Of a DNA stretch of 54,423 nucleotides, positions 1 to 54,423 are shown in pieces. The DNA is from a virus, in the IMG/VR virus record IMGVR_UViG_3300023174_000213, positions 1 to 54,423 of that record. One strand, written 5' to 3'. Position 1 is the stretch's first letter, and every line of letters starts with the position of its first letter. Position numbers and translations under genes: made by a program. The notes under the pieces are model-generated. The model was not told where the DNA came from and made no database searches. It worked only from the letters and a program-made list of their open reading frames with translations.

Positions 1-2
1 TC

Positions 3-1958
3 CACGCTGGCGAGGACCGCTATGGAATCTGGGTTGCTGGAGCACTTCGCCCCGGAGTCCAGCCTGAGCAGATTCGTGCCCTTCGCGCGTCGGCACCTTC
101 GGGTGACTGGCGTCCAATCCGTGGCTCGCTCGAACTCGTTGCTGTCTGTCAGGTCAATGTTCCTGGATTCCCCATTGCACGCGCTCGCGTCGCTTCGGGT
201 CAGGTCATGGCTCTGGTTGCTGCTGGCGCTGCCACTCTAGCTCGTATGAAGTCCAACCCCGTTGACGAACTTCACGAGCGCATTGCACGCATTGAAACAA
301 AGGAGCGCAATGCTCTCACAGCAGCTGCCGAAAAAGCTCGGGTTGACTTTGCCAATAAGAAGATGAAATCCTACGCTCCCAAGATTGATGGACGGTTGGC
401 TGAGATTCTCCAGCAGACCCTCGCTGATGTATCTGTCTTTGCGGCCAAGGTTAAAGGCTACCACTGGAACGTTGAAGGAAATGACTTCCCACAGTTTCAT
501 GCTCTCTTTGATGAAATTTATGAAGATGTCGAAGAATCACTCGATCCACTTGCGGAGAATATTCGAAAGCTTGGATACAAGGCTCCTTATGATCTTGCTA
601 CCTTTGCTAAGATGAGTCAGTTTGGTGAGTCTACCCTTGGTAATGACGCAACGCCTCAAGATATGGTGGCTGATCTTCATGAAGTCAACGAAAGTGTTGT
701 TGGACTTCTCAAAGCCGTCTTTGATGTGGCAAATGAAGTCAATGAGCAGGGTATTACCAACTTCATTGGTGGACGCATTGAAATGCACCAAAAGTGGGCA
801 TGGCAGTTGCGTGTATCCCTTGCTAACTACGAAAAGCATGAGTACGAAGAGGAGCGTTCTGAAAAGACCGAAGAGCCTTACGAGATGGAAGAAGAGAACT
901 ATGACATGTTCTATGCTTCTCTCTCTAAGCAGGGTATCCTCGAGGCCGGCCTGACGGCTAGCGCGGGCGACATTGTCCAGCGCGTTCGCGAACTCTCGGC
1001 TATTACAGAGTTTGCCAAGTTTACCTCAAAAGAGCGCGAGACTCTTGCTGACAAGGGTCAAGCTCTCCCAGATGGCTCATATCCAATCCGTAATGCCTCA
1101 GACCTGAAGAACGCCATTCAAGCATATGGTCGCGCCAAGAAGTCTGATCGTGCAAAAGTTCGTAAGCATATTACAAAACGTGCGCGGGCTCTCGGTGAAT
1201 CAAAAATGATTCCTGAGAACTGGAAGACTGCAGCCTCGGACTCGATTACTGCAAGCCTCGACTCAATGCGTAACCGCGCCACGCTCTTGGCCGCTGGTGC
1301 AGATTCAGTAATTGAAGCTGTTCGACAGATTCGTGCCGGAAACATTCCTGACCTGACTAATGTCGACGCTAAGCAGTTGGAGATTCTCCTCCCTGGTGTC
1401 AACCTTCAAGACATCCTTGACGCAAAAGAGGGAAAGAACGATGGCCGTGTTAAGTACACGCCCAAGACTCAGCCTCGCGACGCGCAAGGTCGATTCCGTC
1501 AGGTACTTGCTCGTCTGAAGCAGGACCTTGGAGACTCAGGTAGTCAAGATGTTCTTCAAAAAATTAAAGAAATTGAGAACCTTGACAATACTGGAAACTA
1601 CTTAGGTTCAGTTATGGCCTCAAAGGACCTCATTGACATCATTGATCGTCTTGATGCTGGCGCACTAAACGCCGACTCCCTTGAAAATGTTCGCTCTTCT
1701 ACAACAGAACTTGGAAAAGCGATTGCAAATCTTCCTCTCCCATTTGATAACCAAGCGCAGAAAGTTCGCTACAGCGATCTTCCCCCTACGCTGAAGAAGT
1801 TGATGGACGACATGGTAACCCGTGTCGAAGATAAAATTGGGAAAGAGGACGCCGATATTGCTACCCGGGAACTGAAAGGTTTCCAAGCAGGATCGGATGT
1901 ATACAGTCAAGCAGATATTTCATCGCAGATGAATCGTTTGCTTCGATTGCTAACTTAA
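3..1958 (+). CDS. Capsid maturation protease C-terminal part with embedded Dps/ferritin domain (5' truncated)
   Basis: The frame is open from base 3, so the gene starts upstream of the window; the ATG at 207 is internal. Visible residues 1-75 (motifs GIWVAGALRPGV, RASAPSGDWRPI, PGFPIARARVASGQ) match the end of actinophage capsid maturation proteases, which cleave head proteins inside the procapsid. Residues about 120-280 form a Dps-like four-helix domain containing KGYHWNVEG and LDPLAENIR. H154, H166, D170, D181 and E185 are spaced 12, 4, 11 and 4 residues apart, as in the Dps ferroxidase centre. Residues about 340-395 carry a module often found in actinophage proteases (DGSYPIRNASDLKNAI), followed by TPKTQPRDAQGRFR and a helical tail. 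The major capsid gene follows after 120 bp. Protease identity is inferred from its tail and context, since the catalytic residues lie outside the window. The Dps assignment is strong. Confidence 0.8.
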   Translation, partial: HAGEDRYGIWVAGALRPGVQPEQIRALRASAPSGDWRPIRGSLELVAVCQVNVPGFPIARARVASGQVMALVAAGAATLARMKSNPVDELHERIARIETKERNALTAAAEKARVDFANKKMKSYAPKIDGRLAEILQQTLADVSVFAAKVKGYHWNVEGNDFPQFHALFDEIYEDVEESLDPLAENIRKLGYKAPYDLATFAKMSQFGESTLGNDATPQDMVADLHEVNESVVGLLKAVFDVANEVNEQGITNFIGGRIEMHQKWAWQLRVSLANYEKHEYEEERSEKTEEPYEMEEENYDMFYASLSKQGILEAGLTASAGDIVQRVRELSAITEFAKFTSKERETLADKGQALPDGSYPIRNASDLKNAIQAYGRAKKSDRAKVRKHITKRARALGESKMIPENWKTAASDSITASLDSMRNRATLLAAGADSVIEAVRQIRAGNIPDLTNVDAKQLEILLPGVNLQDILDAKEGKNDGRVKYTPKTQPRDAQGRFRQVLARLKQDLGDSGSQDVLQKIKEIENLDNTGNYLGSVMASKDLIDIIDRLDAGALNADSLENVRSSTTELGKAIANLPLPFDNQAQKVRYSDLPPTLKKLMDDMVTRVEDKIGKEDADIATRELKGFQAGSDVYSQADISSQMNRLLRLLT

Positions 1959-2078
1959 TAATAAGTTACAATTAGTAAGAAGGGTGTAGCGCCTGCATCG
2001 ATGATGATAGTCCCTACGCCTCAGACTATATCCCCCAGGTAGACATCCCGTCTGCCGACTGACCTAAGGAGAGGTACA

Positions 2079-4082
2079 GTGGATTCTTTTAAGAACCAAC
2101 TGGACCGACTGTCCGAACTGAGTGACGAGCAAGTCTCGGAGCTTCAGGCGGGCATCATCACCGAGTTTGAGTCTATCGACGAGAACGGCGATCTCACACC
2201 TGAGTCAGTGGATGCCATGACAACTCTAGCGGACATGCTAGAGACCGTCCGTGGTGAGGTACAGCGCCGTGAGGCGCAGGCTGAGGAACTTGTTTCCATG
2301 GCCGCCGAAGCCACTAATCGAGTATATGGTGATGGAGAATCTGAAGAGATGATCCCCGCCGAGGAAGAAGAGGAAGCCCCAATGGCTACTGAACCAGAAA
2401 TGGTAGAAGAGACCGAAGAGCCCACCGCTCCAACTGAGGAAGAGATCGTTGTAGAAGAAGAAGCTCCAATGACCATGCCCGAAGAGGACAAGAAAGACAA
2501 AATGTCTGAGGCATCGACTGTCTCCGATGAGAATGCCGAATTCTCGACGGATGAAGAACCCGAAGTTGTTGAAGAAGTACTGGATGGATCGGCTGATGTC
2601 GATGCTCCTGTTGCTGAATTCTCAACTGATGAGGAAGTCGTCCCTGCTGAAACAGCAGAACCCGCCCCTGTCGAAGAAGCACCTGTCGTCGAAGAAGCCG
2701 TTGTGGCTTCTGTCGAAGGTGCGGAAGAGGCTGAGGCACCAACCGAAGAAATCACCGACATTGCGCCTGAGGCGCAGGAAGAGGCACCCGTGACCGCCGC
2801 AGCAGAAGGAGCTTTCGAAGCTCCAGCAGACCGCCGTCCAGTTGCTCAGGCTGCACCCGCAGCACCCGTTGCTATCACAGCGGGCGCGGACATCCCTGGC
2901 TACACGGCTGGAAGCACCCTTACAGACATGTCGGAGGTGGCACAGGCTTTTGAAAAGCGCCTGCACACCCTCCGTCGCGTCAATGGTGGAGATGGAGAAC
3001 AGCACATTGTTGCATCCCTCTCGACCCAGTACCCCGACTCTCGCGTTTTGAGCTCGGACCCCGAAGAGAACCGCGCAAAGATCCAAGCAGTTGTTGGCCC
3101 AGAAGCTCTTATCGCTTCCGGTGGATTTGCAACGCCTCTCGAGGTAAAGTACGACGTCTTTGGACTTGGAACGAACATGCGTCCTGTCCGCGACTCACTT
3201 CCCCGTTTCCAGGCAGACCGTGGCGGAGTTCGCTACGTTACTCCTCCAGTACTCTCGTCCTACGAGAACGCTGTTGGTGTATGGACCGCTGCTAACGACT
3301 CAGCAACAACTCCTTCGCCTGCGTCGAAGTTGTCGTTGACCGTTACTGCTGCTGCTGAGCTTACAGCCGTCACCGACGCTGTTACTCTGCAGATGCAGTT
3401 TGGTAACTTGTTTACCCGTGCATACCCCGAGCTTCTCGCTCGCCACAACGAGCTTGGCTTGATCCAGCACGCTCGTGAGGCAGAGGCAAACTTGCTCTCG
3501 CGTATCTCGACTGGCTCGACGGCAGTCACAACCACAAGCCTCATTGGCTTTGGTCGCGACTTCCTCGTTCAGATCCGTCGTGCGGCCGCAGCTTACCGCT
3601 CGCGTCACCGTATCGAGAACAGCACCCAGCTTCGCGCCATCATCCCTGACTGGGTATATGACGCAATCGCAGCAGACCTCACGCTGTCGATGCCTGGTGA
3701 CGGTACGATCTCGATCTCGATGTCAGAAATCAACGGATACCTTGCCACCTCGAACGTGACGCTTGTTGCTTCGATGGACGCGTCGGTCTTCGGCTCGCAG
3801 AGTGCAGCAGCACTCCTCGAGTTCCCTGACTCGTTCGTTTGGTACCTGTTTGCTGAAGGAACCTTCGTCTTCCTTGACGGTGGAACCCTCGACCTCGGTA
3901 TCATCCGTGACTCGACCCTCGTCGGAACCAACGACTACAAGATGTTCGTTGAAACCTTCGAAGGCGTCGCAAAGGTTGGTGTCGAGTCTCTCGCCATCAC
4001 CTCGACAATCAACGTCAACGGTACCGCCGCAGCACTCCGCGACACCACTGGTGGCACGGCTGCAGCAACCATCGAGTACTAA
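2079..4082 (+). CDS. Major capsid protein with long acidic N-terminal extension
   Basis: This 667-residue protein probably forms the icosahedral shell. The GTG start is preceded by AAGGAGAGG at 2066-2074. Residues 1-60 look helical, residues about 85-270 are dominated by Glu, Pro, Ala and Val, and the HK97-like capsid domain begins near residue 280 (GPEALIASGGFATPLEVKYD, then PRFQADRGGVRYVTPPVL). The extension is positioned like a scaffolding or delta domain and could be removed by the protease encoded just upstream; no separate scaffold gene is visible. The 120 bp before it hold only weak dyads (ATAGTC 2007-2012 with GACTAT 2024-2029). The capsid role rests on position, size and sequence style. 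Cleavage is an inference. Confidence 0.85.
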   Translation: MDSFKNQLDRLSELSDEQVSELQAGIITEFESIDENGDLTPESVDAMTTLADMLETVRGEVQRREAQAEELVSMAAEATNRVYGDGESEEMIPAEEEEEAPMATEPEMVEETEEPTAPTEEEIVVEEEAPMTMPEEDKKDKMSEASTVSDENAEFSTDEEPEVVEEVLDGSADVDAPVAEFSTDEEVVPAETAEPAPVEEAPVVEEAVVASVEGAEEAEAPTEEITDIAPEAQEEAPVTAAAEGAFEAPADRRPVAQAAPAAPVAITAGADIPGYTAGSTLTDMSEVAQAFEKRLHTLRRVNGGDGEQHIVASLSTQYPDSRVLSSDPEENRAKIQAVVGPEALIASGGFATPLEVKYDVFGLGTNMRPVRDSLPRFQADRGGVRYVTPPVLSSYENAVGVWTAANDSATTPSPASKLSLTVTAAAELTAVTDAVTLQMQFGNLFTRAYPELLARHNELGLIQHAREAEANLLSRISTGSTAVTTTSLIGFGRDFLVQIRRAAAAYRSRHRIENSTQLRAIIPDWVYDAIAADLTLSMPGDGTISISMSEINGYLATSNVTLVASMDASVFGSQSAAALLEFPDSFVWYLFAEGTFVFLDGGTLDLGIIRDSTLVGTNDYKMFVETFEGVAKVGVESLAITSTINVNGTAAALRDTTGGTAAATIEY

Positions 4083-4094
4083 TCCTCGATAGGT

Positions 4095-4136
4095 AACCAC
4101 CCCGTGGTTGTTCCCCAGGGGCTTCGGCCCCTGGGG
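4095..4136 (+). terminator. Tandem hairpins after the capsid gene
   Basis: AACCAC-CCC-GTGGTT (4095-4109) is followed by a 10-bp G+C stem closed on a TTCG tetraloop (4113-4122 with 4127-4136). No T-tract follows. It could be a factor-assisted terminator, an attenuator lowering downstream expression relative to the capsid protein, or an mRNA-stabilising 3' end. Confidence 0.7.
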
Positions 4137-4175
4137 GACTCCCCACACAAGATCAGACCTTAAGGAAAGAACCAA

Positions 4176-5075
4176 ATGGCATTCAATGGAGTCCACCCGG
4201 CACTTCCCCTCGAGCCGACTCAGTTCGGACTCTTCGCTGCGGTTCCCCCAATCACCCACGCTTCGCGCGACTACGACGAGCGCTGGGAACGCGGATACGC
4301 ACAAATGCTTGAATCTTCTCCCTATGCACTTCGCAACTGGGATATCACTAGTAACACTAGCAACGTCATCCACGGCCCTGACTCGGGTGCCCGCAGGGCA
4401 GATCGATTTATTGCTCAAATTCGTCCCTTCTTTGTTGAAGTAGAAGACGACGCTTCTACTCTTGGTCTTGTTGCCGAAGATCGCTTTGCGCGTGTTCTTC
4501 GACAGGTCGAAGCTGCATCGCAGAAAGCCGTTGAAAAGGAGCTTTGGGACGGCGCTATTGCCCAGGGAGAAACCCTCGCCAATCCATACCTGACCAAGGC
4601 CTCGACCGTCACTACTCTCAACTCTGGGACTGCCCTCTCTGCCAAGCGTGCTCTTGCCCTGCTTGAGCAGTACATTGGCACCACATCGCCTTTCGGCGAG
4701 CAAGGGTTTATTCACATGACTCGCGATGTTGCAGCCATACTTAGCTCTAACAGCCAAATGCTGTTCCACGAAAAAGGAAAAGACCACCACCAGACAATGG
4801 GTGGAACTCCAGTCATTATTGGCTCAGGGTACTCCGGCGCTGGACCCGTTGGCGCAACAGGAGCTTCGGCTACCGATACCAACAAATGGATGTACGCCAC
4901 AGGCACACTCCGAGTTCACCTCGGGAAGCCTGAGGTCGTCAACGACACACTGGCCCAGGGCTATGCCGTGTCGGGAAATGCAAATGACATGAAGATCAAG
5001 GCTTACCGATCTGCATCGGTCTTCTTTGACACTTCGATCCACCTCGCTGTTCGAGTTGATCTGACAGCGGCCTAA
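4176..5075 (+). CDS. Head structural protein, possibly a second capsid-type protein
   Basis: 299 residues, ATG with TAAGGAAAG upstream. Proteins of this kind (FNGVHPALPLEPTQFGLFAA at the start, GEQGFIHMTRDVAA and GGTPVIIGSGYSG later) sit next to the capsid gene in several actinophages and are usually annotated only as structural or minor capsid proteins. The central helix-rich part followed by a beta-rich C-terminus, with GT and VK strands and ending AVRVDLTAA, resembles an HK97-fold layout, so a minor shell or vertex protein is plausible. It lies between the capsid and probable tube genes and is separated from capsid transcription by tandem hairpins. Exact function is unknown. Confidence 0.6.
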   Translation: MAFNGVHPALPLEPTQFGLFAAVPPITHASRDYDERWERGYAQMLESSPYALRNWDITSNTSNVIHGPDSGARRADRFIAQIRPFFVEVEDDASTLGLVAEDRFARVLRQVEAASQKAVEKELWDGAIAQGETLANPYLTKASTVTTLNSGTALSAKRALALLEQYIGTTSPFGEQGFIHMTRDVAAILSSNSQMLFHEKGKDHHQTMGGTPVIIGSGYSGAGPVGATGASATDTNKWMYATGTLRVHLGKPEVVNDTLAQGYAVSGNANDMKIKAYRSASVFFDTSIHLAVRVDLTAA

Positions 5076-5102
5076 CCTACAACAAATAAGGAGAATAGCT
5101 AC

Positions 5103-6128
5103 ATGGCTACTCAAGACTACGCCGCCAGCATTCAAGGTGTTGCCATTCGTGTTACCCGACTCGATGCCAGCGGCAACCTTCTGAACGGTGCTGGTGACTC
5201 ATACACCACATCCGCGTTCATGCGCGTATCGTTCACCCCCGAGTATGAAGAAGGTGACGAATTCACGGAAAAGAGCGCTAACGGTGCTGTCTGCGTGACA
5301 TACAAGTCCCCCGACACACTCAAGCGCATCACAATGGAACTCGCTATCTGCGAGCCAGACCCTGAACTCTCGGCCCTCATCTCCGGTGGACTCTTGCTCC
5401 GCAAGAACACTGGATCGGCAGTACAGTCGGTTGGTTGGGCTGCTCCTGGCGTTGGAGATGACCCTGCCGGTAACGGTGTCTCCATCGAAGCTTGGTCCAT
5501 CGCCGTCAAGGACGGACGTAAGGCTGCTTCGTACCCCTACTTCCACTGGGTTTTCCCATTCGCCAAGCTCCGCCAGTCGGGTGACCGCGTTATCGAGAAC
5601 GGAATGCTCGCAACGACATTTGAAGGTTACGGCCTTGGAAACATTGCGTTCGACTTTGGACCCGACAACCGCTGGGATTTCCCACAGGCTTCGGACCGCC
5701 CCTACTCGTACGCACGTTCGACATGGGCTCCAACTGGACTCAAGGGCTTCTACACGTGGGGTGCTACTGACAACATCACAAACGTTGTTGCTTCTGGGGG
5801 TACTGTCACCATTACGACAGACGCAGCACACGGCTACCGCGTTGGTGACGAAGTTACTGTTGCAGCTGTTACGGCTACAACCTTAAACGGAACCTTCCTC
5901 GTCACGGCTGTCCCAACTACAACCACGTTCCGATATGCCAAGGCGGGTACTGTCGCCTCGGCGGTCGATACTGGAACCGTCACAAACTACGGAACCTACG
6001 ACGAAGTGGCTACAGGATCTCTTGACAGCGACATCGCTATCAACGTTCCTGGAAACGTCAACTACAACGCTGACAACGCCATCGACAACGTAGTAGTCGC
6101 GCAGACAGGCCCAACTGGAGCGCCCTAA
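5103..6128 (+). CDS. Probable major tail (tube) protein with C-terminal repeat module
   Basis: 341 residues, strong AAGGAG before the ATG. The N-terminal two thirds (EFTEKSANGAVCVTYKSPDT, PDPELSALISGG, ASYPYFHWVFPFAKLRQ) resemble tail tube proteins of actinophages, which polymerise as hexameric rings around the tape measure. Residues about 220-285 carry a beta module, VTITTDAAHGYRVGDEVTV, ending TTTFRYAKAG, that recurs many times in the tail-tip genes at 13-22 kb. Such C-terminal additions on tube proteins usually decorate the outside of the tail. The gene lies upstream of the connector genes, whereas tube genes usually lie after them, so a decoration protein cannot be excluded. Confidence 0.65.
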   Translation: MATQDYAASIQGVAIRVTRLDASGNLLNGAGDSYTTSAFMRVSFTPEYEEGDEFTEKSANGAVCVTYKSPDTLKRITMELAICEPDPELSALISGGLLLRKNTGSAVQSVGWAAPGVGDDPAGNGVSIEAWSIAVKDGRKAASYPYFHWVFPFAKLRQSGDRVIENGMLATTFEGYGLGNIAFDFGPDNRWDFPQASDRPYSYARSTWAPTGLKGFYTWGATDNITNVVASGGTVTITTDAAHGYRVGDEVTVAAVTATTLNGTFLVTAVPTTTTFRYAKAGTVASAVDTGTVTNYGTYDEVATGSLDSDIAINVPGNVNYNADNAIDNVVVAQTGPTGAP

Positions 6129-6147
6129 CCAATAGTTAACTAGGTGG

Positions 6148-6179
6148 ATGGGTGGCACGTCTCACGGTGTGCCACCCAT
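6148..6179 (+). terminator. Hairpin terminator or attenuator
   Basis: A perfect 11-bp inverted repeat (ATGGGTGGCAC, 6148-6158, with its complement 6169-6179) has a 10-base loop and lies between the probable tube gene and the connector genes. Only a short T stretch follows, so partial termination is likely. Confidence 0.65.
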
Positions 6180-6205
6180 TTACCATAAAGGATTAGGAAT
6201 AAAAC

Positions 6206-7261
6206 ATGGCTGGACTTTGGATCACAGTCGACGAACTCGACCCTCAGTTCCAAGAAAACGAATACGCTCAGGATGCGGTGAAGACTGCGTCCTACTTGAT
6301 GTGGTCGATGTCGGGTCGTAAGTACGTCGGAACACAGACAATCACCGAGCGCTACGTCCGATTTGCCCCACTCCTCAACATGCACCTACTTCAAGAGGCC
6401 GCTCTCGTCAATGCCATTGTTACTAAAACAACGGAGATGATTGAGCCGTGGGTCTCGGCTGAAACCCGTATCCGACTTCGCAGTCAGCCCGTTCAATCTA
6501 TTCAGACTGTTCGTAGCACAAAGGGTGAGGTTTACTCCCCAGATAAGTACTACGTTGTCGATCGATCGACAATCCAGTTCTCCGAGGGCGCTCTTATTGT
6601 CCCCGCTGACATCGAAGTCACCTACACCTACGGCATGAACCCACCCACCATGGGAAAGGTTGCGGCCAAGCGTCTTGCTCAGGAGTTCATCCGACTGTGG
6701 ACAGGTGACGATGACTGCGCTCTTCCTCGTCGTGTAACTTCCGTTTCGCGTCAAGGAGTGAACTACACCATCCTTGATCAGCAGGACTTTATCGCTGAAC
6801 TCCGTACAGGTATCTACGAAATCGACCTGTTTCTCAAAACTAACAACCCAGACGGAGCAAAGAAGCGTGCTCGCGTCTTTACTCCTGACATCCCTCGTGC
6901 GCGCAAGTACACACGCAAGACACGAAAGCTTGTTGCGAGTGCCCGGGACATCATTGTTCCCGCTGGCGAATCCAAAACCATTACCGTAACGCTTGCCTCC
7001 ATCAATGCTGCGTTCTTATACTCGCAGGCAGGTTGGACTCCTGAAGTAGTTCTACGCAGTTATGACGGGACGTACTCTAAGACTGTATCGGGCGCGTCCT
7101 ACATCACGGTTACTTCAACAAATATTTCTATCACCATCCCCTATGCTGATGCTTTTTCTGTACTTCGCATGATTGATCCTGGGACATGGGATCTGTATGG
7201 AGTACGAAACGGCGCAAGCACCTATATTACATCTGGTAACCTAGATGTAGACCTCACATAA
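6206..7261 (+). CDS. Head-to-tail adaptor/connector protein
   Basis: 351 residues with AAGGA upstream. The N-terminal ~200 residues (WITVDELDPQFQ, VKTASYLMWSMSGRKYVGTQ, DIEVTYTYGMNPPTMGKVAA) are typical of the helical adaptor that docks under the portal ring in siphophages (gp6/HK97 connector type). The C-terminal ~110 residues are beta-rich (VPAGESKTITVTLASINAAF) and look like an added Ig-type domain. It starts a tightly packed set of connector genes: a 49-residue protein follows after 17 bp. Confidence 0.7.
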   Translation: MAGLWITVDELDPQFQENEYAQDAVKTASYLMWSMSGRKYVGTQTITERYVRFAPLLNMHLLQEAALVNAIVTKTTEMIEPWVSAETRIRLRSQPVQSIQTVRSTKGEVYSPDKYYVVDRSTIQFSEGALIVPADIEVTYTYGMNPPTMGKVAAKRLAQEFIRLWTGDDDCALPRRVTSVSRQGVNYTILDQQDFIAELRTGIYEIDLFLKTNNPDGAKKRARVFTPDIPRARKYTRKTRKLVASARDIIVPAGESKTITVTLASINAAFLYSQAGWTPEVVLRSYDGTYSKTVSGASYITVTSTNISITIPYADAFSVLRMIDPGTWDLYGVRNGASTYITSGNLDVDLT

Positions 7262-7278
7262 ACAAGGAGAACGACCCC

Positions 7279-7428
7279 ATGACCGTTATGACCAACTTCC
7301 GCGCACAAGATATGCCCGGAAACAAAAAGACCGCTGTTACTGTCCCTGTGGCAAAAAAGGTTGAAGCCCCTGCCCCCGTTGTTGTCGAAACCCCTGTTGA
7401 AGAGGTAGAAGAGGCTTCTGCGGAGTAA
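7279..7428 (+). CDS. Small Pro/Val/Glu-rich protein of unknown function
   Basis: 49 residues, ATG at 7279 with AAGGAG at 7264-7269. The sequence begins MTVMTNFRAQDMPGNKKTAV and ends in an acidic stretch VEEVEEASAE. It is in the same gene string as the connectors (17 bp after the adaptor, 3 bp before the next start), so it is almost certainly translated. Low-complexity acidic composition suggests a disordered structural accessory. No family was recognised. Confidence 0.65.
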   Translation: MTVMTNFRAQDMPGNKKTAVTVPVAKKVEAPAPVVVETPVEEVEEASAE

Positions 7429-7431
7429 TCC

Positions 7432-7950
7432 ATGCCATCTATTCAGGTAGCAAACTATGACATTGACGCGGAAGCGCTCAATCTTCGTAATCTACTCGCT
7501 GGCGTTCTTGAACGTGTAGAGAATGTGTTTACGTCGTTTGGCGTGCCCCTGCCATCTCGTCGTTACTACACAATCGGTCAACCAGTTATTGACTGTGAGC
7601 AATTGACTGTTTCATTTATACAGGGGTATCTAGGCCCTCCTGGGGATCAGGCCTCTGGCCCGCAACGATGCAATATGCCTCGTACTGCGGTAATGAGTGT
7701 TGACATTTCTCGACCTATCCCCGTCATTGGACAGAATGGTGGAACGCCATCTGCCGAACTAATTCAGAGCGCTTCCGATATTGCCCTTGTAGACTCGTGG
7801 GTTCTTTTACAATCACTAAACCAGTTTGATTACTGGGATGAAGACCTTGGATCCCTATCGGGTCCCGGCGTTATTGCTACTGTCGAAATCGGGGCAGTTC
7901 AGGGTGGGTATATTGTTACCACTCTTAGCCTCACGATGGCCATTCCCTAA
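7432..7950 (+). CDS. Head-tail connector or tail terminator protein
   Basis: 172 residues. The stretch DCEQLTVSFIQGYLGPPGD, followed by CNMPRTAVMSVDISRPIP, is characteristic of a small conserved actinophage protein encoded between the adaptor and the HK97-gp10-like gene. Proteins in this position close the head or cap the tail tube. The stop overlaps the next ATG by one base (TAATG), indicating translational coupling. Whether it is the stopper or the tail terminator cannot be decided from sequence alone. Confidence 0.6.
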   Translation: MPSIQVANYDIDAEALNLRNLLAGVLERVENVFTSFGVPLPSRRYYTIGQPVIDCEQLTVSFIQGYLGPPGDQASGPQRCNMPRTAVMSVDISRPIPVIGQNGGTPSAELIQSASDIALVDSWVLLQSLNQFDYWDEDLGSLSGPGVIATVEIGAVQGGYIVTTLSLTMAIP

Positions 7951-8480
7951 TGACGTACGGTCTTCCCGATAGTCTACTGTACGGAACGTACAAGCGGATT
8001 AGAGGGGCAACACACCGTAGTCGTCCGAGTGGGGGCTCTTTTTCAGTACCTCAATTTAGCTACACATTTAGCGGTCTGATTCTTTACCCAGATATTCTAG
8101 ATGAAGTAGTTAACGGTCCAACTGGTCCTGTTGCTACCTATATGAACCGTATTGCTAATCGACTTGCTGATGCTGCGCGGTTAAAAGTTGGAGTTAGAAC
8201 TGGACATCTGAGAAACTCCATCAAGTGGTCGGCTAATCGATTTGCTGGGGGCCAAGAGCGCATTGTTGGTGCGTACACATCGTATGCGTATGACCACCAC
8301 GAGGGAACACCGCCACACGTTATTCAGGCAGATCAAGATGAAGTCTTGAAGTTCTCTTCCAAGGGTCGAACTGTCTACTCTAAACAAATCTTTCACCCTG
8401 GTACTGCGCCCAACCCGTACCTCACTTACCGTCTGGAAGAGATTATCCGCAGTGACCGTGGAGTATTTACACCTCGATAG
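7950..8480 (+). CDS. HK97 gp10-like tail completion protein
   Basis: 176 residues, coupled to the previous gene through TAATG. The central part, YMNRIANRLADAARLKVGVR followed by TGHLRNSIKW, matches the HK97 gp10 family, which contributes to the head-tail interface or to tail completion. The C-terminus has DHHEGTPPHVIQ and HPGTAPNPYL, both common in this family. It is the last gene of the head/connector string; a promoter inside nested inverted repeats follows, and the outer repeat includes this gene's stop codon. Confidence 0.7.
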   Translation: MTYGLPDSLLYGTYKRIRGATHRSRPSGGSFSVPQFSYTFSGLILYPDILDEVVNGPTGPVATYMNRIANRLADAARLKVGVRTGHLRNSIKWSANRFAGGQERIVGAYTSYAYDHHEGTPPHVIQADQDEVLKFSSKGRTVYSKQIFHPGTAPNPYLTYRLEEIIRSDRGVFTPR

Positions 8481-8534
8481 TTATGTTCTGCGGTATAATT
8501 ATCTTAGGCATGTACGCCTAAAACGACATAACTA
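8478..8534 (+). promoter_or_regulatory. Promoter inside nested inverted repeats before the tail genes
   Basis: A consensus -10 TATAAT lies at 8494-8499. It is enclosed by a perfect 9-bp inverted repeat, TAGTTATGT (8478-8486) and ACATAACTA (8526-8534), and followed by a second dyad, TTAGGC (8504-8509) and GCCTAA (8516-8521), over the expected transcription start. No good -35 box was found. The arrangement could be an operator or, in read-through RNA, a two-tier hairpin. Confidence 0.6.
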
Positions 8535-8552
8535 AGAATAGAGGTACTACTC

Positions 8553-8888
8553 ATGTCAAAGTTTAAAGACTTTGGTGAAGGCAAGCGTAATGCTGCCTCC
8601 GAAAAAATTTCTTTCAAGATCCACGGTGAAGAGTTTTTCTGCGTTGAGGAAATGCAGGGACTTGTCATTCTTGAACTGGTTGCTGCTAGCTCAAGCGATG
8701 ACTCTGGTGACTCGGTCCGTTCAATTACACAATTCTTCTCTGCAGCTCTTGAAGAGGAAAGCTACAAGCGATTCCAGGCTCTTGTCAAGGACAAGAAAAG
8801 AATTGTCAGTGCTGAAACACTGGGTGAAATCGTAGGCTGGGTCATGTCCCAGTACGGTGACCGCCCGGAATCGCAATCCGAGGTCTAA
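8553..8888 (+). CDS. Tail assembly chaperone, short (G-type) product
   Basis: 111 residues starting MSKFKDFGEGKRNAASEKIS. Size, acidic helical character and position directly before the tape measure identify it as the first tail assembly chaperone, the lambda G equivalent, which coats the tape measure during tail growth. The message has a frameshift site near the 3' end that produces a longer GT-type product. It is the first gene after the promoter at 8494 and begins the tail operon. Confidence 0.8.
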   Translation: MSKFKDFGEGKRNAASEKISFKIHGEEFFCVEEMQGLVILELVAASSSDDSGDSVRSITQFFSAALEEESYKRFQALVKDKKRIVSAETLGEIVGWVMSQYGDRPESQSEV

Positions 8889-9274
8889 TCCAGTGGGCGT
8901 TAGACCTCTGGCCTACGGTCAACGGCAGAGCCCTAAGTAACAACATACACCTAGAGAAGATGGAGGCGAGTGACATGCTTGATGTACTCCATTATTATAT
9001 GGAACAAGACTACTTCGCCGACTCTAGAGATCAAGCAACTCAGAAAACTCGGGTACGGAAAGTTATGTATCGAGAGTTCTATGGTCGCGACTATACGTAT
9101 GGGGTTTCGGATGAGCCTCAGGGTCGACAATACATTGATCCCGACGATCTTGACGACAACCTCAACGATGTTATTCCAGTCAACCCAACGGCCAAGCCGT
9201 ACACCCCACCCACTGAATTCAACCCCGAGAGCCCAGACCCATTTGGCGGAGTTCTCGATACACCGCTAGGATAG
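8553..9274 (+). CDS. Tail assembly chaperone, -1 frameshift (GT-type) product
   Basis: The second reading frame has no stop from 8861 to 9272 and no strong start of its own; the ATG at 8960 has no convincing ribosome binding site. If ribosomes slip back one base at C-CCG-GAA (8864-8870), the product is about 240 residues: 106 from the first frame and 134 from the second, which includes DMLDVLHYYMEQDYFAD and ends GVLDTPLG. Conserved -1 frameshifting in these genes is established for lambda-like and actinophage tails. The slip site and stem are described separately. Confidence 0.75.
8864..8908 (+). promoter_or_regulatory. -1 programmed frameshift signal
   Basis: The heptamer CCCGGAA (8864-8870), read C-CCG-GAA in the zero frame, is followed by 9 bases and then a perfect 9-bp stem: GAGGTCTAA (8880-8888) with TTAGACCTC (8900-8908), loop 11 bases. 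The spacing is ideal for -1 slippage, and the only window in which both frames are open is 8861-8888. The A-site repairing would be imperfect, so efficiency may be modest. Confidence 0.7.
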
Positions 9275-9277
9275 CCC

Positions 9278-12200
9278 GTGGCAGTTGTAGGTAGAGCCGA
9301 GATTGTCGTTCGTGCCCTGACAAGTCAGGTAGCGGACGACATTAAGCGCGGGTTCAACACAGTAGACCGGGAAGTTCAGTCTGCTGGCGCTCGCGCCGGA
9401 AATAGCTACAAAAAGGGATTTGAGAGCAAGATAGCCAATATGCGTATTGGTAAGTTTCTTACCAACCTCCGGGAAATTGCTCCTGGTGGTGAAGAGGCCG
9501 CAAAAGCGTTTACCGATTTAGTTCGTAAGGGCTACTACCTACAGTCAGGACTTGGGGCTCTTGCTGGAACTATTGGCTCTATTATTGGCGGTCTTGGTGC
9601 TCTGATTGGTTCTGCTGGCCTAGCTGCTGCCTCCGTGGTTGCACTTGGTGGGGCAATGGCCGCGGCAGCAACTGGGTTTGCCCTCATGAAGTTTGCCCTT
9701 GGTGGTATTGGAGCAGCTCTTAAAACTACTACTGGAGGTGGTGGTTCTGGAGTTGATGCAACAGCACAGGCCTTAAAAAACTTGGCCCTCACTGTAGAAC
9801 GTAATGCAGAGTCTCTAGCAGCTGCTAATGAGAATGTTCGTAGTGCTCAGATTGGTTTGAATGACGCGTACAAAGAGGGCGCTGAGTACCTACAGCAACT
9901 AGGATTTGAGGCTGAGGATGCTGCTCTCAGTCAAGAACGCGCAGCCATGTCGCTTGAAGAAGCAAGAGAAAATCTTGCTCGGGTCCAAGACCTTCCACCC
10001 AACTCTCGGGCCCGGCGAGAAGCAGAACTTGCTTTTAAGGAAGCAGATCTTAACTACCGTCAAGCTGCTGATCGGTCGAGCGACCTCGCCACTGAACAAG
10101 AGCGGTATGCACAAAATGGTGTCGATGCTACTGATGTTGTTATTCAAGCAAAGGAGCGTCTACGTCAAGCCGAAGAGGACTTAGCTCGGACAGTGCGCGA
10201 CAACCTTAGGGCGCAAATTGAGGCTGAACAAGCCGTAGCCAAAGCCCGAACTTCTGGCGCGAGCGCTGGCGTGGCGGCATATGACAAACTTACTAAAAGC
10301 CAGAAGAAGTTTGCTGACTTTCTTAAGCGGGAAATTCAGCCACAGCTGGTTGGTCTTCGTGAAGAAGTCGCTCAGGGATTCTTGCCAATGCTGGAAATCC
10401 AAATGCGTCGACTCTCTAAGGCTGGACTATTTGCAGAAATTCGTGATGGGTTTGACCAAGTCGGTGACTCTCTCGGTCTAGCAGTTAAAAACTTTACTGA
10501 TCAGCTCATGAAGTCTGGTGCCATTGATGATCTTGGTAAATTCTTTACCATGGTTGCAAATGTCATGCCTAAGGTCGGATCTATTCTTGGATCTGTATTC
10601 TCATCTATACTCACAATTTTTGATGCCGCATCCCCACTTGTTGATAAGTTCACAGCCTTTATTGACGGTAAAGCAGCCGACTTTGCCAAGTTCCTTGACA
10701 CAAAAAATGCCACTGGCCAACTTGAAACATTCTTCACTCGCGCGGGCGAAGTTGCGGGTCAGTTTGGCCAAATATTCGGCAACCTCTTCAATGGCTTTGG
10801 AGACATCATTGCCGCGAACTTTGGTCCGGGATCAGGTGGTGATCTTCTCCTCGAATACATGATTGACGCCTCCGACGGCTGGGCCAACATGAACCAGACG
10901 TTCCTAGAAAACTACTTTGTCCAAGCTGCTGAGAACACTATGGCCCTTGGAAACTCACTCGGAATTCTTGTAGACATTTTGGCGCAAGCTGGTGGGTCTC
11001 CTGAGATTGAAAAGTTCTATAACACCCTCAATCAGGGTGCGTACTACCTGGAGTACCTCGTTCAAGAAGCTCTCAAAGCCTCTGCCCCACTAGCTCAAAT
11101 TATCCTTGGTCTTACTAAACTTGCTGCAGCTTTTGCTGACTCTGGTTCTGCCGTGGTATTCCTCAATGTTGTGTCTTCTCTGGTCAATGGATTCGCATCT
11201 TTAGCGCAGACATTTAAACCACTTCTTGACTTTTTTGGTCCAATTCTTGCTGGTTTTTCCGCTCTTGGGTTTGTCATGGGAACAGTTAATAAAGTTAAGA
11301 CAATTATGATTGGTCTTCTTTCCAATCTAACACTTGGTTTTGCTAAAATGGGAATTGAAATGACACCCCTGCGAGCAGCAATGGGTAGCCTTTCTGGTGA
11401 ATTTACCAAGGCTCGAGATGCTGGTCTTACTCTGGGTACATCATTTAGGGCTGCTATAGGCTTGTCTGGTGGTATGACTGCATCTATTAAAGTGTTAGGT
11501 ACAGCACTTAAGACCTCATTGGGCCCTATTGGTCTTATCTTGATTGGCTTAGAAGCCTTAATGGCAGCTATTACTTTCATCTCAGGAGAGATTGAGAAAC
11601 AGTTCCAAGCCCGCGTAGAGGCAACAACTGTATCCCTCAAAGCAAATGCCAGTGCCATTGACACTGTCAATGCTGCTTTGGGTAAGACTGGTGACACTTT
11701 TAATAAGTTTGATACATCTGACATGACTTCGGCTCTAGAAGCTGTACGAGATGAGACTACTAATCTTACAAAAGTAAATACAAGTCTAGGTCGATCGTAC
11801 AGTGGTATGTACGGCTACGCTGGAACTGCATTTAATCAGGGACTAGCAGACGTTGAAAAATTTAGAGGTAGCTTAGACGAAGTAGGTGCCTCGCTAGCCC
11901 AAGTCGCTACGACTGACATTAGAGCTGCTCAGCAAGCTCTCCAAGGATTTAAGACCAGCACCGGAGCAACCACCGCAGAGTTTATCGAACTTACTGGCGG
12001 TGTCGAGGCATTTGGTGACGAGTATGTTAAGTCTCTCCAAACATCAGCTGCTGCCGAAGGTATCTCACTCGTCGGTAAAAATGGTCTGATTGATGCCCAG
12101 CTTGCCATGAACTACGCCCTCGGTGAGGGTGAAGTTGCTTTCCGCCGAGAGGCCGAAGCCGCTAAGCAGGCTGCCATTGATATGGGAGCAGCTTCTTACG

Positions 12201-13105
12201 CAACAGCTGAACGTGTTGATGTCATGGCCTCAAGCTTTAAGGATGGAAAATTCCAGGTTGAAGGCTTCATGGACGCCATGAAAGAAAACGCCAAGAAGTT
12301 GGTTGAGAATCTTAACAACATTCAAACAGCACAAGCTAACGGTCTGAGTCAACAAGCGGTCGACTACATTAAAGAAACATATGGAGCTCAGGCTTACCTA
12401 GTCTTCGACGAGATTGCTACCTACGGTCCGGAAAAACTTGCTGAGATGAATAACGCTATCCTCGGGCAGACAGGGGAGTTTAGCTCTGCTATGGCGCAGG
12501 CTACTGCTGCAGGAGCTACCCAGATTCAACGACAAGCCAAAATAGCATATGACAAGGGTTTGATTGATAACGCAACTTTCATTGGTGTTATTAATGGAAC
12601 TATTAAAGACTGGAAACCACCAGCTGTCAAGATTACCGCAGACACGAGTTCTTTCAGTCTCATTGAAACTAATGCAAAGCTGGCCGCTGATAAAGCAAAA
12701 GCCACAGTCAAAGTCAGCGCCGTTTCTCAGCCAAAGAGTGGTACGGTCTCTATTGCAGGAATCTCTATCCCCTTCAAGTTCTCAGGATTTAAGAACGGTG
12801 GTATGGTCGGTGGCCTCAACATGATGGGCTTTGCCAACGGAGGAATGGTATCGGGCGGTGGCTATGGCGGGGGTCGATCTGACCGTATCCCAGCCATGCT
12901 TTCCAACGGTGAGTACGTCGTGAACTCGGCAGCAACTGCTCGAAACCTTTCCACCCTCAATGCAATAAACTACGGAGGAGCCGCAGGATCCACAGGATCA
13001 ACCGTCAACATCACCGTAAACCCCTCCCCCGGAATGGACGAGCGCGAACTCGCGTCCGTCGTCTCTCAAGAACTTATGCGCCAAATGCGTCGAGGTAGTA
13101 TCTAA
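9278..13105 (+). CDS. Tape measure protein
   Basis: 1275 residues, the longest gene, starting GTG 3 bp after the chaperone stop. It sets tail length and is threaded through the tube. Visible features are a helical N-terminus (VADDIKRGFNTVDREVQ), a Gly/Ala-rich hydrophobic segment at about residues 95-150, long coiled-coil helices at about 170-330, more hydrophobic segments around 620-780, and a C-terminal motif SDRIPAMLSNGEYVVNSAAT that is common at the end of tape measures. At about 1.5 angstroms per residue the tail would be roughly 190 nm. The end overlaps the next ATG by one base. Confidence 0.9.
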   Translation: MAVVGRAEIVVRALTSQVADDIKRGFNTVDREVQSAGARAGNSYKKGFESKIANMRIGKFLTNLREIAPGGEEAAKAFTDLVRKGYYLQSGLGALAGTIGSIIGGLGALIGSAGLAAASVVALGGAMAAAATGFALMKFALGGIGAALKTTTGGGGSGVDATAQALKNLALTVERNAESLAAANENVRSAQIGLNDAYKEGAEYLQQLGFEAEDAALSQERAAMSLEEARENLARVQDLPPNSRARREAELAFKEADLNYRQAADRSSDLATEQERYAQNGVDATDVVIQAKERLRQAEEDLARTVRDNLRAQIEAEQAVAKARTSGASAGVAAYDKLTKSQKKFADFLKREIQPQLVGLREEVAQGFLPMLEIQMRRLSKAGLFAEIRDGFDQVGDSLGLAVKNFTDQLMKSGAIDDLGKFFTMVANVMPKVGSILGSVFSSILTIFDAASPLVDKFTAFIDGKAADFAKFLDTKNATGQLETFFTRAGEVAGQFGQIFGNLFNGFGDIIAANFGPGSGGDLLLEYMIDASDGWANMNQTFLENYFVQAAENTMALGNSLGILVDILAQAGGSPEIEKFYNTLNQGAYYLEYLVQEALKASAPLAQIILGLTKLAAAFADSGSAVVFLNVVSSLVNGFASLAQTFKPLLDFFGPILAGFSALGFVMGTVNKVKTIMIGLLSNLTLGFAKMGIEMTPLRAAMGSLSGEFTKARDAGLTLGTSFRAAIGLSGGMTASIKVLGTALKTSLGPIGLILIGLEALMAAITFISGEIEKQFQARVEATTVSLKANASAIDTVNAALGKTGDTFNKFDTSDMTSALEAVRDETTNLTKVNTSLGRSYSGMYGYAGTAFNQGLADVEKFRGSLDEVGASLAQVATTDIRAAQQALQGFKTSTGATTAEFIELTGGVEAFGDEYVKSLQTSAAAEGISLVGKNGLIDAQLAMNYALGEGEVAFRREAEAAKQAAIDMGAASYATAERVDVMASSFKDGKFQVEGFMDAMKENAKKLVENLNNIQTAQANGLSQQAVDYIKETYGAQAYLVFDEIATYGPEKLAEMNNAILGQTGEFSSAMAQATAAGATQIQRQAKIAYDKGLIDNATFIGVINGTIKDWKPPAVKITADTSSFSLIETNAKLAADKAKATVKVSAVSQPKSGTVSIAGISIPFKFSGFKNGGMVGGLNMMGFANGGMVSGGGYGGGRSDRIPAMLSNGEYVVNSAATARNLSTLNAINYGGAAGSTGSTVNITVNPSPGMDERELASVVSQELMRQMRRGSI

Positions 13106-15825
13106 TGGCAAGAATCAATCTAGTCCCTAACCCGTCTTTCAAGACAAACACAACGGGGTGGTCAGCGACCGCCAACTCTACTATCCTTCGGTCGAGTGAT
13201 GCGGCATTCTTTGGTGACTACTCTCTCAAGATCACCAACAAGGGTACAGGCTTCTACGGTACTACTACCACCAACATCACCGGATTTACCGCAGGTCTGT
13301 CTTATGCGTTCTCGGTATATGTGTACCTACCTGACAATACTTCTGCTACGGCGTACTATAACGACGTTGAAATGCTGGTCACGTTCTACGATAGTAGCAA
13401 CAACACACTTGGGTCTACATCGCCGACCTCGGGTATCCACCGCGTCTATGATAATGACCGCTGGGAAGACAACAGACTTTCTATCGTAGCAATAGCACCT
13501 GCTGGGGTTTCCTACGCTGTTGCAACAATCCAAGCAAAGACTGATGTTTCTACAGCGAGTGAAGTCTTATATGTGGATGCGTTTCTTATTGAGCAAGCCA
13601 CCAAGGTCAATGAGTACTTTGACCAGCTCAGCGATACTCCTGCTAACGAGCAAGGACGCGAGAAAGAACTTGTCAACCGTGCGCTTACCCCAACGCCAAT
13701 TCCACATATTACGGGACCCGAACTTAATGCCGACATTTCTCTGGGCCGTCTGGTATTCAACACTATTGATGAAGACGGAACTGTATGGGTATGTACTGAT
13801 CTATCGGGATGGTGGGGTCAGACATCCCCCGATGTTCCAGACATCACACGCGGAACTGAGGATGGATCATTTGACGTATCGGGACGATACATGGCTCGCG
13901 TCATCACCCTCTCGGGAATATTTCTTCCCCAGAGCCGAGACTACCTTCCCAAGGCTCTAAGCCGACTCATCACTGAAACAGATTTAGTTCGACGTGTCTC
14001 CACGCTTCGTGTCGATGAGGATCCCACCAAGATCGCAAAAGTTCGCCTTGTTGGACAGCCTGTCATTACGACAGTAAATTCTCGCGGTCGTACTGAGTTT
14101 TCCATCACTCTTCGGGCCGCTGACCCAATCAAGTACGCATGGGCCGACAATCAAGTTGATGGGTATGAAATAAAAAGCATTAACGGTCTTGTTCCCGACG
14201 CTGCTACCAGTCCAACGGGTGCATCAAAATCAGTGACGGCAGTGAACGTTGGAAACACAACAGTCACTCCAACTGTCACTGTTTATGGCCCCATTGGGTC
14301 GGGTAGTACCGTCCACGCTACTAGTCGAGAACGAGACGAAACAATCACGCTTGTCTCAGCTTTGCGTGCTTCTGGAGCCATTGCAAGAGCTACGTCCTAT
14401 ACCCGCGACAACTTGGTAGTCACAGTTACCACCGATGCAAATCACGGTTTGCTGGTGGGAGATACAATTTCTTTTGCTTGGAGCGGCGCTATTGACCAAT
14501 ACATTGACCCACAGTCAGGTAATCATATCGTCACTGCTATCACCACTGAGACACCATATACATTCTCTTACTCACTTGCTGATGTAGTACTAGTTTCTAC
14601 CGACCTTGAACAAGATTTTACCACTACCACAATTATTGGCGGAGTTGATGTAAAGCTAACAAACCCAGATACTTTGATGGTGGACACCTACAACAAAGAA
14701 GTGTCATTCAACGGCACCACTATTGGACAGCGCTCCAAACTAGAGCCTCTTATTGACTGGATCAAACTTGACGCTGGTTCGACTAATATTACCCTCACCG
14801 ATAGCTTTGACAACTACACCGTTGTAAACAAGAAGTTTTCTCGAACCACAACCACGGCAACCGCTACTGTCCAGTTTGACCGGGCACACTTCCTGGGTCC
14901 GGGTGAAAAAGTAAATGTTTTCTTGCCCGAAAGCCGCGCTATCTCTACGACCTCAGCGGTTGCATCAACGGATATTGTAACTGTCAATACTGATACAGCT
15001 CATGGTCTTGGTGTTGGCGATCTTGTCACAGTAGAAGTCACAGAAGCAAGAAACATCACTCAAAAAGCTTATAACTTCTCCACTAAGATTGCTGCCCTCA
15101 CCCTCAACTCAACCCATTCGTGGGCCGACAATAGCCGGCTTAGTGTGGTACTCCCCTCTTCGGCCACCGCAACATCGTACTCTTTTGATACCACTAGTGA
15201 TATTGTTACAATTAACACCCAAGCAGCACATGGATTCGTTGCGGGCGACACAGTCAATATAGCCAATCCAGCCCTCTCTTCTATTGCTACTAAGAGTATG
15301 GCAGATGGCGTTGCAACACTTACTACTAGGACAGCACACGGGCTTACCACTGCAGGAGATGCATCGGTTGTGTTGCCAGTAACCACAACTCTGGCCCTCA
15401 AGGCCGTGAGCGGAACAACGGTGACTATGACTACTACAACTGCACATGGATTCTCGGTGACAGACCGTGTGGCTATCGATCTGCCAACTACCGCCACCGT
15501 TGATGCCTTTGCATACGGCGGGTATGCAACTCAACTCGTCACTGTCACAACAACCGCCGCCCACGGGTTTTCAATTGGGGACCAGATCAGCCCCCTATTC
15601 AACTCTACCTACGACGCATATGAGGGTACGTACTACATCCAGTCCATCCCGACTACAACGTCTTTCACTTACTACTACTTTGGTTCACAGACTGCTGCCG
15701 TAGCAGAAGATGGTGCGGCTACCGGAACAATCACCAACGTGACTAATACTGGGCTCAATACCGCCAGTGTGGTCATCACATCTGTCCCAACTTCCACGAC
15801 ATTCACATATACGAAGGTGAGCTAG
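13105..15825 (+). CDS. Distal-tail-like minor tail protein with C-terminal HG-type repeats
   Basis: 906 residues, coupled to the tape measure by TAATG. Residues 1-165 form a carbohydrate-binding-like jelly roll (NLVPNPSFKTNTTGW). Residues about 190-350 (DVPDITRGTEDGSFDVSGRY, RVITLSGIFLP) fit a Dit-type distal tail domain that joins the tube to the tip. From residue ~430 onward there are at least six copies of a beta module with the core TTxxAHGxxxGDxV, e.g. VNTDTAHGLGVGDLVTVEV and INTQAAHGFVAGDTVNIA. These modules resemble the FCCH-like repeats seen in many phage tail proteins. The Dit role comes from position and the central domain; the repeat count is by eye. Confidence 0.7.
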   Translation: MARINLVPNPSFKTNTTGWSATANSTILRSSDAAFFGDYSLKITNKGTGFYGTTTTNITGFTAGLSYAFSVYVYLPDNTSATAYYNDVEMLVTFYDSSNNTLGSTSPTSGIHRVYDNDRWEDNRLSIVAIAPAGVSYAVATIQAKTDVSTASEVLYVDAFLIEQATKVNEYFDQLSDTPANEQGREKELVNRALTPTPIPHITGPELNADISLGRLVFNTIDEDGTVWVCTDLSGWWGQTSPDVPDITRGTEDGSFDVSGRYMARVITLSGIFLPQSRDYLPKALSRLITETDLVRRVSTLRVDEDPTKIAKVRLVGQPVITTVNSRGRTEFSITLRAADPIKYAWADNQVDGYEIKSINGLVPDAATSPTGASKSVTAVNVGNTTVTPTVTVYGPIGSGSTVHATSRERDETITLVSALRASGAIARATSYTRDNLVVTVTTDANHGLLVGDTISFAWSGAIDQYIDPQSGNHIVTAITTETPYTFSYSLADVVLVSTDLEQDFTTTTIIGGVDVKLTNPDTLMVDTYNKEVSFNGTTIGQRSKLEPLIDWIKLDAGSTNITLTDSFDNYTVVNKKFSRTTTTATATVQFDRAHFLGPGEKVNVFLPESRAISTTSAVASTDIVTVNTDTAHGLGVGDLVTVEVTEARNITQKAYNFSTKIAALTLNSTHSWADNSRLSVVLPSSATATSYSFDTTSDIVTINTQAAHGFVAGDTVNIANPALSSIATKSMADGVATLTTRTAHGLTTAGDASVVLPVTTTLALKAVSGTTVTMTTTTAHGFSVTDRVAIDLPTTATVDAFAYGGYATQLVTVTTTAAHGFSIGDQISPLFNSTYDAYEGTYYIQSIPTTTSFTYYYFGSQTAAVAEDGAATGTITNVTNTGLNTASVVITSVPTSTTFTYTKVS

Positions 15826-15828
15826 CAC

Positions 15829-17976
15829 ATGGCAATATCAGAGACATTTGGAGGCACAACCAACACCTCCTATAGTATGGATTCAAGCTACGTACAATCA
15901 TCAGTCCCCCTGATTACTACAGTGAATCAGGCGTATGACCTCACTAGACCAATAAAGCTCACCCAGCTCCGCACATATCTAGGTTCTTACGATGGTGTCG
16001 GAAATATCGTTGCTACCTTGGCTGGGTTTACTGCAACATTTAACAATGTTGCAATTGACTCCTCTCCTCCGCTTTCTAGTTGGGCTACACTCTCTGGGTC
16101 TTATGTAGATACAGTTAGTGCATCTTCTTTTACTTTCCGACTTAATCCATCTACTCAGGGTGGTATTTATTTTAAGCGAGGTGGTTCCGGCACCACCGTA
16201 CAAGAAACTTCTGGGTATACATGGAATTCAAGACTTTTTGGTGAGTACAAATATCTTGAAGCCCCAATGGCATCGGAGAATTTTGTAGCAACTGCTAGTG
16301 GCACTGCGGGTTTAGTAACTTTTTCGTGGACTGCTTCCAATACTTCTAGTGCTACGGTTGCACCCATCACTGGGTATGACATTTACCGGGGCCTATCGTC
16401 TACCACTGTTACGACATATATTGGTAGCACTACTGGAACATCATTTTCATATACGGCACCAGATAGTACCGCGTATAGGTACCACGTTAGAGTCAGAAAT
16501 TCTGTAACAGAAGCAGCTGGTACTACCAGTCTAGCCTCCAACGTATCAACCGCAACAGCAAACTTTACATCAGTAGCATCTAACCCCTCAAACATGGTAG
16601 CAACACCTTCCACAACGGGGCGGATTGATTTGACGTGGTCTGCACCTGTCACTGCACCCGCAACATACGGCTATAAAATCTATCAAAATGGTGTACTTAT
16701 CAACACTATAGCGATATCGTCAAACCCCTCAGAGGCTTATTCAGTTACTGGTTTAACGCCTGGTGTCTCATACTCGTTCTACGTCACATCCACCGCCTCA
16801 GGTGGAGATAGTGGTTCGTCCAACACAGCAACTGCAACAGCACCCGGCTTTGCAGCGGCTGCGTCAGCGCTTTCAGTCACATCAATTATCACAACAACTG
16901 CTCTGGCCTCCGTTGAAGTCCCCAAACAGCTTCGCCTGTCGTGGACTGAGCCTGCTAGTATGACCAATACTGGTGGCTACAAAATCTATCGTGACGGTGT
17001 TCAGATTGCCGGTGCTGGTAGCGTGGCTGGGACCATCATTGGACGGATGACAAATCCTACCTACATTGACAGTGATCCAGCACTCGTGGCTGGGACCCAA
17101 TACTCCTATACAATTAGGGCGTATCTGGCGGCCTCTACTGAAGTCGGTACTTTGACAGCCCCCGTTACGGGAATCCCAGTAAACGCTTCCATCCAAGAAG
17201 TTACAGATACTGTTGCTAACTTGACTAATACTGAATTTGATGGAATCTACGACAATTTAGTTACTGTAATTAACCCTACGACATTCAGCTACCCTGTGAC
17301 GGACGGGACAGCGTATTCAGTTCAATCAGTAGATGATGGTTTTGGAACTGTCTCGGGATCATTGCTTGAAATCTTTGGGATTGATCGCACAATTGCAACA
17401 GTTCCAACCACTAAATCATTTACTTTTGCATTCAGTAGCGCTCTACCCAGTATCTCCCCTGCTATTGGTGTTAGTGCAGTTGCCACTAATAAGACAAATG
17501 CTGCTTTGAGTGGTACTAGTTTTACAGTAGACCCAAGTACATCAACTGGAACTTCCACTGTCTACTACTCTGTCACAAACGCGGCGCTTCCTGCAAGCAT
17601 TACCGCAGTTGCCACTACTGGAGTTGCAAATAACCTGGACTCAGGTGTAATCAACGACACTTTAACCGCTGTAGTATCCGTCCCAACTGCCTTATCATTT
17701 ACCTATACTAAGAGTGGGGCCGGAATTGCTACAGATCAAGCTGAAGCCCTCACTACTGGTACAGTCACTATTCCAGCCAATAAAAATATCTATAACGCTG
17801 TCGACAAGCTTATCGCAAGTGTCCCCCGGTACGACACCGTGGTCTACACAACTACCGTCGCAAACTCGGGTGCGACCAGTGAAGATGTTAGCCCTACTTT
17901 TCCTAACGAAACGGCCCGACGAACAACCAGCATTGCATCAGCAGAAATAGAATACCGCTCAGGCTGGATTGGGTAG
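15829..17976 (+). CDS. Minor tail protein with fibronectin type III domains
   Basis: 715 residues. The N-terminal ~140 residues are a beta-sandwich of unknown type. Three fibronectin type III-like domains follow at about residues 145-245, 250-345 and 360-450; each shows the pattern W-T/S...GYxIYRxG (for instance TGYDIYRGLSSTTV and YGYKIYQNGVLI). The remaining third contains partial copies of the tail repeat (INPTTFSYP, VPTTKSFTFAF, VPTALSFTYTKSG). The C-terminus IEYRSGWIG is a frequent ending of actinophage minor tail proteins. Fibronectin domains on tails usually contact host surface sugars. Confidence 0.7.
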   Translation: MAISETFGGTTNTSYSMDSSYVQSSVPLITTVNQAYDLTRPIKLTQLRTYLGSYDGVGNIVATLAGFTATFNNVAIDSSPPLSSWATLSGSYVDTVSASSFTFRLNPSTQGGIYFKRGGSGTTVQETSGYTWNSRLFGEYKYLEAPMASENFVATASGTAGLVTFSWTASNTSSATVAPITGYDIYRGLSSTTVTTYIGSTTGTSFSYTAPDSTAYRYHVRVRNSVTEAAGTTSLASNVSTATANFTSVASNPSNMVATPSTTGRIDLTWSAPVTAPATYGYKIYQNGVLINTIAISSNPSEAYSVTGLTPGVSYSFYVTSTASGGDSGSSNTATATAPGFAAAASALSVTSIITTTALASVEVPKQLRLSWTEPASMTNTGGYKIYRDGVQIAGAGSVAGTIIGRMTNPTYIDSDPALVAGTQYSYTIRAYLAASTEVGTLTAPVTGIPVNASIQEVTDTVANLTNTEFDGIYDNLVTVINPTTFSYPVTDGTAYSVQSVDDGFGTVSGSLLEIFGIDRTIATVPTTKSFTFAFSSALPSISPAIGVSAVATNKTNAALSGTSFTVDPSTSTGTSTVYYSVTNAALPASITAVATTGVANNLDSGVINDTLTAVVSVPTALSFTYTKSGAGIATDQAEALTTGTVTIPANKNIYNAVDKLIASVPRYDTVVYTTTVANSGATSEDVSPTFPNETARRTTSIASAEIEYRSGWIG

Positions 17977-18010
17977 TGTAAAATAAAAGAAATGACAAAA
18001 GACTAGGGAC

Positions 18011-21000
18011 ATGGCCACCATAACTGCACCTGTTTATCGATACTTCACCGCCGATCTTCTCACGAATGAAATTCTTGAGGAAATTCCGTTCCGTGGAGTG
18101 TCGTATCAGCGTGCCCTGAACGGTGCTGGATCTTTCTCGGGATCGATTCCAACGTCCGAGCAGACTAACTACCTCAATCTCTACTCCAGCACGACGCCAG
18201 GAAATACCGCTCTTTACATTGTTCGAGACGGAATCTGTGTGTGGGGTGGGATTATCTGGTCCCGGTCGTACGACGTTGTGCAGAAAACGCTGTCTGTCAA
18301 TGGATCCGAGTTTCCTAGCTACCTCTACCACCGTAAGATTTGGAAGACATACAGCCACACCCTTGGGTCGACGCTTACCGTGGCCAGTGGAGTTGGAACC
18401 GTTGATCTCGACCTGGGCTACACTAGCGGTGCTCTCAAGTCTGGCCGCACAGTTGAACTGCAGTTTGCTGACTTCCGATACGACGGAATCTACACAATTG
18501 CATCGAGCCCCGCCCCCACTACTAAACAGTTTACTCTCAGCAGTCTTAATCGAGTAGTGACGCTCTCCTCTGCCTCAGTTGCAGACAATGTTGTGACCAT
18601 TACAACCGTTGACGACCATAAACTCAGGACTGACGATCTCGTTACTATTGATTCTTCCTTGACCAGTATCAACGGAACCGACTTCAAGATTACGGCATCA
18701 GGGGTGGACGCTAAGCAGTTCTCCTATGCCCTAACCTTGGCCAACGCCGATAGCGCAACTATCACGGGTACAGGAACTCGAACTATTCCGGAGGGGACCT
18801 ATGACAAGGTCAACGTCTCGGTGCGTACCGACACATATGACTACATCCGAGATTTGTTGTCAGGCATGGCCAGCGACTTTGTCGGTGTTAACTTCCCTAA
18901 CGTTTACATCGAGCCCGGCCTCAGCTACTCACTCGACATTGTTTCTAAGAAACTGGCTGGTGGATACGCCACCATCACAACGGCTCAGCCGCACGGTCTG
19001 GTTTTGGAGCAGGCTGTTCAGATTAAAAATGTCGACGACAATTTTGATGGCGAGTACCGCGTCTACTCCGTCCCCAGCCCCACTACCTTTACGTTTGAAA
19101 AGACTGGAACACTCTCCCCAACTGCAGTAGCAAAGGCAAAAGCAACCGTTACAAAGATGGTGGCTGTTGATGGCCTCACTACAATCACAACAGCTTCAGC
19201 CCATGGGTTTAGTATCGGACAGACCGTAGAAGTCAACACTCAGATTGGCTCACTCGGGTACGGGGGCTACTTCAACGGATTGCAGAAGATTACCGACACA
19301 ACTGCAACTACCTTCACATATCAAGAAGCGTCTAAGGCCAGTGTTCCGGAGACTACGTTTAATAATGCAACTGCTACTGTTGGTGCAAGCTCGGCTGGTG
19401 TTGTGCAGGCAAAACTTACCTCCAATGTTGCCACCATTACGACGGATAAAGCTCACGGATTTACTGCTGGTCAGTCAGTCGTAGTGGCTAATACGTCCCC
19501 TCTGATTCAAATTGCTTCTCGAGCACTTCGCGTTGCATCTGGCGCTGGGACTGCCACAGTACAGACTAGCGCAAGTCACAATCTGAACAACAGTGATGTG
19601 GTTGACATCACGGGACTACAAGACGCGTCCTTTATCTACTCGGTCTACGTCAAAGACAACATTGCCACACTCAAGACTTCTAAATCAGTCAACTTCAAAA
19701 ATGGTGACACAATAACTGTTTCTGGGATTAGCACGCCGACAACAATCACTCACAAGTCTCGGACTAGCAATAGCGTCACTCTCACTCTGAGCACAGATTC
19801 TACATACAAGCACCCCTATTCAATTGGGGACGAAGCAGTCATTCAGAATATCTATGACTATGTCACCGTACAGAAACAAAGAATTGGTAGTGCGGTAGCA
19901 ACCCTAACTGTTCCGACAGGTCATGGGATTATAGTTGGTACAAAGATTAAAGTTGAAAAGTGTACAGACTCTGAGACACTCATTAGCAAGCGAGCCTCTC
20001 GCGGTTATGCCACTGTTACAACAGGTGGGCCGCATAACTTTAGCTCTGGTGACACTGTTACAATTTCTGGGGCGGGGGCTGGCTTCAATGGAGAGCACCG
20101 CGTTACCGAGCCCATCACTAGCAACAGTTTTAGCTATGAAGTAGTGCTGAGTGAAGATGCCGAGAAAAAGGCCGCAAATAAAACCGTTGTTGCTGAAAAG
20201 TCAATTACTGGGACTGTCACTACCAATGAGGCTGTATTTAACGGAGACTTTGAGGTGTCTGCAGTTTCAGCCACTACGGTTTCGTACCAGATCAACAATG
20301 CTTATGACTCCCCCTTGGTTACGTCAGCGGGTACCGCTCAAATCGTGTTCTTGAGTCCGATGAATGGAACCTATACCCTTACTGGTGTATCTACTACTCA
20401 GATTACCTATACGCAAAACGGAGCCAATGTTGCCAATGCTGCCATCGAGCGTCCTAATAAGAATGTTGAGACACCGTACCCTACGGTCACTCCTAAGACT
20501 AATATTTTAAATGGCGATCGAGTTATCACAAAAGTCGATGGCAATACTCTCACGTTTTCTATATCACCGCCTCGGAACTTTAAGGCCGACCCAGTGCTGG
20601 CTGGTATCGTCACTAAAAACAGCGTATTCAATGGAACTGATAAGACAATTAGCAACGCTACAAATAATGTCTTTGACTACTCTGCCGGGGCGCAGACCGT
20701 ACCAATTACAGAGGATGTAGTCAGCTCCGTTGCCTACGCTAAAGCCAAGAGCATCTATAACGGAACAAAGACTATTCTGTCTAGTCCGGCCCCAACGGCA
20801 AAGACGTTTTCATACTCTGTCACGCATGATAACCGATCTCCTGAACTTATCATTAGTCAAGGCTCAGCTACTGTCCGACCTGTTGCCATCGCCAGTACGT
20901 TTGGTCCTTTCCCCGGTAGTGCTGACATCGGACTGCTGTTTTCAACTCGTGAAGCATCCGGTATCAACACCGATCCTCCTATTCACCGTGGCTTCGAGCT

Positions 21001-21715
21001 TACGACTGTGGGGGAGGCGCTGGAGAAGTACGCATCGTCCGTAGACGGATTTGACTATCGAATTGACTGTGCGTACGACGAGGCAACCTCGACCTTTACC
21101 AAAACTTTTGTTATGCTCCCCCTTGAGTACCCCAACCCACCAGCTGCGGGCGTAGTTTCCCCCGTAAGTCGATACGGGGCTGATGGAGTTATCTTTGAGT
21201 ACCCCGGCAATATTGGAAAGTTCTCCGTCAACGAAAGTGCTGAGAACGCGGCCACTCGAATGTTTGTTGTTGGAAATGAGAACGCAGGGGACGACTACGG
21301 ATCAAACATCGGCGTTGCTACCCTAACTGACTTCCTTGATGGATCGCGCGGACGCAAGTGGCCGCTCTTGGACTTTGATGAGAAGGCCGACGACGCTAAT
21401 AACAAGACCGTATTATACGGATACGCCAGGCGCTATGCCCTTGAGGCTGCACCCCCGATGGCAGACTTTGCTATCAGTGTGAATGGGGCGCTAGAGCCTA
21501 TCGTGGGCTCATATGCTCCTGGTGACTGGTGTAGTATTGTAGTACGAGACCCGTTTATTCAAGCTCGACTGAGCACTGACCTCGAGCCTCGGGACACCGT
21601 GCTGGTTCGTAAAATTGAGTCATACACCGTTACCGTTCCTGACGGTGTGACATTCCCTGAAGAAGTTACGCTGACAGTTATTCCTGAGTGGGAGGTGGAC
21701 GGCTTTGGCGACTAG
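18011..21715 (+). CDS. Tail hub (Gp37-like) minor tail protein with giant repeat insertion
   Basis: 1234 residues. Residues 1-115 ([51 protein letters not shown]) match the start of the ReqiPepy6 Gp37-like hub proteins of actinophages. The matching C-terminal half begins near residue 955 ([33 protein letters not shown]) and runs to the end. Between them lie about 830 residues of tandem beta modules with TTxxxHGxxxGxxV cores and NGxxxVxxxxxTTFxY ends. Hub proteins sit at the tail tip and bind the fibres or the cell surface. A -10-like TAAAAT occurs at 17979-17984 upstream; the ribosome site is weak. Confidence 0.75.
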
Positions 21716-24053
21716 ACGCGTACGAAGTAACCGCAATGTTGGAAACAAGCTCAATGACCTTGAGTCGAGGGTTATCTCTACTGAGAAGAAGACAATCCAA
21801 GAAAACTCTGTTGGATCGACCCAGATTGCTAGTTCAGGTGTTGCTACCGACAACGTCCAAGATCGAGCCGTTACTAGCAACAAAATCGAGCTGGGTGCCA
21901 TCAGCACTGAGCACTTGTCACAAATTACGTCGCTCTCGTCGGGTGGAGATTTTTCTTTAAATGTCGGTGCAGAGGGCCATTTCGTACTCAATGGTGTTCG
22001 ATACGAGACCCCCTACGACTCACTAGGAAGTACCTCTGGTCTTTATACCTTAGCGTTTGACCCAGCTACTAACCAAATTTTAGTCTATCCACAAGAGCCT
22101 GGTTCGGGTGGGGTAATCACCCCCAGCGCAATGAATTTTGTGCAGACCTACACGGGAACTACCGTATCTGTTGCTTCAAGTGCTACTGTCCCCTTCACTG
22201 TTATTAGCGTCACCATTACAACTACTGCCGCCAACAGCCCTGTTCAAATCATTGCTTCAGGAGATGCGACAAACGCATCAAGTGCTAGTTGGCTTCGAAT
22301 GCAGCTCTATCGCGGGACAACTGCACTAGGCCCAAATGTTCAAACAGAACATTCTGCCACATCTGAGAACAACCCGTTTGCCCTGAACTACATCGATACC
22401 CCAGCGACAGCAGGGACATACACGTATCACTTGAAGGTAAACACCATATCTGGTGGAAACTTTACCATCGGCGAAGTCACTGGCCCAATTATGACGGCGC
22501 TCGAGTTGCGAGGATCCGTTGGCCCTACAGGTCCAACAGGAGTAACAGGCCCTACGGGCGCGATTGGTGCAACCGGAATTACGGGTTCAACAGGGTCAGT
22601 AGGCGCAACCGGAGTTGCTGGTAATACGGGAGTAACAGGATCAACAGGTGCAACGGGACCGACTGGAGCCACGGGAGCGGCCTCTACGGTCTCTGGTCCA
22701 ACAGGAGCAACGGGAGCAACGGGTGCAACAGGTGCAGGAGTAACCGGACCTACAGGTGCGGCCTCTACGGTCTCTGGACCTACTGGCGCGGTTGGGCCAA
22801 CGGGTGCAACAGGTGCAACTGGTAATACAGGAGCTAACTCAACTGTTTCCGGTCCAACAGGATCTACTGGTCCTGCAGGAATTGTCTACTCTGCCACTGC
22901 GCCCGTCAGTACCGATGTGTTGTGGGGAGACACCACGGTCAATGGCACTCAGATGGCGTTCAATGATCTCAATGATGTAGTCGTCTCGTCTCCTGCTACA
23001 GGGCAAACAGTTCGCTACTCGGGAACAACGTGGGAAAACTCACTTTTATCGAGTGATGATCTTTCTGATGTGGCTATCACATCCGCGGCCACTGGGCAGA
23101 CACTTCTTCACAACGGCACAAACTTTGTCAACGTAACTCTGCCATCCCCTAACTACATCATCAATGGTGCTTTTGATATTTGGCAACGAGGAACCTCATC
23201 AAGTTCTGCAGGGTATAAAACGGCTGACCGTTGGTACGCGAATGCTGGTGCTTTGACCACGTTCTCACAAGAAACAACAGTTGTACCTACGACCTCAACC
23301 TACGCATTTAAGATGCTTACTGGTGCAACGACAACTCCATATGTTGAGCAATACATTGGAACATCGAATGCCCGAATGCTTGCTGGAAAAACTGTCACGT
23401 TATCTGCCTATCTTGCTTCCTCGGCCTCTGTCGTTACTCAGCTTCAGTTGTACTATTCAACATCCGTAGACGCGGGTTCTGCCGGTACCTGGGTCAGTTG
23501 CACATTAGTTTCTGGTGGTTCAGTAACGTCAACCTCAACAACATATGTTCTCGGCAAAGCGGTTTATAGTATTCCCTCTACTGCTAAAAGCCTCAAAGCG
23601 TCAATAGTTACGCAGCCCACTATTGCTTCAGGAGTGAGCATCTATGTTGCTACTGTTCAACTTGAAGAAGGTTCAATTGCTACCCCATTTCGTCGCCACT
23701 CTACGGGCATTCAGGGGGAACTTGCTGCGTGTCAGCGGTACTATCAAAGAATTGTAGCGAAGCAGGCATACTCTCTATTTGCTTCTGGAGTTTACAACAC
23801 AACAACTGCCTGCTATATGCCAATCTTTCTGCCAGTAGAATTAAGAACTACTCCAGCAGTGAGTTATTCGGGCGCTTTCCGCACCCTGACTAATGGCTCG
23901 GAAACAGTCAGCAACATTGCTATTTATACTTACTCTTCAACTAACCCTGTGAGCCTGGCTATTACAACTAGTTCTAGTACTGATGGTAACGCTGCGGTAC
24001 TTACTGCAAATAATGATGTGGCGGCGTACTTAGAATTTGATGCGGAACTATAG
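21705..24053 (+). CDS. Collagen-like tail fibre / receptor-binding protein
   Basis: 782 residues. The start is TTG at 21705, inside the end of the hub gene, with GGAGGT at 21691-21696. The N-terminus is basic and coiled-coil ([20 protein letters not shown]) and is followed by a typical linker ([17 protein letters not shown]). Residues about 265-390 are collagen-like Gly-X-Y repeats rich in GPT and GAT triplets. Next comes a repeat [20 protein letters not shown] / [20 protein letters not shown], and then a C-terminal carbohydrate-binding-like head domain ([20 protein letters not shown]) of ~270 residues. The collagen part gives a stiff trimeric stalk and the head probably recognises host glycans. 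Confidence 0.75.
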
Positions 24054-24058
24054 GAGAA

Positions 24059-24202
24059 ATGATGTATGAAGAAATAATTGATGAAGAAACTGGCGGTATG
24101 ACTATCCGCCATACAGACGATTCTGGCAAGGTCTGGTCTATCCCAGCCAATCCAGATAATCGAATGTACCAAGAGTATCTTGCGTGGAAAGAACTTCAGT
24201 AG
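24059..24202 (+). CDS. Small tail-fibre-associated protein
   Basis: 47 residues (46 if the adjacent ATG at 24062 is used), with GGAG just upstream. The C-terminal motif IPANPDNRMYQEYLAWKE matches a recurrent short phage protein, with the pattern Pro...Asn-x-x-Tyr-Gln-x-Tyr-Leu-x-Trp, found beside or at the end of tail fibre genes. It lies between two collagen-like fibre genes. It may assist fibre assembly or be a small structural add-on. Confidence 0.65.
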   Translation: MMYEEIIDEETGGMTIRHTDDSGKVWSIPANPDNRMYQEYLAWKELQ

Positions 24203-24212
24203 GAGATAAATA

Positions 24213-26354
24213 ATGACTCAAGTAAAAGCCTACAATAGCTCCACAAGTGCGTGGGAGCCAGTTGTTGCTGGGGCGATTGGCCCCACGGGTCCTACCGGAC
24301 CAACAGGATCAACTGGCCAAACTGGTGCAAACTCAACCGTTGCCGGGCCAACTGGTGCTGTTGGTCAGACTGGAGCAACTGGTGCTGTCGGCGCAACTGG
24401 TGCGGTTGGGAACACAGGAGCACAAGGACTGACTGGTAATACTGGTCTGACTGGTAATACTGGTCTGACTGGTAATACTGGTCTGACTGGGCCTACAGGT
24501 ATCACGTGGCAAAGTACATGGAGCGGGGCTACCACCTATGCTCTTCGAGATGTTGTCTACTACAACGGTTCTTCGTATATTGCTATCTTGGCAGGTACAA
24601 ACCAACAGCCTGACACGGCAACAACGTATTGGTCTTTAGTAGCACTTAAGGGCTCAACTGGCTCAACTGGCTCAACTGGATCAACTGGTGCACAGGGCAA
24701 TACTGGATCAGTAGGCGCAACTGGTGCTGTAGGTAATACGGGTGCTGTAGGCGCTACTGGTAATACTGGCCTCACTGGGAATACTGGGAATACTGGTCTG
24801 ACTGGTAATACTGGTCCGACTGGTATTGCATGGCAGGGTGCATGGAGCGGTGCAACAGCTTACGTGTTGCGCGACGTTGTTTCGTACAATGGTTCGTCGT
24901 ACATTGCGATTCTTGCTGGGACAAATCAGCAACCTGATACGGCAACAACTTATTGGTCTTTAGTTGCACTTAAAGGATCTACAGGTGCAACGGGTGCAGA
25001 TAGCACAGTTGCAGGTCCAACGGGTGCAGTCGGACCGACAGGTGCTGTAGGCGCAACTGGTAACACGGGTGCTGCTAGTACGGTGGCTGGCCCAACGGGA
25101 GCAACGGGAGCAACGGGTGCAACAGGAGCCGGAGTAACAGGCGCAACTGGTAACACGGGTGCTGCTAGTACGGGAGCAACGGGAGCAACGGGAGCAACGG
25201 GAGCAACGGGAGCAACGGGAGCAACGGGTGCAACAGGCGCGACGGGTAACACTGGAACGCAGGGAATCCTCACACAGTCAACTGCCCCCAACGACACCTC
25301 AGTTCTCTGGCTCGACACTGTGTCGACAGCTAGCACACTAAATCTTGGGGATCTCGGTAATACTACTCTTACCTCAGTAAGTAACAATGATCTTCTTAGG
25401 TATAACAGTGGAACATCCAAGTGGGTCAACTCAAAAACAATTGATACTCTAACAGCAACAGGCCTTATCACTGCTAGTGGCGGAGTCTCGTCAACATCTC
25501 TTTCGGCGTCCACAACGCTAGCCGTTACTGGTGCTACTACTCTGACCGGACTACTCACTGCAAACGGTGGCATTGGTACAACGGCAATAACTGCGTCTAC
25601 AACACTTGGTGTTACTGGACTTACAACTGCTACAGGCGGTGTAACTACGGGAGCTGCAAGCACTATCAGTTTAGGTGCAGGAACAAACACTGTTCCGCCT
25701 CTCGACTTTGCTACTGGATCAAACGGAACTAGTGCTACGGGTGCTTCAGCTGGGGCAATCGAGTTTGATGGTGTCGTCTTCTATAAGACTCTAGTAGCAA
25801 CGAGCGGTAGGGCGCTAGCTCAAAGTTCTTACGCGTACTACCAAAATACCGCTAGAACAGTGACTACTCCGGCAGCAACAGCTACAGGTATTTTTGGTGC
25901 AGGGACAACTACAACAGGAGTAGGTCTAACTCTGGGAACAGGGTCGTATGAGTTTGAGATGTTCTTCCAAGAGACACAAACTGAGACCGCAACCTCGCAC
26001 ACGTTACAGCTGCTATTCCCCTGTACAAGCGGGACATACGCCTCGATAAACTATGTTTCAGTGACGTCATCAGTGACATCTGCTACCGCAGCAGCAGCAA
26101 TTACTACCTCTGGAACCGTATCAACTGTTCTTGCAATTACAGGTGCTGCAACAACGGCTGCCTCTGTTACACGTAGCATCTTGGTTCGGGGATTTTTTAG
26201 ACTCTCGGTTGGTGGAACATGGACCCCTCAAATGCAATGGTCCGCAGCTGGTGGTGTCTCTGGTAACTTGACCATTGCTGCTGGCTCATACGTCAAAGTA
26301 ACTCCAGTAAACAGCAACACGGCAACTAACACAGCAATTGGAGCGTGGGCATAG
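24213..26354 (+). CDS. Collagen-like tail fibre with two carbohydrate-binding modules
   Basis: 713 residues, AGGAG upstream. The short N-terminus ([17 protein letters not shown]) is shared with the next gene. Gly-X-Y collagen-like repeats fill about residues 25-345 and are interrupted by two 49-residue modules (24507-24653 and 24831-24977) of the chitin-binding CBM5/12 type: W..W..G..Y...D.V.Y.G..Y......N..P....YW. The C-terminal ~350 residues contain repeated segments ([40 protein letters not shown]) and a final beta domain. It is expected to be a surface-binding fibre. The stop shares a base with the next GTG. Confidence 0.75.
24433..24486 (+). repeat. Three perfect 18-bp tandem repeats in the fibre gene
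   Basis: Three exact copies of an 18-base unit (starting CTGGTAATACTGG) encode repeated Gly-Asn-Thr-Gly-Leu-Thr. Exact nucleotide identity points to recent slippage or unequal recombination that changes stalk length in steps of six residues. Confidence 0.9.
24507..24977 (+). repeat. Duplicated carbohydrate-binding module (24507-24653 and 24831-24977)
   Basis: Two 147-base segments separated by collagen-like repeats encode 49-residue modules identical at 44 positions. At the DNA level 25 codons differ synonymously and five cause replacements, so the duplication is old or recombined between lineages and the protein is under purifying selection. Confidence 0.9.
25172..25225 (+). repeat. Six perfect 9-bp tandem repeats in the fibre gene
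   Basis: The unit GGGAGCAAC occurs six times without change, encoding Gly-Ala-Thr, and continues as degenerate copies. It is a slippage-prone tract that keeps frame when copies are gained or lost. Confidence 0.9.
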
Positions 26355-26749
26355 TGGCAGTCCTTAAAAAATACAACACGAGTACTTCGGCCTGGGAAGC
26401 AGTTGCAGTTGGATCAGTTGGTCCGGCTGGTGCAACCTACAACTCCACTACAACTGATGCAACAACTGCTAGGACACTGGCTCTTACTGACGCTGATTCG
26501 TTAATTTTATTTTCGTCAACGTCGGCAATTACGGTGACTGTTCCGACATATGCATCAGTAGCAATTGGAGTTGGTCAGGGAATTAGCCTTGTCGCATATG
26601 GTGGTGGACAAATAACTGTCGCCTCTGCAGTAGGAGTGACACTTCGTTACACAAATACTTTACGATCGCGCACACAGTACTCTATCCTCACGCTGATAAA
26701 AATAGATACAAATGAGTGGCTGGTAACTGGAGATACGGCGGCCTACTAA
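26354..26749 (+). CDS. Small tail-fibre tip protein
   Basis: 131 residues using GTG at 26354, which overlaps the previous stop by one base; an upstream in-frame GTG at 26345 is possible. The start (MAVLKKYNTSTSAWEAVAVG) repeats the N-terminus of the preceding fibre. The remainder is a beta domain (AITVTVPTYASVAIGVGQGI, YSILTLIKIDTNEWLVTG) closely similar in layout to the end of the separate gene at 46696. It probably forms an alternative or additional fibre tip. It is coupled to the next gene by TAATG. Confidence 0.65.
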   Translation: MAVLKKYNTSTSAWEAVAVGSVGPAGATYNSTTTDATTARTLALTDADSLILFSSTSAITVTVPTYASVAIGVGQGISLVAYGGGQITVASAVGVTLRYTNTLRSRTQYSILTLIKIDTNEWLVTGDTAAY

Positions 26750-28986
26750 TGGTTTACGTAAGTGGGACCACCCACAATAGAGCACCTAATTTACTGGGTA
26801 AGTACACAACAAGCTCTCAATACTTAACTGGTTTGCTTTATGATAGTGAGACAGGAAATACCTATATAGGTCAAAGCGAAAATAACTCATTTCTACAAAG
26901 AGAACCAAGTGGAACACTACAAATTGACACAGCAACCGGAGACCTTGTCGGGATACTTGCCGATCCCGGTGGTTCATGGACATCAGACGGTGCGAATGGG
27001 TATTACATATATAGTAATACTAACTCTGAAGGAGCCCCCTATCTAACTCGAACTGACATAAACAAAAAAACTGTAACTGGTTGGACAAATCCAACACTTG
27101 CCCAATCAGCGGGGTCTACCCCATTTGTTAGCAAAGTTATTCGTGACGGGTCTACTCTATATATCTGCGGAAACTTTACTAGTGTAAATGGATCTGCCCG
27201 AGCGGGCATAGCAGCACTTAATTCAGACACAGGTGCTCTTCTTTCGTGGAATCCGGGAGGAAATGCTACTTATGTATATAACATCGTCTCAAATATCGCC
27301 GGAACAATATTTTATGTTACAGGAAACTTCACTACAATAGGTGGACAAACTAGGTCTCAACTAGCAGCAATCACTGTCTCAACTGCGCTTGCTACAGCAT
27401 GGAACCCGGCACCAAACGCATTCGTGGGGGCGGTTAATATTGATGAAACTAACAACGTAGCCTATATTGGCGGATCATTTACAACAGTTGGTGGAAGTAA
27501 CAGAACAAATTTAGCGCAAGTATCGCTAGCTAGTACAGGTGCAGTTCAGGCATGGAACCCCTCTCCTTCTCCAAGTGGCTCGGTGGGAACCATTATTACA
27601 ACTGGTACGACCACAAAAACTGTATATTTTTCCGGAAGTTTTACTTCAGTCGGCGGGAACTCCCGATCAAAGATTGCATCCTGGACCGCTCCGTCTGGGG
27701 GTGGCGTAGGTGCTGTCACTACTTTGTCACTGGCAACAGTCAGTAACGCCCCAAGAAGTATGGAAATTAGTGGATCAACTCTGTATGTCGGGACTGACTC
27801 TGGTGCCACTGTAGGATCGACAACTGTTGGTGCAGTATATTCCGTAGATGTGACAACAAATGCAATAGTTAATGCATACCCAAACCTAGTAGGTGCTTCC
27901 AATCAAATAAACGTTACTGGTTCAGTCCTCTCAAGTTACCTTATAAAATCAACTATGGGAACTATAGCTGACACCTCACTTTTTTGCATTGACTCTGGCG
28001 GAAAACTGACTAGTTTTAGGTGCGCTGCTCCTAGCGTCTATGCAATGGTCAAAAAAGGAAACACACTTTATATTGGAGGTTCATTTACGACAGTAAATGG
28101 AACTTCCAGGATTGGACTTGCGGCAGTAGACGCGACAACTGGTGCACTATTAAGTTCAAGTATGGAGTTGGGATCCTCATCTGGTACTCCATATATCTAT
28201 GCTCTTACCCTCTATGGAGACACGCTGCTAGTTGGCGGTCAGTTTACAGCAATCAATAACACCAATTGTAATGGATTTGCCAGGGTAGATACAACTACAA
28301 ATACTGGGACCGGCAATACGTATGCATCTGAAACAAGCTTTGGAACTGATTCAATAATAAACTCAATTGTAGTTAATGGCTCAATTGGATATATTAGCGG
28401 CTACTTTGACACCTACACCGGCCCGTCATTAGTTAATCAGACTAGGTACGGAGCAGCAGCCATAAATTTAACAACATATGAGCCAACATCCTGGGACCCA
28501 GCAGTATTTGATTCAAATAGTGGTCAAGCAGCCACTAACGTAAAAATGTCTTTAAATGAAGCCGGTACAAAAATGTATATATGGGGGCAATTTGATACTG
28601 CAAAATTCAATACTGTATCTCCCGTCAGCGTGCCGGGAAAAATCATCAGAGTTGATCTAACTACCGGACAAACTATTGACTCAGTATCATCGTCTTTTAC
28701 TGGCGGGGAAAACTATAAGGGTATGCTCGAGAAAAATGGAATAGCGTATGTAGCCGCTAGCGACGGTAGCGCCCCCGGTAACGGTTTTTATGGGAGAGAC
28801 GCAACAACAGGAACACTAGTAACGTCGACAACAACTTTTCTAGAAGTAGCTGCTACCCCTGCAGACTACAACCCCCTGCACAGCGTGCCAAACGGTATAC
28901 TTGTTGCGTACCCTAAAATTTTTTATCAAGCAACACCAAACATAATTAGAGTCTTTGATACTAATACAATGTCAGAGAGGTATTAA
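26749..28986 (+). CDS. Beta-propeller repeat tail protein
   Basis: 745 residues with ATG at 26749 overlapping the previous stop; the frame is open further upstream to 26716, but that would overlap the coupled gene. Repeated segments show the pattern FTxVxGxxRxxxAxxxxxTG...WNP, as in FTSVNGSARAGIAALNSDTG and FTTVGGSNRTNLAQVSLAST. This is the Delta-60 type beta-propeller repeat known from bacterial surface proteins. At least six blades are visible. AT-richer codons than neighbouring tail genes suggest later acquisition. It is likely a tail-tip adhesin. Confidence 0.7.
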   Translation: MVYVSGTTHNRAPNLLGKYTTSSQYLTGLLYDSETGNTYIGQSENNSFLQREPSGTLQIDTATGDLVGILADPGGSWTSDGANGYYIYSNTNSEGAPYLTRTDINKKTVTGWTNPTLAQSAGSTPFVSKVIRDGSTLYICGNFTSVNGSARAGIAALNSDTGALLSWNPGGNATYVYNIVSNIAGTIFYVTGNFTTIGGQTRSQLAAITVSTALATAWNPAPNAFVGAVNIDETNNVAYIGGSFTTVGGSNRTNLAQVSLASTGAVQAWNPSPSPSGSVGTIITTGTTTKTVYFSGSFTSVGGNSRSKIASWTAPSGGGVGAVTTLSLATVSNAPRSMEISGSTLYVGTDSGATVGSTTVGAVYSVDVTTNAIVNAYPNLVGASNQINVTGSVLSSYLIKSTMGTIADTSLFCIDSGGKLTSFRCAAPSVYAMVKKGNTLYIGGSFTTVNGTSRIGLAAVDATTGALLSSSMELGSSSGTPYIYALTLYGDTLLVGGQFTAINNTNCNGFARVDTTTNTGTGNTYASETSFGTDSIINSIVVNGSIGYISGYFDTYTGPSLVNQTRYGAAAINLTTYEPTSWDPAVFDSNSGQAATNVKMSLNEAGTKMYIWGQFDTAKFNTVSPVSVPGKIIRVDLTTGQTIDSVSSSFTGGENYKGMLEKNGIAYVAASDGSAPGNGFYGRDATTGTLVTSTTTFLEVAATPADYNPLHSVPNGILVAYPKIFYQATPNIIRVFDTNTMSERY

Positions 28987-28992
28987 GGAAAA

Positions 28993-29328
28993 ATGAACGT
29001 AGAACTGTACGGTGGAAGCGGAGACTTCTACCAATACACACAAGAACAAATAGACAGCTACCGGAACGGAATTTTTGGACCATTTCCGGTGGTTGTGCGT
29101 GACGGCGAGATTATTGCCATTCAGCCGTGGGACCCAGAAAACAATAACGAACCGTGGCCGACAGATCAGGATGCACTTGCTTGGGGTTCCGCGTACATCG
29201 CAGCAGCTTTGCAGGCAGCTACAGACGCCCAGAACAGAGAGGCTAGTCGAGCCAGTGCGGTGGATAAACTTATTCGCCTAGGTCTTACCCGCGAAGAAAT
29301 ATCTGCACTCACGGGATCAATTTACTAG
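28993..29328 (+). CDS. Tail-fibre-associated protein, last gene of the virion cluster
   Basis: 111 residues with AAGGA upstream. Residues 1-60 (LYGGSGDFYQYTQEQIDSYR) are beta/alpha of unknown fold; the C-terminus is helical and ends in KLIRLGLTREEISALTGS, a motif shared by short phage proteins next to fibre genes. It closes the virion cluster, and a new promoter follows for the replication genes. Function is not established. Confidence 0.55.
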   Translation: MNVELYGGSGDFYQYTQEQIDSYRNGIFGPFPVVVRDGEIIAIQPWDPENNNEPWPTDQDALAWGSAYIAAALQAATDAQNREASRASAVDKLIRLGLTREEISALTGSIY

Positions 29329-29377
29329 ATCCTATTGCCTAGGTAGACCTAACACTCACACTGTTGTTCCATAAAAA

Positions 29378-29386
29378 TGATAGAAT
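29378..29386 (+). promoter_or_regulatory. Extended -10 promoter for the replication operon
   Basis: TGATAGAAT gives an extended -10 (TGn plus TAGAAT, 29381-29386). The start codon at 29396 is nine bases beyond it, so the leader would be about three bases. No convincing -35 box was seen. Confidence 0.6.
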
Positions 29387-29395
29387 AGAGGGACA

Positions 29396-29866
29396 ATGTA
29401 CTACGTAAAAGACGGGCCGCGTACTCTCGAGTTTGAGGGGCGTCTTCTTGGCGAATCCACTTCTCGGCGCGGTGACTCTATCCGATGGATCGAGTTCAAG
29501 CTGTACCAGACCGGAAGCGGAGCCTACGTTCTTTCGCGCATTGGTCGATCAAAGGTTTATCATACAGCTTCATGTACCTTGGTGTCCCGCTATGGTCTGA
29601 CCGAGGTTGAGTGGAACGACATTGATGTTGACTCCCTTGAATGTCCCGACTGCAAGCCAAGCCCGGAGGCTCAACTAGTGTTCCCTGAAAAGAACCGATA
29701 CTGGGCCCAAGTCAGTGACGAACCACAGGCGGTCCTCGAGGCTCTCTACAAGTATGATGAAGGAGGTGCGCGATATCTGACTAAGGTCGCACAGCGACTG
29801 CTTGAGTCGGCATCACACAACGACTCTCGTATAGAATCTATCTACAGAATAGAGCGCATCCCGTGA
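29396..29866 (+). CDS. Conserved phage protein with possible zinc site
   Basis: 156 residues. The sequence contains YHTASCTLVSRYGL and, 25 residues later, ECPDCKP, giving a His/Cys plus CxxC arrangement that could bind zinc. The first half is beta-rich (RRGDSIRWIEFKLYQTGSGA) and the C-terminus helical. It is the first gene of the replication operon, directly behind a promoter with almost no leader, and shares four bases (GTGA) with the next gene. Function is unknown. Confidence 0.65.
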   Translation: MYYVKDGPRTLEFEGRLLGESTSRRGDSIRWIEFKLYQTGSGAYVLSRIGRSKVYHTASCTLVSRYGLTEVEWNDIDVDSLECPDCKPSPEAQLVFPEKNRYWAQVSDEPQAVLEALYKYDEGGARYLTKVAQRLLESASHNDSRIESIYRIERIP

Positions 29867-30129
29867 TAAATCCAGACTTTCAACACAGCCCCCTGCAAAT
29901 GTTGCTGGTTGAAATGCACGAGCTTCACCAAGAATTACAGCGTCAAGGGTTCTCATCCAAGGACTCTAACGAAATTGTCGGCCACATCTTGTACGATCAG
30001 ATGATGGACCGTCCCCTTGTGTCGGACGAAGATGTCCAGTACACTGAAGACCTAGAAGATTTAGACAACGACAACGACGAAGGAGATTTACTAGATGACG
30101 ACGACCCCAGCGGAGAGCGGCCTCTCTAA
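29863..30129 (+). CDS. Small acidic protein upstream of DNA polymerase
   Basis: 88 residues, GTG start in a GTGA overlap with the previous stop. The N-terminal half is helical (LQMLLVEMHELHQELQRQGF); the C-terminus is highly acidic (EDLDNDNDEGDLLDDDDP). Its last 35 bases overlap the polymerase gene in another frame. The acid tail resembles DNA-mimic or protein-docking tails, but no family was recognised. Translation is supported by the coupled arrangement. Confidence 0.6.
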   Translation: MINPDFQHSPLQMLLVEMHELHQELQRQGFSSKDSNEIVGHILYDQMMDRPLVSDEDVQYTEDLEDLDNDNDEGDLLDDDDPSGERPL

Positions 30130-31936
30130 CGTCAAGCTTCACTTGGTAGACACTGTCGAAAAGGCAGAACAGTTTCTCTCGTGGCTTGGCGAGCGCCGAC
30201 CGATGAACGCTATTGCCATTGATATTGAAACGGGCGAGAAGCCAGGCGGTCGTCGCACCGATACATTCTCCCCGTGGCACGGAAACATTCGCCTTGTTCA
30301 GGTGGGCGACGCACAGCAAGGCTGGGCAATCCCGTGGGAAGAGTGGTCTGGAGTTTTCTATCAGGGGATGGAGAACTATGACGGTCCAATTGTCTGCCAC
30401 AACATTGCGTTTGAGGCCCGGTGGTTTGCCGTCAAGTCACGCTGGGATTTGCCGTGGCACCAAGCTCACGACACCATGATTATGGCTCAAATCATTGACC
30501 CTCTCGGGACAGCAGCACTCAAGCGCCTTGCGGCTCGCTATGTAGATGGTCGCTCGGTTGCTTTGCAAGACACTCTCGATCGTCAATTCATGGATAACGG
30601 ATGGACGTGGGGGACTGTCCCCGTCACGTTTGAGCCATATTGGGCATATGGAGCACTGGACACCGTACTGACGATGCGTCTGTTCGAGCAGTTTTATGAA
30701 CTCTGCGGTCCGGGGAAGCCATATAGTATTCCCTACGAACTTGAGATGGCTGCTCGCAAGATTGTTACGCGCATGGAAATCAACGGCGCTCGAATCAATC
30801 TTGAGTACTCCAAGAGCAAGTACGACGAACTCCTGAGCTACTCCGACTCCGTCAAGGAGTGGGCCAAAAATGCTCATGGCGGTATATCAATCACAAGCAA
30901 CATGCAACTTGTCCATGCCTTTGAGGGGCTGGGTGCTGACATCACGGAGACCACTCCGTCAGGCAATAAGTCGGTTAGCAAGGATCAACTCTCCATGCTA
31001 GTCCGTGACGGTAATGCAGATGTCAAGCAGTTGGCTGATGCCGTACTCAAGCAACGCAAGGCCGACAAGCTAGCTAGCTCGTACTTCCTCAACTTCATCA
31101 ACGACAATGTCGATGGGTTTGTACACCCGTCCATCAACCTACTGCGTGCTCGTACTGGTCGTATGTCGATTACTGAACCTGCGCTTCAGACCCTTCCCTC
31201 TGGGGATGCCACAGTTCGTCGTGCGTTTATTCCGAAGGATGAGGACCACGTCATTATCTCGTCCGACCTTGATCAAGTCGAGTTCCGTATCACTGCCAAC
31301 TACAGCGAAGATGCAACCCTTATCAAGTTGTTCCACGATGCCGATGCGACTGGTGGAGACGTATTTACCTCGATCATGCAGCAGGTCTACCAAGATAACA
31401 CACTGACCAAATCAGACCCTCGTCGTAAACTCATCAAGGGTGTTATCTACGGCAAGCTTTATGGTGCTGGTGTCGACAAGATGGCTCTGACCGCAGGTGT
31501 TACAACTGAAATCATGCGTGAGGTTGTCGAGGCTTTCGACGGAAACTACCCCGGTGTCAAGATGTTCCAGAAGCGAATTGAAGAATCTGGGATGCGTCGT
31601 TTTCGTGAAGAGGGCAGGGGCTACGTTATGACTCGTACCGGACGTCGACTCCCCTGCGACGACGACCGCGTTTACTCGCTGACCAACTACCTCATTCAGG
31701 GAACGGCAGCAGAAGTATTCAAGCAGAGCCTGATTCGACTTGATCAGGCTGACCTGACAGAACTTCTTATTGTCCCTGTGCACGACGAAATTGTGCTTCA
31801 GGCACCGCGAGAGAATGCTGCAGAAATTATGCGCGTTGTGCAGTCCTGCATGACTACCACTGAAGGCTGGGATATTCCACTCACCGCTGGAGTAGACGGA
31901 CCGTTTGAGAACTGGGGCCAGAAGTACGATGCCTAA
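30095..31936 (+). CDS. polA: DNA polymerase I (family A) with 3'-5' exonuclease domain
   Basis: 613 residues, ATG at 30095 with GAAGGAG at 30079-30085 inside the preceding gene. The exonuclease domain shows DIET (about residue 43), CHNIAFEARW and YGALD. The polymerase domain shows motif A SSDLDQVEFR (about 389), motif B RKLIKGVIYGKLYG (about 445) and motif C VPVHDEIVLQ (about 560). There is no 5'-3' exonuclease domain, as usual for phage replicative enzymes. The residue equivalent to E. coli Phe762 is Tyr, as in T7 polymerase, and motif A has Leu where Tyr or Phe is common. It should replicate the phage genome with the helicases and primase encoded here. Confidence 0.95.
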   Translation: MTTTPAESGLSNVKLHLVDTVEKAEQFLSWLGERRPMNAIAIDIETGEKPGGRRTDTFSPWHGNIRLVQVGDAQQGWAIPWEEWSGVFYQGMENYDGPIVCHNIAFEARWFAVKSRWDLPWHQAHDTMIMAQIIDPLGTAALKRLAARYVDGRSVALQDTLDRQFMDNGWTWGTVPVTFEPYWAYGALDTVLTMRLFEQFYELCGPGKPYSIPYELEMAARKIVTRMEINGARINLEYSKSKYDELLSYSDSVKEWAKNAHGGISITSNMQLVHAFEGLGADITETTPSGNKSVSKDQLSMLVRDGNADVKQLADAVLKQRKADKLASSYFLNFINDNVDGFVHPSINLLRARTGRMSITEPALQTLPSGDATVRRAFIPKDEDHVIISSDLDQVEFRITANYSEDATLIKLFHDADATGGDVFTSIMQQVYQDNTLTKSDPRRKLIKGVIYGKLYGAGVDKMALTAGVTTEIMREVVEAFDGNYPGVKMFQKRIEESGMRRFREEGRGYVMTRTGRRLPCDDDRVYSLTNYLIQGTAAEVFKQSLIRLDQADLTELLIVPVHDEIVLQAPRENAAEIMRVVQSCMTTTEGWDIPLTAGVDGPFENWGQKYDA

Positions 31937-32405
31937 GTTTGTGCTGGCAGTAGACCCCGGAAAAGTTACGGGCATGGCGCTCGCTGCCTTTGAAAAGGGA
32001 GGCGACCCTCAACTAGTATGGGCCGACGAACTGGAGATGTACGAGTACTACCGAAAGCTTCACGAGCTGTTCGTGACGTACGGAGACGATCTTGAGATTG
32101 TCTGCGAAAAATTTACAATTAATGTGCAGACGGCTAAAAAGTCTCAGGCTCCATACAGCCTCGAGTGTATCGGTGTTCTCAAAGCGGTCATGATGTACTA
32201 TGGCCGCGACCCCGAGGAGCTGAAGTACCAACTTCCTGCCAATGCAATGAGCATGTTTCCTAATGTCAAGATCAAGACCATGGGCTACTGGTACCGAGGA
32301 GGTGCTGGGCACGCCCTCGATGCAATTCGACATGCGCTACTTTATGTGGTACAACAGGAGAAGTGGAATTTTTTACCACTACTCAGAAAAGGAAATGACG
32401 AATGA
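31929..32405 (+). CDS. RuvC-like Holliday junction resolvase/nuclease
   Basis: 158 residues from ATG 31929, overlapping the polymerase stop by 8 bases; an earlier in-frame ATG at 31905 would overlap more. The RNase H-fold motifs are visible: first strand FVLAVDPGKVTGMALA with the leading Asp, EKF after the fourth strand, and the C-terminal helix GHALDAIRHALLY with the last catalytic Asp. RuvC-like proteins resolve branched DNA before packaging. The gene sits in a four-base ATGA overlap with the helicase. Confidence 0.75.
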   Translation: MPKFVLAVDPGKVTGMALAAFEKGGDPQLVWADELEMYEYYRKLHELFVTYGDDLEIVCEKFTINVQTAKKSQAPYSLECIGVLKAVMMYYGRDPEELKYQLPANAMSMFPNVKIKTMGYWYRGGAGHALDAIRHALLYVVQQEKWNFLPLLRKGNDE

Positions 32406-34189
32406 CGATTAATGTCGAACTGAACGAGGAACGCACACAAATCCTTATTAGCGCCGAGTGGCGTTTCAAGGAGCTGTGTAAGACGATTCCTGGTGCGACA
32501 TGGGACTCCAAGAGCGATGTGTGGCGTATGCCCGTCTCGTGGTCTGGCTGCCTTGCCCTGCGCTCTACGTTCCGAGATGCCCTTGCAATTGGTCCGGGAC
32601 TGGCGCAGTGGGCAACGGATGAGCGAACTAGTCGTATCGATCCTGCTAATGCACTGCGTGAACTTACCGCCTCAGACGAGGGCGATGTCGACCTGTTTCC
32701 CCACCAGCGTGCTGGTGTTGAGTTCTTGATTACCGCACGTCAGGCGTTGTTGGCCGACGAGCCTGGACTCGGCAAGACTGCACAAGCTATTCGCGCTATC
32801 AAGAAACTCCACGATCGGGGGGAAGATGTATTTCCTGCCTTGATTGTCTGCCCCAATACCCTCAAAAAGAACTGGGAACGCGAGTTTGACAAGTGGTGGC
32901 CAGGTATAGACGTAACCGTCATTGGCGGTACGGCTGTACAGCGTCGCAAGCAGTTTGAAGAACCGTCTCAGGTCTATGTCATTAACTGGGAAAGCCTCCG
33001 CACACACTCGCGCTTGGCTCCCTATGGCTCAGTTTCGCTAGCTCGCTGTAAAGCGTGTGGCGGAGAGAACGGGTCTATGACCGAAAGTCGCTGTGAGGTT
33101 CACCCACGCGAGCTTAATTCTATTGAATTCAAGGCTGTGGTCGCGGATGAAATCCACCGATCCAAAGACCCCAAGTCAAAGCAGACTCGCGCTCTGTGGT
33201 CGGCGTCGGGTAACGCAGATATTCGATTTGCGCTGACCGGAACTCCGATTGCCAAAGATGTTGTCGACCTGTGGCCGATCTACCACTGGCTTGCCCCAAC
33301 TGAATTCCCGAGCCGTACTCGCTGGATTGACCGAATGGTCGATACCATGTTCAATGCTTTCGGTGGGATGATGGTTCTCGGTGTCAAGCCTCAGATGGAG
33401 GACGAGTTTTACGCCTCAATCAACCCTCGTATGCGTCGCATGCTCAAGCAGGTTGTGCTCCCGTGGCTCCCCGAAGTCATTGTTGACCGTCGCGATGTTG
33501 AGATGTCAGTCAAGCAGAAAAAAGCGTACAAGGATATGAAAGAGCAGATGATTGCCGAGATTGAGGACGGTGGCGTTGTTACTGCTCCCTCGGTCCTGAC
33601 TCAGACTCTTCGTCTCCTCCAGCTCTCAAGTGCATACGCTACCATCGAGATTGACGAGAACTCGGGCGAAGAGCGCGTGATCCTCTCAGAGCCATCGTGC
33701 ACGATTGATGCCTTGATGGATGACATTAAGAACGGTGACTTTGGTGAAGATTCGGTTGCTGTCTCTGCTGTATCTCGGCAGTTGATTTACTTACTCAGTG
33801 CTCGTCTCACCAGGGAAGGCATTGCTCATGGCCTTATCACAGGGGCTCAGAGTGGCGATGAGCGACAGTACGCTATCGACGACTTCCAGTCTGGGCGCAC
33901 TAAGTGGATACTCTTTACGGCCCAAGCAGGGGGCGTTGGAGTGACCCTGACGGCAGCTCGTCGACTCATTCGTCTGCAACGTCCGTGGTCTCTCGTTGAT
34001 GATCGACAGGTCAATGACCGCGTTCACCGTATTGGTTCTGAGATTCACGACTCAATCATTATTACCGACTACGTCACTGGTGGAACTGTGCAGGAACGCG
34101 TAGTTGACGTGTTAGAATCAAAATCCGACAACTTCGAACAGATTGTCAAGGACAAGGAGCAACTCCTCAAGATGCTCAAAGAAGGGTAA
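32402..34189 (+). CDS. SNF2/superfamily 2 DNA helicase
   Basis: 595 residues. The N-terminal ~90 residues are a HARP-like accessory segment (WDSKSDVWRMPVSWSG). Helicase motifs: I LADEPGLGKT (about residue 118), II ADEIH (248), III LTGTPIAKD, V TAQAGGVGVTLT, VI QVNDRVHRIG (about 538). A Cys/His cluster (CKACGG...C...H) is inserted just before motif II and could bind zinc. Phage SNF2-like helicases act in replication fork remodelling or recombination. It is coupled to the RuvC-like gene. Confidence 0.88.
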   Translation: MTINVELNEERTQILISAEWRFKELCKTIPGATWDSKSDVWRMPVSWSGCLALRSTFRDALAIGPGLAQWATDERTSRIDPANALRELTASDEGDVDLFPHQRAGVEFLITARQALLADEPGLGKTAQAIRAIKKLHDRGEDVFPALIVCPNTLKKNWEREFDKWWPGIDVTVIGGTAVQRRKQFEEPSQVYVINWESLRTHSRLAPYGSVSLARCKACGGENGSMTESRCEVHPRELNSIEFKAVVADEIHRSKDPKSKQTRALWSASGNADIRFALTGTPIAKDVVDLWPIYHWLAPTEFPSRTRWIDRMVDTMFNAFGGMMVLGVKPQMEDEFYASINPRMRRMLKQVVLPWLPEVIVDRRDVEMSVKQKKAYKDMKEQMIAEIEDGGVVTAPSVLTQTLRLLQLSSAYATIEIDENSGEERVILSEPSCTIDALMDDIKNGDFGEDSVAVSAVSRQLIYLLSARLTREGIAHGLITGAQSGDERQYAIDDFQSGRTKWILFTAQAGGVGVTLTAARRLIRLQRPWSLVDDRQVNDRVHRIGSEIHDSIIITDYVTGGTVQERVVDVLESKSDNFEQIVKDKEQLLKMLKEG

Positions 34190-34193
34190 ATCT

Positions 34194-34322
34194 GTGGCTA
34201 AGAAAAGAGGAAAGTCCTCTGGCATCCGCAATAACGATCGTCAGAATGGCAAAGGATTTAAGAAACACCCCAAGCAGTTTGATGCTGAAAAGCGTCGACT
34301 TGTTCCGGCACCTCCTAAATAA
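34194..34322 (+). CDS. Small highly basic protein
   Basis: 42 residues starting GTG at 34194 with GAAGGG upstream, ending at TAA 34320-34322. The sequence starts VAKKRGKSSGIRNNDRQNGK and is packed with Lys, Arg, Asn and Gln, so it probably binds nucleic acid or is disordered. It is squeezed between the helicase (4 bp) and the nuclease (12 bp) in the same operon, which supports translation. No family recognised. Confidence 0.55.
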   Translation: MAKKRGKSSGIRNNDRQNGKGFKKHPKQFDAEKRRLVPAPPK

Positions 34323-34334
34323 GGGAACTACAAA

Positions 34335-35270
34335 ATGACAGAAGGAACCTACACGCTCTCCAACTCGGAGATCCAGACGTATAAGGACTGTCGCCGTAAA
34401 TGGTGGCTGGCCTACTACCGACGCCTGAAGCCGAAGCAGAAGAAGTACAGCGGCCCACTGGCTCTCGGATCTCGTGTCCACGAGGCACTCGACCAGTACT
34501 ACTCGACTGACTCTCCGCTTCTCGACATCTACGCTGGCCTCGTTCACGAGGAGCGCAAGCTCGTCGAGGCTCAGACAGAGTTTACAAGCGACTTCGAGAC
34601 AGAAGCCGATCTTGGTCGTATCATGCTCGAAGGCTACCTTGACTGGGTTGAGGAGGAAGGAATCGACGCTGACCTCGAGTTTATCTCGACGGAAGAGATC
34701 CTGACCATGCCGATGTTTGACGGTAGCGTTGAACTTCAGGGAAAACTGGATATGCGAGTTCGCCGTAAGGCGGATGGTGTTCGTATGTTCCGCGATTTCA
34801 AGACGGTGGGCGGATCGTTCACTCAGTTTGGCGAGACTGCTCACATGAATGAGCAAATCCTTACTTACATGCTTTTAGAGAATGCCCAGAACGAGGGAAC
34901 GGATGAGCGAAGCGAAGGTGGTCTCTTTACCCTCCTCAAGAAGGTAAAGCGCACTGCTACCGCAAAGCCACCGTTCTACGATCAATTCGAAGTACGACAC
35001 AATGTATACACGTTGCGAGCCTTCTGGCAGCGACTTCATGGTGTAGTATCAGACTTGATAAGAACTAAAGATGCTTTGGACAATGGCGAAAGTCACTTTG
35101 CAGTGGCCTATCCTCGTCCAAACCGAGACTGCAAGTGGAAGTGCGAATTCTTTGCTGTCTGCCCTCTCATCGATGATGGAAGTGCCGCAGAGTCAGCTTT
35201 GGAAATGGGCTACGAAGCTGCAGACCCGTATGCATACTACGGAAAAGACGACCCGAAAGGTAGTGAATAG
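34335..35270 (+). CDS. Cas4/RecB-like PD-(D/E)XK exonuclease with Fe-S cluster cysteines
   Basis: 311 residues. The nuclease core has LALGSRVHEALDQYY (helix with His), QGKLDMRV and FRDFKTVG (catalytic Asp and D-x-K), then the QxxxY-type helix NEQILTYMLL. C19 (YKDCRRKW) together with C266, C270 and C276 near the end fits the four-cysteine 4Fe-4S arrangement of AddB/Cas4 nucleases. Such enzymes resect DNA ends for recombination. It overlaps the RecA-like ATPase by one base, suggesting they work together in annealing or recombination. Confidence 0.85.
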   Translation: MTEGTYTLSNSEIQTYKDCRRKWWLAYYRRLKPKQKKYSGPLALGSRVHEALDQYYSTDSPLLDIYAGLVHEERKLVEAQTEFTSDFETEADLGRIMLEGYLDWVEEEGIDADLEFISTEEILTMPMFDGSVELQGKLDMRVRRKADGVRMFRDFKTVGGSFTQFGETAHMNEQILTYMLLENAQNEGTDERSEGGLFTLLKKVKRTATAKPPFYDQFEVRHNVYTLRAFWQRLHGVVSDLIRTKDALDNGESHFAVAYPRPNRDCKWKCEFFAVCPLIDDGSAAESALEMGYEAADPYAYYGKDDPKGSE

Positions 35271-36025
35271 TGTCTGATATTCAGCGCTCTCTGACGATGA
35301 TGATTTATGGCGCGTCAAAGGTGGGTAAGTCTACTTTTGCCGTCACAGCACCATATCCTCGTCTCATGCTCGATGTGGAGGGCGGCCACCGCTTCCTTCC
35401 CATCAACGTCAAGTACTGGGACCCCATGCGGGAAGAACCCCCGGTGGCTGACGGAACTTGGGACACCTGTGTTGTGATTGTTCGCGATCTCCACGTTGTC
35501 CTCAAGGCCTATCAGTGGCTTCAGGCTGGTAAGCACCAGTTCAAGTCTTTGATCATCGACTCCATTTCGGAGTTGCAGGACAAGTACATGACCGACATTG
35601 CAGGACAGGATGCGGTCAAGATGCAACAGTGGGGCGAAATCCTGCGTCGTATGGGAGCATTCCTCCGCGACGTTCGTGACCTCACCTCACACCCGACGGC
35701 ACCTCTCGAGGCTGTCGTTCTCACGGCAATGGCTCAGGAGCGTGAAGGTGTCATGCACCCTTACCTCCAAGGACAGCTCAAAACTCAGGCACCGTACTTC
35801 TACGATATCCTTGGGTACCTGTCTAACGAGACATTCCCGAATCCCGATCCCATGCAACCACCGTACAAGGTTCGCCGTCTGTACGTTGAGCGCACGGAAA
35901 AGTTTGAAGCAGGCGAGCGCGTACAAGGTCGACTCGGTTCAATTGTTGAACAAGGTGACCTCGGAGTCGAGCGTATGCTAGACTTGATTTTCGGACCCCG
36001 TACTCAGCCGAGTGCGGACCAGTAA
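35270..36025 (+). CDS. RecA-like ATPase (Sak4-type recombination protein)
   Basis: 251 residues, GTG in a TAGTG overlap with the nuclease. Walker A is GASKVGKST at residues 13-21 and Walker B is LIIDSISEL near residue 95. The AAA_24/Sak4 layout, and the position between an Fe-S nuclease and an SSB-like protein, indicate a phage single-strand annealing or strand exchange protein. The C-terminus (RVQGRLGSIVEQGDLGVERM) is conserved in style with other actinophage members. A RadA-like regulatory role cannot be excluded. Confidence 0.8.
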   Translation: MSDIQRSLTMMIYGASKVGKSTFAVTAPYPRLMLDVEGGHRFLPINVKYWDPMREEPPVADGTWDTCVVIVRDLHVVLKAYQWLQAGKHQFKSLIIDSISELQDKYMTDIAGQDAVKMQQWGEILRRMGAFLRDVRDLTSHPTAPLEAVVLTAMAQEREGVMHPYLQGQLKTQAPYFYDILGYLSNETFPNPDPMQPPYKVRRLYVERTEKFEAGERVQGRLGSIVEQGDLGVERMLDLIFGPRTQPSADQ

Positions 36026-36051
36026 CAAAACCCGATTACTAAGGAGATAAA

Positions 36052-36660
36052 GTGACACAGATCAACTGGGGAGAAATAATTAAGGAAGCCGCTGATAGCG
36101 GTACATCCTTTGAGCCCCTTCCCGTAGGAGACTACAACCTCACCATCAAGGAAGCCTCATATAAGAAAGCCCAGAGTGGCCGCGATATGTGGAAGATCAC
36201 CACTGAGGTGATTGATGGCCCTCACGCACGTCGTCGTGTGTGGAACAACCTTGTCCTCGTCACGGAGAACCCTACCGCTCTTGGTATGTTTTTCCGTAAG
36301 ATGGGTGCACTCGGACTCACTCAAGAGTTTTTTGCTCAGAACCCCGACGTTGACACGATTGCTCGTGCCATGATCGGTCGTTCATTCCGTGGTCAGGTCA
36401 CTCAGGCTGACTACCAGGGTAAAATCAACAACGAAATCCAGATGTTCTACCCGATCTCGACACAGCCCGGTGTTGCGACTACCGTCGTAGCTCCTGTGTC
36501 TGCGCCCGCCCCCGCCGTTGCTTTTGCGCCCCCTGTGGCCGCTCCTGCTCCGGCTCTTGCTCCCGTTGTCAGCGCTCCTGTGGCTCCCCCCGCCCCAGCT
36601 GTTGCTGCTCCGGTTGGTGCACCTCCCATTCCTGGTGCACTCCCCTCTGCTCCTTTCTAA
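36052..36660 (+). CDS. Single-stranded DNA-binding-like protein (DUF669 type) with Pro/Ala tail
   Basis: 202 residues, GTG preceded by AAGGAG. The first ~145 residues (LPVGDYNLTIKEASYKKAQS, IDGPHARRRVWNNLVL) fit the DUF669 family, an OB-fold-like group encoded beside phage recombination genes. The last 55 residues are almost only Pro, Ala and Val and end ALPSAPF. The terminal Pro-Phe recalls the partner-binding tip of bacterial SSB, although the acidic residues are missing. It ends the recombination string: a strong terminator follows directly. Confidence 0.75.
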   Translation: MTQINWGEIIKEAADSGTSFEPLPVGDYNLTIKEASYKKAQSGRDMWKITTEVIDGPHARRRVWNNLVLVTENPTALGMFFRKMGALGLTQEFFAQNPDVDTIARAMIGRSFRGQVTQADYQGKINNEIQMFYPISTQPGVATTVVAPVSAPAPAVAFAPPVAAPAPALAPVVSAPVAPPAPAVAAPVGAPPIPGALPSAPF

Positions 36661-36668
36661 TCGGTGAG

Positions 36669-36711
36669 CAACAAGATAGGCCCAAACGCTGAGTTTGGGT
36701 CTATTTTGTTG
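36669..36711 (+). terminator. Strong intrinsic terminator
   Basis: A 19-bp stem (36669-36687 with 36693-36711, two G-T wobbles) has a GCTGA loop. Its core is CCCAAAC/GTTTGGG, and the lower half is A-rich on the 5' side and T-rich on the 3' side, so the upper stem is followed by TATTTTGTTGT. It ends the replication/recombination transcript. Confidence 0.85.
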
Positions 36712-36717
36712 TAGAAT
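36712..36717 (+). promoter_or_regulatory. Promoter -10 abutting the terminator
   Basis: TAGAAT directly follows the terminator stem. The message would have a leader of about 20 bases with AGGAG at 36736-36740 before the ATG at 36745. No clear -35 was seen. Confidence 0.55.
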
Positions 36718-36744
36718 AGAAGTACACTTTAACTTAGGAGAACA

Positions 36745-37173
36745 ATGTCTAAAGTAGACTTTTCTTGGGTAGACGAACAAATGGCAGGAGCCAAAGTTCG
36801 TATCCCTGTGGGTAAATTAACTGTCGCGCTGTTAAAGGCATGGGACGGTATTGCCACAGATGCGCTGACCCCGGCACAGATTGAAGAGGGCTTGACCCTA
36901 TTTAAGCACCTCGCGCAGAGCCACTCGGTCTTAGAGCCCTATAAGGATGAGATTTGGGTAGACGCTCGTCCGGGAGACCTCAAGGTTGCTGACTTTATTC
37001 GCGTCAAATCAGATGCATTTACAGGCGATCAAGGAGTACGCCTCAATGGAAGGCGCGGAAAGATTGTTGGAATTCGCTATGGAGACATTGTCTTTCGATC
37101 GGACGACGATCGTAAGCCTCTGCTCGATGGCGTCCACCTCCCGCCGAGCAAGCTCGAGAAGCGTGTGGTCTAG
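36745..37173 (+). CDS. Conserved phage protein of unknown function
   Basis: 142 residues starting MSKVDFSWVDEQMAGAKVRI. The first 75 residues are helical (ALTPAQIEEGLTLFKHLAQS); the second half is beta-rich with an SH3-like barrel look (GVRLNGRRGKIVGIRYGDIV). It is transcribed from its own leadered promoter and is the first of three small genes ending in the WhiB regulator, so it may be co-expressed with that regulator. No function recognised. Confidence 0.65.
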   Translation: MSKVDFSWVDEQMAGAKVRIPVGKLTVALLKAWDGIATDALTPAQIEEGLTLFKHLAQSHSVLEPYKDEIWVDARPGDLKVADFIRVKSDAFTGDQGVRLNGRRGKIVGIRYGDIVFRSDDDRKPLLDGVHLPPSKLEKRVV

Positions 37174-37503
37174 TTGGAACGTCGCGGTGAAGTGCTCTGG
37201 ATGGAGTGGGGCGGCCACCACTGCCCTCTTCATCATCGAGTAATTTATTACACAGAAGAATTTGTAGACGTTGATCATGAGACGGTGTTCGGCGGGCTTG
37301 TCTCAGCCGTGCAGCGAAGTGGGCTTGTCGATGGACTTGGTGAAGCCTACCGCGTAGTCGACATCATAAATATTTACAAAGGTTATTTTGGATACGTCGA
37401 CGGCGACGATGAGCCACAAGTGTGTGACCACGAAGGGTGGACTCCTCGGGGAGATCTAGTGGACACAATTTTAGTAGGAACATGGGTTGGACTTGATGTC
37501 TGA
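37174..37503 (+). CDS. Hypothetical protein
   Basis: 109 residues if the TTG directly after the previous stop is used; an ATG at 37201 would give a 100-residue protein starting MEWGGHHCPLHHRV. The His/Cys-rich GGHHCPLHH near the N-terminus might bind a metal. The rest is mixed alpha/beta with an acidic C-terminus. It overlaps the WhiB gene by 8 bases. Function unknown; the start is uncertain because neither site has a good ribosome binding sequence. Confidence 0.55.
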   Translation: MERRGEVLWMEWGGHHCPLHHRVIYYTEEFVDVDHETVFGGLVSAVQRSGLVDGLGEAYRVVDIINIYKGYFGYVDGDDEPQVCDHEGWTPRGDLVDTILVGTWVGLDV

Positions 37504-37957
37504 TGACGAACAAGAGTGGCTTGACGACGCTGTATGCGCTCAGGATAGTAATAAGTCAAAGATAAACTTCTTCTTCTCAGACAATGAGGACGAGGTCGAG
37601 CAAGCCAAGACTCTCTGTATGTCGTGCCCTGTCAGAAAAAAGTGTCTCTCTAAGGCCCTCAATAATCGAGAGATTTGGGGAGTCTGGGGTGGAGCGTCTC
37701 AGGACGAGATCCGCGATGTTCTCTGTCTCACGGAAGACGAGCGCGAAGTACGTCGAACTAAGAAGGGCGAAGCTCCGTACTGCCTCTACTGCAACGCTAA
37801 TACAGAGTTTCTTCGCACCGGACAGATTGATATTCCTGGAGGTGGACGGTGGACAGTAAGGCGGACAGTAACTTGCTCACGCTGTGCGTTCACGTGGATC
37901 AGTAGAACTAGTGCAAACTCAGTGGATGGCTACCGTTCGCAGTATGGACTAAGTTAG
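37496..37957 (+). CDS. WhiB-family Fe-S transcription regulator with extra C-terminal zinc ribbon
   Basis: 153 residues from ATG 37496 (a TTG at 37487 is possible). The WhiB domain has C14, C41, C44 and C50 (AKTLCMSCPVRKKCLSKAL) for the 4Fe-4S cluster, and the turn WGVWGGAS before the basic region. WhiB-like proteins bind the host sigma-A C-terminal region and change promoter choice. Unlike the usual ~80-120 residue family members, a second domain follows with C96/C99 and C127/C130 (PYCLYCN...VTCSRCAF), a zinc-ribbon pattern. Its stop overlaps that of the convergent metallophosphoesterase. The family strongly indicates an actinobacterial host. Confidence 0.9.
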   Translation: MSDDEQEWLDDAVCAQDSNKSKINFFFSDNEDEVEQAKTLCMSCPVRKKCLSKALNNREIWGVWGGASQDEIRDVLCLTEDEREVRRTKKGEAPYCLYCNANTEFLRTGQIDIPGGGRWTVRRTVTCSRCAFTWISRTSANSVDGYRSQYGLS

Positions 37958-39153
37958 TCCACTGCAAGAATACTGATGAACTCTCGGGGATCGTAGTCTC
38001 CACCGAAGACAAGTGTCAAGAATCCGGGACGAGACGATGCTCCTGTGCGGTCTCGGTACCAGTCCGAGCCGGGGTCTACTGTCGGAGCCTGTACCCAGAG
38101 GCGGGACCCAACATCCTGCGACTTGAAGTGGTGATAGTGACCGCTGATCCAGAGGTCTGCACCTCCCAGAGCTGTCTGACCCATAGCCTGTCCGTTGAGA
38201 TACTTCTCAACGTCTCGTGAGAACTGGTGTCCGTGGAACATCCCCAAGTGAGTTCCGCAGATTTCAGTAACAAGTGTTTGATGTCCAGAGGCGGGGAATC
38301 GGAACTCGACGTGTTGCAGGGCAGGGTTCTCGGCGCAGGCATCCTGAACTGCTGAGGCAATTTCTACGTTCCAGCCATCAGCAGGGTCTGCTGCTACCTG
38401 ACGAGTCACCTCGTCGTGGTTTCCGTTGACTACAGGGATAATCAATCGTTCAGCGTGGGGAGCAAATGTTTTGATTTGCTGAAGCAAGAGACGTCGAGCA
38501 ACGCGGACCTGCTCAGTCTGCCCGAGGTCCGATGCGGCGAGTCCTTGGAGACGTCCATTCTGAGAGACATTGCCCTCGACGTGGTCACCAAGTTCGGGGA
38601 GAACAATGGTTCCCATAGAGATACCCATCTTCTGAAGCCCTTGAAATCGTTCCACGCTTCGTCGAGTTCCCTCAAGGATGCGACCTACAGTCTGGTCAGT
38701 TCCGCCAGAGCCAGACTTTTTACCAATTTGCTTGTCAGCACCAACGTGAGCGTAGGCTCCGGTGCCAGTAGCAGTCTTAATCCCCTTCTCGGGACGCCAC
38801 GTTCTGATGTGGTCAATAAGATCCTCAAGATCAAAGTCACGCTCTGTGACTCCTCGGGCGGGAGTGACGTTGACGCGGACGGATTCAAGCCAGTCACCGT
38901 GGAACGTCTGCCACGATCCTTTACGAACAGATGTCACTAGCCACTCAGCAGGATCAAGCCCGCGCTCGCGCAGGATTTCTTCAGCACCGGGAGTATTTCC
39001 CTCGGCATTGGCAGTGGAGATTATAAATCCACCATCGGGTCCTAGCTCAACGCGAGGACGCCAAGACTCTGGAGTTGCGGTCTGCTTGGTGTCCGAACCA
39101 CTCTGTCCGGGAGACACTAAGTCAGTCAGAGTCTTTTTTAGTTCGTCGCTCAT
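37954..39153 (-). CDS. Metallophosphoesterase (calcineurin-like nuclease/phosphatase)
   Basis: 399 residues from ATG 39153, with AAAGGA upstream on the minus strand. Metal-binding motifs in order are LPELGDHVEG, VPVVNGNHDEV, GMFHGHQFS and WISGHYHHFK, the set for a two-metal phosphoesterase. The N-terminal ~130 residues (a linker with PESWRPRVELGPDGG and an alpha/beta segment) are specific to actinophage homologues. Substrate may be DNA, as for SbcD/Mre11-type enzymes, or small nucleotides. It overlaps the HTH-like gene by 4 bases at its start, and the WhiB gene tail to tail. Confidence 0.8.
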   Translation of the reverse strand: MSDELKKTLTDLVSPGQSGSDTKQTATPESWRPRVELGPDGGFIISTANAEGNTPGAEEILRERGLDPAEWLVTSVRKGSWQTFHGDWLESVRVNVTPARGVTERDFDLEDLIDHIRTWRPEKGIKTATGTGAYAHVGADKQIGKKSGSGGTDQTVGRILEGTRRSVERFQGLQKMGISMGTIVLPELGDHVEGNVSQNGRLQGLAASDLGQTEQVRVARRLLLQQIKTFAPHAERLIIPVVNGNHDEVTRQVAADPADGWNVEIASAVQDACAENPALQHVEFRFPASGHQTLVTEICGTHLGMFHGHQFSRDVEKYLNGQAMGQTALGGADLWISGHYHHFKSQDVGSRLWVQAPTVDPGSDWYRDRTGASSRPGFLTLVFGGDYDPREFISILAVD

Positions 39154-39422
39154 GATGAGTCCTTTGTTGAATATGCAAAACAGACACACGTCTTGCGACG
39201 GTGCCTGTCCATGGTTGCGTCAGAAATCTCATATCCAAGGGTACGAAGTGCTTGAGCCAGTTGATAGTTGGTGGGGCGGTTCTTGCTATTCTTCTCCATC
39301 CACATAATTTCGTTGAGAAGAGTCGTAGTTTCATCGTCCTGCTCGGCGACACACTGTGCAACTTTACACTGGCGAGACTTCAGGCCTTCAAGTACTTCTC
39401 GAACCTTGTCCGCATTTGACAC
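39150..39422 (-). CDS. Small helix-turn-helix-like protein
   Basis: 90 residues from GTG 39422, which has GGAGGT five bases upstream; a TTG at 39434 is open but would bury that site. The C-terminal half, RPTNYQLAQALRTLGYEISD followed by ATMDRHRRKTC, matches small actinophage proteins annotated as HTH DNA-binding proteins. The N-terminus has VREVLEGLKSRQCKVAQ. It has its own promoter with an inverted repeat and is coupled to the metallophosphoesterase. It may be a regulator that controls itself. Confidence 0.65.
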   Translation of the reverse strand: MSNADKVREVLEGLKSRQCKVAQCVAEQDDETTTLLNEIMWMEKNSKNRPTNYQLAQALRTLGYEISDATMDRHRRKTCVCFAYSTKDSS

Positions 39423-39431
39423 AGTAACCTC

Positions 39432-39465
39432 CAAGTGTTTGTGATACTTGAGGTAAAGTCTACCA
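39432..39465 (-). promoter_or_regulatory. Minus-strand promoter and operator-like dyad for the HTH gene
   Basis: Read on the minus strand, TGG-TAGACT (39465-39457) is an extended -10. Between it and GTG 39422 lies the dyad CAAGT (39432-39436) with ACTTG (39446-39450), spanning the expected transcription start, followed by GGAGGT. Confidence 0.55.
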
Positions 39466-39477
39466 GACTAATGCTGA

Positions 39478-39900
39478 TTAGACGAAGATATTTGTGACGA
39501 TACCTACAACGATGCTCAAGATGGCTCCAAGGACGGCAATACCAATTGCCTGATTCTTGCTGTGACGCTGTCCATCGAGCGTGCGTCGCTGGATTTTTTG
39601 GTCTTCAATGATGTCGTCAATCCGTGAGTGGATATCGGAGCTCATTGACTGACGCTCGATATCCGACTCGCGAATTTGACTAGCCACGTCCTTCTTCAAT
39701 TCTGTGACTGATTTGGCATTGTCGATATCTGAATCCTTGAGATCGCGCTCTAACCTCGTGATGCGCTCGTTATACGAGTCAAACTTGAGGTTGACAAACT
39801 CACGAGTAGCCATTTGAGCTTGCATGGTTTCGAGCACACGAGTGATGTGCTCGAGCATAACTCGGAGTTCACCAGGAGTTGGGTCGCGATCTGGGGACAT
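39478..39900 (-). CDS. Coiled-coil membrane protein of the lysis cassette
   Basis: 140 residues. A long heptad-rich coiled coil (about residues 10-110, ERITRLERDLKDSDIDNAKS) is followed by a short basic stretch and a single C-terminal membrane segment (AIGIAVLGAILSIVVGIVTN). The layout recalls XhlA-type or pinholin-associated proteins that sit next to endolysins. It is 3 bp downstream of the endolysin. It may regulate or assist the holin. Confidence 0.65.
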   Translation of the reverse strand: MSPDRDPTPGELRVMLEHITRVLETMQAQMATREFVNLKFDSYNERITRLERDLKDSDIDNAKSVTELKKDVASQIRESDIERQSMSSDIHSRIDDIIEDQKIQRRTLDGQRHSKNQAIGIAVLGAILSIVVGIVTNIFV

Positions 39901-39903
39901 TAG

Positions 39904-40707
39904 TTAGCCGATAGCCTTCCATGTTTTTGGCCCAACAGTTCCGTCAACCTTAAGGTCGTGCTTAGCCTGAAACTCCATGACGTGCTTCTTAGTGTCAGGG
40001 CCAAAGACTCCATCAGCAGTAATGCCGAGTTTCTCTTGAAGATGCTTGACGTGTACTCCCTTTGATCCAACCTTGACTGCGGGTCGAGATATGGGAGTAG
40101 CTGGGGCTGCAACGGCGGCTGCGACAGCTACTGCTGCCTCAGTCTTTACCAATTCAGCAGCGCCTTGATCGTCGTGCGTTGGAGCTGGTGCAACAGGTGC
40201 GTCGGGCGGGGTCTCTACTGGTGCAGTGGCAATTGACTTTTCCCACTCAATGAGGTGATCAAAGAACTTAACTGGTTCGATGTAACCTGCTCCAGTTGCG
40301 TTCCAGGTGTGAACCTTGCCCTTGTGAAGTTCCCAGTGGAGGTGCTTACCAGTTGACATACCAGTTGAGCCCATTTTTCCAAGCGGGGTTCCGGCTTCAA
40401 TTTTCTGACCCTTTTTTACTTTGACTGATCCATCAGCCATATGTGCATACAGCGTGGTGTACCAATCGCCTTTAATTTTGTGAAGTAGCGTAACGCTATT
40501 TCCAAAACCAGCGGGATTGTTGCCAATGTAAAGAACTGTACCATCATATGGTGCTTCAATCCAGCAAGGCTCTTGTCCAGACCAGATGTCTGTACCATTG
40601 TGGTGCTTTTTTGTTTTTGTGACGGGGTGGATACGCCAGCCCATTATGGACGTAACTTTCCATGCTTTTCCAGGCTTTCCGTCAATTGGATACTGTGCTT
40701 TTGCCAT
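39904..40707 (-). CDS. Endolysin: M23 metallopeptidase plus peptidoglycan-binding domain
   Basis: 267 residues, AAAGGA upstream on the minus strand. Residues about 15-130 are an M23 peptidase: zinc ligands H and D in HHNGTDIW, and the HLHWEL motif near residue 123. A Pro/Ala linker follows (APVETPPDAPVAPAP, then AAVAVAAAVAAPA). The C-terminal ~65 residues are a PG_binding_1 domain (VKHLQEKLGITADGVFGPDT). It should cut peptide cross-links of the host wall at lysis. No signal peptide is seen, so a holin is needed. Confidence 0.9.
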   Translation of the reverse strand: MAKAQYPIDGKPGKAWKVTSIMGWRIHPVTKTKKHHNGTDIWSGQEPCWIEAPYDGTVLYIGNNPAGFGNSVTLLHKIKGDWYTTLYAHMADGSVKVKKGQKIEAGTPLGKMGSTGMSTGKHLHWELHKGKVHTWNATGAGYIEPVKFFDHLIEWEKSIATAPVETPPDAPVAPAPTHDDQGAAELVKTEAAVAVAAAVAAPATPISRPAVKVGSKGVHVKHLQEKLGITADGVFGPDTKKHVMEFQAKHDLKVDGTVGPKTWKAIG

Positions 40708-40755
40708 GATTTTTTCTTCCTTTGTGGGAGTAGTATTACTACAATTTTACCGTGA

Positions 40756-40932
40756 TTACTTGTCGTCGTCTTTAGGGTTACGAAGCCTGTAAGTGACAAT
40801 CCAGATGCAGAGTGATACGAGGATGCACCATCCGACTACTTCTTTAGCCGATCCTTCGAGTACAACCCAAGCGACAAACATGCCAAGCAATGTCCAAAGC
40901 TGTCCAATAATGTCGTTTAAAAAACCTTTCAT
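40756..40932 (-). CDS. Small two-helix membrane protein, holin candidate
   Basis: 58 residues, ATG at 40932 overlapping the stop of the PA14 gene (ATGA). Two hydrophobic helices are visible (IIGQLWTLLGMFVAWVVLEG and VVGWCILVSLCIWIVTYRL), followed by a charged tail NPKDDDK. Small size, two membrane spans and charged C-terminus fit a class II holin, and the endolysin is next downstream. A 13-bp palindrome (40730-40742) lies between the two. Confidence 0.65.
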   Translation of the reverse strand: MKGFLNDIIGQLWTLLGMFVAWVVLEGSAKEVVGWCILVSLCIWIVTYRLRNPKDDDK

Positions 40933-42473
40933 TGTTTCCTCCTTCCCGTGCTCGATGATCCTGATTTTGAAGAGGCTGAGGCGCTCGCCGATGTGGCAGC
41001 AGCCATAGTTGCAGTGGCGGCAGCTTGCGTAGCAATCTGCGTAACGATAATGGCGGAGACAACAACTTTTTCAGATTGCTTGCGGACCTCGGGAGACATG
41101 TCAGCACCCACGTTGCCAACAAAGTTGATTGCATCTGCCAGAGCTACAATCGCGCTACCGAGGACTGGAATGGCCGCAAGTTCTTCTGAGACGACAATGT
41201 CGTCAGCTGTTGCCTCCGCCCACAACTCCTCCATGACTTCTTCTTCGGTCGGAGGAGTTGGCTCTACAGTTGGCTCAACTGTAGGTTCGGGGGAAGGTTC
41301 TGGGGTGGGTTCTGTAGTTGGCTCTGGCTCTGGCTCTGGCTCTACATAGGGAATGTATGGCTGAATTGAAGCCCGCATATCCAAGGCGTTTTGCAGTGCT
41401 TCTTCGAGGGGAGGAACGGCTACTTCAGCTTCTGATTTAGCTTGAGCTGTCTGCTCCGTAAGAATTAAGGCTGTGTTATATCCGTCTTGAGCCGAGGTAT
41501 AGCCTTCTTCGGCGACTAAGAGACTTGACGATGCTCTACTTTGTACGGCCTGTTTTTCTTGAAGAATTACCAGAAGCGCAGGATCGTGCACATAAGTTAT
41601 CTCGGAGTAGTCGTTCTGCGAGTACCAGCTGGCTGGGATTACTCCCCAGGTGTACCCGTTGTCGTAGTACAGCGTCGAGCACGCTCCACCGCTCCACTCA
41701 TAGTACCAAGCGTCAAGTTGGTACGAACGTCCGGCCTCGAGGTGAAACTTCTGACTCCACCAACCGCCACAACCTTTGAGTACCCAGTTGTCGTTGATAA
41801 CCATTCCATCAAGCGTCATGTACCAGCCGTCATCGGCGTTGTTGAGGAAGTCATATCCGTATGGTGTGGACTCTGGAATTGTAAGGTATCCGGTGTAGTG
41901 GATCATCACATAGTCGTTTCCACACCCTTCGACGCTTCCGCCGCCCCACTGGTGGTTGATGTGCGTGAACGTCACCGTCTTACAGAGATTGTAGAGATTG
42001 TCTGCGCGGGTGGGGTTGGAAGAAGGCAGTTGATTGTAAATGTCAGCGCGTATTCCAGGAATGCGTTCTTCCCCCGGAGAGTTGGGGTCTGGGATCAAGT
42101 TGTTGTCGTAGTTACTCTGGGCCATAGATAGGTCAATGACAGAAGAGTCATATGCGGCCTGCGCTATTGCCAGATTGAGCGTGGTCTGAGCCAGTTGATT
42201 TTCGGACTCGGCCAACTGCGTCTGTGCGGATTCAACAGCAAAAGACGCGTCAATCAGATTAGATTGAGCGCTCTCGAGATCTGCGCGTGATTGTTCAATT
42301 CTGGCGTCGGCTTCACGGACATATCGGTTGTACTCCTCTTGTGACTGAGGAGTGGGGTATGCATATGCTGGAGAAGCCAGTAGCACAAGTGGGAGCACTA
42401 CAACGCCAAGAATTGAAGCAATCAGCGCATTAGTCGTTGCTACGACTTCCAGCGCTTGTCTCGGTAAGCGCAT
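40929..42473 (-). CDS. Secreted PA14-domain protein with coiled coils and Pro-rich stalk
   Basis: 514 residues. Residues 1-38 form a signal peptide or membrane anchor (IASILGVVVLPLVLLASPAY, then AYA). Residues about 45-125 are coiled coil. A PA14-like lectin domain spans about 150-285 (MIHYTGYLTIPESTPYGYDF, NADDGWYMTLDGMVINDNW) with several Cys. A second coiled coil is followed by a Glu-Pro/Thr-Pro stalk (about 385-415) and an Ala-rich C-terminal hydrophobic region. PA14 domains bind sugars. It lies between small membrane proteins and the endolysin, an unexpected place for a secreted lectin. Function unknown. Confidence 0.75.
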   Translation of the reverse strand: MRLPRQALEVVATTNALIASILGVVVLPLVLLASPAYAYPTPQSQEEYNRYVREADARIEQSRADLESAQSNLIDASFAVESAQTQLAESENQLAQTTLNLAIAQAAYDSSVIDLSMAQSNYDNNLIPDPNSPGEERIPGIRADIYNQLPSSNPTRADNLYNLCKTVTFTHINHQWGGGSVEGCGNDYVMIHYTGYLTIPESTPYGYDFLNNADDGWYMTLDGMVINDNWVLKGCGGWWSQKFHLEAGRSYQLDAWYYEWSGGACSTLYYDNGYTWGVIPASWYSQNDYSEITYVHDPALLVILQEKQAVQSRASSSLLVAEEGYTSAQDGYNTALILTEQTAQAKSEAEVAVPPLEEALQNALDMRASIQPYIPYVEPEPEPEPTTEPTPEPSPEPTVEPTVEPTPPTEEEVMEELWAEATADDIVVSEELAAIPVLGSAIVALADAINFVGNVGADMSPEVRKQSEKVVVSAIIVTQIATQAAATATMAAATSASASASSKSGSSSTGRRKQ

Positions 42474-42486
42474 GGAATATTTTTAC

Positions 42487-42786
42487 TTATCTCTGGTCTT
42501 CTTGAACGTTGTTGAGTGCGGCCTGAACGTCGTCGTTGCTTTCGGCAGCCTTAGATGCAGCAGCGCGGAATGCAGTTTGAACGTCGGTCGCGGACCAGTT
42601 GCCTGACCAAGCAAGTACGACACCGAGGTAAATAATAACGGTTGCGAATGATGTGCCAGTGGCAATGATGCCACCCATCATCCAGTCTCCACCAGCTGCG
42701 ACAGCGCCAATCCCCATTCCAGGGATAAACGTCATCAGCACAATACCGATGGAACGGAGCACGATGCTCTTGGTGATTTCTTTCAT
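42487..42786 (-). CDS. Small membrane protein, possible holin
   Basis: 99 residues. Hydrophobic segments: IVLRSIGIVLMTFIPGMGIG, a Gly-rich GGDWMMGGIIATGTS, and ATVIIYLGVVLAWSGNW, then a hydrophilic helical tail (VQTAFRAAASKAAES) of ~35 residues. It is the first gene of the minus-strand lysis block, just downstream of the divergent promoter region. It could be the holin or an antiholin partner to the 58-residue protein. Confidence 0.6.
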   Translation of the reverse strand: MKEITKSIVLRSIGIVLMTFIPGMGIGAVAAGGDWMMGGIIATGTSFATVIIYLGVVLAWSGNWSATDVQTAFRAAASKAAESNDDVQAALNNVQEDQR

Positions 42787-42889
42787 GTGGGATACACTTT
42801 CTGGTAGTGGGCAGACAGGGCTATCCGTCAGCCTCTCGGTAGCTGTAATACGACGGAATATTTGTGTATTAAGTATATTTTACCGCTCT
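42787..42889 (-). promoter_or_regulatory. AT-rich divergent control region, minus-strand side
   Basis: About 200 bp separate the divergent lysis and primase genes. On the minus strand a -10-like TATACT occurs at 42877-42872 within an AT-rich stretch, without a clear -35. No gene was found in this gap. Confidence 0.4.
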
Positions 42890-42918
42890 TTGTGGCAGGC
42901 GAGTTTTCGTGTTACTAT
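42890..42918 (+). promoter_or_regulatory. Promoter for the primase-helicase operon
   Basis: TTGTGG (42890-42895), a 17-base spacer and TACTAT (42913-42918) preceded by TGT form the best sigma-70-like promoter in the window, with both -35 and extended -10. The leader to GTG 42985 is about 60 bases, with AGGA before the start. Confidence 0.7.
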
Positions 42919-42984
42919 GGTCTTTCCACTCTCTTTTGACACAGAAGAAGATAGAGTTGGGACACTTGCACAGTCAGGAATACG

Positions 42985-45636
42985 GTGAGCGACGAACAAA
43001 ATTTGGAAAAGCTGGCTTCGTGGTACACGGGGTTAGGCTGGAAAATTCTTCCCTGTCATGGGGTGACCGAGGGTGGTCGATGCACTTGCGGTGGTCAGCA
43101 CTCTGACCCCAAGGACATTGGTAAGCACCCCGCTATCTACGACTGGCCCAATCAGGCCACAACCGATCCCAATCAGATTTCGTCGTGGTGGCGTGCTGAA
43201 TCCCGGTACAACATCGGCGTTGCCTGTCGGGACTCCGGCTTTTTTGTAGTCGACATTGACCCTCGATCGGGTGGCTTTGAATCGTTCCTCAAGTTTGAGG
43301 AACTGGTCAATGGGGCACTCCCCCCGACTGTAGAAGCCATTACTGGTGAATACACCTACAAGGGACAGATCCTTCGCGGACGGCACCTCTTCTATAAGTG
43401 TGAGTTTAAGGAAGAGCTGGTTGGCAACCTTAGGGCGGCCAAGCTTCCCGGTATTGACATAAAGCACAACGGCTATGTTTTGCTTCACCCCTCTAATCAC
43501 ATCTCAGGTGTGTCCTATGGGTGGAAGCCTGGCCACGCTCCGTGGGAAATCCACATGGCCGAAGCACCTGACGAACTTCTCGACACCCTGCGTAAGCGTG
43601 GTCGTACTGCTTCAATGCGTAGCTCGACGTCCCTCGGCTCTGGTGACTGGTCTGCTCTTGACGGTCTTGAGTTTAAGGGCGAGCGCATTGACGTGGACAA
43701 GCTTCTTGAGGAGGGTCTTGAGGAGGGCGAGCGTGCTGTAACTATCTACGCTATGTCCTGTGCTCTTGCTAACAAGTTTCCTCAGGATGAGCTCGGTCGT
43801 CAGGCCGTAGAAAACATGATGATCCGTTTCAACTATGAAAAGGTTCGTCCCCCACTCGAACTCGAAGGAGCGACCGGACTTCTCGGCCACGTCCGTCGAG
43901 CTATTGACTTTGTGCACAACAACCCCAAGCACTCGCGGGGTTGGGCTGGAATCTCCGACTGGGAGAAAGACGCTGCTGCTCGTATTGCTGGTGGGTCGCA
44001 AAACACCTCGGCTCTGACTTCGCGCACTGCCCCTGTCTCAACAAGCGACCCTGACGACGATGTCGACTACTCACTGGACGGAACTATCGGCGGCATGGTT
44101 TCCATCGGTGTCCATAACGGTGAATCGATTATGGGCGCTTCAACTATGGGAAACATTGATGTCCCCAAGGACCCCGATGCTGTAAACCCCGAGGACGGTG
44201 GAATTGCTGGACAGCGTTCGCTCACCGACGTCGGGAACGGACGTCGTATCGTTGACAACTTTGGTCAGGGTGTTCGCTACACCCCAGGTCTTGGCTGGTA
44301 CACATGGTCTGGAACACACTGGAAGAACGACATTGAGAACCTTGAGTTGCGTGAGTTGGCAAAGCGTGTCTCTGTGACTATCGCAAGTGAGGTGATCCAC
44401 TACGACGACCCCAACAAGAAGCAAGAGGTCATGAAGTGGGCCATGCAGACTAAGTCAAACGCTCGCCTCAACTCAGCTATCGACAGCTGCACCTCCGACC
44501 CTCGCGTCTTTGTGCCAGTCGATGAGTGGGATAGCGACGATCACCTGCTCGGTGTCAAGAATGGTGTCGTCGACCTGCGGACTGGAGAACTCCTTAAGGG
44601 TCGTCCCGACCTACACATCACTCGACGTAGCCCTGTTGCCTACCAGCCAGGTCGCGTAAATAACCGTTGGACTGACTTTGTTGACTTTGCCACTGGCGGA
44701 GATAAAGAACTTCAGGACTGGATTCAGCGTGCAGTTGGCTACACAATCACTGGTCTCAACACACAAGATGTGATGTTCCTTGTTTACGGTCCCCCTGGGT
44801 CGGGTAAGAACACCTTTGTCGAGGCAATCGTCAAGTGCCTCGGAACCCAGCAGTACGCATGGCCGATGGACTCTACTATTCTTGCTCAGGACAACGGACA
44901 GTCCAACAACACCGACCTCTACCACTGGGCCGAACTCCGTGGCCGCCGTATGGTCTGGGTTGACGAGTTGCCTGAGTCGGAGCGTATCAAAGAGAATGCA
45001 GTCAAGAAGTTGACTGGTTCATCTGAAATCTCGGCGCGTTCTCCCGGTGAGAAGCCGTTCACGTTTCAGTCACACGCCAAGTTGTGGCTCACGACCAACC
45101 ACCGCCCAATCATCACTGACGATGCAATGTGGCGTCGTATTCGTCCGATTCCGTGGTCGCAGGTTCCTGCAGTAGCCGATCCTACGCTCAAGGAGTTCTT
45201 GTTCGATCCTGAGGGTGGCATGCCTGCAATTCTGGCATGGGCTGTCGAGGGGGCAATAAAGTACTTAGGGTCGAAAGATATTGATCCTCTTGGCTGGTGT
45301 ACCGCTGTGCACCAAGCCTCAGATGTATATCGCCGTAGTGAGGACCGTATTGGAATGTTCTTGGTCGAGGAAACGGAAGAGACTCCTGGACTCAACCTTG
45401 CTATTAGTAGCATGTATCTTCGCTACCGTATGTGGAGTGAATCTCGCGGTGAACGTGCCATGACTCAGATTGCTTTGCTCCGTAAACTTCGTGACCGAGG
45501 TATCCCCATCGAGGGAGATGGAAGTCGCGCGATGTTGATGAATCGTGGCTTTATTCCTACTGCGGCCCCTAGTCATACTGCGGGTGGTGCCTTTGATATT
45601 GCTGGCCTCAGCTCAAGCGTGAACTGGGCTCGCTAG
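42985..45636 (+). CDS. Bifunctional primase-polymerase and D5-like helicase
   Basis: 883 residues from GTG 42985. The N-terminal ~200 residues are a prim-pol domain: WYTGLGWKILPCHGV, the metal-binding VVDIDPRSGG near residue 88, and GRHLFYKC. A linker of ~230 residues follows. The C-terminal part is a superfamily 3 helicase: Walker A GPPGSGKNT near residue 603, Walker B region RRMVWVDELPE, sensor-like LWLTTNHRPI, and the arginine region DDAMWRRIRPIPW. Such proteins prime and unwind at the phage fork and would work with the PolA polymerase. Confidence 0.92.
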   Translation: MSDEQNLEKLASWYTGLGWKILPCHGVTEGGRCTCGGQHSDPKDIGKHPAIYDWPNQATTDPNQISSWWRAESRYNIGVACRDSGFFVVDIDPRSGGFESFLKFEELVNGALPPTVEAITGEYTYKGQILRGRHLFYKCEFKEELVGNLRAAKLPGIDIKHNGYVLLHPSNHISGVSYGWKPGHAPWEIHMAEAPDELLDTLRKRGRTASMRSSTSLGSGDWSALDGLEFKGERIDVDKLLEEGLEEGERAVTIYAMSCALANKFPQDELGRQAVENMMIRFNYEKVRPPLELEGATGLLGHVRRAIDFVHNNPKHSRGWAGISDWEKDAAARIAGGSQNTSALTSRTAPVSTSDPDDDVDYSLDGTIGGMVSIGVHNGESIMGASTMGNIDVPKDPDAVNPEDGGIAGQRSLTDVGNGRRIVDNFGQGVRYTPGLGWYTWSGTHWKNDIENLELRELAKRVSVTIASEVIHYDDPNKKQEVMKWAMQTKSNARLNSAIDSCTSDPRVFVPVDEWDSDDHLLGVKNGVVDLRTGELLKGRPDLHITRRSPVAYQPGRVNNRWTDFVDFATGGDKELQDWIQRAVGYTITGLNTQDVMFLVYGPPGSGKNTFVEAIVKCLGTQQYAWPMDSTILAQDNGQSNNTDLYHWAELRGRRMVWVDELPESERIKENAVKKLTGSSEISARSPGEKPFTFQSHAKLWLTTNHRPIITDDAMWRRIRPIPWSQVPAVADPTLKEFLFDPEGGMPAILAWAVEGAIKYLGSKDIDPLGWCTAVHQASDVYRRSEDRIGMFLVEETEETPGLNLAISSMYLRYRMWSESRGERAMTQIALLRKLRDRGIPIEGDGSRAMLMNRGFIPTAAPSHTAGGAFDIAGLSSSVNWAR

Positions 45637-45642
45637 GCTGAC

Positions 45643-46680
45643 ATGGTAAAGATTGCTATCTACACAATCGCCAAGAACGAGGCGAAGCACGTCGAGCGCT
45701 GGTACCAGTCGGCCAAAGATGCTGACTACCTGCTGATTTGCGACACTGGATCAGAAGACGATACCGTTCAGATTGCCCGTGATCTAGGGATTAGCGTAAT
45801 CAAAACTACCGTCAATCCGTGGAGATTTGACACTGCCCGGAATGCGGCCCTCGACGGAATTCCCGACGACATCGACTACTGTATCTCAATGGATATGGAT
45901 GAGATTATCAGTCCTAACTTTCGAGAAGAACTTGAGAAATGTCTTGAGGACGGTATCACGCTTCCACGTCCGAGCTTTATCTATAACGAAGATATGACTT
46001 TTTTAGCTCAGCGAATTCACGCACGTCACGGGTATCGATGGCGGTGGGCGATCCACGAGGCAATCTGCGTAGTCGACATCACTCAAGTTGAGCGGCCCGT
46101 CAATATCACAATGGAACATCACCCAGATGAAACTAAGTCTCGGGGGAATTACCTTCACCTGCTTGAGTTCTGGGCAAGAGAAGAACCAGAAGATGCTCGG
46201 TATGCGTACTACTATTCGCGGGAGCTGTTTTTCTACTCCCGTATCCGTGAAGCCAAAGAGGAATTTGTCCGGTATCTGAATCTAAAGAGTGCCGTGTGGA
46301 ATGTGGATCGGGCTCGGGCCTGTCGCTTCTTGGCTGAGATGTCTCCTGGCATCGAGGGTAAGCTCTGGCTCCAGCAGGCAACAGAGGAAATCCCCCACTA
46401 CCGAGAAGCGTGGGTCGAACTCGCACAGTGGCACTATGACCGTGAGCAATGGGCAGAAGGACTGGCTGCATCCGAGAAAGCCATCTCAATCGAGGATGGC
46501 GATCACATCTTGGCCTACCAGCGTGAAGCATTTGCGTGGGGAGAAAAAGCCTACGACTTGGCCGCTATCTGTGCACATCGTATGGGGCAGAATAATTTAG
46601 CACTCAAGTATGGAACCGTTGCTCACGAGCTCGCCCCAGACAACGAGCGTCTTAAGAATAATCTCGCCTTTTACGTTTAG
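45643..46680 (+). CDS. Glycosyltransferase family 2-like protein with TPR repeats
   Basis: 345 residues. The GT-A fold starts KIAIYTIAKNEAKHVERWY and has the DTGSEDDT turn and a DxD-type SMDMDEI near residue 83. From residue ~200 the sequence is helical and TPR-like (YREAWVELAQWHYDREQWAE, NLALKYGTVAHELAPDNERL). It lies 6 bp behind the primase gene, so it is probably in the same transcript. It may glycosylate a virion protein, DNA or cell envelope polymer. The acceptor cannot be inferred. Confidence 0.75.
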   Translation: MVKIAIYTIAKNEAKHVERWYQSAKDADYLLICDTGSEDDTVQIARDLGISVIKTTVNPWRFDTARNAALDGIPDDIDYCISMDMDEIISPNFREELEKCLEDGITLPRPSFIYNEDMTFLAQRIHARHGYRWRWAIHEAICVVDITQVERPVNITMEHHPDETKSRGNYLHLLEFWAREEPEDARYAYYYSRELFFYSRIREAKEEFVRYLNLKSAVWNVDRARACRFLAEMSPGIEGKLWLQQATEEIPHYREAWVELAQWHYDREQWAEGLAASEKAISIEDGDHILAYQREAFAWGEKAYDLAAICAHRMGQNNLALKYGTVAHELAPDNERLKNNLAFYV

Positions 46681-46683
46681 CGG

Positions 46684-46689
46684 TACTAT
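46684..46689 (+). promoter_or_regulatory. -10 of a leaderless promoter
   Basis: TACTAT lies exactly six bases before ATG 46696, placing the expected transcription start on the start codon. It has no upstream TGn and no clear -35. Confidence 0.5.
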
Positions 46690-46695
46690 TGATAT

Positions 46696-47421
46696 ATGGC
46701 AATTATCAACATCAGTACTCTGATTGACTCTCTGGGCGGTACTAGCGTTACTGACGCAAAAATTGTGGCAACAGCTTTCTCTGCTGGAAAGCCTGCTACT
46801 CGGACTGTCGACAACACCGTTATCTTCCCGAAGCGTATTGAACTCTCTATTGTTGCGGGTGTTCCAGCTTCCAACTTTCAACTACTTCAACTTCCAGTAG
46901 GGATGTATTGGAGTATTGGTGTTTATGTCAGTGGGCTTACTACCCTTATTCGTACCGTGCGTCTTCCTAGCGGTGCTGGTCCATTTGACTTTGATGAGCT
47001 GGTAGATGTAGACCCCGATACGGCACTTGCCGATCCAAATACTGAGGCCGCTGCGGTCTATTTGGCTCAGGTCCAGTCTGCTGCCAATCGTGCAGAAGCT
47101 GCTACCTATGGAATGGCTCAGACCAGCACTGCCGTAAACTACACACTCGTATTAGGTGATGCCGGTAAGCATATATACGTCACAACAACGGGCAGAACAA
47201 TTACCGTTCCTGCCAACTCATCAGTGGCGTTTGCAATCGGAACATCTGTCACAATAGTTAACCCAGGATCCGTTTCGACATCCATCGCTATTACTACCGA
47301 CACCATGTATTTGGCTGGAGTAGGAACAACAGGTACTCGCACCCTTGCTGCTTATGGTATTGCAACGCTACTCAAACTAACGTCTACCACTTGGATCATC
47401 AGCGGGTACGGTCTCACCTAG
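46696..47421 (+). CDS. Tail-like protein outside the virion cluster
   Basis: 241 residues. The N-terminal ~115 residues (INISTLIDSLGGTSVTDAKI) are a beta-rich domain; a short helix (QVQSAANRAEAATYG) leads to a C-terminal beta domain (GRTITVPANSSVAFAIGTSV, ATLLKLTSTTWIISGYG). The last domain resembles the end of the fibre tip gene at 26354-26749. It appears to have its own leaderless promoter. A fibre or tip component made separately from the tail operon is a reasonable guess. Confidence 0.6.
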   Translation: MAIINISTLIDSLGGTSVTDAKIVATAFSAGKPATRTVDNTVIFPKRIELSIVAGVPASNFQLLQLPVGMYWSIGVYVSGLTTLIRTVRLPSGAGPFDFDELVDVDPDTALADPNTEAAAVYLAQVQSAANRAEAATYGMAQTSTAVNYTLVLGDAGKHIYVTTTGRTITVPANSSVAFAIGTSVTIVNPGSVSTSIAITTDTMYLAGVGTTGTRTLAAYGIATLLKLTSTTWIISGYGLT

Positions 47422-47450
47422 TCATCACAAGAGTAAAAACGCTCTTTTAA

Positions 47451-47470
47451 AGTCTATAATGTGATAGACT
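47451..47470 (+). promoter_or_regulatory. Symmetrical promoter/operator
   Basis: AGTCTAT (47451-47457) and ATAGACT (47464-47470) form a perfect 7-bp dyad. It contains TATAAT (47455-47460) and an extended -10 TGA-TAGACT (47462-47470) on the plus strand, and a matching TAGACT on the minus strand. Leader to ATG 47493 holds AAGGAG. Confidence 0.6.
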
Positions 47471-47492
47471 GACGTCACGAACAAGGAGAGCT

Positions 47493-47771
47493 ATGAAACT
47501 CAATGATTCAATTGTCGCCGGAATCCGCACATTTGTACCGTGGTTGGTTGGTGTCCTCATCGCCCAGCTATTGCTTATTGGTATTGATGTCCAGCAGATT
47601 CTCGAGGGACTTGCTGGGATCGGAATCTCGGTCGATCTCGGCACTATAGTGACTACCTTCATTGGTATCGTCACAATGGCGTACTATTCTCTCGCAAAGT
47701 GGGCAGAGAAAAAGTGGCCGCAGGTTGGTTGGCTCCTAGGTTATGCCGCGTCTCCGACGTACACCAAGTAG
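47493..47771 (+). CDS. Small membrane protein, holin-like
   Basis: 92 residues with AAGGAG upstream. Two membrane helices (TFVPWLVGVLIAQLLLIGI and LGTIVTTFIGIVTMAYYSL) are joined by a short loop and followed by a basic tail WAEKKWPQVGWLLGYAASP. This layout and the C-terminal motif are typical of small holin-like proteins of actinophages, often away from the endolysin. It is monocistronic: a dyad promoter precedes and a 13-bp terminator follows. Confidence 0.65.
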   Translation: MKLNDSIVAGIRTFVPWLVGVLIAQLLLIGIDVQQILEGLAGIGISVDLGTIVTTFIGIVTMAYYSLAKWAEKKWPQVGWLLGYAASPTYTK

Positions 47772-47781
47772 CTCCGACTAT

Positions 47782-47811
47782 GGCAGGCTCTCACTTCGGT
47801 GGGGGCCTGTC
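47782..47811 (+). terminator. TTCG-loop terminator
   Basis: A 13-bp stem (47782-47794 with 47799-47811, three wobbles) closes on TTCG at 47795-47798, just after the holin-like gene. No T-tract; the next promoter starts five bases later. Confidence 0.75.
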
Positions 47812-47815
47812 CTAT

Positions 47816-47824
47816 TGGTAGACT
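47816..47824 (+). promoter_or_regulatory. Extended -10 of a leaderless promoter
   Basis: TGG-TAGACT; the -10 (47819-47824) is exactly six bases before ATG 47831. A weak TTCGGT lies 18 bases upstream of the -10, inside the terminator stem. Confidence 0.6.
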
Positions 47825-47830
47825 GGAATC

Positions 47831-48757
47831 ATGGAATTTAAAACTGAGTTTGTCTTGATGCTCCCTGAGGCAAACAATAATCGCTGGTCTGCATTCAACC
47901 CCTCAATAGCCGAGGCGGGGGACGGGTCTGGGTATGCCATGACCATCAGATCGAGCAACTACATCTTCTCGGAGACTCGGCCACGTGCAATTATTACGCA
48001 GGGGTCCATGGTTCAAAGTAGAGTTTGGTTTGCTCGGCTTGACGCGGACGCCAAGACGATTCTGCCTAGAAAACTTTATCGCCTTCGACTCGACGCGGAC
48101 GTTGAACTCAAGCGAGGCGCAGAAGACGCTCGTCTGTTTTGGCGGGACGGCGGTTGGAAGTTTACTGCCACGATTATGGAAACCCACACTCCAGTTGGTC
48201 GAATGACATTGTGGAATGTAGACGATAAGTCGATGATTGCCACCCTAGAAAAAATCTATCCCGGTCAGCATGAGAAGGTGGTTGAGAAGAATTGGATTCC
48301 CACTTCTGATGGTGGCGGCGACTTTGACTATATATACGGTCCAAACATCGTCTACAAAGACGGAAAGTTTGTTCAGGTTGGGCCACAAGAGAAGCTTCTC
48401 GGGATTCGTGGTGGATCTCAGCTGTTAGCTGACGGGGATGGGTACCTAGCAGTATGCCACGTCGCTTCGCTAGTTGACCCAAGCAAAAAAGTATTTAGCA
48501 ATAAGACTTTTAGTATGGTCCAGTCGCGGGAGCGAAAGTATGAACACCTGTTTGTCCGGTATGACAAGTTGGGACGGATCGTGGCGACGACTCCTAAATT
48601 TAATTTTGGCTACGCTCATATTGAATATGTTGCTGGCCTTGTCCGGCGTGGGGACGATCTAGTTCTATCCTTTGGCGTCGACGATAAAAAAACGTTTATT
48701 GCTGAAATCCCCTACTCTGAGGTTATTGACTCTCTGGTAGAGTTTCCCTATGATTGA
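47831..48757 (+). CDS. GH130-like beta-propeller protein (glycoside phosphorylase/hydrolase type)
   Basis: 308 residues. Motifs of the five-bladed propeller families are visible in order: AFNPSIAE, GAEDARLFW, VEKNWIPTSD, GIRGGSQLLA, YEHLFVRYD and LVLSFGVDDKKTFIAEIP. These resemble GH130-type mannoside phosphorylases and related domains that occur with glycosyltransferases. Catalytic competence is uncertain. It starts a run of coupled genes (8-bp overlap with the dNMP kinase) next to several sugar-related genes, so a glycan role is likely. Confidence 0.65.
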   Translation: MEFKTEFVLMLPEANNNRWSAFNPSIAEAGDGSGYAMTIRSSNYIFSETRPRAIITQGSMVQSRVWFARLDADAKTILPRKLYRLRLDADVELKRGAEDARLFWRDGGWKFTATIMETHTPVGRMTLWNVDDKSMIATLEKIYPGQHEKVVEKNWIPTSDGGGDFDYIYGPNIVYKDGKFVQVGPQEKLLGIRGGSQLLADGDGYLAVCHVASLVDPSKKVFSNKTFSMVQSRERKYEHLFVRYDKLGRIVATTPKFNFGYAHIEYVAGLVRRGDDLVLSFGVDDKKTFIAEIPYSEVIDSLVEFPYD

Positions 48758-49319
48758 ATACATTGGACTCTCGGGATTTGCTCGATCGGGTAAAGACTCT
48801 GCTGCGGACTACATTTCCCTGAAGTACGGGCATCAGAAGGTCTCATTCTCAACTCCAATGAAGGAAGCACTAGTCCGGCTCAACCCACTAATTCGCATTG
48901 TTGATCCTATGGATAACGACACTATGGGTGGATCTACTCTGGCTGAGGCAGTTGACGTGTTTGGATGGGAAGACCTGAAGCAGGTCAGTCCCGACATTCG
49001 TGGCTACATCCAACGCATGGGAACCGAGGTTGGTCGGCAGATGTTTGGTCAAGATATTTGGGTCAATCGTACTTTTGATGAAATCGACGGGGAACGGTTG
49101 GTTGTCTTTGCTGATGTTCGGTTTCAGAATGAGGCGGAACGCGTCCGTAAAGCTGGCGGTCAGATTTGGCGTGTAGAGCGCGATGGAGTTGAAGCTCCAA
49201 ACAAGCACGTTTCTGAATTTGATCTTGAGGGATACCGATTTGACAAGATTCTCCACAACTATGGGACACTAGACGATCTCTATGATCAGATTGATTTTTT
49301 AATGGGACGATTAAAGTAG
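48750..49319 (+). CDS. Deoxynucleoside monophosphate kinase
   Basis: 189 residues. Walker A is GFARSGKDS at residues 8-16, followed by KVSFSTPMKEAL, RGYIQRMGTEVGRQMFGQ and VFADVRFQNEAERVRKAGG, the pattern of phage dNMP kinases of the T4 gene 1 type. These phosphorylate dNMPs, including modified ones, for genome synthesis. It is coupled on both sides (8-bp overlap upstream, TAGTG downstream). Confidence 0.85.
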   Translation: MIEYIGLSGFARSGKDSAADYISLKYGHQKVSFSTPMKEALVRLNPLIRIVDPMDNDTMGGSTLAEAVDVFGWEDLKQVSPDIRGYIQRMGTEVGRQMFGQDIWVNRTFDEIDGERLVVFADVRFQNEAERVRKAGGQIWRVERDGVEAPNKHVSEFDLEGYRFDKILHNYGTLDDLYDQIDFLMGRLK

Positions 49320-50134
49320 TGGAAAAGTTTACGAGCAAGAGCTACACGGTGGCGTGGGATGATCGACTTTACGTTACTAGAGACTTTGAAAAGCAAATGC
49401 GTGGTCTGGACTATTTAATTTGGGATCGATGCACTGAAGAGCAACGCTTTGTGAAATGGAAGCGTGCAGACGACGTTAGATACTTTGGACACGTCTATAA
49501 CTCGCTAGTTGACTTTTCGTACACAGAGCATGATGTATTTATATTTAGTGCTGGAGACATTCTGTGCGACGACTTCCCAGCATTCGTTCATAAGGTCGAA
49601 GACCACATGCTAAAGGATCAAGACACTTGGCTCATGTCACCTCACCTCCCTACTGACGGTGGTTCGGGCATGACCACGGCTATTGCTCCCTCTACTATGT
49701 ACCCTGAGATGTTGCTTACAACAAATATCAATGGACTCTACTGGGCTATGCGTCGAGAACTGGCCCTGATGCTCCTCGACTACTATGAGTGGATGCTGGA
49801 AAGGGGATTCATGGACTTCTCCAAGATGATATCTGGACACTGCCTAGACTGGGTTTACTCGGCTATGGTCTTGATGAACAACAAGAAGATCTACCGCGAT
49901 ATGAGTACAGAAATGTTTGAAGTAGAGGGTACAAGTTACGATACTAAGACAGCTCTCTGGGAGTGCAATATGGTTAAAGATCGATACATCGACTGGGAGA
50001 CTCTCCGAGGTAATACAGAAAAAGCGGTGCGGGCTATCTACCATACAATGAATACTAAGGCTCATAGTTTCCCCAAGGTATATATCGAACTTGAGACCGC
50101 CTACCCCCTCATGACCAAACGATTTGAGTACTAA
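49319..50134 (+). CDS. Glycosyltransferase-like protein (GT-A type)
   Basis: 271 residues, GTG in a TAGTG overlap. The sequence has FIFSAGDILCDDFPAFV, like the nucleotide-sugar Asp region of GT-A enzymes, and LTTNINGLYWAMRRELALML. A canonical DxD is not obvious. The context of a GH130-like protein, a nucleotidylyltransferase and further transferases supports a sugar-transfer role. The stop overlaps the next ATG by one base. Confidence 0.55.
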   Translation: MEKFTSKSYTVAWDDRLYVTRDFEKQMRGLDYLIWDRCTEEQRFVKWKRADDVRYFGHVYNSLVDFSYTEHDVFIFSAGDILCDDFPAFVHKVEDHMLKDQDTWLMSPHLPTDGGSGMTTAIAPSTMYPEMLLTTNINGLYWAMRRELALMLLDYYEWMLERGFMDFSKMISGHCLDWVYSAMVLMNNKKIYRDMSTEMFEVEGTSYDTKTALWECNMVKDRYIDWETLRGNTEKAVRAIYHTMNTKAHSFPKVYIELETAYPLMTKRFEY

Positions 50135-50559
50135 TGTCTGACATTACTGTCTACACAGGCGGAAGCTTTGATCTCCCGCACTCTGGGCACTTTCGACTTC
50201 TCAAGCGCTGTTCCGAGATTGGTCGCGTGGTGGTATCTCTCAACACCGACGAGTTCTACACGTCGTATCGTGGGTATGCGCCTGCTATGACATTCTCGGA
50301 GCGCCGTGAAATTTTAATGGCCTGTCGTTGGGTAGACGAGGTGATCCCTAACGTGGGCGGGGCTGACTCTAAGATTACGATTGATATTGTGAAGCCGGAC
50401 TACATCGTGATTGGCTCTGACTGGGCGAAGAAGGATTATTACGGTCAGATGGGCTTTGATCAGGACTGGCTTGATGATCGAGGAATTGGGTTGGTCTATA
50501 TTCCGTACACTCGTGGGATTAGTAGCTCAGACCTCAAGAAAAGGATTGCAGAACGCTAG
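50134..50559 (+). CDS. Cytidylyltransferase-like nucleotidyltransferase (TagD/RfaE type)
   Basis: 141 residues. The HxGH motif is in YTGGSFDLPHSGHFRLLKRC at the N-terminus, and the second signature is ISSSDLKKRI at the C-terminus, both diagnostic for the TagD/GCT and RfaE-like family. These make CDP-glycerol, ADP- or CDP-activated precursors from phosphorylated substrates. With neighbouring transferases it could supply an activated donor. The length is typical for the family. The substrate cannot be fixed from sequence. Confidence 0.85.
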   Translation: MSDITVYTGGSFDLPHSGHFRLLKRCSEIGRVVVSLNTDEFYTSYRGYAPAMTFSERREILMACRWVDEVIPNVGGADSKITIDIVKPDYIVIGSDWAKKDYYGQMGFDQDWLDDRGIGLVYIPYTRGISSSDLKKRIAER

Positions 50560-50565
50560 ACCTCG

Positions 50566-50574
50566 TGCTACTAT
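50566..50574 (+). promoter_or_regulatory. Extended -10 promoter of the tRNA-like RNA
   Basis: TGC-TACTAT; the -10 (50569-50574) is exactly six bases before 50581, the first base of the acceptor-like stem of the RNA. Confidence 0.6.
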
Positions 50575-50580
50575 ATGTAG

Positions 50581-50646
50581 ACGGACTGGTCCGCAAGGGT
50601 AGGCGCGGCTACAGTGAGAGCAGAGGTTCAAATCCTCGAAGTCCGT
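50581..50646 (+). ncRNA. tRNA-like small RNA without canonical anticodon arm
   Basis: A perfect 7-bp acceptor-like stem, ACGGACT (50581-50587) with AGTCCGT (50640-50646), and a T-arm GAGG-TTCAAAT-CCTC (50623-50637) are clear. A 4-bp CCGC/GCGG arm (50591-50594 with 50605-50608) resembles a D-arm with GG in its loop. Only about 13 bases remain for an anticodon arm, and no 5-bp stem with a 7-base loop can be drawn. The whole is 66 bases with no encoded CCA. It is framed by its own promoter and terminator. It could be a degenerate tRNA, a tRNA mimic, or the remains of an attP site derived from a host tRNA. Confidence 0.5.
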
Positions 50647-50648
50647 TA

Positions 50649-50678
50649 ACAAAGCCCTTGCTTCGGTAGGGGCTTTGT
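50649..50678 (+). terminator. TTCG-loop terminator of the tRNA-like RNA
   Basis: A 13-bp stem (50649-50661 with 50666-50678, two wobbles) closes on TTCG at 50662-50665, three bases after the tRNA-like RNA. The core is AAAGCCC/GGGCTTT. Confidence 0.8.
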
Positions 50679-50686
50679 GCTATGTT
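50678..50686 (+). promoter_or_regulatory. Extended -10 before the zinc-ribbon gene
   Basis: TGC-TATGTT, with the -10 (50681-50686) eight bases before ATG 50695, gives a leader of about two bases. It shares a base with the terminator stem. Confidence 0.5.
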
Positions 50687-50694
50687 AGAGGCAT

Positions 50695-50937
50695 ATGGGT
50701 ACAGCATTTCAACCAGGCGTCAATGATCTAGTCACTAGGTGCCCTGATCTTATTTCAGATTGGTCTCCGCGTAATAACTTTCTACCCTCTAGCGTTGCCG
50801 CTGGGAGTGGTCGTGCAGCGTGGTGGGTCTGCTCTACGTGCGGCCATGAGTGGATGGCGTCGATTTACAGCCGAGGACTGCAAGCTACCGCATGTCCTAT
50901 TTGTGCTCGTCGGGCTCGACGCACCCGAGTTAGTTGA
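50695..50937 (+). CDS. Zinc-ribbon protein (DUF4379-like)
   Basis: 80 residues. The pattern CPDLISDWSPRNNFLP followed by WWVCSTCGHEWMASIYSRG and CPIC matches the DUF4379 treble-clef repeat found in some endonuclease-associated and phage proteins; here only one repeat is present. CxxC and CxxC would bind one zinc. It is a single gene behind a near-leaderless promoter. Function unknown; nucleic-acid binding is plausible. Confidence 0.65.
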   Translation: MGTAFQPGVNDLVTRCPDLISDWSPRNNFLPSSVAAGSGRAAWWVCSTCGHEWMASIYSRGLQATACPICARRARRTRVS

Positions 50938-50946
50938 TGATAGACT
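50938..50946 (+). promoter_or_regulatory. Extended -10 of a leaderless promoter
   Basis: TGA-TAGACT starts right after the stop of the previous gene. The -10 (50941-50946) is exactly six bases before ATG 50953. Confidence 0.65.
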
Positions 50947-50952
50947 AAGGCC

Positions 50953-51129
50953 ATGCCTACATATGACTACTCCTGTGAGACCTGCAACGATGTTATCGAG
51001 GTCGTTCGTGGTGTCGATGACACTGACAGTGTGACCTGCGCTACATGCGGTACCACTCGTAAAAGAAAGTTTACTTCTCCTCCCGTAATGTTTGTTGACA
51101 AAAACGGCGCTGGGAAGTACATCAAGTGA
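50953..51129 (+). CDS. FmdB-like zinc-ribbon protein
   Basis: 58 residues, ATG 50953 to TGA 51127-51129. The sequence starts MPTYDYSCETCNDVIEVVRG and has CATCGTTRKRKF, i.e. two CxxC pairs in the FmdB regulatory-protein layout (PxYxYxCxxC...CxxCG). Such proteins are small zinc ribbons of unclear role, often encoded near sigma or phage regulators. It shares four bases (GTGA) with the glycosyltransferase downstream. Confidence 0.75.
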   Translation: MPTYDYSCETCNDVIEVVRGVDDTDSVTCATCGTTRKRKFTSPPVMFVDKNGAGKYIK

Positions 51130-51800
51130 TCCCACACTACGACGTTCTTATTGCGACGCCTGGGAAGATGCTTCACGCTGAGTACGTCCAGAGTCTGGTC
51201 GATACCATCCGCGAACTTGAGAAGCGGGGATTGACTTACCGTTTCTTGAGCAAGCAGTCTTCGTTTATCCCCAGCGGTCGAGAATTTGTTGCCGTTGATC
51301 AGTACGAGAATGACTGGAAGACGCGTGAAGTTGGTTCTGGTCAGTATACCTATGGCAAGATTTTCTGGATCGACTCAGACATCATCTGGGAGTCGTGGCA
51401 GTTTATGCATATCTTGGACAGTGACGAAGACGTAATTTCTGGACTTTACGCCAGCACCCCGGAGGGGATTGTTGCGTGTAGTGTGTTCCACCCAGAGCTT
51501 GAGGGCGAGTTTCCGGTCACGACACATGAGTCTAACTTCTTCATGCAGAGTGACCCTGTCGAAGTGTTTGGTGTTGGGTTCGGCTTTGTGGCAATGAAGC
51601 AGGGTGTGTTCGAGAAGTGTGATCGACCGTGGTTCAAGATCGAGCACATCAAATGGCCTGAGATTGACTTTATGACAAATGTAGGAGAAGATTACTCGTG
51701 GTGCATGAACGCACGGCGCAATGGCTTCAAGATTATGCTGGACCCGACAATTAGGGTCAAGCACGGTAAAGAGACATTTTACGAACTTCCACCAGCGTAG
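51126..51800 (+). CDS. Glycosyltransferase family 2-like protein
   Basis: 224 residues, GTG in a GTGA overlap. A GT-A fold is indicated by YDVLIATPGKMLHAEYVQSL, the DxD-like IFWIDSDIIW near residue 83, ISGLYASTPEG, and a second metal/acceptor region NVGEDYSWCMNARRNGF. The C-terminal IRVKHGKE is also typical. It is probably translated from the leaderless message starting at the FmdB-like gene. The acceptor is unknown. Confidence 0.75.
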   Translation: MIPHYDVLIATPGKMLHAEYVQSLVDTIRELEKRGLTYRFLSKQSSFIPSGREFVAVDQYENDWKTREVGSGQYTYGKIFWIDSDIIWESWQFMHILDSDEDVISGLYASTPEGIVACSVFHPELEGEFPVTTHESNFFMQSDPVEVFGVGFGFVAMKQGVFEKCDRPWFKIEHIKWPEIDFMTNVGEDYSWCMNARRNGFKIMLDPTIRVKHGKETFYELPPA

Positions 51801-51810
51801 ACAGGGACAC

Positions 51811-52269
51811 ATGAGTACCAAACGAAAACTGATCATCTGCCGAGGCATCCCCGCAAGCGGGAAGACGACATGGGCGCTTGAGTGGCTCTCGCAAGATCCG
51901 TCTAATCGAGCTCGGGTCAATCGTGATGACATTCGCTGGATGGTATTCAACTCAGGGCACGGAGATAACGTCGACGAAAGTATCATCACCCGGATCCACA
52001 ACGCGGCCCTTCAGCAGTTGATGTATGAGGGACGTGACATCGTGGTTGACAATACCAACCTCTACAAGTCCAATGTCTCGTACCTCAAGAAGATTGCTCG
52101 AGAGAACGGATACATTGTTGAGTTCCGTGACTTCATCATTACTTATGAGGAAGCCCTCCAGCGGGATCGAGGCCGCGCCCGTCCGGTGGGCGATGACATT
52201 GTGTTTTCATTCTTCCAGCGCTACACCATTGATGGTGCTGGTCACTTACCTAAGCCACCGCTCAAGTGA
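51811..52269 (+). CDS. P-loop polynucleotide kinase-like protein
   Basis: 152 residues from ATG 51811; the frame is open upstream to 51721, but that would overlap the previous gene by 80 bases. Walker A is GIPASGKTT, followed by RVNRDDIRWMVF, VVDNTNLYKSNV and the lid RDRGRARPVG, the pattern of T4 Pnk-type 5' kinases. It lacks the phosphatase domain. Targets could be DNA or RNA ends, or modified bases in DNA. It is coupled to the DUF1232 gene. Confidence 0.85.
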   Translation: MSTKRKLIICRGIPASGKTTWALEWLSQDPSNRARVNRDDIRWMVFNSGHGDNVDESIITRIHNAALQQLMYEGRDIVVDNTNLYKSNVSYLKKIARENGYIVEFRDFIITYEEALQRDRGRARPVGDDIVFSFFQRYTIDGAGHLPKPPLK

Positions 52270-52511
52270 TGAGTAAAGCGCGTATGGCATGGGAGTTAGC
52301 CAAGAAAGTCCCACTTCATCTTAAGATTATTCTTTTCTTATCAGTGCTTTACTTGTTGTCTCCAATTGACTTGATCCCTGACTTTATTCCAGTGATCGGC
52401 CAGCTAGACGACATTCTTTTGATAACATTAGTTGTCAGGTACGCATCTAAATATCTGAGTGAGGACCCTCAATTTCAAGAGTTGGTACATAAAATGGAGG
52501 TTAAAAAATGA
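52269..52511 (+). CDS. DUF1232 (YkvA-like) small membrane protein
   Basis: 80 residues from ATG 52269 in a TGATG overlap; a GTG one codon earlier is possible. The DUF1232 signature is PLHLKIILFLSVLYLLSPID followed by LIPDFIPVIGQLDDILL, with two hydrophobic segments. Family members are inner-membrane proteins of unknown function that are common in bacteria and occur in some phages. It shares ATGA with the next small gene. Confidence 0.8.
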   Translation: MSKARMAWELAKKVPLHLKIILFLSVLYLLSPIDLIPDFIPVIGQLDDILLITLVVRYASKYLSEDPQFQELVHKMEVKK

Positions 52512-52654
52512 CACTATTTATCTACTTCAGTGCTTTGCTCATAGGCTATGGAGTACTGACTCTTATAGCCTTATTTGGTCTGGTGATGTTGTATGGTGCA
52601 ATTGATGAAATCGTGCGCCACGTGATCAATAAACCTCGAAAGAAGAAGTATTAA
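52508..52654 (+). CDS. Single-span small membrane protein
   Basis: 48 residues, ATG in an ATGA overlap, TAA at 52652-52654. It consists of one or two hydrophobic stretches (LFIYFSALLIGYGVLTLIAL and FGLVMLYGAI) and a basic tail INKPRKKKY, which would sit in the cytoplasm. It is coupled to the DUF1232 gene. Too small for family assignment. Confidence 0.6.
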   Translation: MTLFIYFSALLIGYGVLTLIALFGLVMLYGAIDEIVRHVINKPRKKKY

Positions 52655-52678
52655 ATTTGACTTCGATGCAAGGTGCGA

Positions 52679-52684
52679 TACACT
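52679..52684 (+). promoter_or_regulatory. -10 of a leaderless promoter for the methyltransferase
   Basis: TACACT is exactly six bases before ATG 52691. It has no TGn and no clear -35. Confidence 0.5.
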
Positions 52685-52690
52685 TGCAGA

Positions 52691-53644
52691 ATGACAAAAG
52701 CACTTGATCTTTTCGCAGGGACTGGCTGGGGCGTAGCCTGTCAATGGCTTGGCATCGAGGAAATGGGTGTCGAGATTATGCCTGATGCGGTAGCCACTCG
52801 AGCAGCTAACGGCATGACCACCATCTACAACGACGTGTGGAATGGACTTCTTGACTCCTCGTTCCAAGAGGACTACGACATTCTGATCGCTTCTCCTCCG
52901 TGCCAGACCTTTTCGGTAGCCGGAGATGGAGATGGACGCAAGGCACTAGAAGAAGTATTGTCTGCTATTTCTACTGGTGTCTATAAAGACCCAGTTGCAC
53001 TACACGAGCTCACTACGCTCACTGATCCGCGTACGGCACTCGTACTTACTCCTCTTGCTCACGTGTGGCGAGATCGACCGATGTACGTTGTGTTCGAGCA
53101 GGTGCCTCCGGTACTTCCTGTGTGGGTTGCATGTGGTGCGGCCATGGAAGAGATGGGCTACTCTGTATGGACGGGAAACCTCCACGCCGAGGAGTACAAC
53201 GTACCTCAGACTCGCAAGCGAGCTGTTCTGATTGCTCGTCGTGATGAAGTCGAAGCAACAAAGCCTAGGTCTGCTCGGACGGACGGACCATACTCAAAGA
53301 CCAAGTCTGCTCGCTGGCACAGCATGTTTGATGCGCTCAAGTGGGGGTTCGTAAGTCGTCCTGCCATGACCGTATCGAACGCAGTCGGTCGAGGACTTCA
53401 AGGCGGTTCCGGCGCTCGCAAGACGATTCAATATGCACTCGCGGATGGTACGTTTATACCGAGCATCCACGCCAAAGACAACAGCTATGCCGAGTCAACT
53501 CGTATTACCGTGGAAGAGGCGGGAGTACTGCAGAGTTACCCGCGTGATTTTAAGTGGCAGGGAACTAAGACTAACCAGTTCTTGCAGATTGGAAATGCTG
53601 TGCCTCCTCTAATGGCGCAAGCAATCCTTCGAATGTTCTTGTGA
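52691..53644 (+). CDS. DNA (cytosine-5) methyltransferase
   Basis: 317 residues from ATG 52691; the frame continues upstream to 52673, but the ATG fits the promoter spacing. Motif I is DLFAGTGWG, motif IV SPPCQTFS with catalytic C71, motif VI reads FEQVPP instead of the usual ENV, motif VIII is QTRKRAVLIA, and motif X QIGNAVPPLMA. It methylates cytosine in a short target set by the middle region, which here is short. Phages use such enzymes to evade host restriction or as the first step of a base hypermodification. Confidence 0.92.
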   Translation: MTKALDLFAGTGWGVACQWLGIEEMGVEIMPDAVATRAANGMTTIYNDVWNGLLDSSFQEDYDILIASPPCQTFSVAGDGDGRKALEEVLSAISTGVYKDPVALHELTTLTDPRTALVLTPLAHVWRDRPMYVVFEQVPPVLPVWVACGAAMEEMGYSVWTGNLHAEEYNVPQTRKRAVLIARRDEVEATKPRSARTDGPYSKTKSARWHSMFDALKWGFVSRPAMTVSNAVGRGLQGGSGARKTIQYALADGTFIPSIHAKDNSYAESTRITVEEAGVLQSYPRDFKWQGTKTNQFLQIGNAVPPLMAQAILRMFL

Positions 53645-53650
53645 TAAACT
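53642..53650 (+). promoter_or_regulatory. Extended -10 of a leaderless promoter
   Basis: TGA-TAAACT overlaps the methyltransferase stop codon. The -10 (53645-53650) is exactly six bases before ATG 53657. Confidence 0.6.
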
Positions 53651-53656
53651 TTTTCT

Positions 53657-53854
53657 ATGAGTAGTCCACACACATATCGCGTTGATATTTATCAAGACGG
53701 CCCTGACTGGGTCGCGCAAGTTTCAATCAACGGTGAAGAGAGCGAGTGTGTCATTGAAAAGCACCTCGACACCCTACTTGCTGACGTTGCGGAGATTGTC
53801 TTAGACGATGAAGAAGCATTCTCCAATGGCGACGACGATCTTTTAGAGTTCTAG
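53657..53854 (+). CDS. Small acidic protein
   Basis: 65 residues, starting MSSPHTYRVDIYQDGPDWVA. The beta-hairpin with a Trp (GPDWVAQVSINGEE) followed by a helix recalls HicB-like antitoxin folds, but no RNase partner is adjacent, so the link is weak. The C-terminus is acidic (VLDDEEAFSNGDDDLLEF). It is a single leaderless gene directly before tRNA-Thr. Confidence 0.6.
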   Translation: MSSPHTYRVDIYQDGPDWVAQVSINGEESECVIEKHLDTLLADVAEIVLDDEEAFSNGDDDLLEF

Positions 53855-53859
53855 ATTCT

Positions 53860-53931
53860 GCCCTAATAGCTCAAAGGCAGAGCGCCGCTCTTGTAAAGCG
53901 GAGGTTGTGATCTCGGAATTCACTTGGGGCT
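53860..53931 (+). tRNA. tRNA-Thr (anticodon TGT)
   Basis: Acceptor stem GCCCTAA/TTGGGGC (53860-53866 with 53924-53930, one wobble), D-arm GCTC/GAGC with GG in the loop, and a perfect anticodon stem CCGCT/AGCGG around CTTGTAA, anticodon TGT at 53892-53894. The T-arm is odd: four pairs GTGA/TCAC around a loop containing CTCGGAA instead of TTCGAAT. No CCA is encoded. It reads ACA codons. Confidence 0.85.
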
Positions 53932-53939
53932 CAATAATG

Positions 53940-53948
53940 TGGTAGATT
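53940..53948 (+). promoter_or_regulatory. Extended -10 of a leaderless promoter
   Basis: TGG-TAGATT; the -10 (53943-53948) is exactly six bases before ATG 53955. Confidence 0.6.
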
Positions 53949-53954
53949 AGTGCC

Positions 53955-54101
53955 ATGGAACGCAACCAGGTGATCTTGGCATCGAGTGAATTTTACGCTG
54001 CCTACCAGTACGCGCAAGAGCGCGGCTGGAGCGACACATACTGGATTTGGCGGCCATCTGGTTGGGAACAAGTTCTTGAGTATCGTCTAGTGGAGGTCTA
54101 A
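53955..54101 (+). CDS. Small Trp/Tyr-rich protein
   Basis: 48 residues, ATG 53955 to TAA 54099-54101. It starts MERNQVILASSEFYAAYQYA and contains WSDTYWIWRPSGWEQ, unusually rich in aromatics. It is leaderless by its promoter spacing and coupled to the next gene by TAATG. Possibly a small regulator or host-takeover protein; no family recognised. Confidence 0.6.
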   Translation: MERNQVILASSEFYAAYQYAQERGWSDTYWIWRPSGWEQVLEYRLVEV

Positions 54102-54304
54102 TGGAATACGTCATTATCTTTATAGTCGTCGGCATGATTGTCGGCGTTGTCGCTGTTTTCCTGATTGGTAAATTTTTTGTTGATTCTCTTCCTGAAATTG
54201 ACCAGCTCCTTTGGGATGATGTTGAATGGGATGGTCCCGATGAGGATAAAAAGATTCAACCCCTACTTGGAGTAGTGCACCCCAATAACTCGGATCTTCT
54301 CTAG
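54101..54304 (+). CDS. Single-span membrane protein with acidic tail
   Basis: 67 residues. An N-terminal membrane helix (YVIIFIVVGMIVGVVAVFLI) is followed by a short acidic region (EIDQLLWDDVEWDGPDEDKK) and a hydrophilic tail. It is translationally coupled to the Trp-rich gene and is followed by a strong terminator. Topology suggests the acidic tail is cytoplasmic or surface exposed; function unknown. Confidence 0.6.
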   Translation: MEYVIIFIVVGMIVGVVAVFLIGKFFVDSLPEIDQLLWDDVEWDGPDEDKKIQPLLGVVHPNNSDLL

Positions 54305-54319
54305 CTGCCAGAGAGACAC

Positions 54320-54349
54320 TAAAGCCCCTCGGTTTCCCGGGGGGCTTTA
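54320..54349 (+). terminator. Intrinsic-type terminator
   Basis: A 13-bp stem (54320-54332 with 54337-54349, one wobble) with loop TTTC and core AAAGCCCC/GGGGCTTT, 15 bases after the last complete gene. Confidence 0.8.
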
Positions 54350-54396
54350 ATGTAGACGAGGGATCACCTCCTAGTACGAGGCTACCTCTTCTGTGG

Positions 54397-54423
54397 TATG
54401 CCGCCAATATGAATTCAGGTCTA
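54397..54423 (+). other. Possible start of a further leaderless gene at the window edge
   Basis: ATG at 54409 opens a frame to the window end. A -10-like TATGCC (54397-54402) preceded by TGG lies exactly six bases before it, the same geometry as neighbouring genes, but the important final T of the -10 is missing. The 47 bases before it (54350-54396) show nothing else. Confidence 0.3.

Follow-up and report, generated by a model that had tools for sequence, protein, structure and literature searches.

A constrained tRNA-like RNA element without an anticodon arm, predicted to be a non-decoding tRNA mimic, in a virus with actinophage traits

The window analyzed here is a whole viral record of 54,423 bases, to which all positions refer unless another record is named. 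It displays actinophage traits in its WhiB-like regulator and its primase, the best matches of the latter being Microbacterium phages and the Actinomycetia phage DSL-LC01. Directly downstream of an adenylyltransferase gene lies a 66-nt element that can be drawn as a small tRNA, preceded by an extended -10 motif and followed by a hairpin and by the gene for a zinc finger protein (Table 1). A second viral record, IMG/VR 3300049009_000425 (hereafter L002), shares this gene order and has a homologue of the element at positions 4342-4407, and in both viruses the element starts 21 nt past the adenylyltransferase stop codon. As the adenylyltransferase cassette occurs without the element in four further loci (L003-L006), the element is not a component of that cassette. 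A T4 Pnkp-like kinase is encoded 1.1 kb from the element, and no RNA ligase was found among the window proteins scanned; this kinase is context, not evidence. The window also holds a tRNA-Thr (TGT) at 53860-53931, which scores 50 bits with Rfam, was missed by ARAGORN and has an altered T-arm (GTGAT-CTCGGAA-TTCAC, with both T54 and A58 changed).

Table 1 Features at and around the tRNA-like element (window coordinates; L002 is the second virus)
Feature	Position	Strand	Remarks
CTP_transf_like adenylyltransferase gene, directly upstream of the element	50134..50559	+	Pfam PF01467, 60 bits; L002 protein 91% identical, same order
Extended -10, TG-C-TACTAT	50566..50574	+	TG-C-TACTCT in L002, same distance
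tRNA-like RNA element, 66 nt	50581..50646	+	7-bp acceptor 50581-50587/50640-50646
D-like hairpin GTCC-GCAA-GGGT, GNRA tetraloop	50589..50600	+	AGTC-GAAA-GACT in L002; 2 double compensatory pairs, 1 single change
Junction strand AGGCGCG	50601..50607	+	Invariant between window and L002; contains GG 50602-50603
Anticodon-position hairpin GCT(A)-CAGTGA-(G)AGC	50608..50621	+	ACTC-CAGTGA-GAGT in L002; G-C to A-T compensatory pair
T-arm GAGG (50623-50626)-TTCAAAT-CCTC (50634-50637)	50623..50637	+	Identical in L002
13-bp TTCG hairpin, possible terminator	50649..50678	+	Weak T tail (TTTG); absent from L002
Second extended -10, TGCTATGTT	50678..50686	+	8 nt before ATG of next gene; L002 has TGCTATCTT at the corresponding place
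Next gene, treble-clef zinc finger protein (DUF4379)	50695..50937	+	Domain match
T4 Pnkp-like 5' polynucleotide kinase	51721..52269	+	PHROG 505; PDB 1ly1/1ltq

The arms of the element bear out much of what a preliminary description had read from the window sequence. Specifically, the acceptor-like strands ACGGACT and AGTCCGT form seven of seven Watson-Crick pairs, so that the 66-base element with a perfect 7-bp acceptor-like stem stands as described, and G50580-T50647 is a potential wobble pair that would extend this stem. The T-arm had been called canonical, which holds for its loop and not for its stem: the latter has four pairs rather than five (the fifth would be A.G), and two unpaired bases separate the arm from the acceptor strand. 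In both viruses, all seven acceptor pairs, all four T-stem pairs and a TTCRANY loop are present. The claim that there is no room for a normal anticodon arm is likewise upheld, as only 15 nt lie between the D region and the T-arm, without a U at the U33 position, and no U33-bearing loop is possible; the hairpin at this position, which has no U33 in its loop CAGTGA, is the weakest of the arms. When a TTCRANY T-arm is sought together with a 7-bp acceptor, exactly one site in the window qualifies, namely the element, against a chance expectation of 0.02 such structures per window (150 dinucleotide shuffles). Across 0.97 Mb (the window plus the fetched loci), this search picks up, besides the element, only the L002 homologue and a single tRNA and mini-tmRNA. 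The tRNA-like element in the window is real, and the original observation is confirmed.

The comparison with L002 indicates that the element is constrained. The two copies are identical at 54 of 66 positions and differ at 12, and the flank downstream of them diverges at once. In the adenylyltransferase gene, 29 of 56 fourfold-degenerate sites differ (Fisher p=1e-4 against the element), as do 75 of 108 in a nearby glycosyltransferase gene; pooled, this amounts to 104/164 sites (63%) versus 12/66 (Fisher p=3e-10). Because it differs so much less than the fourfold-degenerate sites of two nearby genes, the element is, as far as this comparison of two homologous sequences reaches, under purifying selection. 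Searches for further homologues returned none: three pattern scans of viral contigs yielded L002, chance matches and ordinary tRNAs, and a gapped-pattern scan likewise gave only L002, chance matches and ordinary tRNAs. When neighboring proteins served as queries, the glycosyltransferase at 45643 led to 13 loci, none with another copy of the element; the gene at 49319 alone led to no loci, and its alignment only to L002, hence to no new copy. By blastn, neither phages nor plasmids yielded a relative of the element, and L082, a relative by one protein (98%), ends before the element region.

The same comparison provides the evidence for the fold. The minimum free energy structure of L002, computed without the window, is a cloverleaf with an 8-bp acceptor, the hairpins AGTC-GAAA-GACT and ACTC-CAGTGA-GAGT, and the T-arm. 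With this structure fixed, 18 of 20 pairs are kept in the window, three of them via double compensatory change (joint p=4e-4 for both values being reached when substitutions equal in number and type are placed at random). When substitution positions are held fixed, compensation is not significant (p=0.08), and the signal therefore comes from where the substitutions lie, namely on partner positions; if the pairing is shifted by 1-3 columns, all double changes vanish. The canonical D-arm pairing (10-12/22-24) was rejected, as it breaks one pair in the window and retains only one of the three double changes, and the D-like hairpin is better read as a GNRA-capped stem. L002 is also able to form a longer D-arm. 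The window's own minimum free energy structure is a different fold, which at -20.7 versus -17.7 kcal/mol is 3.0 kcal/mol better than the cloverleaf, and the RNAalifold consensus of the pair includes the acceptor, D-like and T arms but leaves out the anticodon-position hairpin. A 70-nt window stretch alone folds no better than shuffles (z -0.94); folding energy therefore gives no support, whereas the comparison with L002 does, and because of L002 the case for the element is stronger than from the window alone.

Transcription signals surrounding the element are conserved in part. The extended -10, TGCTACTAT in the window and TGCTACTCT in L002, lies six bases ahead of the first acceptor base (A50581 in the window), and the spacing described from the window is kept in L002; a predicted promoter at the correct distance for a stand-alone RNA gene is thus present in two viruses. 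The 13-bp TTCG hairpin proposed as its terminator does exist, but its tail is only TTTG, so that it would be a weak-tailed terminator at best, and since the hairpin is missing in L002, the unit of promoter, RNA and terminator is not conserved as such. As such, the initial reading retains its tRNA-like fold, its missing anticodon arm and its extended -10, now seen to be conserved, and loses the terminator as a conserved part. The following gene has a similar motif of its own a few bases before its ATG in both viruses, which is consistent with leaderless genes. Further intergenic motifs of the form TG(C/T)TA(C/T)NNT, at 42910-42918 and 50678-50686 of the window, precede genes, and their recurrence suggests a common phage promoter type.

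The element shares the 7-bp acceptor and the TTCAAAT T-loop with bacterial and phage tRNAs (RF00005), and its TAGGCGC resembles the 3' D-arm of some phage tRNAs. In contrast to tRNAs, it measures only 66 nt and has a 4-bp T-stem, a GNRA-capped D hairpin and no U33 anticodon arm. RF00005 does not match the element or its L002 homologue at E<=10 (cut-off 29 bits), its only match in the window being the site at 53860-53931, and ARAGORN calls no tRNA at the element; with the U33 anticodon arm missing as well, identity as a tRNA was rejected. Since the loop at the anticodon position is CAGTGA, without U33, decoding by the RNA is excluded in practice. A degraded tRNA had been among the first proposals, and the locus could be a decaying, functionless tRNA gene, perhaps tRNA-Cys-like, that has lost about 7 nt of its anticodon and variable region. 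The D region of L002, GTCGAAAGACTAGGCGC, resembles the D-arm of a tRNA-Cys in L107 at 15 of 17 positions (0/200 shuffles), a likeness qualified by the TAGGCGC in the pattern with which this tRNA was found; taken as a whole, the similarity to phage tRNAs also exceeds the shuffle mean, and the window phage also carries a tRNA-Thr with an altered T-arm. Purifying selection and compensatory changes nevertheless disfavor decay, as do the same shortened form and retained promoter in two viruses and the missing RF00005 match, while the D region of the window alone is not tRNA-like above shuffles. Decay is, on balance, a distinctly unlikely explanation.

Two further readings of the locus are very improbable. 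The first is a tRNA fragment serving as phage attachment site (attP), which would fit the presence of a T-arm and a 3' acceptor strand, by general knowledge the usual attP part of tRNA genes (cf. PMC9897764). Against it, the element has a 5' acceptor strand as well, perfectly paired, and the window proteins scanned (a subset of all open reading frames) include no integrase; no plasmid matched, and a genome scan for the core returned one unrelated chance match. These scans give no sign that the 3' half corresponds to a host tRNA attB. The second, equally remote, is a conserved short coding region. A frame starting with GTG runs open through the element in the window and in L002, but of 11 codons that changed, 8 encode a different residue (3 synonymous, 8 non-synonymous), changes are spread 4/6/6 over the codon positions and the C-termini differ, and the frame was rejected by this codon-position pattern.

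Among known RNAs, mascRNA is the nearest structural analogue. Like the element, the mascRNA-menRNA family (RF01684) comprises small tRNA mimics with an acceptor and a T-arm, a reduced D-arm and no anticodon loop. The solved mascRNA structure sets a precedent for an anticodon-less tRNA mimic in which two guanines contact the T-loop to form an elbow; its D-arm is reduced, it has no conserved anticodon loop, it matures by RNase P and RNase Z cleavage, and it receives CCA without being aminoacylated (PMC11693755). For the element, the corresponding cloverleaf is supported, and the invariant GG (50602-50603) is present and could dock in the same way. mascRNA differs in its origin, since RNase P releases it from a vertebrate nuclear lncRNA, and in its longer anticodon-position stem, and family membership was rejected, with 12.4 bits over the full length for the window element and 10.1 bits over the T-arm only for L002 (cut-off 42.5). 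The tRNA-like domain of tmRNA (RF00023) likewise lacks an anticodon and joins an acceptor and a T-arm to a D region of non-standard form; unlike tmRNA, the element has no GGTTTCGA D-loop and no mRNA part, and RF00023 matches neither the window nor L002, whereas the positive control L057 matches at 51 bits. This control, at positions 1643-1725 of a viral contig, is itself an 83-nt mini-tmRNA above the cut-off: its tRNA-like domain is complete and carries CCA, a short hairpin closes it, and there is no reading frame for a tag. SpF41, a Streptococcus sRNA (RF02435), resembles the window element in having a tRNA-like domain followed by a hairpin; it was rejected at 19 bits over the full model (permissive filters, E=2, cut-off 52 bits), a match not reproduced at E<=10 in another search, and L002, which lacks the terminator, gave none. 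Phage T4, which belongs to a different phage group, also has two small stable RNAs, C and D, that are linked to tRNAs, have no known function and may be loosely comparable to the element.

A covariance-model search of six actinophage genomes returned mostly true tRNAs and one unannotated site that ARAGORN does not call, at 114085-114142 of Streptomyces phage Warpy (MF358541; L137 1501-1558). This 58-nt element has an acceptor GGCCGG/CCGGCC, a hairpin CTAG-6-CTAG and a T-arm, again without an anticodon arm. It is intergenic in the annotated copies fetched, matches in 86 Streptomyces phage records almost without variation, and is 95% identical among 13 Streptomyces phages whose flanking genes are 64% identical. 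Its score with the Rfam mascRNA model is 21.9 bits (E=0.018), below the cut-off, and its 14 bits with the window element do not establish homology; with helices that are almost invariant, it offers no covariation signal to read. A sigma-70-like promoter, TTGAAT-17-TATACT, spans its 5' half, which may be conserved for that reason instead. The Streptomyces phage element is possibly analogous to the one in the window.

In the window and L002, the element and its predicted promoter are kept in two divergent phages, change far more slowly than nearby fourfold-degenerate sites and remain compatible with a cloverleaf through compensation, and a functional, conserved tRNA-like RNA is very probable. 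By analogy with mascRNA (PMC11693755), the element is read as encoding a phage non-decoding tRNA mimic of about 66 nt, a predicted function to which we give an even chance. Transcription would start at or next to the first acceptor base, the junction GG would dock on the T-loop as the D-loop GG of a tRNA does, creating a tRNA-like elbow as in mascRNA, and RNase Z would trim the 3' end; as no CCA is encoded, CCA may then be added. Because the RNA cannot decode, its likely use would be to occupy, during infection, a host protein that recognizes the tRNA top half (acceptor, T-arm and elbow), for example a tRNA 3'-end-modifying toxin or processing enzyme. The features that the element retains, namely acceptor stem, T-arm and conserved GG, are those read by such proteins. 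Action in trans as a mimic or decoy is a tentative proposal, its chances somewhat below even, and its target we can only infer. Two targets proposed at the outset are unlikely: a decoy for anticodon nucleases would lack the cut site, as no anticodon loop with U33 can form, and EF-Tu binds aminoacylated tRNA, while charging of this RNA is improbable. Interference with host tRNA metabolism, another of the initial proposals, is still a candidate role. As a target, a factor that works on the acceptor end has more plausibility than an anticodon nuclease. Phage tRNAs that evade tRNA-cleaving defenses are thought to counter host defenses targeting tRNAs (PMC10264068, PMC11555353); those tRNAs decode and replace the cut ones, which the element RNA cannot do.

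The strongest rival to this mimic is a role in cis, in which the tRNA-like fold marks the 3' end of the adenylyltransferase mRNA, where cleavage by RNase P or RNase Z, or a block to 3' exonucleases, would separate the operon from the next gene. It owes this rank to the short distance from a stop codon at which the element starts in the window, in L002 and, within a few bases, also in the Streptomyces phages. mascRNA does the same for MALAT1, and the next gene has an extended -10 of its own. A processing signal would, however, have no need of the conserved extended -10, correctly spaced to the first acceptor base, and we regard the cis role as possible, though clearly less probable than the mimic.

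Taken together, the findings describe a constrained tRNA-like RNA of a kind already known, that of tRNA mimics, with a predicted function. A broader proposal is rather improbable: that anticodon-less tRNA mimics form an unannotated class in actinobacterial phages (the 66-nt form in two freshwater phages and possibly the 58-nt form in 86 Streptomyces phage records), acting as decoys for host proteins that bind the tRNA top half, and possibly as RNA anti-defense factors. Since tRNA finders drop RNAs without an anticodon, phage genomes may hold conserved tRNA mimics that have gone unannotated. If the RNA acts in trans, it would represent interference with host tRNA biology by RNA only, and as Streptomyces phages with a similar element grow in the laboratory, the role of non-decoding phage tRNA-like RNAs is directly testable.
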